A DNA stretch of 40,333 nt from Coriobacteriia bacterium (GTDB lineage: Bacteria; Actinomycetota; Coriobacteriia; Coriobacteriales; Eggerthellaceae), in the NCBI GenBank assembly GCA_030536315.1, contig JAUNQF010000010.1, positions 1 to 40,333 on the forward strand. Direction: 5' to 3'. Position numbers and translations under genes: made by a program. Position 1 is the first letter of the stretch. Each line of letters begins with the position of its first letter. Of this stretch, positions 1 to 40,333 are shown piece after piece. The notes under the pieces were generated by a model. That model had not been told where the DNA came from. It saw nothing but the letters and a program-made list of their open reading frames with translations, and ran no database searches.

Positions 1-1
1 T

Positions 2-1423
2 TCGGCGGTCCTGGCAATTGCACTTTCAGTTCAAGCTTTTGCTTTCACAAGCAGCGAAGACAGGCTTTATGGCGAAACATTAAGCTCTCGTGGAATGTCG
101 GTTAAAAATTGTCCTAACATCACGGCTCATTACGCGGTTATGATTCACCAAAATGGAGAGGTGATTTACGAAAGAAACCCTTACGAACATGCAAAAATTG
201 CCTCGCTAACTAAAATTGTTACAGCAATAGTTGCGCTTGAAAATTCCGAAATGACAGATGAAGTTGTTGTTACTCAAAAGGCCTATGACATAGGGGAGAG
301 CTCTGCTGGTGTTTGGCCAGATGACAAGCTGGATATGCTAAGTGCTCTTTATGCCTTACTTGTTCCTTCGGGAAATGACGCAGCGGAAGCAATTTGTCAA
401 AGCATCGGACAAAAATTAGTTGATTCCAAAGATGACCGCATCCGCAATAAAACAAAAGAAGAAGTTGCAAGCGAAGCGAAAGAAAGGGGCGTTTCCGAAG
501 AAGATGTTGAGGACGTCTTTATAACGGACAACGAGCAAGCCTTCGTCCGTCTTATGAACCTAAAAGCCGAAGAGCTTGGTTGCGAAAACACAAGCTTCAC
601 TAATCCTCATGGCTTGGCTGACGAAGAATTCGCAAGCGATGATCAATATTGTTGCGCGATGGATATTGGTGTAATTACCAGGTACGCAATGCAAAATGAG
701 ATGTTTAGAAAAATTGTTGGCGGGGGAGATACGACAATTACAGTTGACAGAAAAGGACAAAAAGTAACGCTCGAGCTTCACTCTACAGATATTTTGCTTG
801 GCAATTTTGAAGGATGCATTGGTGTTAAAACTGGAGTAACTGATATTGGAGGCGCTTGCTTCAGTGGGGCAATGAAGGATTCCGATGGAGATGAAATCTA
901 TACAATAGTCTTGAAGTCCGATGATGAAACGCAACGTTTTGTTGACACTCAAAATCTCTTCAATTGATATTTGCAAAATAAGATCAAGCTCGACCTGACC
1001 GACACTGGCATTAAAGACACAATGAAGGATGGTGACGACGAGAAAGAAGTTGGAGTTGTTGCAAATCTTGCTCACTCCGAATGAGTTGATTGCGCGTTTC
1101 CGGTTACTCTTCGTGACGAAGATAGAGGCATTCCTGTTCTTGCATGTGCTGGAAATGTTCATCTTAAAATAGAGCCATCTGAAATAAAAGGAAGCTTTAA
1201 GGCCGGCGATAAAGTAGCTGAAATTGTCTTAACTCAGCATAACAGGGAAGCTGCAAGGCTCGATCTAATAGCCGTTAAAGACCAACCAGGTCCTAATATC
1301 TTTCAAATGATTGGCGTAGCTTTTGATAGGCTTGGGCGAAATATTTCTGGAGAAAGTTGCGTGGCCGACAGCGAAATCTTCGCAAATTGTGATAAGATTA
1401 ACGAACTTAACGCAAAGAGTTAA
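2..1423 (+). CDS. D-alanyl-D-alanine carboxypeptidase (peptidase S11, PBP5 type), 5' end missing
   Basis: Secreted serine enzyme that trims the terminal D-Ala from peptidoglycan stem peptides. The gene enters from the left edge, so the start codon is outside; 473 residues are visible. They open with the end of a signal peptide (hydrophobic run ending in AFA). The three S11 motifs are present: SLTK (catalytic Ser and Lys) near base 204, SGN near base 374 and KTG near base 828. A charged Lys/Glu-rich insert of about 45 residues lies between SGN and KTG. TGA codons at 965-967 and 1082-1084 are read as Trp (LFN-W-YLQNK and HSE-W-VDC); translation then runs through the PBP5-like C-terminal beta domain to TAA at 1421. 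Stopping at 967 would remove that domain. The FHA gene follows after 12 nt, so the two are probably co-transcribed. The exact paralogue (dacA, dacB or dacF type) cannot be told. Confidence 0.9.
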
Positions 1424-1435
1424 AGGGGAGTTATC

Positions 1436-1888
1436 ATGAGCACAAAATGTCCAATTTGTTTACAAGAATTCGAAGACGGAATTGAAGAATGTCCTGCTTG
1501 TGGCTTTAAATTCAGTGGAAATACTGAAAAATTTAAGCCAATTAAGGCAGATAATAACGAAGAAGGCAAAAACACCCAGGGTATAGACAAGAAATCCAGT
1601 AAAACCCCTGCTCTACGCGTTATTTCAGGCCCTCAAGGAGAGCTTGTTTTGCCGTTAACAAAAGACAATATGACCATCGGACGCAGCCCAAACAGTGATA
1701 TTTTCCTTAATGACAGGACTGTATCGCGTGAACATGCGGTCATATCTAAGAATGGGGACGTATACCAAATTGCCGATAAAAACTCTTATAACGGACTCTG
1801 GATCAACAATAATAACGTTTCTGTATCTAATGTTAAGGATGGAGATCTAATTCAAATAGGCGTATTCTTCTTACGCTTTGAATGCTAA
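1436..1888 (+). CDS. Zinc-ribbon and FHA domain protein
   Basis: A 150-residue protein likely to bind phosphothreonine peptides. The N-terminus has a zinc-ribbon pattern with CPIC near residue 5 and CPAC near residue 20. A polar linker follows (about residues 30-58), then an FHA domain (about 62-150) with the hallmark GRSPNSDIFLND, SREHAVI and NGLWINN blocks. The start is set by an AAAGGGGAG ribosome binding site 5 nt before the ATG. In actinobacteria, FHA proteins often read Ser/Thr kinase signals at the cell wall. Sitting 12 nt after a carboxypeptidase gene fits a wall-associated role, but no kinase gene is in view and the partner is unknown. Its Trp is an ordinary TGG and the stop is TAA. 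Confidence 0.88.
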   Translation: MSTKCPICLQEFEDGIEECPACGFKFSGNTEKFKPIKADNNEEGKNTQGIDKKSSKTPALRVISGPQGELVLPLTKDNMTIGRSPNSDIFLNDRTVSREHAVISKNGDVYQIADKNSYNGLWINNNNVSVSNVKDGDLIQIGVFFLRFEC

Positions 1889-2087
1889 TTTAATCTAATG
1901 TATATCTCTAACAGGGCATATACCCATATATTCCAATTTCAATCTACTTTACATAACATATATTATCATACTTTTGTCTTTTTGTTATTCTTACCATAAA
2001 ATAAATTGTTTTATAAGGTGTAATTACTAGGGGTTGAAAATAAAACGGCCTTAAAACGCAAATAAAAGCCTCGTTTTACCTGGGGTT
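1889..2087. other. Convergent intergenic region, no gene seen
   Basis: These 199 AT-rich bases separate the convergent ends of the FHA gene and dut. The only structure I see is a weak inverted repeat (TAAAACG at 2052-2058 against CGTTTTA at 2072-2078, 13-nt loop). It could help end transcription, but it is too AT-rich to call a terminator with confidence. Confidence 0.4.
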
Positions 2088-2534
2088 TTAGCGTCCGGAG
2101 CTTCCGAAGCCTTTTTCGCTTCTTTCGCTTGAATCTAAGGTTTCAGTTTCAATTAATTCGGCATTTGCGAAAGGAACTATCATCATTTGAGCGATTCGGT
2201 CGCCTATAGATATTTCAAAACTTTCATTTTTATCTGTATTTAGTAAAATTACAGAAATTTCACCGCGATATCCGCTATCAACCAATCCTGGAGCATTTAC
2301 TACAGAAATGCCATGTTTTGCAGCCAGGCCACTTCGTGGTATTACTAAACCTGCAAAACCTTCAGGAATGGCCATAGAAAAGCCACAATGGATCACTTTT
2401 CGCTCTCCGGGAGCAATTATTACCTCTTCGGCGCTTTTTAGATCAAAGCCAGCATCACCAGAATACGCATATTTAGGCATTCCAGGGCAATTTTCTAGTG
2501 GTTTAGCTGGTATTTTAATGGATTTCTCGCCCAT
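2088..2534 (-). CDS. dut: Deoxyuridine triphosphatase (dUTPase)
   Basis: Hydrolyses dUTP to dUMP and pyrophosphate, keeping uracil out of DNA and feeding dTMP synthesis. The 148-residue protein has the normal length and all five motifs of the trimeric family: AGFDL (I), PRSGLA (II), the uracil-binding NAPGLVDSGYRGE (III), GDRIAQ (IV), and the Gly-rich C-terminal arm RSEKGFGSSG (V). Its ATG overlaps the nrdR stop by one base (TAATG), which suggests translational coupling and explains the lack of a separate ribosome binding site. Pairing with NrdR, a repressor of ribonucleotide reductase genes, puts dNTP supply and dNTP cleaning in one transcript. Confidence 0.96.
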   Translation of the reverse strand: MGEKSIKIPAKPLENCPGMPKYAYSGDAGFDLKSAEEVIIAPGERKVIHCGFSMAIPEGFAGLVIPRSGLAAKHGISVVNAPGLVDSGYRGEISVILLNTDKNESFEISIGDRIAQMMIVPFANAELIETETLDSSERSEKGFGSSGR

Positions 2535-2980
2535 TATTTTAGATCTTTTAGGACCTTTTTAAACTCGTCAACATTGGCAAATTCCTTATATACGCTGGCA
2601 AAACGTACATATGCCACCTGATCAAGCTTCGCAAGACGCTCAAGAACCATCTCGCCTATGTCATCAGACTTAATTTCAGTTATTCCGTTGTTTCGAAGCT
2701 CGCCTACAATCTCATCAATAAGCGCTTCGATATCTTTTGGGTCCACCGGACGCTTCGCACACGAAATTAAGATTCCGCGGAAAAGCTTATCTCTGTCAAA
2801 AGCCTCCGAAGATCCGCCGCGCTTCGTAACAACAATTGGCTTTTCTTCCATGCGTTCATAAGTAGTAAAGCGATGCTTGCATTTTAAGCACTCTCGCCTA
2901 CGACGAATTGACGAAGTATCTTCGGTCGGACGCGAATCAACAACGCTTGAATCTTCGAAACCACATTTTGGACAACGCAT
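2534..2980 (-). CDS. nrdR: Transcriptional repressor NrdR
   Basis: Nucleotide-sensing repressor of ribonucleotide reductase genes. The 148 residues begin MRCPKCG. A zinc ribbon (CPKCG near residue 3, CLKCKHRF near 31) binds DNA and is followed by an ATP-cone domain (about residues 47-137). I chose the ATG at 2980 because AAAGGGG lies 5 nt upstream and the family starts at MxCPxC. An ATG 39 nt further upstream would add an unsupported 13-residue leader. A candidate NrdR operator lies just upstream (2995-3010), suggesting self-regulation. A possible -10 box (TAGAAT) is at 3032-3037. The gene is divergent from lexA, a pairing known in Actinomycetota. Confidence 0.95.
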   Translation of the reverse strand: MRCPKCGFEDSSVVDSRPTEDTSSIRRRRECLKCKHRFTTYERMEEKPIVVTKRGGSSEAFDRDKLFRGILISCAKRPVDPKDIEALIDEIVGELRNNGITEIKSDDIGEMVLERLAKLDQVAYVRFASVYKEFANVDEFKKVLKDLK

Positions 2981-2994
2981 TTTTACCCCTTTAA

Positions 2995-3010
2995 AAACTA
3001 CATATTGTGT
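2995..3010 (-). promoter_or_regulatory. Candidate NrdR box upstream of nrdR
   Basis: The + strand 16-mer AAACTACATATTGTGT matches the palindromic NrdR consensus, recalled as ACACTATATATAGTGT, at 13 of 16 positions. It ends 14 bases before the nrdR start, downstream of the likely start of transcription. NrdR boxes usually come in pairs about three helical turns apart. I see no good second box, which lowers confidence. Confidence 0.4.
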
Positions 3011-3093
3011 AATTTGCAATAATGTTGCGCTATTCTACCATAATATTTATACTAAATATAGATAATTTGTTCAGAAAATTAATTTTTAATTTA

Positions 3094-3123
3094 TTGCACA
3101 AATGTTTGATAAAGTGCTAACAT
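3094..3123 (+). promoter_or_regulatory. lexA promoter (leaderless)
   Basis: A -35 box TTGCAC (3094-3099) and a -10 box TAACAT (3118-3123) are 18 bp apart. Only 9 nt separate the -10 box from the lexA ATG at 3133, so transcription should begin at or within a few bases of the start codon. The bases before the ATG are a run of C with no Shine-Dalgarno sequence, which supports a leaderless message. The spacer holds an imperfect inverted repeat (CAAATGTTTG) that could be the LexA operator. Confidence 0.7.
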
Positions 3124-3132
3124 AAGCCCCCC

Positions 3133-3756
3133 ATGAGAAAAAAACAAACATTATATACTGCTAAAGCAACTGCTAACTGCCAAGAAATCTTGCAGATTAT
3201 CAAAGACTTTATTGCCGATCACGATTACAGCCCAACGGCTCGTGACATCATGAAGCGTACGAAGCTCAAGTCTGTATCTTCGGTTCATGCATATATTATC
3301 GAGCTTGAAAACAAAGGGCTAATTACTCGAGAAGACAACAAGTCTCGTTCAATCAAGTTAAGCGGAAGCGCCGGAACTTCCCCACGAGTTGACTTACCTG
3401 TTGTTGGCGATGTGGCCGCCGGCACTCCAATTTTAGCTGAGCAAAATATTTCCGAAAACGTCACTCTCCCGGCGGACCTTGCCGGGCGTGGAAATTTCAT
3501 CTTGAAAGTTCGCGGGAATTCCATGATTGATGCGGGAATTTATGACGGCGACAAAGTTATCGTCCGTCAACAAAAAACCATCAAGAATGGTGAAATTGCT
3601 GTAGTTTTGCTTGGCGACGAAGCTACCGTCAAGCGTTTCTACAAAGAAAAAGACCACTTCCGTCTTCAACCTGAAAACAAACGCATGAAACCTATTATTG
3701 TTGATGAGTGCGAACTTTGCGGAAAAGTTATTGGTCTATACCGCAGCATTCGATAA
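3133..3756 (+). CDS. lexA: SOS response repressor LexA
   Basis: Represses DNA-damage genes and inactivates itself by self-cleavage when RecA filaments form. The 207-residue length is standard. An N-terminal winged helix (about residues 10-75, with SPTARDI and SSVHAYI) is followed by the S24 peptidase domain. The cleavage bond is the Ala-Gly in VAAGTP, the nucleophile is Ser in GNSMIDAG, and the general base is Lys in ATVKRFY. The start has no ribosome binding site and sits 9 nt after a strong -10 box (leaderless). The last 29 bases overlap the 3' end of convergent miaA. recA lies about 7 kb away on the other strand. Confidence 0.96.
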   Translation: MRKKQTLYTAKATANCQEILQIIKDFIADHDYSPTARDIMKRTKLKSVSSVHAYIIELENKGLITREDNKSRSIKLSGSAGTSPRVDLPVVGDVAAGTPILAEQNISENVTLPADLAGRGNFILKVRGNSMIDAGIYDGDKVIVRQQKTIKNGEIAVVLLGDEATVKRFYKEKDHFRLQPENKRMKPIIVDECELCGKVIGLYRSIR

Positions 3757-4663
3757 TTTGCGAAACCGCCGAATCTAAATCGGCATCGTCATAATCAATC
3801 CAATTAATTCGTTTGTCCTTGTTAAACCAAGTGCGTTGACGCTTCGCATATTGTCTTGTGGCAGTTTTGATTTGCGAGGACGCTTCATCGAGCGTGACAT
3901 TTCCATCTAAATATTCAACAATTTCTTTGTAGCCAATTGCAGCCGCCGAGGTCAATGCGTCGCGCAACCCATGATCAAGCAAGCCTTTAACCTCGTCAAC
4001 AAGCCCGGCCTCAAGCATTTTATCTACACGAGCATCAATACGCTTTCGCAAAATTTCAGGATCTACCTTAAGTCCAAAAAATTTCGCGTTGTATTTTTGA
4101 GGAAGATTTTGCAAATTATCAACTTGCTTCGCATAAGATTTGCCTTCTTCAAAAATCTCTAATGCGCGAATAACTCTAACAACATTGTTCTCATGAATTA
4201 AATTTGCGCTTTCAGGATCTTTCTCTTGAAGAGTTTTCCACAACTCATGCGCGCCTTTTTCATCGGCAATTTTTTGATACTTCTCACGAAGCGGATTATC
4301 AACTTGCTCGCCCTTTGGAAAATCGTAATCATCAATTGCTGCTCTAATATAAAAACCAGTGCCGCCACAAAGAATTGGCGTCTTGTCTTCGGAGAAAATT
4401 TTATCAAAAGCATCGCGAGCGTAATCCTGGAATAAAGCAGCTGAGAAAGCTTTGCTTGGATCAACAATGTCGAGTCCTCAATGCTTAACGCTGCGTTCAT
4501 TGATCGGAATTTTGCCTGTTCCAATGTCCATTCCTTTATAAATTTGCATCGAATCAGCGCTGACCACTTCCCCATTAATTTTTGCAGCAAGTGAATTTGC
4601 AACATTGCTTTTTCCCGTAGCCGTGGGACCGCAAACAACAATTATTTCATTATTTTTATTCAT
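3728..4663 (-). CDS. miaA: tRNA dimethylallyltransferase MiaA
   Basis: Adds a dimethylallyl group to A37 of tRNAs that read codons starting with U, the step before MiaB. The 311-residue protein has the P-loop GPTATGKS near residue 12, [17 protein letters not shown] (tRNA and substrate contacts), GGTGFYIRA, and the C-terminal [11 protein letters not shown] block. A TGA at 4478-4480 (residue 62) is read as Trp inside [11 protein letters not shown], directly before the conserved DIVDP motif; the frame is open on both sides. The start has no ribosome binding site, but an extended -10 box lies 10 nt upstream (leaderless). The stop TAA is inside the lexA 3' end on the other strand. Confidence 0.95.
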
Positions 4664-4673
4664 CGCTTTTAAT

Positions 4674-4682
4674 ATGTTATCA
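4674..4682 (-). promoter_or_regulatory. miaA extended -10 promoter (leaderless)
   Basis: On the minus strand TGATAACAT forms an extended -10 element (TG-N-TAACAT). The -10 hexamer ends 10 nt before the miaA ATG, and no Shine-Dalgarno sequence intervenes. No clear -35 box is seen, as is common for extended -10 promoters. The hexamer equals that of the lexA promoter. Confidence 0.55.
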
Positions 4683-4694
4683 CAAATAATTGTG
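4681..4694. promoter_or_regulatory. Inverted repeat between miaA and the dehydrogenase
   Basis: CACAA-ATAA-TTGTG is a perfect 5-bp inverted repeat with a 4-nt centre. It abuts the miaA -10 on one strand and lies just before a possible -10 (TAAAAT, 4696-4701) for the dehydrogenase on the other. Its position suits an operator acting on both promoters. The regulator is unknown. Confidence 0.4.
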
Positions 4695-4747
4695 CTAAAA
4701 TTGTCTTGTTAAGCGAAATCTTCTCATAAACTAACAAAGGAGCACCC

Positions 4748-5977
4748 ATGAAAACTATCTATTTTGATAAGGACATTCCTCGCGTTGTAGCAACAAAAGG
4801 TATTGTTTCTGTTGGCAAGAAAGTTAAAGCTGCCAATAATCTTTTATATGGCGGGCTTAATGCTGTAAAGTATGCAAAAAACATCCCAGAACCAGCTCTT
4901 CCTGCAGAAAATTGAGTTAAAGTTCGAAACATTGCCTGTGGCTTGTGTGGTACTGACATGAGCTTTTTTAAGGCGACAACTGGAACAAATTCTGCATTTG
5001 AACCAATTCCGGCAAGTAAGAAAACTTACCTTGGTCATGAAAATGTTGGCGAAGTAATTGAGGTCGGTAGCGCCGTTAAAGATTTTAAACTTGGTGACCG
5101 CGTTGGAATTCGCGCTTATATGGCAGGTTGCGATAACAAAGATTTGCCTCGTTGCCGCCATTGCCGAGAAGGAAATTATAACTTCTGCACAAATTATGGT
5201 GTGGACCCGAAATTTGATCTTGAATGAATTGGTGCTGGTTGAGGTGATGTTTTTATTGCTCCTGAGCAGCAACTTTATAAGATTATTGATGAAATTGACA
5301 ACGAAGACGCATGCATGATTGAACCTGCTTGTGTATCTGTTCATGCAGTTTTAGTTGACCATCCAAAGCCAAAGGAAAAAATTTTGGTTATGGGTTGCGG
5401 AACAATTGGTCTTGGAGTTGTACAAGCCATTAAAGTTGTTCAGCCAGATTGCGAACTTTGAATTATGGAGCGTGTTCCAACAAAAATTGACTTCGCAATG
5501 AAACTTGGAGCTGACCATGTTTTGAAGGGCGATCCTCTTGAGGCTACTGCAAAAGCTACTGGCGGATCTGAAGTTTATAAAGGCATGAGCGAAAAGAACA
5601 GGTATTTCTTCGGCGGCTTTGACAGAGTTTATGACTGCATTGGTGGCGATTGGTCTAACACTACGGCCGTTCGTCTTCTTGCCGCTCGCGGAACAATGAT
5701 CAAAATTGGACACCACATGTGCGCTATTACTTATGACGAATCTCCCGTTTGGTGGCAGGAACTTAAACTTATTGGCGTTGACGCTCATGGCATGGAAGAA
5801 TGAGAAGGCGAAAAAATGTACACCTTTGACTTGGTTCAAAAATGGATTAAGGAAGGAAAATATTCGGTTAAGGGTTTTGTAACCAATCACTTTAAATTAG
5901 ATGATTACAAAGAAGCTATGAAACTTGCGCTTCTGAACCCGCCAGATGTAATTAAGATTGTTCTAGACTGCGAGTAA
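4748..5977 (+). CDS. Zinc-dependent alcohol dehydrogenase family protein (MDR)
   Basis: A 409-residue medium-chain dehydrogenase/reductase that would oxidise an alcohol or sugar alcohol with NAD(P). Catalytic zinc ligands fit Cys in CGLCGTDM (about residue 63) and His in GHENVGE. A structural-zinc lobe has four Cys in the spacing C-x7-C-x2-C-x7-C (from about residue 132), with a wider first gap than the usual C-x2-C. The Rossmann motif GCGTIGLG is near residue 218. Five TGA codons (4913, 5225, 5240, 5459, 5801) are all readable as Trp, for example LEWIGAGWGDVF, where cofactor-domain relatives carry aromatic residues. Four other Trp are TGG. AAAGGAG precedes the ATG. Flanking genes are on the other strand, and its 3' end overlaps miaB by 15 nt. 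The dense TGA use argues against recent import from a standard-code donor. Substrate unknown. Confidence 0.88.
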
Positions 5978-7318
5978 ATCGCCTTTTAGATACCAAGTTT
6001 TGGCCTCGGATATTTTTACTGGAAGGATCTTTCCTGTAAAGTCCGAGGCTTTCTTATTGCCAAGTTCAACATGAACAGTTTGATTCTTCGGAGACTTCCC
6101 TACCAAAACATTAGCGTCTTTTTTCGAAGCTCCTTCGAACAAAACATCCATCGTTGAATTTAAATCTTGTTGGTTTAATTCATTCGCACGGTCTGCAACA
6201 AGCTCAACTAAACTATCAAAACGTTTTTGAATTAGGTCTTTTGGAGTGTTATCAACAATCTTAGCGGCCGGAGTGCCTTCGCGTTTCGAATAAATAAATG
6301 TAAAAACTTGATGATATTTTACCTTGTCTACCAGCTTATATGTTGCAACGAAGTCCTCTTGCGTCTCACCCGGGAAGCCAACAATAATATCTGTTGAAAG
6401 CGCAACGTCGGGACGTGCACTTCGGAGCTTTCCAATTAGGCCCAAATAATAATCAGCCGTATACTTTCTATTCATCTCTTTTAGGATTCTGTCACTGCCA
6501 CTTTGAACTGGCAAATGAAGCGCCGGCTGCAAACTTTTTAAACTTCCAAAAGCCTTAATTACGTCATCAGAAATATCTTTTGGATGACTCGTAGCAAAGC
6601 GAAGACGCGCAAATCCAAGTTCATCAATCTTGCAAAGTAAATCATAAAACTTAGAATCACCATATAAATCTCTTCCGTAAGAATTTACATTTTGCCCCAA
6701 AAGCGTTAACTCTAAAACACCTTCGGATTTGTATTTAATGGCCTCTTCGACAATGTCTTCCATCGTGCGAGATTTTTCTCGGCCTCGAACATACGGAACA
6801 ATACAATACGAACAAAAATTATTACACCCAATTGTAATTGGAAGCCACGCAGCTCAAGGCTTTTCCCTGTGCGTTGGAAGATCCGTCGGAAATCCGCTCG
6901 ACTCCTCTAAAACTTCAACAACCGTCTTGCCATTCTCAATTGAATCTTCTAAAAGAGCTGGCAGATGCCCAATATTGTGTGTTCCGAAGACAACGTCAAC
7001 ATTTCCAACAATTGACTTTAACTTATCAGAGTCTCGCTGGCCAATGCATCCGCCAATTGCAAGAATCCTGGTTTTTAGCGGAGACCCTTTTCTAAGTGGA
7101 ACATTTTTGATAGAACTTGCTTGACCGTAAAGACGCACATCAGCAGCTTCGCGAACACAACACGTCAAATAAATGACGATATCGCATTCATCAATGCTGT
7201 CAACGGCTGAAGCACCAAGGGATTCAAGCATGCCGCAAATTCGCTCGCTGTCATGCTTGTTCATTTGACATCCAAAAGTAACAATATGAAAATTGATATC
7301 TTTAAAGTTGAGTGCCAA
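5963..7318 (-). CDS. miaB: tRNA-2-methylthio-N6-dimethylallyladenosine synthase MiaB
   Basis: Radical SAM enzyme that adds a methylthio group to i6A37 of tRNA, acting after MiaA. The 451 residues comprise an MTTase domain with the auxiliary cluster Cys (FGCQMN, LTCCVRE, GGCIGQ), the radical SAM motif GCNNFCSYC near residue 164, and a C-terminal TRAM domain (about 390-451). TGA at 6854-6856 (residue 155) is Trp just ahead of the SAM motif (REKPWAAWLPITIGC); stopping there would leave an enzyme without its catalytic cluster. Translation probably begins at TTG (7316-7318), with GAGG 5 nt upstream and 15 nt after spoVS; no ATG fits before the first essential Cys. Stop is TAG, inside the 3' end of the convergent dehydrogenase. 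Confidence 0.94.
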
Positions 7319-7333
7319 GGTAGCCTCGCAAAA

Positions 7334-7606
7334 TTATTTTTTAGAAGCCAAAACCTTGAACCTAATTGCTGTGCGTGTCTCTTCGTTGATAGTGATTGTT
7401 GCAAATGCAGGTACAATGCTGATTTCAACACCAACAGGAGATAAAAATCCACGAGAGATCGCAACAGACTTAATGGCTTGATTGACCGCTGCTGCTCCAA
7501 CTGATTGGATTTCTACTTCCTTGCCGTCCTTGATTAAACCGGCAATTGCACCAGCTACATTTGCTGGCGAAGATTTAGATGACACTTTCAATAATACAGT
7601 TTCCAT
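7334..7606 (-). CDS. spoVS: Stage V sporulation protein S (SpoVS)
   Basis: A 90-residue Alba-like small protein of the SpoVS family, nearly all of it the conserved domain (LLKVSSKSSPANVAGAIAG at the start, SVGAAAVNQAIKSVAI in the middle). SpoVS affects septation and coat assembly in Bacillus, but the family also occurs in many non-sporulating bacteria, where its function is unknown. Nothing else here indicates spore formation. Its place between rny and miaB matches the Gram-positive recA neighbourhood. The ribosome binding site is weak. An upstream out-of-frame ATG (14 nt before) is not used, because its frame soon meets TAG. An extended -10 promoter lies 78 nt upstream. Confidence 0.94.
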   Translation of the reverse strand: METVLLKVSSKSSPANVAGAIAGLIKDGKEVEIQSVGAAAVNQAIKSVAISRGFLSPVGVEISIVPAFATITINEETRTAIRFKVLASKK

Positions 7607-7683
7607 TTTTGTTCCATTTGTTCGGTTTACGTTGCAATAATTAAACTTCAGTAATTTCTATATTCATAATTATTGGGAAGCGT

Positions 7684-7692
7684 ATTATAACA
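7684..7692 (-). promoter_or_regulatory. spoVS-miaB promoter, extended -10
   Basis: TGTTATAAT on the minus strand is a consensus extended -10 element. It lies in the 106-bp gap between the GHKL gene and spoVS, implying a leader of about 70 nt. The same nonamer precedes rny. Confidence 0.55.
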
Positions 7693-7712
7693 CAAGATGC
7701 TAGCGCAGGCGC

Positions 7713-8825
7713 TTAATTGTCTGATTCTGAAACTTCGAAAGAGATTGAGATTTTATTGTTTTTAATTGTTAATTTTGGATCTATATCGCCATTTAGATAA
7801 TACTTTTCTGCGACATTAGGAAACTCCTGTTTAACAGCAGCAATTAATGATTCCTTATCCGAATCTTCAAGTTTAATTTTCGCTTTCTTTGGTTTGGCGT
7901 GGTGGACTTTAGTAACATCTGAGATGTTGAATTCGGAAGCGTTGCTTCCGGAAACCCCGCTCTTAGCAATTCGCTCGAGGAGTGATTGCTGAGGCTTAAT
8001 GTCGCCGTCCATTATGCGTCTTGCTGTGCGCTTAGAGAGCGAGATGCCGATTTCGGCAGCATACTTTTTGAAGTCATGGACGTCGGACGAAAAACCTAAT
8101 AAGTCTACGATTTTGGTTTTTTCGTCGGGTTCATTAAATACTGCGCTGACACCAGTTTCGCTTCGCGAAACAGCATACAGCGTAGCAGCAATCTCTACTG
8201 GGCTACCAATATAAACGTTGCACGTTTTGCGAGACTCAACTGCGAATTCGCAAGCGGTGCGCAAGATATTCTTCGGTCCCCTAACGACCAACTCCTTATC
8301 TTCGTTTACATAAAAATCTGGAAACGTAGACTGATCGCGCTTTTCGGTGAGTTTCTTCGTATAACATTTAACTGCAATAGCGCAACCTAAATCCGTGTTT
8401 GAATTGACGACGCAAGCGTCGTCAGCATTTTCGGCAATAGAATACAAGGCCATTCCACGACCATGAACGCCTCAAGTATCTGTTGTCATGGTGTCGAGCT
8501 TAGATGTAACATATGGTTCAAAAATGACTTTCTGGTGCCCCTTCGGGACACCAGAACCATCATCAATAACAAGAATATGCCTAAAGGCGTCTTCGGTATT
8601 TGTCGCAAGATAAATGTTACTAGCGCCCGCATCACGAGAATTACGAAGCAATTCTATAACGGCGTCTTCAACGCTACGAATATCCTGTTGAGCTTGCCGG
8701 CGCTGTGCTTCGCCGGGACGAAGACGAAAAAAGCCACCTCCGAGGTCTTTTTCAACTCGAAGATGGCTTGTTTGTGCGTGCTTATCTACAAAATCTTTTA
8801 AGTCTGTGCCAGTTTGCTCAGACAT
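7713..8825 (-). CDS. GHKL (Bergerat-fold) ATPase of unknown function
   Basis: A 370-residue protein with an N-terminal ATPase domain of the histidine kinase/Hsp90/MutL superfamily: ELLRNSRDAGA (N box, about residue 57), DDGSGVP (G1, about 91) and GVHGRGMALYS (G2, about 119). No kinase, Hsp90 or MutL middle domain follows. Residues about 190-265 look alpha-helical, with a possible helix-turn-helix (ISLSKRTARRIMDGD). The last 90 residues are basic then beta-rich. TGA at 8472-8474 (residue 118) is Trp directly before the G2 box; a stop there would separate the ATP-binding motifs. Its ATG directly follows the rny stop (TAAATG, no gap), so translation is coupled to RNase Y and a joint role is likely. 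Which client or reaction it serves cannot be read from sequence. Confidence 0.85.
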
Positions 8826-10367
8826 TTATTTTGCGAGGCCTTCTGCTCTTGTTTCGCGAATAACAACAACCTTAACTTGACCAGGATATTGAACGTCTTT
8901 TTCAATCTTTGCTGCAATATCATGCGCCATTACAGTTGCTTTGTCTTCGTCAACTTCTTCAGGTTTAACCATAACGCGAAGCTCTCGCCCTGCCTGGATT
9001 GCAAATGTCTTCTCGACGCCTTTTTGCTCATTAGCAATTGCCTCGATTTCTTCAAGACGCTTGATGTAGTTTTCCAAAGATTCGCGACGTGAACCAGGTC
9101 TTGAAGCAGAAATTGCGTCAGCAGACTGAACCAAAATATCAAGAATTGTTGTCATCTCAATATCGTTGTGATGAGCATGGATTGCATGAACAATCTCATC
9201 ATTTTCGCCAGCCTTATGAGCTAAATCTGCACCAATAACAGCATGTGAGCCTTCTACTTCATGGTCAATAGCCTTACCAATATCATGTAAAAGACCAGCT
9301 CTTTTTGCTGCAGCAGGATCTAAACCAAGCTCAGTTGCCATAATACCAGCCAAATAAGCAACCTCTAAAGAGTGCTTCAAAACGCTTTGGCCGTAGGAAG
9401 TTCTGTATTCAAGCTTACCTAAAGTTTGAACAAGCTCAGGACTTAAGTTATGGATGCCTGTTTCAAAAACAGCCTCCTCACCTGCTTCTTGAACACGTTG
9501 ATTAACTTCTTTCTCAACCTTTTTGTGAATTTCTTCAATTCTTGCAGGCTGAATACGACCATCAGCAATAAGCTTCTTTAAAGTAACAGCGGCAATCTCA
9601 CGACGAACAGGGTCAAAACTTGACACTGTAACAGTCTCAGGAGAATCGTCAATTATCAAATTTGTGCCTGTAATTTGCTCAAATGATCGAATATTTCTAC
9701 CTTCACGACCAATAATCCTACCCTTAATTTCATCAGATGGGATTTGGATAGTCGAAACGGTAACTTCTGAAACATGATCAGATGCGCAACGCTGGATGGC
9801 CAAACTGATAATTTCTCTTGCTTTTTTGTCAGACTCAAGCTTAGCTTGCTCTTCGGCTTGTCGAATAATAAAAGCAGATTTCGAAGTAACTTCGTCTTTT
9901 AAATTAGCGATAAGTTCTTCTTTGGCCTGCTCTTTTGTTAAGCCGCTAACATGCTCAAGTTGATCATTGATGCGCTTTTCAGCATCAGCAATCTTAACTT
10001 CGCGTTCATCAAGCTCACCTTGAAAAGACTCAAGATGGTCTTCACGTTCGTCTAAGTTTTCGGCTCTTTTATCAAGACTTGCTTCTCTTTGAGAATTTCT
10101 ATTTTCGCCTTCGCGAATCTCTTGAAGCTTATCTTTGTTTTCTTCTTCGACCTCAGCCTTAATTTTAATTTTTTCGTCTTTGGCTTCTAATTTAGCCTGT
10201 TTAACAATTGTGTCTGCATCATTTTTAGCCTTGTCTAAAATATTTTGGGCTTTATCTGCAGCACTTTGTGCTGATTGATTTAATGCTCTTTTAGATATGA
10301 GGACTCCAGCTACGCCCCCTATTCCTAGGGCTACAACAACACCAATAATAATACCTATAATTTCCAT
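8826..10367 (-). CDS. rny: Ribonuclease Y
   Basis: Membrane-anchored endoribonuclease that starts mRNA decay in many Gram-positive bacteria. At 513 residues it is full length. A transmembrane helix occupies about residues 3-24, a long charged coiled coil about 30-190, then a KH domain ([15 protein letters not shown]) and an HD phosphohydrolase domain with the metal-binding HD in [13 protein letters not shown] 6-7 nt before the ATG fixes the start. It contains no Trp, hence no TGA. The window also encodes RNase J and PNPase, giving a Bacillus-like decay machinery without RNase E. Confidence 0.97.
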
Positions 10368-10434
10368 ATCTAACCTCCAATATTCAGTGTTTAATCTTCG
10401 TTTATAGATTTATTATTTCAAAGTACGGTTAGAT

Positions 10435-10443
10435 ATTATAACA
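10435..10443 (-). promoter_or_regulatory. rny promoter, extended -10
   Basis: TGTTATAAT on the minus strand, overlapping the recX stop codon, is identical to the element before spoVS. Transcription would start about 60 nt upstream of rny, separating rny from recA-recX. Confidence 0.5.
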
Positions 10444-10900
10444 AATAATTTGCAGCCCTAATTGCTAAACTTGTCGAAAACCCTCTGTTCGTAAGTTTTC
10501 TAACGTGCGATGCGTAAGCATTTTTAGACCTTGACGGATGCCTCTTCAAATAATCAATTGCTACTTGAAGTTCATGCTCTTTTGCCTCCGTAAGAATCTC
10601 AACCACCGAAGGTATAGACTTGTAGTCAATTTTCATTTGACTAAAATGTCTAATGATTCCATCAGTTCCTCTACAGGCATGAGATTTACTAAAAGCGTAG
10701 AGTTCGGCATATCGTTCATCGTTTACTATGTCATAATTTTTAGCTTTTTTGATAGCTTTAAAATAGACATCTTTACTGAATTTTTCTTTATTAACCAAGC
10801 GGTCGTAAAGCTCGACTTCACATCTTTCGCGATAATTAGTTAATATAACGATACGCCGAAAACAGTTACTTACCTCGTTTTTCGTCGTTGGCTTTATCAT
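10436..10900 (-). CDS. recX: Regulatory protein RecX
   Basis: Modulates RecA by binding and capping or destabilising its filaments. The 154 residues form three-helix RecX repeats rich in basic and aromatic residues (LYDRLVNKEKF, NDERYAELYAFSK, FSTSLAIRAANYLL). It starts inside the 3' end of recA (35-nt overlap in another frame) at an ATG preceded by AAAGG 6 nt upstream, as expected for a coupled recA-recX pair. Sequence conservation in this family is low, so the call rests on the pattern together with the position. Confidence 0.9.
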   Translation of the reverse strand: MIKPTTKNEVSNCFRRIVILTNYRERCEVELYDRLVNKEKFSKDVYFKAIKKAKNYDIVNDERYAELYAFSKSHACRGTDGIIRHFSQMKIDYKSIPSVVEILTEAKEHELQVAIDYLKRHPSRSKNAYASHVRKLTNRGFSTSLAIRAANYLL

Positions 10901-11942
10901 CTTTAGCCTTTTGTTCTTTAGGCTTTGCTTTTGGTTTTGCGGAATTTAGCGGCGGGAAGCCGAAGGCATCGCGAACTTGCTTTTCAATTTCGTCTCGAAG
11001 CTTGATGTTAGCCTTTAGTGTTTCTTTCGCGGCTTCTCTACCCTGTCCAAGTTTTTCTTCTTTGTAGGTAAATCATGCGCCGCTCTTCTCAACAATTCCA
11101 GCATCTGCTGCCATATCTAAAATGCAGCCTTCTTTAGAAACGCCTTCTCCAAACATAAGATCAAATTCGGCCTGTCTAAAAGGAGGAGCAACTTTATTTT
11201 TAACAACCTTAACGCGAACGCGAGAACCCATATGTTCACTGCCTTCTTTAATCCATTCACGTCTTCGAATATCAAGTCTAACCGAAGCCGAGAACTTCAA
11301 CGCGCGTCCACCGGGAGTTGTCTCTGGGCTACCAAACATAACTCCAATTTTTTCACGCAATTGGTTAATAAAAATACAAGTCGTGTTAGATTCAGCAACC
11401 GAAACCGTAAGCTTTCGAAGCGCATGACTCATCAATCTTGCAAGAGAGCCAACACCAACTTCGCCCATCTCTCCTTCAATTTCACTTTTTGGAACAAGAG
11501 CAGCTACAGAATCAATTACAACTACCGAAATTGATTTGCTTCGTACTAACATATCGCAAATTTCAAGACCTTGCTCACCTGTATCTGGCTGAGAAATTAG
11601 CAGGTTGTCAACATCAACACCAAGCTTTGCGGCATAAACTGGATCAAGTGCATGCTCCGCGTCAATATATGCTGCGATGCCACCTTGTGCTTGAGCTTCG
11701 GCAACAATTTGAAGCCCTAAAGTAGTTTTTCCACTTGATTCGGGTCCGAAGATCTCTACGATTCTGCCCCTTGGAACGCCTCCAATACCTAATGCGGCAT
11801 CTAGCGAAAGAGCTCCTGTTGGTATAACGCCCATATCGAAAGTTGTTGAGCCTTCGCCCATTTTCATAATTGAGCCTTTACCAAATTTTTTAATGATTTG
11901 ATCGGTGGTAGATTTTAACAATTCTTCTTTATTTTCTTCCAT
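10866..11942 (-). CDS. recA: Recombinase RecA
   Basis: Forms ATP-dependent filaments on single-stranded DNA for strand exchange and triggers LexA self-cleavage. It has 358 residues with Walker A GPESSGKT at 66-73, the same numbering as the E. coli protein. TGA at 11073-11075 is residue 290 in SGAWFTY. E. coli RecA has Trp290 in the matching SGAWYSY, making this one of the clearest proofs that TGA means Trp. Reading on restores the missing 68 residues, including LGQGRE and a Lys/Ala/Asp-rich tail. I start at MEENKEE (11942) because AGGGAGA lies upstream; an ATG six codons earlier has no ribosome binding site and would interrupt that site. Confidence 0.97.
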
Positions 11943-11982
11943 CCTTAAATCTCCCTTCATATAAACAATTTTTAAATTTTTG

Positions 11983-12004
11983 CCTATACGCTAGCTTATA
12001 TAGG
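11983..12004. promoter_or_regulatory. Inverted repeat upstream of recA
   Basis: CCTATA and TATAGG form perfect 6-bp arms around a 10-nt centre containing the palindrome GCTAGC, 40 nt before the recA start. It stands out in the AT-rich 197-bp gap after pgsA/cinA. It may be an operator, but it does not resemble the repeat in the lexA promoter, so LexA binding is unproven. Several AT-rich -10-like hexamers lie nearby and I could not choose a promoter. Confidence 0.35.
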
Positions 12005-12139
12005 AAGGCGAATATTATTAAAAATTGCTTATACTTTCAAGCAAAATCGCAAATTAATTATAATTCATTACCAGCACTTTTTATTAAAAAATAATATAAA
12101 ATTTTTAAATTAAAATAACAATTATTAAAGAAAAATAAA

Positions 12140-13249
12140 TTAAGGCAACTCTGAGAGAAGCGTTTTAAATATTTTTAAAGATTTTTCTACTGCCGATGTT
12201 CGAATTTCATCTCGCGATCCACTAAATTTAAATCTTTTTGCCTTAACGTCTTTTTTGTTAGCGAATCCAATATATACAACACCAACCTCTGTTCCAAATT
12301 CGTCTTTGTCAGGACCTGCAATACCCGTTGTGCTTATCGCAATATCGCAATCAAGTTTTGCTACGGCAGACTTCGCCATTTTTTTAGCTGTCTGTTCGTT
12401 TACGGCTCCGTAATTTTTAAGATGAACCGGATCAACGCCAAGCAACTTTTCTTTCACAGAATACATATAACTAACAATTCCGCCAGAAAATACATTGCTG
12501 GCTCCTGGCACCTTAACTATCGAAGAAGAAACAAGGCCACCGGTTAAGCTTTCAGCGCTGCCAATTTTGACGCCTTTTGCTTTTGCGAGCTCTACAACCT
12601 CACGAGCAAGTTCCCCATTGTCGCTTGTTTTCGAATCAAAAACCTCGCGAGCGTTGTATAAATAATCAATCATCGAAACAACGGTTAAGATGAGCGCGAT
12701 AATCATCACAATCCATGCAACAATATATAGCGGATTGGCGATGTCCTGAGCCCCACTTGAAGCAAGCGATTCCTTCAAAATAAACAAGATAATTGCTATT
12801 AGCTGAGTTACCGTTTTAGCTTTGCCATATCAGCTAGCTGCAATAACCATGCCTTTCGAAGCAGCAAGCATTCGCACGCCAGCAACAATAAACTCTCGCA
12901 TCAAAATAATTAAAACAACTCACGAAGGCAAAACATGAAGTTCTATCAAGGCAACAAGAGCAGCAAAAACTAAAATCTTATCTGCAAGAGGATCCATGAA
13001 TTTCCCAAAATCAGTAACTTCATTTCTGCTTCTTGCTAAATAGCCATCAACGCTATCGGTAAGAGACAAAATAACAAAAATTACAAGCGCAACTCATGGC
13101 TTTAGAAAATCAAGACCGCCACTATTGTCAATCCACGAAGGCCAAGGAGAAATAAGCGCAACAACAAAAACAGGAACAAACAATATGCGAATAATTGTGA
13201 CAATGTTTGCTGCCGTTCAAATCGTATTTTTCTTCTTGCTTTTAGACAT
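12140..13249 (-). CDS. pgsA: Fused phosphatidylglycerophosphate synthase (PgsA) and CinA-type amidohydrolase
   Basis: One 369-residue reading frame joins two enzymes normally encoded separately. Residues 1 to about 205 are PgsA, the membrane enzyme making phosphatidylglycerophosphate from CDP-diacylglycerol. It has the CDP-alcohol phosphotransferase motif (DSVDGYLAR, then G-x3-D-x3-D in GKFMDPLAD) and several membrane helices. Residues from about 210 are the CinA C-terminal domain, a nicotinamide-nucleotide amidase, with [20 protein letters not shown] and TTGIAGPD. No stop or restart separates them. Four TGA codons (13217, 13094, 12920, 12830; residues 11, 52, 110, 140) are Trp, all in the PgsA half, which explains why only the CinA part shows under the standard code. 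AGGAG precedes the ATG, which overlaps the rimO stop by 8 nt. The CinA N-terminal MoCF domain is absent. Confidence 0.9.
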
Positions 13250-14549
13250 TAATAACTCCTACTAAATCATAGCCTTCAGTGTCTAATATTTTAACATTTA
13301 GATAATCTCCAATGTTTATTTTTTTATCATCGAACTCACTTATAAAAACAACGCCATCTATATCAGGAGCTTGAAAATAAGCACGTCCAAAATAACGACC
13401 CTCTTCAATTCCCTCAATTAAAACATCGAAGCTCTCGCCCACAAGCTCACCCAACTTCCCAAGACTTATCTCATCAGCAATCTCACGAAGTTTATTTGTC
13501 CTTGAATATTTATCCGTTGCGTTAACTTGAGCATCCATAAGAGCTGCTTTTGTGCCTTCTTCGCAAGAATACTCAAAGCATCCAGCATAATTAAGCTTTA
13601 TCTCTTCAATAAAATCGCAAAGCTCATCGAAGTCATCATCGCTCTCGCCAGGGAAACCACATATAAAAGTCGATCTTAACGTGACACCCGGAATGGCACT
13701 TCGTAATTTATTAATAAGAGAGCTAAACGAATCTCTATCTCCACGCCTGCCCATAGCTTTTAAAATCTTAGCGTTGCAATGTTGCATTGGCATATCGATA
13801 TAGTTAATTAAGTTCTTGTTGTTTTTAAAAGCATTTATCAAATCATCGTCAATAGTTTCAGGATAAACATAAAGCAACCTAAAGTTTAGATCTGGAAAAC
13901 TCTCACAAAGATTATTAGTAAGCCAAGCAAGGTTTTTGCTATCAAGGTCGCAACCTCACACTCCACAATCTTGAGCAACCAAAACTATCTCTTTAGCTCC
14001 AAGGTCGCGCTGCTCCTCAACATCTTTAACAATTTCATCATAGCTTGAACTTTTGTATTTGCCACGAATAAAAGGTATCGTGCAATAACTACATCTTCTG
14101 TTACAGCCCTCAGAAATTTTCACATACCCAAACGCCGAAGACGAAGTCCCCTTTGCTTCATCCTTTTTTGAAGGTTTAATATCAAAGCTTTTAATAAGAT
14201 CGCAAATTTTTTCTTCATCAGCACATGAGATGAAAGCATCTGCTTCACTTAAAGATTTTTTAAGTTCGTCCTTATATCTTGACACCAAACATCCGCAAAC
14301 AATAATCTTTTTGTCTTTGTAATAATTTCTATATTCAAAAAATGTATCGATGCTCTCTTGCGTGGCTGCTTCAATAAAAGCACAAGTATTTAAAATAATG
14401 ACGTCGGCCACAGAAGCGTCTTCGACAATATTTAGACCGGCACTTTTAACAAGTCCTTCCATCTTAAAAGTGTCAACTTCATTTTTCGCACAACCTAAAG
14501 TGTCGAAAAATACATTTAGCGACGTTTTTTTAGTATTTGATTTTTCCAT
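13242..14549 (-). CDS. rimO: Ribosomal protein S12 methylthiotransferase RimO
   Basis: Radical SAM enzyme that methylthiolates a conserved Asp of ribosomal protein S12. The 435 residues contain MTTase cluster Cys (DTLGCAKNEVD, NTCAFIEAA, VCGCL), the SAM motif EGCNRRCSYC, and a C-terminal TRAM domain. The GCAKN motif and CNRRCSYC favour RimO over MiaB, which is encoded elsewhere here. TGA at 13956-13958 (residue 198) is Trp in DCGVWGCDL, splitting the SAM barrel if read as stop. The gene follows rodZ by 2 nt and overlaps pgsA by 8 nt, so it probably depends on the rodZ promoter. Confidence 0.95.
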
Positions 14550-14551
14550 GA

Positions 14552-15859
14552 TTAGCTCGAGGTTTTATGCTTGGTCTTTCAAGCATTTAATCATTCTTTA
14601 AAATCAACAGTGTAGTTATAAACACCAACGCCCTTTGTGTCTTGAGGCTGAACAAGTTCGTTGTCAACATAAATCTCAACACCTTCAGGCTTAGAGGTTA
14701 CAAACTTAAGTACGTCAGTGACTTTAAATGTGTTGGTCTCTCCCGCCTTAACTTCGCGAGCAAGTGTAGGATGGGAGCTATTACTACCTTCGTAAATCTC
14801 CATATAAACGCTATAGCCGTCTTTTACCTTGTACTTAAACTCAACCTCTTTTGGTTCGCTGACAGCATTTTGCTCTTGGTTTTCGCTGTTGTCCCTATTT
14901 GGATTTTCAACATCAGAGATACCCACAACATTTAGGTTTGAAACATCGGTTTTGTCATTTTCATGTTGTTTACCAACGAAGAAAAACACACAAATCAAAA
15001 TAATAATTAAAACAATAACAGCAGCTCCGATGACAGGAATCATCAATTTAGATTGAGCCGCATTATTAGCCCCTTTATTTTGATAAATATTCATAAAGTT
15101 ATAGGATCCGTTAGCACGCTTATTAGTTGCGGTGCTGTTTGGATTTTCCATTTCGCTAAGCTCGTAAGAATCCTTGCGAGACAACTTTTGACGCTTGGTC
15201 ATATTCTTTCTTTTTCGGCTTTCAAGACGCTCTTTGGCTGATTTATAATCGTCGCCAACAAGCAAATCTCTGTCAGTGTCTGCATTAGTTTTGTAAGCAG
15301 TTCTGCTATGCGAAGGGTCACTTTCTCTATCAAGCTCTCGTCTTGCACGAGGAGTGTTCTTGTATTTATTACCAAACACGTGTATTGTTCTAGAACCAAA
15401 GGCCGAAGTTGCTTCGCCTTCGCTGCCTTCGATATTTTCCTTCTTTCTTCTACGCGATTCCTCTATTTGCTGCCTTGGAGTTTTATATCCCGAACTAACT
15501 TTGGTTGTTCGTGGAACCCTCTTTCTGTTCTCTTCAGAAATTTGTTGAGCAGACTCGCGCTTCTTACTAATTTGAAAAGAATACTCAGCATCCAAAAACA
15601 TATTTGTAATTTTATTAGCATCAAGTCCAAGCAAACGCGCATAAGACTTAATCATGTTTCGCGAATAACCTTGAGGAGGAATCTTCGAAAAGTCGCCCTC
15701 TTCAATAGCAATCAAAATGTCCTCACGAACATGAAGGTCCGCAGAAACCTCAGTTAAGCTAATACCGTGGCGCTCCCTCGTTTGACGAAGCACTTCGCCA
15801 TAACTTTGGGCGCTGCCATCAAGGTTTAAATCTCTATTTCTTCTATAATTTCTTGCCAT
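14552..15859 (-). CDS. rodZ: RodZ-like helix-turn-helix membrane protein
   Basis: Probable cell-shape protein linking the cytoskeleton or elongation machinery to the membrane. The 435 residues have an N-terminal helix-turn-helix of the RodZ/HTH_25 type (about 17-85: GEVLRQTRERHGISLTEVSADL). A long Arg/Lys/Ser-rich linker follows, then one transmembrane helix (about 272-296) and an extracytoplasmic beta domain (DUF4115-like). Two TGA codons near the end (14591-14593 and 14579-14581; residues 423 and 427) are Trp, adding 13 residues, WLNAWKTKHKTSS, before TAA. That end lies exactly 2 nt before rimO. The start has no ribosome binding site and sits 10 nt after a consensus -10 box. The linker is longer than in typical RodZ. 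Confidence 0.88.
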
Positions 15860-15869
15860 AGGGGTATGA

Positions 15870-15898
15870 ATTATATATTTTTTGCCTTAAATGTGCAA
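15870..15898 (-). promoter_or_regulatory. rodZ promoter (leaderless)
   Basis: TTGCAC (15893-15898) and TATAAT (15870-15875) are 17 bp apart on the minus strand, a near-consensus sigma-70-type promoter. The -10 box ends only 10 nt before the rodZ ATG and the interval has no Shine-Dalgarno sequence, so the transcript should be leaderless. The -35 hexamer equals that of lexA. Confidence 0.75.
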
Positions 15899-15907
15899 GC
15901 AACGGCC

Positions 15908-18469
15908 CTATTCAATGTCTTCTTCGACCAAAGCACTACTATCGAAGTCCTTGCCTGGCTTTTCAATCACTTCAGTCTTTTTAGGTTCATCATTATCTTC
16001 CGTTTTTGCTGGCGAAGGCTCAGATTCCAAGGCTTTAATTTGCTCAAGCTCTGACATATCAACCAAAACTTCACGAGGCTTAGAACCGTTTTGAGCTCCT
16101 ACAATGCCCTTTTCTTCAAGCATATCCATGATTCGACCAGCTCTTGCATAACCAATTTTAAATCTGCGTTGCAAGCTAGAAGTTGATCCGTGCTGGGCAT
16201 TTACAATCATCTCTGCTGCTTCCCAGAACAGCGAATCATCGTCTCCTGCTGCACCATTTCCATAATTTCCATTTCCACCTTCAGCAACATTAATCAAATT
16301 AGTCTTTAAAATGTCATTGTGGTATTCTGGCTCTCCTTGCTCTTTTAAGTGTTTAACAAGGGCTGAAATCTCATCTTCGGTGACAAAACAACCTTGAACA
16401 CGAAGAGGCTTCGAAAATTCTGGTTTAGAAAATAGCAAGTCGCCAAGGCCAATCAAGCTCTCAGCACCTCCAGTATCTAAAATTACGCGAGAATCAATTC
16501 CGCTTGCAACATTAAAAGCAATTCTTGTAGTAATGTTTGCCTTAATAAGACCAGTTACAACATTTGTAGAAGGCCTCTGCGTTGCTACAATCAAATGAAT
16601 TCCAGCGGCACGAGCAAGTTGAGCAATACGCGAAATGGAGAATTCGACTTCTTTGCCAACAGCCATCATTAAGTCAGCAAGCTCATCAATTACAATTACA
16701 ATATATGGAAGCTCCGACAAATCCGCAGCTTCTCGGTCACGTTTGCTCATTTTTTGTATCATGGCATTGTAGGCCTCAATGTTTCTAACCTTGTTTTCGC
16801 TAAATAATTTAAGACGGCTTTCCATCTCGGCGACTCCCCACGTAAGCGCACTGGCAGCTTCTTTAGGTTCAGTAACTACTGGAACATAAAGGTGTGGAAT
16901 TCCATTGTATGGAGTAAATTCAACTCGCTTCGGGTCAATTAAAATAAGCTTAACTTCCGAAGGTGTAGCGCGCATAAGTATTGACGTGATCATAGCATTA
17001 ATGGCAACCGATTTACCTGAACCGGTGGTACCACCAATAAGTAAGTGAGGCATAGTTGCAAGATTGGCGGTGATTGCGTTGCCTTCGACATCCTTACCAA
17101 TTGCCATTTGGAGTGGCCCCTTCTTCGCTTTACCCAAAACTTCGCTGAGCAAAACAGTTTGTCTATCATCGTTTGGAATTTCAATTCCTACATATGTTGT
17201 GCCTGGTATAGGTGCAAAAACGCGAACTCCAGGAGCAGCAAGAGCAAGCGCAATATCGTCATTTAGAGCTGTGATTCTGCTAACACGAACACCTGCCGGT
17301 AGGTCAACCTTAAACAAAGTAACAGTTGGTCCTGGAACCCAGCCAACAACATTTGCCTTGATTCCAAATTCTTCTAATGTCTCTTTAAGTTTTTCAGATT
17401 TTGCCTTAAGCGAATCTTCGGACTGAGTAACTTCGCCTCCTTCGCTTGGCGCTTTTAGAATATCAAAACTTGGAAGCGCAAAACCCTCCAATGGTTTAGG
17501 AGTTGCAGCAGGTTTTTTATCAAGAAGCTGTGTTGGCTTTGCGCTTTCTTCTTCCTTCTTTTTAGCATTCTCTTTAGCAGCTTTATTTGTGTCAGGTCCA
17601 CCAATTTGTCTTGTTTGATTCTGGCCAGGATCGTAATTAAAGTCTTCTTTGTCTTTTTCTTTTTGATCCTTAAATCCCATAATACGAGTCTTAAGACCTG
17701 GCTTTTTACCCTTATTATCTTCAATTGCCATAGTTTTTTGAACGGCAGCGTCAATTGCAACGGTCTCATCCCCTTGCGCTTCTCCGGCCTCTTCAGCTTC
17801 GCGAGCAGCCTTAGCAGCAAGTCTGGCACGCTTTCTCTCTTCAAGCTCGCGTTCGATATCTTCTCGGCGCTCATTAATGCGCGTAACAATTGTCGTGATA
17901 GAGAGCCCAATAACAATAAGGCCTGCAATAATCATGCCAATCATAAGAATAAGTGAAACAACATTTCCAAGCAAGGTATAGCCAACTCAAGAAAATGCAG
18001 ATCCAATAATTCCACCATAGTTAATTATGGTTTCGTAGTCAAAAAGTTGCTCTGGCCTGTTCATAGCAATAGCAGTTGAGCATAAAGAGATAATTGTCAA
18101 AACTGCAACGAAGATCAGGCTCAAGCCAATTGCAACTCGGACAGAAATTTTTTGCCTCTCCATTCTAAAGAAAAACGAACCGCCCCAAATAATTAAGGCA
18201 AACGGGAATATAAACACACCAACGCCGAAGATGAATCTAAGAATGTTTACCAAAAACGAAGTAACCGGCGCATCTGTCGGGACGAGCGAAACAGCAAAAA
18301 GCGCAACGCCAACAACAATCAAAACCACTGCCACAATGTCAGTTTTTGCACGAGAATCAATAATTTCCTCGCCGCCTTTAGCGTGCTTTACTTTTCCGTT
18401 GTTTGTTCTTTTTTGTTTTCCAAACGAAGCTGTCTTCTTGGTTTCTTTGTTCTGCTTTTTTTGTGCCAT
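15908..18469 (-). CDS. ftsK: DNA translocase FtsK/SpoIIIE
   Basis: Septum-located hexameric motor that pumps chromosome ends during division. The 853 residues have a basic N-terminus, about four membrane helices (within residues 45-195), a charged linker rich in Lys/Glu/Pro, the alpha/beta motor with Walker A GGTTGSGKS and Walker B VIVIDELADL, and a C-terminal gamma winged helix (RRFKIGYARAGRIMDMLEEKG) that reads KOPS-type DNA sites. TGA at 17987-17989 (residue 161) is Trp at the start of the last membrane helix; a stop there would split anchor from motor. AAGGA precedes the ATG, 18 nt after rnj. Stop is TAG. The rodZ promoter lies just downstream. Confidence 0.96.
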
Positions 18470-18487
18470 TTTAGTTCCTTTTTTAAA

Positions 18488-20317
18488 TTACAGCTCAATA
18501 ATATTTACAACTACCATAGGTCTTTGGTTTGTCCTATCTCACAAAAGCGAAAGAAGCGCATCCTTCGCCGCTTTTCTTATATGATTATTGTCGGTGCTTT
18601 TCTTTAGCTCTTTATTTATCGAACGCACAACAACGTTTCGCAAATCATTTTGAAGATCAGCATCATCGCCGCCAGAAACACCTCGTAAATTAACAAAAAC
18701 AGGACCGATAATTTGCTTTTGTTTGTAGTTTATAGCGGCACTTACAACGGCAATTCCACCCTCGCCAAGGAAGTTGCGCTCCTTCAAAACATCTTGCGAA
18801 GTGTCTCCCACGCTCAAGCCATCAACATAAACAACACCGCTTTGAACTGGCTCTAATCGACGAATCCCAGAAGTCGACATTTCAATAACATCCCCATTTT
18901 CACATAGGAAAATCTTGTCATGATCAACGCCGCATTTTTCGGCCAACTTCGCATGAGCAAGCAAGTGAACAGCTTCGCCATGAACAGGCATAAAGCCATA
19001 TGGATTGCAAAGCGAAATCATCATCTTAAGCTCTTCGGACGCCGCATGCCCTGAAACATGAACAGGCGCAATTGTTTTGTCGACAACATTAACACCAAGC
19101 TTAGCAAGATTATTTACAACTGCCGAAACTGCTTTTTCGTTACCAGGAACAGGCGTCGCTGAAATAATTACAGTGTCTCCCTTTTCTGCGGTTATCCTTT
19201 TATGAGAATCTGTAGACACTCTTGCAAGAGCGCTAAGCGGCTCGCCTTGACTTCCAGTACATAAAATTACAGCATCGCTTGAAGGAATATTGTCAAGTTC
19301 ATATGCGTCAATTATGTGTTCGTCAGATACATGCAAATAACCAAGATTTCTGGCAATTTCTACATTTTGAACCATCGAACGTCCAGCTACAACAACTTTT
19401 CGGCCACATTTAATTGCGGCATCGCAAACTTGTTGAACTCTGTGAATATGGCTTGCAAAGGTAGCAACAATGACCTTTCCCTTCGCATCGCGAATAATTC
19501 GCTCAAGTTCAGGACCAACCGTACTCTCAGACGGAGTAAACTCCTTAACATTTGCGTTAGTGGAATCACTCATCAAAAGGTCAATGCCGGTCTTCGCAAA
19601 TTTTGAAATTAAATCAAAGTCAGTTGTCTTGCCGTCGATTGGAGTTTGGTCCAATTTAAAGTCTCCCGTGTGCAAAATATTTCCAGCAGGAGTTTGGATA
19701 AACATGCCAACGCATCCAGGAATCGAGTGGTTGACCTGGAAAAACGAAATTTGGAAACAACCTGTGTTTATAACATCGCCAGGCTTGATTTCGTTAAATG
19801 AAATATTTTTGATGTCGAATTCTTCAAACTTTGCCTTAATAAAACCAATGGCAAGCTTCGTAGCGAAGATTGGCACCGGCCTTCCCAAGTCTTGAATAAG
19901 ATACGGCAAGCATCCAATATGATCTTCGTGACCATGGGTAATAACAATAGCTTTTAACTTGTCAGCATGTTCTAAAACATATGTGTAATCAGGCAAAATA
20001 AGGTCAACGCCAGGATGAGCATCGCTTGGAAACATCATTCCGGCATCGTCTAAAATCATGCCATTTTCGCACTCAAAAACGGTCATGTTATCGCCAATGG
20101 CATCAAGACCGCCAAGCGGAATAACACGAAGCTTCGCGTTTTTGTCCTTTTGAACAGAACCGCGCTTAGTAGATTGTTTCTTATTTTGGTCCTGATCAAA
20201 GTTGCCGCGCGAAAGCTTCGGACGAACCTTGTTTACTTGAACATGTTTATAATGATGTGTTCGGTTTCGATTTTGCTTATTTTTCTTTTGCGGTTTTTTG
20301 TTGTTTTCTTTCTGCAT
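18488..20317 (-). CDS. rnj: Ribonuclease J
   Basis: Metallo-beta-lactamase ribonuclease with 5' exonuclease and endonuclease activity. The 609 residues begin with a basic Gln/Asn/Lys tail of about 60 residues, followed by the beta-lactamase fold (GGLDAIGDNMTVFE, metal-binding HGHEDHIG near residue 135, HTGDFKLD), beta-CASP (SDSTNAN, VATFASHIHRVQQ, CTGSQGEP) and the C-terminal domain. TGA at 18539-18541 (residue 593) is Trp. Reading on gives WDRTNQRPMVVVNIIEL and TAA, and RRPM-like ends are typical of the family. GGAG is 5 nt before the ATG, 24 nt after pnp. The family signature usually reads GEIGKN; DAIGDN here is a mild deviation outside the metal ligands. Confidence 0.95.
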
Positions 20318-20341
20318 TTAAACTCCGTTAATTTTATTTGT

Positions 20342-22507
<2,166 letters not shown>

Positions 22508-22531
22508 TTTCTCCTCGTTTCGTTTCTAGTT

Positions 22532-22560
22532 CGTTTATTTACAAACTATTCAATTGTCAA
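22532..22560 (-). promoter_or_regulatory. Candidate pnp promoter
   Basis: A perfect -35 TTGACA (22555-22560) lies directly against the rpsO terminator stem and shares its T run. The best -10 at 17 bp spacing is TAAACG (22532-22537), only a partial match. The arrangement would end the rpsO transcript and start pnp within the same bases. Confidence 0.45.
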
Positions 22561-22582
22561 AAAGCGGGACAAAGCCCGCTTT
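22559..22582 (-). terminator. Rho-independent terminator after rpsO
   Basis: AAAGCGGG (22561-22568) and CCCGCTTT (22575-22582) form an 8-bp stem with a 6-nt loop. On the minus strand the stem ends in a run of five T. It begins 2 nt after the rpsO stop. Confidence 0.85.
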
Positions 22583-22584
22583 AA

Positions 22585-22872
22585 TTACACGTTATCACGA
22601 ATGCCAAGTTTCTTAATAAGAGCACGATATTGATCAATGTCTTTGTTCTTGATGTAAACCAAAAGACCACGTCTTTTACCAATAAGTTTCATCAAACCTG
22701 TTCTTGAGTGATTGTCTTTTGGATGTTCTTTTAGGTGCTCAGTAAGATTTTTGATACGTTCAGATAGAATAGCTACCTGGACTTCGGCACTTCCTGAATC
22801 TTTGTCGCTTTTACCAAAATCTTTAATTAGCTTTTGGCTTGTTTCTTTTGTAATACTTAACTTATCTGCCAT
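22585..22872 (-). CDS. rpsO: 30S ribosomal protein S15
   Basis: Small-subunit protein that binds the three-way junction of 16S rRNA helices 20-22 and nucleates platform assembly. It is 95 residues, slightly longer than the usual 88-89, with the conserved [16 protein letters not shown] and [19 protein letters not shown] blocks. AAGGAGAC precedes the ATG by 5 nt. It has its own near-consensus promoter, a structured leader of about 134 nt and a strong terminator, so it is mainly monocistronic. S15 represses its own translation in many bacteria by binding its leader, and the structured leader here fits that pattern. Confidence 0.97.
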
Positions 22873-23006
22873 AATATGTCTCCTTTTTGCACAGTTACCT
22901 GCGCTCTTGGCCCACGCATGGGCGTTTAATTAACCCGTAAACTAAGCTGGCAAGCAAGGTTACTTGTCCCCCGAGTAAACGGGCATCGCGAACTTCTCGC
23001 GACCAG
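22873..23006 (-). promoter_or_regulatory. Structured 5' leader of rpsO, candidate S15 autoregulatory RNA
   Basis: The leader from the predicted start (about 23006) to the rpsO ATG is GC-richer than its surroundings and contains several helices. A 6-bp hairpin (TCGCGA arms, 22986-23002) is at the 5' end, and GCCCA/TGGGC hairpin (22910-22923) is nearer the gene. Bases 22934-22938 (CCCGT) can pair with 22979-22983 (ACGGG) to close a larger domain. Such multi-helix leaders are bound by S15 in other phyla. I could not assign it to a named S15-leader class. Confidence 0.55.
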
Positions 23007-23012
23007 CGGCAT

Positions 23013-23041
23013 ATTATACCCTATTTCCTGCTAAATAACAA
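23013..23041 (-). promoter_or_regulatory. rpsO promoter
   Basis: TTGTTA (23036-23041), 17 bp, TATAAT (23013-23018) on the minus strand. The -35 box lies 3 bp from the TAG stop codon of the upstream surface protein gene. The consensus -10 fits a highly expressed ribosomal protein gene. Confidence 0.75.
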
Positions 23042-26000
23042 GAATTATAAAAAATAGTGACATTTCAAAGACGCTTGTCATAAATGAATAAAGTGTATTG
23101 GTCACACTAGTCTCTTCAACAGCTTCTACAGCCTCTACAAGCTCTTCAATATTTTCATCATCAGTAACACTTTCCTGAACAAGTGTCTCTGTCAACAAGT
23201 CGTTTGCTGTAAGCTCTTGGTCTGTCTCAACAAGCTCTTCTTCATCAGCATCTCTTGCTGCAGGACTTGTCGTATTTAATAAAACTGCAGTTTTATCAGA
23301 GAAATAGCCTTCGTTCCCCTCGCCTAGGCGACAAACCTTTGCATAGCTTCCTGAATCTTTATTTGCGTCATATTCAAGAGACGACCCATCACTGCCAATA
23401 CCCTTTAGATTAGTAGAGCCAGTAAATGTTGAACCAGAAAAGGCGTAATAGTGGTCACTAGATCATTTTAGAGGATCGGCGTATATAGATTTAACGTTAG
23501 TAGTATGAAACACCGTTCTTATATCTCTTGCAGCCTTATTGCTGAATGACGAAATATCGATTATCTGATCTTCTACAGTGACCCGGTTAAACATTGAACT
23601 AAAATCACTTGTCCTAGTGGTGTCCATAGACGTCAGCTCAAGCTTAGCTGCTTTAGCAAAGGAAAACATTTGAGATACAGATTCAAGATTGCCTGTATTC
23701 ATGAGGTTTGTAAAATCGCACTGGCAATAACCGTTAGCATAAAATCTTCCAAGCGCATGGAACATACAAGTTGCTTTCTTGACATTTGTCATGTCGATAT
23801 TTTCCAGTCCCACAACAGACTGCGCATATTCAAGATATGCAAATAAATACTCGGCATTATTTAATGTTATACAAGATAAAGGTTTTAGAACCTCAACCTT
23901 TGTTATATTGTCAAAATCGTTATTTCATGGAATGTCTTCTTTTTTACTGAACCCAGAAAGAATAGAAACAGCTTCTGTTTCTGCTTTGTCTTTTACGAAT
24001 GTCGAAGACAAATATAAGGTTTTGCCATTGCCTTCTTCGCTATCTACTACTCCCCAAAACGCACTTGGCTTTTCCGTAAAATAGCCAGGGGTTTCTAAAG
24101 TGCTAACACGCGCATAATCACCATCTTTGTGACTTTCGTCAAATGGAGTTTTCGAGCCGTCTGAACCATGACCTACAAGATTTGTGCAGAGATGGAAAGT
24201 ATTAAATTTAGAAGAAATATAATGGTCGGACTGTCATTTTGAACTATCTGCATAGATTGTAGTAACATTAGTAACTTGCCAAAACATACTGCCTATATTA
24301 TTAGCTTTATTATTACTAAACGATGAAAGATCCATAATGCCATCATTTATTGAAAAGCCTCCAAACATTTCATCAAAGGTTGTTACCTCTTCTGTATTCA
24401 TGCCTGTAGGGTTAAAAGACGTAAAATGAGCGTAATAAAACATCTGGTTTGTAGCATTTAACGCTGTTGATGTGGTTAGGTTTTGAATGTCAGCAGTACA
24501 ACCTGAACCATATCTTCCAAAATGCGCAAACATAAGAGAAGCCTTTTTAACATTTGTCATGTCAAGGTTTTTTAAGCCTGTCAAAGATGTAACATAACTA
24601 AGAGATCCAAACAATCGCTCTGAACTATTAAGTTTAATCTTTTTTGAGGTTTCTAATATTTCAACTTTAACAATGTCATTCTTATATGAATACCACGGAG
24701 CATCAGACCATGACGCAAACCCATTAAGAATGCTTTCGTCTGGTGTGTCGGCTTTGCCTGGGACCTCCTCGCCTGCAAGATATAGTGTTTTTCCATTTCC
24801 GTCAGCGCTATCTTTAACGCCCCACCATGGTACATCAGGGGCTATAACATTTATGGAGATTTTATAGTCTCTTGAGCTGATGGAACCATAGTCCGTAACT
24901 GAAGAATACAATATTTGCAAACTGCCATTATGGGTAGAAATTGTTGCCGTAGAATTAGCAGTGATAACTGGATACCCATCTGCATTTAACGTCATTGTAA
25001 AATCATTTTGAAGCCCTCCTCCTAATGTAAATGTAGGTGTTGGGGCATGTGCAGCTCTTTCATCTGCGCTCAGGTCTGGCTTCGAGGTAAAGGTATATGA
25101 ACCTCCTTGAATAACCTGAATTTGAGCAGGTGGATTTCAGCTAAATTGCCAGGGGCGAACAGAGTTATATATTTCGAGGTATTTGTTATCTAACGAATCG
25201 GTAATAGCTTTCTGCTTTGCCATGGCATCAGCTGAATTTTGACTATTTTTCATAATGTCTTGTTTTTGAGAATCCGTGACAAGAGCATTTAATTCAGCTT
25301 TGGAAGCTTCTTTTTTGGAAGCAGACATATTACTTAAGCTGTCAACTTGTGTACAACGATCTGAGAGAGACTTGTCAATTATGGCAATAATCGCCTCTTT
25401 TTCAGCTACATCAGAATCGTATGAAGCGTTAATTGAATCAAACAGCGCAGCATACTTTGAATTTATATTATTAAGTTTATTTGAGTAACTCGCATGATTT
25501 AGCGTTTTGTCAAGTTCTGCCTTTAAAGTATCAATCTCCTTAATTTCTACATTAAAGCTTTCAAGATTATCGGTATAGATAAGAGGAAACTTTGAAGCCT
25601 CAAGTTCTTTGAGCTCTTTATTTTTATTCTCTAGAGCAGCTTTGGTTTGACTAATTTCGGCGCTCTTATTTGCTTCTTGTTTATTTACCTCAGCTTCTAT
25701 TTGAGAGAGCTCGGCCTGCATTGATTTTTGCAAGTTGTTTAAATCAGCTGTTGTCGCGCTTTCTTCTTCGATGATTTTATTTAAGTCTTTGTCGACATCG
25801 GTTTCAACTTCTTGAAAGGCGGAAACATCGCTATTATAGTCTTCTTCTCAAAGACCGCCCTTTTTGTATAATGAGTCGGCCAATTTTCGCTGAGTAGCTA
25901 TTTGTTTCTTCATCACTGCTTGTCTTTCTTTGACAATAGCAGTTTTTTGATCCTTTTGAACCTTGCTAAATTCTGCACTTATACTTGAGATGTTAGATTC

Positions 26001-27650
26001 TATAGACTTATCAAGGGAGTCTCAGTCAGCCTGCGAAGTTGTGTCATCTATGTCATCAACATGAGACTTAATTTCTCCAAATTTTGCTGTATAGGAAAGT
26101 TTTACTTCGTCGCTTACTCAGGTATCGTTATTAATCGCTCCTGTTTTTGCATCAATGCTTGCTTTTTTCTTCTCGATGTCTGCAGCTTTAGCATCTTGCG
26201 TTTCTTTTGTTTTTTTAGCTACTTCAGCAATTATTTCGCTGGAACTAGCAATAAATGAAGCTTTAGCGGCGTCGATACCTGCTGGGCTGTTGGCGTCATC
26301 TATATCTGCTTTTGCATTATCGGCGGTGGTTGATAGGTCTTCCTCAAAAGCCTCCCTGTCTGTATCAAATAGGTATTTTTCTGGATATTTTTCTTTGTCT
26401 TGAACTTCGTCCTTATAGGTTTTTTCAGAAGCTTCCAGATCGGCTTTTGCAGCAGATTTTTGTTGTGCTTCTGCTTGACTGCTTGCTGCTTCGTATTCTG
26501 CAGAAGTTGCAGCAACCTCTTGTGAGGTATCTTCCTTTGCTTTATCTAGAGAATCTCTGCTGGTTGAAGCCAGCACCTTAGGAAGTGTAGTGCTCTTGGT
26601 TGTATTAAGTTTGGTAGTGTACTTTTCTTTTTCTGAATCTTTCAACCACGCATCATCCTTGATTTCGTTAGATTTTGTATCGATGTTAGAGTTCCACGTT
26701 TCAGTAAAATCATTTTTCTCTTTGATGGTTTGGGCTTGTGTTGCTTTTGCTTGCTCGATTAAGTTAGCGACATATTCATCAAAACTTAGAAGAATCTTAG
26801 ACAATTCTTCTGGGTCCGAAGTTCCAGCAATCAAAGCATCAACTTCGGCCTTCTTTGTAGCTATTTGAGCTTCAAGCGCCGCTTTATCTTCTGCAAGAAG
26901 TTCTGTTTCTGGGAAGGTTTGCGTGTCGTTTATAACTTCATAAAAATATTCGACTTCTTCTTCGGCAATTTCTTCAGCTTCTTCTTGGCTCATGGTTTCG
27001 AAGGTGAATGAAATACTCAAGACATCTTTTCCTATCAAAGATTTAGCTGCTTCTGGCCCTAAATCCTTAACGCCAAATTTCAAGGCATTGTCCCATATTG
27101 CGATATTGCCTTCGGCTTCTTTGCCAGCAACATCATCATAAATTTTGTAGTCGTCTATAAAGACTTGCCATGTGCAATTTTCGGGAACTTCGATATCTTT
27201 ATTTAAATCAAGCTTAATACCTTTAAAAGTTGCAACGCCGTCTTGGGATTTAACAAAGCCGTCTTGGAAGTTAACGCTTCCTGTTTGCTCGTCAACGGTC
27301 GCAATAACCTTGTCGCTTCCAACAACAGAGCCATTTGGGTTTGCTAAAGCATTCACGCTGTTTGAAACAAGGCCGCAGAACAAAAACGCAGCGGCAATAA
27401 TAGCAAAAGGCGATGCTAACAACTTACCTTTAATGCTTGTCGTTCGTGTTGTTTGAGAAGCGACAATGCTGTTGCGACTAAAGCTCGCCTTAAAATAAAC
27501 AACCATAGCCAACGAAGCAAATATCACTGCTAAAATAATAGCTACAATATTAAGCATGTCTCCAGTTTGTACGCTGCCCCCACCTGTAGTGCCTGGGTCC
27601 ACATTACCTGCAGCAACAAAACTAATTACAGTATTAATCGTAGTTTGCAT
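23031..27650 (-). CDS. Large repeat-containing surface protein with DUF285 (BspA-type) domains
   Basis: A single frame of 1539 residues once seven TGA codons (26118, 26022, 25848, 25137, 24234, 23925, 23463) are read as Trp. In order: a TGGGSVQTGD stretch then a hydrophobic helix and basic residues (27-60); a second hydrophobic segment ending ALA (78-103), probably the export signal; a beta-rich domain (to about 230); a Lys/Glu/Ala/Ser-rich helical region (about 230-835); a beta domain (about 838-940); two tandem DUF285 units of about 257 residues (941-1454) with NVKKA..MF and IYAD..KW signatures; an acidic linker (about 1460-1512); and a hydrophobic C-terminus. The two units end SKWQSDHY and LKWSSDHY, both Trp as TGA. 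AAAGGAG precedes the ATG, with its own promoter. Likely an adhesin or stalk protein on the cell surface; ligand unknown. Stop is TAG. Confidence 0.85.
23289..24830 (-). repeat. Two tandem DUF285-type repeat units in the surface protein
   Basis: Unit 1 (24063-24830, 256 codons) and unit 2 (23289-24062, 258 codons) align along their length: WWGVKDSADGNGKTLYL with FWGVVDSEEGNGKTLYL, GLKNLDMTNVKKASLMF with GLENIDMTNVKKATCMF, and DYARVSTLETPGYFTEK with SYAKVCRLGEGNEGYFSDK. The divergence shows an old internal duplication rather than a recent one. Confidence 0.85.
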
Positions 27651-27676
27651 AATGTCTCCTTTACATAATTGAAATT

Positions 27677-27704
27677 ATTGTATCATTAATTTTTAGTAAA
27701 TCAA
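27677..27704 (-). promoter_or_regulatory. Promoter of the surface protein gene
   Basis: TTGATT (27699-27704), 16 bp, TACAAT (27677-27682) on the minus strand, placing the transcript start about 20 nt before the ATG. It lies in the 70-bp gap after recO and gives the surface protein separate control. Confidence 0.6.
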
Positions 27705-27720
27705 GAGGGAAAATAGTAGT

Positions 27721-28500
27721 TTAGGAGCCAATATTGTCGATGTAGAAAGAGAGGCTTTTCATGGAAGTGCCAACGTGGTAAAGGATTCATTTTTTGCAAA
27801 AGTGCAAAGTCTCGTCGACCACGTCTTCGGGAACGCGAATTAGCTTAATATCCTCGAATTTTGTATGAATTAAATCGTGAATGAGCTTGATTGTTTGGGC
27901 AGACATTTTCTCAACTTCTGTTTTGCTTGAACAACGAAGACACACAACACCTCCGTCTTCGTAACTAAAATTGAGGTTTATGTGCATGTTTTCAAGCGAA
28001 TCACCCATGTCGTCACCACAAACTGAACAATTTGCGAGGCTTGGTCTAAAACCAATAAAACTGCAAACTTTAATTAAATGTGCCGTGCACAGCGCTTTCA
28101 GATAAAAGCTGTCGTGGATTTTTTCAACTTCGTTTAGAAAGTTGATTGTCATTTGGTAAAGGTTCTCGCTTTCAAAACTCTGACGTGTCGCTTTGTCCAA
28201 AAGCTCCATAGCTGGGGACGCACAAACCGTCTTTTCGATGTCTGACCTTATCTTTGAATAAGCCTTGATGATTTTAGCCTCTCGAACGATGTGTAAGTTT
28301 TTGCCTTCGGCGAGCAAAACTTCAACATTTGAAAAAAGTTCAAGCCTCGAAGCAAAGGTGCTCGAAGGTTTTCGCGCTCCTTTTGCAACAGCTCTCACCT
28401 GTCTTCCGTCTTCGCAAAGAAAAGTGATGATCAAATCGGTCTCGGAAAGCTTCGTCTTGTGAAGAACAATTGCGTTTGTATGTAAATCTTTACTAGCCAT
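27721..28500 (-). CDS. recO: DNA repair protein RecO
   Basis: Helps load RecA on single-stranded DNA in the RecFOR pathway. The 259 residues have an N-terminal OB fold (TNAIVLHKTKLSETDLIITFL, with KGARKPSS) and a helical domain carrying a zinc site (CSVCGDD near residue 158, CLRC near 185). TGA at 27787-27789 (residue 238) is Trp; reading on adds 22 residues to TAA. The ATG overlaps the era stop by one base (TAATG), indicating coupled translation. recO-era-ybeY is a common Gram-positive cluster. Confidence 0.94.
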
Positions 28501-29408
28501 TATTCTGCCGTGTATCCAAATTTCCTAACTTGATTATAATCGCGGCGCCAATCTTTTTTGAGCTTAACTTCCAAGTCAAGAAAAACCTTCGTGCCTAAAA
28601 GTTTTTCGAGGTCCTCGCGCGCCTCGGTACTAATTTTTTTAATGGTTTGACCGTCTTTGCCAATCAAGATTCCCTTTTGGCTTTCATGCTCAACAACTGC
28701 ATGGGCATAAATGTTATTGATCTTCTTTTTTTCATCGAAGCTAAGCTCCACAATTTCAAGACCCACGGAATGCGGAACCTCCTCAAAAACATTTCGAATA
28801 ATTTTCTCACGAATATATTCAGCAATCATAACCTCAATTGGTTGATCAGTTTTTGTGTCTTGCGGAAACCACTTCGGACCTTCCGGCAAAAAATGCTCAA
28901 CCTCTTCGACGAAGGCATCGATGTTGTAGTCTTTCACCGCGCTCAAACAAATTAGCGCATCTCAATTTTCGAGCTCAGCGGCTTTTGCAACTTGAGCCAT
29001 CTTCATGTCTTTATCAACTTTATCAGTCTTTGTCAAAATGCAAAACTTTTTGCACTTCAATTTGTTAACCTTCTCGGCAACCCACGCATCGCCCTTGCCA
29101 ATTTTCTCACTCGCATCAATTAGCATGCAAACAATATCGCAATCGGCGATAGCTTGAAAAACACCTTCGTTTAACTCTTGCCCCAGAACATCCACCGGCT
29201 TATGAAGCCCAGGCGTGTCAATAAATATAGTTTGCATGCTGGGAGTATTTAAGATACCACGAATCCTGTGGCGCGTAGTTTGAACAACGTTCGAAGTGAT
29301 GGCAACCTTTGTTCCAATAACCGCGTTAAGAAGAGTCGACTTCCCCGCATTCGGGCGCCCGACCAAAGTGACAAAGCCACTCTTAAAGTTATTTTGCGTC
29401 TCACTCAT
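28500..29408 (-). CDS. era: GTPase Era
   Basis: Essential GTPase that binds the 3' end of 16S rRNA during 30S maturation. The 302-residue protein has G1 GRPNAGKST near residue 17, G3 DTPG, a G4 of TKTD instead of the usual NKxD, and a C-terminal KH domain (GILIGKDGQTIKKI). TGA at 28962-28964 (residue 149) is Trp in ELENWDALICLSA, between G4 and G5, where many Era proteins have W followed by a hydrophobic strand. A stop there would separate the GTPase from its RNA-binding domain. It overlaps ybeY by 20 nt and recO by 1 nt. Confidence 0.96.
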
Positions 29409-29748
29409 CTAAAATTTCTTCCTCGCGCGCTTCCATAATTTTCGCTTCGCCATCATTCATATGATCGTAACCACACAAATGGAGGCAGCCATGAACAACC
29501 AAAAGATTTAATTCACTGTCAAGCGAAGTGCCAAACTTCTTCGCATTTTCGGCGGCAACCTCTTTACAAATAAAAATATCGCCAAGGTCGCCTTCGATAT
29601 CAGACTCAAAGGACAAAACGTCGGTGGGCGAATCGATGTTTCTATATTGCTTGTTTAGTTTATGAATTTCAGCCTTGTCAACAAAGTTCACCGAAGCCAC
29701 AGCATCCTTGCTTTCGGCTTCTAAAACAAACTTAACTAAGGAGTTCAT
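29389..29748 (-). CDS. ybeY: Endoribonuclease YbeY (16S rRNA maturation factor), short form
   Basis: Zinc metalloprotein needed for 16S rRNA 3' maturation and ribosome quality control. The zinc motif HGCLHLCGYDH is intact, preceded by the typical YRNIDSPTDVLSFE. From the ATG at 29748, which has AAGGA upstream, it is 119 residues against about 150 usual. The first beta strand is short or missing. The frame stays open upstream through the pgm 3' end, so an earlier unusual start is possible. TGA at 29401-29403 (residue 116) is read as Trp and the gene ends three codons later at TAA, overlapping era by 20 nt. Under the standard code it would end at ILDE. Confidence 0.88.
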
Positions 29749-31456
29749 TTGCTGATTCCTTGAATTTGTCGAGGAGCTTTTGCGACTTACTTTCTGTATC
29801 TGCATTGCTAAAGCAATAAACTTTAATTTTTGGCTCGGTGCCTGAAGGGCGAACAATAATCTTTTGTCCACCATCAAGTACATATTCTAAAACATCAGAC
29901 TTCGGCAACTTTTCATCCGGCGAATTTTCATCACCATTTAAAACCAACATCTTAATGCCTTCTTTGTAATCGTTTGAAGAAACAACTTTAAGCCCACAAT
30001 ATTCTTTAATTGGGTTCGAGCGAAGGTTAGACAAAACTTCACGCATTTTCTCTTGTCCTTCGACACCAGGATATTCAACGCTAACCTGGCCATTTTTGTA
30101 ATATCCGAGTTGCTTATAAATATCTTCTAGAATATCAACTAAGTCCTTACCTTGGGCCTTATACATTGCAGCCATTTGAGCGATAAGCAAAGTAGAACTA
30201 ATGCTGTCCTTGTCGCGAACATGAGTACCAGCCAAATATCCACAGCTCTCTTCGAAGCCAAACATAAAACGATACTTTTCATCATCCTCTTCCAGGTGCA
30301 AAATTTGCTCGCCAATATATTTAAAGCCGGTAAGTACACGACGAACTTCGACTCCATAATGAGCAGCTATTTCATCAACAATATCCGAAGACACAATCGT
30401 GGTGCACATTACCAAATTGCTTAACGCGTCTCCCCTTTTAGCTCTTGCTTCGCAAATATAATTAAAGAGCAAAATACCCACTTCATTGCCATTAAGACGA
30501 ATAAATTCATCCCCGTGCTTAACCATAACACCAACCCTATCTGCATCTGGATCGGTCGCGATTAAAAGATCTGAATTGTTTTTCTTCATATATTCTAGAC
30601 CGAGAGATAAAGCTTCGTCTGTTTCAGGATTAGGATAACTTGTTGTTGGAAAATTTCCGTCCGGCTCAGCTTGCTCTTTGACTGAAGTAACATTTGTAAA
30701 ACCATTACGGGACAAAACTTCCATTACTTCTGGGTAGCCTGTTCCATGAAGAGCAGTATAGGTTAAATTTAGTTTTGCGGCTTCAGCCTTAGCAGCTTCT
30801 TCGTCATCAACAACACTGCATTCACATGCTGCGTCTATAAAAGCTTCGCGAACCTCAGGACCAATCAACTTCGCAAATTCCGTTTCTTTCGCATCGCGGA
30901 AATTTAAAAATTTAACATCTTCAAAAACATCAGTCTTTGCGATCTCGTCAGAAATTGCATTGGCAGCCTTTGTTGTAATTTGACAACCATCGGGGCCATA
31001 AACTTTGTAACCGTTGTAAACAGCAGGATTATGGCTGGCCGTAACACAAATTCCAGCGCTGCAATGAAGCTTGCGAACAGAAAAGCTCAATCCCGGAGTG
31101 CTTTCAACGTCTTCGCTGTAATAAACAGTAACACCATTCGCGGCCAAAACGCAAACGCAAACCTTAACAAATTCCCAACCCATGTTGCGCGAATCACGAG
31201 CAATTGCAACACTTGGATTTTTAAAATTCGACTTCAAATAATTTGCGAGGCCTTGCGTAGCCTGACCAACTGTGTAGATGTTCATGCCATTAGTTCCAGC
31301 ACGTAAGAATCCACGAAGTCCACCAGTGCCAAACGTCAAAGACGAACTAAAGCATTCGAGCTTTCCGTTTTCAGACATATTATTTAATTCTTCTTGTAGA
31401 CTGTCATTAGCATTATCAAGCCAATGCTGATAGGCTTTTTCAATATCAATAGACAT
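29732..31456 (-). CDS. Phosphoglucomutase/phosphomannomutase family protein
   Basis: Interconverts hexose 1- and 6-phosphates, supplying sugar nucleotides for envelope polymers and glycogen. The 574-residue length and the N-terminal TFGTGGLRG mark the alpha-phosphoglucomutase (PgcA-like) branch. Motifs: phosphoserine loop TASHNPAVYNGYK, metal loop DPDADRVG, sugar loop EESCGY, and phosphate loop RPSGTEPKIK near the end. AGAGGATAAA precedes the ATG, 8 nt after secDF, and its end overlaps ybeY by 17 nt. All Trp are TGG. Glucose versus mannose preference is not certain from sequence. Confidence 0.93.
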   Translation of the reverse strand: MSIDIEKAYQHWLDNANDSLQEELNNMSENGKLECFSSSLTFGTGGLRGFLRAGTNGMNIYTVGQATQGLANYLKSNFKNPSVAIARDSRNMGWEFVKVCVCVLAANGVTVYYSEDVESTPGLSFSVRKLHCSAGICVTASHNPAVYNGYKVYGPDGCQITTKAANAISDEIAKTDVFEDVKFLNFRDAKETEFAKLIGPEVREAFIDAACECSVVDDEEAAKAEAAKLNLTYTALHGTGYPEVMEVLSRNGFTNVTSVKEQAEPDGNFPTTSYPNPETDEALSLGLEYMKKNNSDLLIATDPDADRVGVMVKHGDEFIRLNGNEVGILLFNYICEARAKRGDALSNLVMCTTIVSSDIVDEIAAHYGVEVRRVLTGFKYIGEQILHLEEDDEKYRFMFGFEESCGYLAGTHVRDKDSISSTLLIAQMAAMYKAQGKDLVDILEDIYKQLGYYKNGQVSVEYPGVEGQEKMREVLSNLRSNPIKEYCGLKVVSSNDYKEGIKMLVLNGDENSPDEKLPKSDVLEYVLDGGQKIIVRPSGTEPKIKVYCFSNADTESKSQKLLDKFKESANELLS

Positions 31457-31464
31457 TTTATCCT

Positions 31465-34131
31465 CTATTTCTTGTTTTTCTTAACAGGGCGTTTAATCTT
31501 TTTTTGCTTCTTTGGCTTTGGTGTTTTTACCTTTGGCGCATTGAAGTCAAGTTCCTTCTCAACCTTAGCCTTTTGAGCAGCTTTTTCCGCAGCGCTTACA
31601 GCAGTTGTTTTTGGAGCATCGTTGTTTTCAGCCTTGTTAGTTGTAGGAGCAACAAATTCCGAAAGACCAAGCTCATGAGCAGTTTCAGGAGCAACGAAGC
31701 AGAACAAATCTGGGTCTGGACCAAACTTGCGCATAAGGCGATAATTCTTTGGCTCGCGAGTCTTCCACCAAGAATAAAGTGGACAGGCAATCGCAATCGA
31801 AGAATAAGCACCGCAAACAAGACCAATGCTCATAGCAAATGCAAAGTCTTTTAAGGTCTCACCGCCGAAGAACAACATAGCAACAACTGGAATAAGAGAC
31901 GTCATAGTTGTGTTAAGCGAACGAACAAATACCTGGTTGATTGAGTGATTTGCCATAGTAATGAAGCTGCATCGCTCAGTACCCTGCTTCATGTTGTCGT
32001 TAATTCTGTGAAATACAACAACCGTATCATAGAGCGAATAACCCAAAATGGTGAGCAATGCGGCAATTGTATTTGGCGAAATCTCGCGACCGAAAATCGC
32101 ATAAACACCAATAACCAAAATCAAATCGTGGATAAGGGCAACCACAGCCATAACACCCATCTTAGATTCAAATCTAATTCAAATATAAATAATAATCAAA
32201 ATAATAGAAACTAAAAACGCAATAAGCGAAGACTGAATAACACTCGTTCCCCAGTCAGGACCGATTGTTGTAACTTCGAAGTTCTCGGTTGTTCAGCCGA
32301 ATTTGTCTGCAACTTCCTTAGCGGATGCGGTCGCGTCTTCGGAGCTTGTAGTTGTAGTACGAACCAAAAAGCCAGGCTCACCATCTTGAACTGTTGTTTG
32401 AATTACAGCGTCGGGCTCGCCGGCTTCGTCAAACGCAGCACGGATATCTTCAATTTGAGTATCACCTGTTCCATGGAAAGTAACCGAAGTACCTCCAACA
32501 AACTCGATAGAATAGTTTAGGCCTTTAAATCCAAAGAACGCAAAGCAGACAACCATCGCTCCAGCAGCAACGCACAAGAAAACTTTGCGCCACTTCAAGA
32601 AGTTAATGTCCTTCTTAATAAAGCGGCCTTTAATCTTTTTAGCAGCATTAACAATGTGCGAAACTTCCTTCTCTTCGCCGTTTAGAAGTTTCTCAACGCC
32701 GCCAGAATATTTGAGCGAATCATCAATGTCCCAAAACTTAGGATGGTTTGCCATAACACGAGGCGCAAGCAAACGAATTAACGGCGCCTTGAAAATCAAC
32801 ATCATGACGATGTCGCAAACAATACCTAAAGCCAAGGTCAAACCAAAGCCTTTAACTGTCGCGGTCGCCAAGAAAAAGAGTGCCAAAGCAGAAACAAGTG
32901 TTACGGAGTCAGCATCGATAGATGTCATAATTGCGTGGTGAACACCAGTCTTGCTTGCCTGCTTAACCGTGCGCCCCATGCGAATTTCTTCGCGGAAACG
33001 CTCCAGGGTAAGTACCGAAGAATCCGCCGCCATACCAATGGTTAGAACGATACCTGCGATACCAGAAAGTGAGAGGCTGAAAAATCCAAGTTGCGAAAGC
33101 AAACCTAAAATTCCAAGATACATAGTTGCAAAGACAATCATCGCAGCTGCAGTAATTGTACCCAAGCCCTTGTAGAAAAAGAGCAAGTAAAGCATAACAA
33201 TGAGAAGACCAATCAAAGCAACCAAAACACCAGAATTCAAAGCATCTTGACCAAGAGTAGGACCAACAACCTGACTTTGCAAATATTCGAAGTTAACAGG
33301 AAGTGAACCAGAGTCAAGAACTGTCTTCATTTGGTTTGCGCCGTCCAAGTCATAACCACCAGTAATTTGTACCTGACCACCAGTGATTTCACTTTGAACA
33401 GCCGGCGCACTTTGGACTTCGTCATCAAGAATGATTACAATCTTGCCTTTGCTTGAAGCAAGTTCCTTTGTAGCAGCAGCAAATGCCGAAGTTCCTTCGC
33501 CGTCAAGTTTTAAGTTAACAGCATAATCCGAAGAAGTCTCCGAAGCCTTGCCGACCGTTACATTTTCAAGATTTTCACCAGTAATAAGAGGTGTATATGT
33601 TCCCTCCTTAACCTTTAGTTTTTGAGTGTCACCCGTAGAAAAGCTAACACCGAAGTCATCAGCTACAGTTGAGTTTTCACCATAATTGTTGTTTTCAATC
33701 TTTTCCTTAACAGCTTCGTCTGTAAAAGAATCCAAGCGAGCAAAAACCAATTTACCAGTTTTACCGATTGTCTCAAGCGCTTGTTGAGTATCAGACATAC
33801 CTGGTATTTGAACTAAAATTTGATCATTGCCTTGAAGCTGAACAACCGCTTCGCTAGCACCTAAAGCGTTAACACGGCTCTCGATAATGCTCCTTGATTT
33901 TTCCATGTCTTCTTGAGATACGGTAGCGTCTTCGCCAGTGCTCTTCGCAGACAAAACAACCGAAAGACCACCTTGAATGTCCAGGCCTTGATTGATTTTT
34001 TCCTGTGGTGGAGTGAATGCAAAAATCGACCCAATGATCAAAACTGTACATAAAATAAGCAACCAAATGTTTCTTCTGGTGCTTCTTCTTAATTTTCCAA
34101 ATTTCTTTCTTGCATCTTTAATTTTAGCCAT
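31465..34131 (-). CDS. secDF: Fused protein translocase subunit SecDF
   Basis: Membrane motor that uses the proton gradient to pull exported proteins out of the Sec channel. SecD and SecF, often two genes, form one 888-residue frame. SecD half: first helix about residues 22-40, QGLDIQGGLSVVL, a large external P1 domain, then five helices with TIGMAADSSVL. SecF half from about residue 510: LNYSIEFVGGT (Glu where many have Asp), then helices with LTILGYSLYDTVVVFHRINDN. A basic Lys/Pro tail ends the protein. TGA at 32293 and 32179 (residues 613 and 651) are Trp in the SecF periplasmic loop and next helix; read as stops they would break SecF. AAGGATGA precedes the ATG. Stop is TAG. Confidence 0.94.
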
Positions 34132-34164
34132 TTAAATCATCCTTTTTTACGTCTAAAATGTATC

Positions 34165-34179
34165 TATACAACCTGTATA
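34165..34179. promoter_or_regulatory. Inverted repeat upstream of secDF
   Basis: TATACA-ACC-TGTATA is a perfect 6-bp inverted repeat with a 3-nt centre in the 79-bp gap between the methyltransferase and secDF, 33 nt before the secDF ATG. It could be an operator or a small hairpin. A weak promoter (TTAAAG, 16 bp, TATACA) may overlap it. Confidence 0.3.
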
Positions 34180-34210
34180 TTTAACCATAAAAACGCTTTA
34201 ATAACACCAA

Positions 34211-34879
34211 TTATTTACTAATGATTAGGTATTTATTGCACTTGTCAGCAGAATATTCTTCGATTGTTTTGTATCCTGATTTGAGATCATCAATCTCTTT
34301 GTTTGTGAAATTGTGGCAGAAGCGGTAGGCGTCTTCCCTGTCTTTTCAACTTAGAAAGTAATCGTTTTCTTCGAGGTTTTGAAGACAAAGTTTTTCTTTC
34401 GCAAGTTTTGTTGTTTCTTTAGCTTTGTTAAAAACTCGTTCGTCTTTTTCAAATTGTCAGAAAGACACGATTGCAATCTTACTTTTGCATAACTCTGCAA
34501 GGAGCTTCTCGCGAAGCTCTGATGTGGGAATATGGTGCATAACGCCGAAGCAAACTGCAACATCATAGGAGTTTAAATTAAGAGTATTGTTCAATAATGA
34601 ATCTATAATATCAACTTGCTTGACTTTTTCGTCTCAAGAAAAATTATCGTAGTTATCAACTTTTACATTTAAGTCATTCTCTTCGAGAAATTTAGAAAAC
34701 CTTCTATTGCCGCAGCCTAAATCTAATACAGCGTCACCATTATGAAAAAATTGCAAACAATTTTTTCAACCTTCTCATTCGTGTTGGCGGGTATCAGAAA
34801 ACGATTCGGCAACCGAAGAATAGAACTCGGTTGTAGTTTTATTAATTAGTTGAATTTGTTCGTTGGTGTAATTACTCAT
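34211..34879 (-). CDS. Class I SAM-dependent methyltransferase, Trm9-like
   Basis: A 222-residue enzyme visible only when TGA is Trp: all five Trp (residues 35, 38, 82, 141, 178) are TGA and no TGG is used. It has the SAM-binding motif I VLDLGCGNRRFSKFL (about 51-65) and the post-motif FGVMHHIPTSELR. The N-terminal AESFSDTRQHEWEGW resembles the 'F..TR...W..V..FL' signature of Trm9/ALKBH8 methyltransferases, which methylate carboxymethyl groups on wobble uridine of eukaryotic tRNA. Bacterial relatives have no settled substrate, so tRNA is only a suggestion. Its start overlaps the lysS stop by 8 nt, suggesting coupled expression with a translation gene. Stop is TAA. Confidence 0.85.
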
Positions 34880-36359
34880 CTCTCATGTGAGGGAAAAGTA
34901 AGACATCTCGAATAGATTCGGAATTTGTAAGAAGCATTACGAGGCGATCGATACCAACCCCAACTCCTCCAGCAGGTGGCATGCCATATTCAAGTGCACG
35001 GATGTAATCGGCGTCAAAGCCCATTGCTTCGTTATCTCCTAAATCTTTTGCTTTAACTTGAGCTTCAAAGCGCTCGGCTTGATCGATTGGATCATTAAGT
35101 TCGCTAAATGCATTTGCATATTCATGACCGCAAATGAAAAGCTCAAAGCGCTCAGTGTAGTTTGGATCTTCGGCCTTCTTTGCCAAGGGAGAAACCTCTA
35201 ACGGATGCCCCGTTACAAATATTGGTTGGATCAATTTATCTTCGCAAGTAGCTTCAAAAATCTCAGCGATGAGTTTGCCCTTGCCCCATCCTTTTTGAGC
35301 CTTGCCGCCATTTTTCTCTAAAATCTTCTTTAGCTCTGCTTCGGTTCTGTCAAAAGAAATATCTTCACCAGTAGCCTCAGATGCAAGCTCTGTCATAGAT
35401 TTTGCTGGCCACTTCCCTGACAAATCTATTTCTTGTCCCTGGTATTCAACCTTCAAAGTTCCACAAGCAGCCTGAGCCGCAGCCTGAACGTAACCTTCGG
35501 TAAGGCGCATCATGCCTTCCAAATCTGAAAAAGCACAATAGGCTTCCATAGTTGTAAACTCAGGATTGTGATAGTGGTCCATGCCTTCGTTACGGAACTG
35601 ACGGCCCATTTCGAAGACGCGCTCAAAACCTCCAACAAGCAAACGCTTTAACGGAAGCTCGGTCGCAATTCGCAAAAAGTAATCGCGATCAAGTGCATTA
35701 AAGTGGGTTGTGAAAGGCTTCGCGTTCGCACCACCCATAATGGAGTGCAAAAATGGAGTCTCTACCTCGACATAGCCTTCATCTTCCATATAATGACGAA
35801 TCGCCGAAATAATGGCCGACCTCTTTTGGAAGACTTCCTTTACTTCTGGGTTCGCGATTAAATCAACATAGCGTTGACGATACCTTGTTTCCAAATCCGC
35901 AAGGCCGTGAAATTTTTCAGGAAGCGGGCGCAGGCTCTTCGAGAGAAGTTGGCACTTCTCAACCATGACAGAAAGCTGACCGCGCTTGGTCTTCATCGCT
36001 TTGCCAGTAACGCCAACCCAGTCTCCAACATCCAAATCTTTGGCTTTAGCGTAAGCATCTTCGCCCAAATTATCAATGCGGAAGAAAAGTTGCATGTCGC
36101 CTGTCGCATCGCGAAGACCCATAAACGTGACTTTACCTTGGCCTCGCTTTGAAAGGATGCGACCGGCAACCTTTACTTCGTCATTTGTGATATCGCCATC
36201 AGCGAGCTTGCCGTATTTCTCTTCCATATCAGCAACGTGATGAGTATAAGCGAAGGCCTCCCCGTAAGGGTTTTCGCCTGCTTCGATCATTGCGTTGCGC
36301 TTGTTTAAGCGAACTTTATATGGATCATCTTCGATTATGTTTTGCTTCTCTTCTGCCAT
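34872..36359 (-). CDS. lysS: Lysine--tRNA ligase, class II
   Basis: Charges tRNA-Lys. The 495-residue protein has an N-terminal OB-fold anticodon-binding domain (about 55-160, KVAGRILSKRGQGKVTFMGL) and a class II catalytic core with motif 2 FRNEGMDHYHNPEFT and motif 3 GVGIDRLVMLLTN. Its ATG is 1 nt after the greA stop with no clear ribosome binding site of its own, implying coupling. Its three Trp are TGG. greA-lysS adjacency is common in Gram-positives. Confidence 0.97.
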   Translation of the reverse strand: MAEEKQNIIEDDPYKVRLNKRNAMIEAGENPYGEAFAYTHHVADMEEKYGKLADGDITNDEVKVAGRILSKRGQGKVTFMGLRDATGDMQLFFRIDNLGEDAYAKAKDLDVGDWVGVTGKAMKTKRGQLSVMVEKCQLLSKSLRPLPEKFHGLADLETRYRQRYVDLIANPEVKEVFQKRSAIISAIRHYMEDEGYVEVETPFLHSIMGGANAKPFTTHFNALDRDYFLRIATELPLKRLLVGGFERVFEMGRQFRNEGMDHYHNPEFTTMEAYCAFSDLEGMMRLTEGYVQAAAQAACGTLKVEYQGQEIDLSGKWPAKSMTELASEATGEDISFDRTEAELKKILEKNGGKAQKGWGKGKLIAEIFEATCEDKLIQPIFVTGHPLEVSPLAKKAEDPNYTERFELFICGHEYANAFSELNDPIDQAERFEAQVKAKDLGDNEAMGFDADYIRALEYGMPPAGGVGVGIDRLVMLLTNSESIRDVLLFPHMRDE

Positions 36360-36360
36360 A

Positions 36361-36840
36361 TTAATCGTGTTTTACATCCAAAATTTTAATCTCAATTTTG
36401 TTGCCCTTAGGGCCTAAAGCGTCAACCTTCTCGCCCTTTTTATGACCGCAAAGCGCTTTACCAACCGGCGAAGAATTCGAAATCTTGCCGTTTGCGATAT
36501 CGCTTTCTGAACCTCCGACAATAGTAAAAGTGTTTTGCTTTCCAGCCATATTAACTTTGACCGTGCTACCAACACCAATCTTGTCAGAATTCTTGGCGGG
36601 CTTTTTAACAATCTTCGCGTTTTGCAAAATGTGATTAATTTCGCTAATGCGCTTTTCAACTTGAGCTTGCTCATTCTTGGCGTCGTCATATTCAGAATTT
36701 TCAGAAATGTCACCAAACTCACGAGCAACCTTAATGCGCGCACTAACTTCGGCACGCTTTTCATGCTCGAGGGAATACAACTCTTCCTCAAGCTTATCCT
36801 TGCCTTCTTTGGTTAAAATTATTTCTTCTTCCTCTGGCAT
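36361..36840 (-). CDS. greA: Transcription elongation factor GreA
   Basis: Rescues backtracked RNA polymerase by stimulating transcript cleavage. The 159 residues have an N-terminal coiled coil with the tip acidic residues (FGDISENSEYDDAKNEQ) and a C-terminal FKBP-like domain ending SPVGKALCGHKKGEKV. I start at MPEEEEI (36840), which has GGAG 4 nt upstream. An ATG 21 nt earlier lacks a site and would add an atypical leader. The 73-nt gap to tatA holds a small GGCAG/CTGCC hairpin without a T run. Confidence 0.95.
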   Translation of the reverse strand: MPEEEEIILTKEGKDKLEEELYSLEHEKRAEVSARIKVAREFGDISENSEYDDAKNEQAQVEKRISEINHILQNAKIVKKPAKNSDKIGVGSTVKVNMAGKQNTFTIVGGSESDIANGKISNSSPVGKALCGHKKGEKVDALGPKGNKIEIKILDVKHD

Positions 36841-36913
36841 AACTCTCCAATCCTCATGCAATAAAACATATCGGCAGTCATGCTGCCCTCTGTAAAATTT
36901 TATCGCCTAAATT

Positions 36914-37273
36914 TTATTCGGATTTCTTGCGGACGACTTTTTTCTTAGTAGTAGTTTTAGTGGATTTAGCAGCAGTCTTTTTAGCTGGAGCTTTTTTAGC
37001 AGGAGCCTTTTTTGCTGCTGGCTTCTTTGCAGTTGTGGTCTTTTTCTTAGGCGCCTCTTCAACTTCTTCAGTCTCTACGATAATCTCATCGTCATCCTTT
37101 TTTTCTTCGTCGCCTTGCATTCCCTTACGAAGACCTTTAATCCCCTTGCCAATTGAATTGCCAAGCTTTGGAAGATTCTTTGGTCCCAAAATGATCAAAA
37201 GAACAAAAGCAACGACTAAAATGACGATAATTTCGCCTGGTCCAAGACCTATTAACATTACATGAGATGTCAT
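36914..37273 (-). CDS. tatA: Twin-arginine translocation protein TatA with a histone-like Lys/Ala/Pro tail
   Basis: Pore-forming component that exports folded proteins. The 119 residues start with one transmembrane helix (about 13-30: GEIIVILVVAFVLLIILG), then the family hinge and amphipathic helix (GPKNLPKLGNSIGKGIKGLRKG). An acidic stretch follows (56-73), then a 45-residue tail of AAKKAPAKKA-type repeats, like histone H1 tails. Most TatA tails are polar but not this basic. AAGGAG is 7 nt before the ATG. No tatC or tatB is in the window. The promoter carries a palindrome in its spacer, so expression is probably regulated. Confidence 0.92.
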   Translation of the reverse strand: MTSHVMLIGLGPGEIIVILVVAFVLLIILGPKNLPKLGNSIGKGIKGLRKGMQGDEEKKDDDEIIVETEEVEEAPKKKTTTAKKPAAKKAPAKKAPAKKTAAKSTKTTTKKKVVRKKSE

Positions 37274-37317
37274 CTTTTATCTCCTTTTACTCGCCCGCTT
37301 AATCTCGAGTTTTGCGT

Positions 37318-37346
37318 ATATTAGCACAAACTTGTGCACTTTACAA
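37318..37346 (-). promoter_or_regulatory. tatA promoter with palindromic operator
   Basis: TTGTAA (37341-37346), 17 bp, TAATAT (37318-37323) on the minus strand. The spacer contains GCACAA-AC-TTGTGC (37324-37337), a perfect 6-bp inverted repeat abutting the -10 box. A protein bound there would block RNA polymerase. This is probably the lead promoter for tatA-greA-lysS and genes beyond. Confidence 0.6.
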
Positions 37347-37358
37347 ACAAATTTATAA

Positions 37359-39800
37359 TTACTTACGAACCTCAGCGCCGGTGGATTTGCAAACTTTTTC
37401 GACAAGCTTCGAATGCACGGCTTCAACTTCTTCGCTTGTAAGAGTTTTCTCTGGGTTGTTGTATTCAAGCGAATAAGCCATGCTCTTTTTGTCTTTGCCC
37501 AAATGCTTCTCGCTTTCAAAGACATCGAAAAGTTGAACGCTCTTTAATAGGTTGCCGCCCGCCGAAGTAATGCGCTGCATCATCGTCTCGTGAGTAACGC
37601 TCTTGTCAACGGTAAACGCAACGTCCATCGAAATGCCTGGGAACTGTGAAATTTCTTCGCAATTTCCAAAGTCCGAAGACGAGGCAATCAAGCCTTTAAC
37701 ATCGAGCTCAAAAGCTGCGACCGGTTTATCGATTTCAAATTTAGAAGCTAGCTGCGGGTGAACTTCGCCGATTCAACCAAGAACGGTGCCCTTCGAAGAC
37801 ACTTCGCAAGCTCGACCCGGCTGCAAAAATTCAAGATCAGTTTCTTTAAACTTGACCTTTGGAATGTTTAGGCTCTCCAAAATATTTTCAACAACGCCCT
37901 TTGCGTCGAAGAAATCAAAATCCGCGACCTTATTGTTTCACGCGTTATTGATTGCTTTGCCGCTCATAACACCAGCAACTTTTTGACGCTCACGAGGAAG
38001 CTGCTGACCGTTACGCGCGCTGAACACGACGCCAATTTCATAAAGAGAAATATCCGCAACGCCTCTATTTGTGTTATAAGCAACACTGCGAAGAAGCCCA
38101 GGGATCAAACTTTGGCGCATATATTTTTGCTCGGCATTCATTGGGTTGATAAGCTCAACTGGCTTGTCCTGCCCCATAAGTTTGCCGTCGTTTTCTTCAG
38201 CGAAGGCATAGCAAACAGTTTCATGCATACCGCTCGATATCAAAGTGTCGTTCAAAACACTACGAAGACGCTGGTCAGGAGTTCTAACTCCAACACGCTT
38301 CGCGCTCTTCGGAAGCGTGCTTTCAATTTTATCCATACCATAGATGCGCAAAACTTCTTCGTAAAGATCAATTTCGCGCTCAAGATCAGGTCTAAAAGTT
38401 GGTGTGATAACCTTCAAAATTTTTCCGGTTCCAATAACTTCGCACCCAAGATTCTTCAAAGTTTTTGTGACAAACGAAGATTTAATATCTGCGCCCATCA
38501 TTTTTTGGAAGCGCTCAACTCTAAAGTCGAGGCGATTTTTCTTCGTCTTGATTGGCCAGGCGTCCACAATCGAATCCTTGGCGGTGCCACTTGCACTACA
38601 AATTTTACCACCTGCAAGCTCAACTATCAGCGCCGCCGAAGCCGCAGAAATAGCTTCGATATCAGCATCATCAACTCGTCTTTCATATCGCATGGAGCTC
38701 TCAGAAATCAAAGCGAGGTTCCTGCTTGTGCGGCTTGTATGAGCCGGACTAAAAGTTGCCGTCTCAAGTAAAATCGAAGTTGTGTTGTCGTCAACTTCGG
38801 AGTTTTCACCACCCATAACACCAGCTAGAGCAACAGCTTTATCAGGTGTTGAAATTAATGTCATGTCAGACGTTAGGACGCGGTCTTCGCCATCGAGAGT
38901 CTTAAACTTCTCGCCATCCTTGGCGCCGCGAACAACAATGTCAACCTTGCCACTTTTGCTCTTGAGTTTGTCATAATCAAAAGCGTGCAGCGGTTGACCG
39001 AACAAATACAATATATAATTAGTAGCATCAACAATGTTATTAATGCTTCTGCAACCCATAGCGTTTAAGCGCTCAACCATCCATTTAGGCGAAGGACCCA
39101 CCTTAACACCCTTAATGACTCGAGCAGTATAACGAGGGCATCGCTCGTCTTCGCGGATTTTAACCGTTGGCATGCTGGCTTTTTCAAATTCGCACTTTTT
39201 AAGTTTTTCAGCCATGTCCTTAAGCGGATTTTTATATTTAACATCATAGATTGCCGCAATCTCGCGAGCACAACCAACAACGCTCAAGCAATCAGGCCTG
39301 TTAGGAGTGATTTCAGTATCAATTACGGTGTCGGAGAGGTTTAGGTAATCCGCAATTGGAACGCCAATCGGAGCATCCTTAGGCAAAATCATAATGCCTT
39401 CGTGGCTATCGGACAAACCAAGCTCGCGCTCGCTACAATTCATACCACAGCTCTCAACACCGCGAAGCTTCGCCTTCTTAATCTTGAAATCACCTGGAAG
39501 CACAGCGCCAATCTTCGCAACAACAACGTGGTCACCCTCTTCGAAGTTCTGAGCGCCGCAAACAATTTGAAGCTTCTCATCGCCCACATCAACTTTCGTA
39601 ACCCACATATGGTCCGAATCTGGGTGCTTTTCTTTCGATAGAATTTGTCCAGTTACGATGTTATCGAAGCCCTCGCCCGCGACCGCAACTTCTTCAACGC
39701 CAGTTCCAGTCAAATCCAGCTTGTCGCAAAATGCTTGCAAATCACCAGGTAGGTCTGGCACTTTTACATATTCGTTTAATCAATTTAGTGAAATCTTCAT
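37359..39800 (-). CDS. pheT: Phenylalanine--tRNA ligase beta subunit
   Basis: Forms the alpha2-beta2 PheRS with PheS. The full 813 residues include the N-terminal MKISLNWLNEYV, a tRNA-binding EMAP domain (about 40-155), B3/B4 editing domain, B5 domain and C-terminal FDX anticodon-binding domain. Three TGA codons are Trp: 39780-39782 (residue 7, in the near-invariant start), 37938-37940 (residue 621) and 37773-37775 (residue 676, in GWIGEVHP, a conserved motif). Under the standard code the start, one internal block and the C-terminus would be separate fragments. AAGGAGG is 5 nt before the ATG, 11 nt after pheS. Stop is TAA. Confidence 0.97.
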
Positions 39801-39811
39801 GCCACACCTCC

Positions 39812-40333
<522 letters not shown>

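What the first reader, a model, noticed from the sequence alone, without database searches (positions are those of the whole stretch)
23031..27650. 1539-residue surface protein with a sorting-signal-like segment at its N-terminus
VQTGD, a hydrophobic helix and basic residues, normally the order of a C-terminal cell-wall sorting signal, occur at residues 27-60, ahead of a second hydrophobic export-like segment. The body combines about 600 residues of charged helix with two DUF285 units and an acidic linker to a hydrophobic C-terminus. The topology is unclear and possibly new.
Basis: partly seen in the sequence, partly recalled or inferred. Interest (0 to 1): 0.55.

Follow-up and report, generated by a model that had tools for sequence, protein, structure and literature searches.

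The report
Surface proteins sorted by N-terminal tail
A gut-type bacterium carries a family of giant surface proteins whose cell-wall attachment tag sits at the front instead of the end, and models suggest that the wall holds only one strand of a folded domain, which then clasps the rest of the protein.

Summary
The gene is on the minus strand (27650-23031), reads TGA as Trp and starts at an ATG behind a good ribosome-binding site; the host is most likely an Eggerthellaceae bacterium. The N-terminal module (tail of 19-47 residues with 0-2 Lys/Arg, QTGD, TM1, Lys/Arg loop, TM2 ending in AxA) is not a one-off: 12 genes of this genome and 6 of one related genome carry it. T and D are kept in 18 of 18, TGD in 16. 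An HMM made only from C-terminal sorting signals of other genomes recognises nine of these N-termini (P0001 itself only weakly), and the genome has two sortase-like genes and ordinary C-terminal QTGD signals. The same 18 genes, and no others found in 138 family genomes or a sample of 396 class genomes, share a beta domain just after AxA. Two AlphaFold models place the first 10-12 residues as a strand of that jelly roll. Best reading: sortase ties the tail to the wall, signal peptidase frees the body, strand complementation holds them together. Cleavage and tethering are inferred. N-terminal sortase motifs are known (streptococcal M26 proteases), so this is a new variant of a known kind.

The parts
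27656..27662 (-). AAAGGAG ribosome-binding site before the ATG
   Evidence: sequence upstream of the start; all nine family genes read have a purine-rich G-run at this place
23031..27650 (-). the whole gene, 1539 aa, TGA=Trp, stop TAG
27564..27650 (-). N-tail, residues 1-29, ending in Q-T; no Lys/Arg, one Asp
27612..27647 (-). residues 2-13, predicted beta strand of the jelly roll (pattern I-x-T-x-I-x-F)
   Evidence: AlphaFold2 model, mean pLDDT 89 for residues 1-10 and 70 for 11-20; alternation in 18 sequences
27558..27572 (-). VQTGD, residues 27-31, sortase-type motif
   Evidence: T and D kept in 18 of 18 family members
27492..27557 (-). TM1, residues about 32-53
   Evidence: hydropathy; helix 30-57 in the model
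27423..27491 (-). basic loop, about 54-76, 5 Lys/Arg and no Asp/Glu (predicted cytoplasmic)
27342..27422 (-). TM2 / signal-peptide-like segment ending ALA at 101-103 (predicted signal peptidase I site)
26991..27341 (-). family-specific jelly-roll domain, residues 104-220
   Evidence: alignments, HMM hits, models and fold comparison
25191..26933 (-). charged, presumably helical stalk, residues about 240-820
   Evidence: composition
24081..24830 (-). DUF285-type unit 1, residues about 941-1190
23331..24059 (-). DUF285-type unit 2, residues about 1198-1440
23034..23096 (-). hydrophobic C-terminus, residues 1519-1539, without basic residues after it

Best explanation
P0001 belongs to a family of large surface proteins displayed by an N-terminal sorting module. 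The short tail crosses to the outside, TM1 runs out-to-in, the Lys/Arg loop stays inside, and TM2 runs in-to-out like a signal peptide. Sortase cuts between T29 and G30 and joins the 29-residue tail to the cell wall. Signal peptidase I cuts after ALA103 and frees the ~1436-residue body. The tail's strand (residues 2-13) is one strand of the jelly roll formed with residues 104-220, so the wall-bound peptide holds the body by strand complementation, and the DUF285 units are shown at the surface on a charged stalk. Shown: sequence layout, motif and AxA conservation, charge pattern, pairing of module and jelly roll, sortase-like genes in the genome. Predicted: the strand docking. Inferred: both cleavages, wall linkage and tethering. 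Function of the body (adhesion or binding) is a guess from DUF285 and the size.
For: 18 genes share the module: 12 here, 6 in G014. T and D of the motif are kept in 18 of 18, TGD in 16. A terminal A-x-A is seen by eye in 17 of 18, C9 reading S-H-A, and C16b having it in another frame than its tail. Tails have 0-2 Lys/Arg in 18, loops 4-7 in the 12 measured. An HMM from 31 C-terminal signals of other genomes finds 9 of these N-termini at E<0.01 among 149 ORFs or pieces. The genome has classical C-terminal signals with the same QTGD/STGD style and two class-B-like sortase genes; so does G014. The jelly-roll HMM, built without the tail, hits only these two genomes among 138 of the family, and with two more rows only these two among a sample of 396 of the class. 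All 7 hits not used to build it lie in genes with the module (C16b in another frame); 5 of the 7 had not been reported by the module searches. Two models with different lead sequences give strand 2-13 and 2-11, mean pLDDT 89 over residues 1-10. Structural alignments start at model residue 1-2 in 50 of the 50 rows shown and 44 of the 50 shown. The tail alternates: 0 of 18 hydrophobic at -5 and -1; 17, 18 and 18 of 18 at -6, -2 and 0 relative to the conserved F (F in 17).
Against: No experiment. P0001 alone scores weakly with the C-terminal-signal HMM (E 0.055; paralogue C10c E 4.5). Pfam Gram_pos_anchor, run on the own genome at E<=1, reported three places, none of them a family N-terminus, and P0001 has no NCBIfam hit. 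The motif lacks Leu-Pro, though so do C-terminal signals here. The alternation breaks at -4 and -3 (6 and 13 of 18 hydrophobic). The models use only 12 sequences, the same 12 for both, no PAE was returned, pTM is 0.57 and 0.54, and residues about 93-110 are modelled poorly; docking may partly reflect one chain being modelled. Best fold match is Z 7.8, in the range called common arrangement; Foldseek gave nothing at E<=0.001. A tail with no leading signal peptide must be exported N-out, unusual for a sortase substrate. For the M26 parallel, PMC7695701 says the mature enzymes are covalently linked to the surface by sortase A (passage), not held by a strand. T, G and D hold together in only 16 of 18.
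Confidence: 0.48

Rival explanations
1. The module is a permanent two-helix membrane anchor. Tail and body are both outside and complete one jelly roll, but neither sortase nor signal peptidase cuts; TGD and AxA are kept for other reasons.
For: The same models fit an uncut chain; the hydrophobic C-terminus of P0001 and four paralogues (by eye) could be a second membrane contact.
Against: T and D of the motif (18 of 18) and A-x-A (17 of 18) are kept while the helices and loop drift; a plain anchor needs neither.
Confidence: 0.2
2. It works like the streptococcal M26 proteases as described: sortase acts on the N-terminal motif and the mature protein begins some 56 residues later, without any strand tether specific to this family.
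For: Same order motif-TM-mature start; motif-to-site spacing is 46-55 in five members and 73-82 in the other twelve measured, on both sides of the reported 56. PMC7695701 reports a covalent, sortase-made link for M26.
Against: No leading signal peptide here; the tail is conserved as an alternating strand and always comes with the jelly roll, which a throw-away tail would not need.
Confidence: 0.15
3. The module is a relic of gene fusion: the sorting signal of an upstream protein joined to the signal peptide of a downstream one, with the upstream protein now lost and the tail without function.
For: The C21 ORF (L026:3992-7321) has SQTGD-TM-basic-TM-ANA between two homologous halves (33% over 454 columns), so such junctions exist here.
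Against: A relic would not keep the strand pattern, T, D and A-x-A in genes of two genera. It may still be the origin of the module.
Confidence: 0.1
4. A chance resemblance: an ordinary signal anchor with QTGD by accident.
For: P0001 alone is a weak match; Gram_pos_anchor does not report it.
Against: Family conservation and specificity in the ORF scan.
Confidence: 0.03

Closest known systems
M26 zinc metalloproteases of streptococci and Gemella (IgA1 protease/ZmpA, ZmpB, ZmpC, ZmpD)
   Same: Sortase motif near the N-terminus in a region with TM segments, mature chain starting about 56 residues downstream, very large exported body (passages in PMC9637739, PMC2225412, PMC7939560, PMC7695701). 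That two of the TM segments follow the motif is recalled.
   Different: M26 precursors begin with a signal peptide and carry G5 and protease domains; here no signal peptide precedes the motif, Pfam finds only DUF285 in P0001, and a jelly roll pairs with the tail. No M26 sequence was compared here.
Classical C-terminal LPXTG-type cell wall sorting signal (Gram_pos_anchor PF00746, TIGR01167)
   Same: Motif-hydrophobic helix-basic order and the QTGD wording used by C-terminal signals of the same genome.
   Different: Position at the N-terminus, followed by a second helix with AxA; P0001 gives no PF00746 or TIGR01167 hit.
Donor-strand complementation systems (chaperone-usher pili, TasA-type fibres; recalled)
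   Same: A beta domain completed by a strand from a separate chain.
   Different: Here the strand would come from the same gene, cut off and tied to the wall; only modelled.
DUF285 proteins (PF03382)
   Same: Two tandem DUF285-type units in the body; the genome has 31 matches at E<=0.001.
   Different: The units say nothing about the N-terminal module.

Membership tests
Sortase substrates (LPXTG-type sorting signal) | TG-type motif, then a hydrophobic helix, then basic residues | tested here: met
   Layout in 18 of 18, T and D kept in all, TGD in 16; HMM from C-terminal signals finds 9 of the N-termini, P0001 only at E 0.055
Sortase substrates (LPXTG-type sorting signal) | curated model match (PF00746 or TIGR01167) | tested here: not met
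   No hit for P0001; PF00746 over the own genome at E<=1 reports no family N-terminus; paralogue C23 TIGR01167 E 0.091, 13.5 bits under cut-off 15.9
Sortase substrates (LPXTG-type sorting signal) | signal lies at the C-terminus | tested here: not met
   Residues 27-60 of 1539
Sortase substrates (LPXTG-type sorting signal) | a sortase in the same genome | tested here: met
   Two class-B-like sortase genes in G000 (150.4 and 149 bits, just under cut-off 153.75; PF04203 over its cut-off for one) and two in G014 (160.3, over cut-off, and 132.5)
Sortase substrates (LPXTG-type sorting signal) | cleavage at T|G and wall linkage | not testable with these tools
   needs proteomics
M26 N-terminal LPXTG proteases | M26 protease domain and G5 domain | tested here: not met
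   Pfam finds only DUF285 in P0001 at E<=0.01
M26 N-terminal LPXTG proteases | leading signal peptide before the LPXTG | tested here: not met
   Tail of 29 residues in P0001 (19-47 in 18 members) without a hydrophobic stretch in P0001's hydropathy scan; translation start at its head in the nine read
M26 N-terminal LPXTG proteases | N-terminal sortase motif in a region with TM segments | tested here: met
DUF285 (PF03382) | match over the curated cut-off of 25 bits | tested here: not met
   24.2 bits for the whole protein; 23.2 bits, not over cut-off, in the genome search; the two units are 45% identical to each other, so relationship is likely
Nucleoplasmin/TNF-like jelly rolls | fold match clearly above background | tested here: inconclusive
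   Best Z 7.8 and 7.6, within the range of common arrangements

The most novel reading that the evidence does not exclude
A new way to display proteins on a Gram-positive wall: sortase fixes only one beta strand of a split jelly roll to peptidoglycan, signal peptidase releases the giant body, and the body is clasped by that strand without a covalent bond. The same trick might explain how other proteins with N-terminal sortase motifs, such as the M26 proteases, stay on the cell although the motif lies before the body (a passage that I read calls their link covalent, so this extension is bold).
Probability: 0.4. Interest if true: 0.82.

Novelty: new variant of a known kind. Interest (0 to 1): 0.62.

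Why it matters
A sorting motif ahead of the body is a paradox, because sortase links what lies before the cut. If the tail is a strand of the first domain, the paradox is solved and the prediction is sharp: a wall-bound peptide of about 20-47 residues in a non-covalent complex with a free body. It would be a detachable surface display system and suggests a test for the M26 proteases. The family includes very large genes (up to 5400 codons) of a small genome with a changed genetic code.

Tried and rejected
Plain signal anchor or chance: disfavoured by family conservation and by the ORF scan. Later start codon that would drop the tail: disfavoured, as all nine family starts read, and G014a (GTG start), have a purine-rich G-run just upstream. 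NCBIfam FILTED domain (NF052597), a weak lead from G014a (E 0.073): own-genome matches were weak, below cut-off and not at the family's genes (best 17.2 bits). The first module HMM (A1) over 100 relatives matched 31 genomes at E<=0.01; of the 30 loci looked at, 2 are N-terminal modules, 16 are C-terminal signals, 3 look like SecG and 9 I did not assign. TasA/camelysin-like fold was considered from the sequence; it was not listed, which does not exclude it. Foldseek found nothing at E<=0.001. The search for related loci with P0001 found no relative in genome contigs (records very near the window's genome may be left out), and with alignment A2 could not run. Papers: ten searches (on the genetic code, on Eggerthella); of these I saw the listings, and of eight papers term passages (searches gave no passage and 91 nothing on the N-terminal motif). 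None of the listed titles and abstract openings describes a split-domain anchor; full texts were not read. Bender & Weiser 2006 and Bek-Thomsen 2012 are not held; I saw them only as references.
Full report
WHAT IS THERE. The gene lies on the minus strand, 27650 to 23031, and is open only if TGA is Trp. It starts with ATG after AAAGGAG. Residues 1-29 form a tail without Lys or Arg; VQTGD is 27-31; TM1 is about 32-53; a loop with five Lys/Arg follows; TM2 peaks at 77-95 and ends in ALA 101-103. After that come a beta domain (104-220), a charged Gly/Pro-poor stretch (240-820), a short region, two DUF285-type units that are 45% identical to each other, an acidic linker and a hydrophobic last ~20 residues. 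Pfam gives one DUF285 stretch at 24.2 bits, just under its cut-off.

HOST. The window is contig C7 of a 1.09-Mb, 75% complete assembly. The window's PheT matched 432 places in named genomes; of the best 80 kept, the top 28 (54-60% identity) are mostly titled Eggerthellaceae or genera of it (a few are titled only Coriobacteriaceae, Eggerthellales or bacterium), and the rest, at 48-51%, are Olsenella, Collinsella, Atopobiaceae and other Coriobacteria. That the host is an Eggerthellaceae is my inference from this. Most neighbouring genes tested are housekeeping ones, among them a D-Ala-D-Ala carboxypeptidase, so a cell wall is expected, unlike in mycoplasmas.

A FAMILY. A search of the own genome with residues 1-218 gave ten places. 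Reading these and later hits gave 12 genes here (C7, C10 three, C13 two, C16 two, C9, C23, C21 two) and six in genome G014, another genus of the same family. C16b is broken: the tail and TM1 lie in one frame and TM2 plus body in another. Proteins reach 5400 residues. Leave-one-out HMMs of the module find each of the 12 members tested (C16b, C21a and G014c-f were not among them) at E 4.3e-9 or better, P0001 at 6.8e-14. Across 18 genes the motif is TGD in 16, TSD in one and TFD in one. A-x-A at the end of TM2 is seen by eye in 17 of 18; C9 has S-H-A.

IS IT A SORTING SIGNAL? I built an HMM from 31 C-terminal signals taken only from other genomes (7 of them from G014), found by a pattern in 36 loci: two loci repeated a signal already taken and three gave none. 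I scanned 149 ORFs or ORF pieces of the fetched own stretches, some genes being cut in two there. Thirteen scored below E 0.01: nine are N-termini of this family, three are C-terminal signals, one is an internal signal. P0001 scored E 0.055 and C10c 4.5; three proteins with visible C-terminal signals also scored above 0.01 (0.099, 1.4, 7.8), so the model is not very sensitive for this genome. Pfam's Gram_pos_anchor over the whole own genome at E<=1 reported three places, none of them a family N-terminus; its controls ring in 13 of 14 genomes at that threshold. The genome's C-terminal signals read SAQTGD, GQTGD, AAQTGD, STGD, LTGD, KTSD, like the N-terminal ones. Two class-B-like sortase genes are present in this genome and two in G014; one of the own pair, with four TGA codons in it, was not reported by the PF04203 search.

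TOPOLOGY. Tails of the 18 have 19-47 residues up to T, 0-2 Lys/Arg and 1-7 Asp/Glu. In the 12 members measured the loop has 4-7 Lys/Arg and 0-2 Asp/Glu. By the positive-inside rule the tail is outside, the loop inside and the body outside. No signal peptide comes before the motif.

THE SPLIT DOMAIN. The stretch after AxA is a conserved domain for which Pfam gave no match over its cut-offs. An HMM of that stretch alone, made from 11 members without their tails, hit only G000 (12 places) and G014 (6) among 138 genomes of the family at E<=0.01; with two more members it hit only these two among a sample of 396 genomes of the class, family members included, at E<=0.001. All seven hits not used in building it lie in genes with the tail-T[GF]D-TM-TM-AxA head (C16b with the frame change; C9 with S-H-A and a partial match); five of these had not been reported by the module searches. 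So domain and tail go together in 18 of 18. AlphaFold2 models of P0001 1-225 and of G014a 1-218, with the same 12 sequences, both make the first residues a strand (2-13 and 2-11; mean pLDDT of residues 1-10 is 89 in both) and residues 111-220 (111-218 in G014a) a beta fold with block means of 79-94; the TM helices, the linkers and residues about 93-110 are less certain. Structural alignment gives jelly rolls (nucleoplasmin-like, TNF-like and others) at Z up to 7.8 and 7.6; among the 50 rows shown each time, the alignments begin at model residue 1 or 2 in 50 and in 44, so the tail takes a strand position in the fold. Such Z values can be a common arrangement, and no PAE was given. In 18 tails, positions -5 and -1 from the conserved F (F in 17) are never hydrophobic, and -6, -2 and 0 are in 17, 18 and 18; -4 and -3 are in 6 and 13, -4 being Thr in 12: on the whole the pattern of a strand with one buried face.

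MECHANISM. Tail out, motif at the outer face, sortase cut at T|G joining the tail to the wall; signal peptidase I cut after AxA freeing the body; the tail's strand completing the jelly roll so that the body stays. The layout, conservation, pairing and sortase genes are shown; strand docking is predicted; cuts, wall bond and retention are inferred. Without this tether, sortase would anchor only a short peptide, which seems pointless.

PRECEDENT. I read passages only. PMC9637739: M26 metallo-IgA1Ps share an N-terminal LPXTG recognised by sortase A and are cut 56 residues downstream. PMC2225412: signal peptide, then a 200-residue N-terminal domain with three TM segments and the LPXTG. [quoted passage not shown] PMC7695701: the mature enzyme runs from residue 154 and is said to be covalently linked to the surface by sortase A, which speaks against carrying my tether over to M26. 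PMC2705793 calls it an atypical N-terminal motif in S. suis. So an N-terminal sorting motif is not new. Differences here: no leading signal peptide, a motif-matched family, and the tail-domain pairing. The distance from T to the end of the AxA site is 46-55 residues in five members and 73-82 in the other twelve measured.

ORIGIN. Two other arrangements suggest how the module arose. In C21 (L026:3992-7321) SQTGD-TM-basic-TM-ANA lies between two homologous halves (33% over 454 columns, E 6e-66), as if a sorting signal and the next protein's signal peptide had fused; NCBIfam gives its signal GVDTG_CTERM at 22.5 bits, under the cut-off of 29. In G053 a small protein has signal peptide-LPETGD-TM-RR-TM-AIA.

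VERDICT. It is a new variant of N-terminally sorted surface proteins, with a testable split-domain tether.

Noticed in passing
whole window; PheT 37359-39800: TGA is read as Trp in what is most likely an Eggerthellaceae genome: 35 TGA and 48 TGG in 21 chosen window genes; three TGA codons of PheT align with Trp in 80, 77 and 80 of 80 relatives, whose aligned parts hold no in-frame stops. The prfB model found only a match under its cut-off (272.5 of 370 bits; probably prfA; assembly 75% complete). Term searches of two papers on bacterial codes found no Eggerthella- or Coriobacter- words.
   Followed up: partly
L229:1501-1576 (C21:54195) and L244:1498-1593 (C4:4027-4119): The only tRNA-Trp seen (30 of 37 tRNA matches were fetched as loci; by position four matches stayed unread) has anticodon CCA with a 5-bp anticodon stem in the fold. 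A 96-nt tRNA with anticodon UCA is called tRNA-SeC by ARAGORN, odd in a genome where TGA is Trp.
   Followed up: partly
L026:3992-7321 (C21:57991-61320): One ORF holds two homologous halves joined by an internal SQTGD-TM-basic-TM-ANA, a polyprotein-like junction; an ORF with a signal peptide lies in another frame just upstream (L026:3579-4070).
   Followed up: partly
L075 (G053:C142): Small protein with signal peptide, LPETGD, TM, Arg-Arg, second TM and AIA, then a short tail: a mini version of the hinge.
   Followed up: no
window 23034-23096; L019/L020 (C10b, C10c), L025 (C9), L061 (C23): Five family members end in a hydrophobic stretch with no basic cluster after it, often behind an acidic linker; not a sorting signal, role unknown.
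   Followed up: no
L022:4757-9448 (C13b): This member ends in LPPQEDGGEG, a hydrophobic stretch and RRRFRGK, a second sorting-like signal at the C-terminus.
   Followed up: no
L024:4769-5029 and 115-4812 (C16b): Family gene broken by a frame change between TM1 and TM2; its first 62 codons differ from C16a by one synonymous codon, which suggests recent copying; the break may be real, phase variation or an assembly error.
   Followed up: partly
G000 contigs C7, C9, C10, C13, C16: 31 DUF285 matches at E<=0.001 in a 1.09-Mb assembly, many at places inside this family's giant genes.
   Followed up: no
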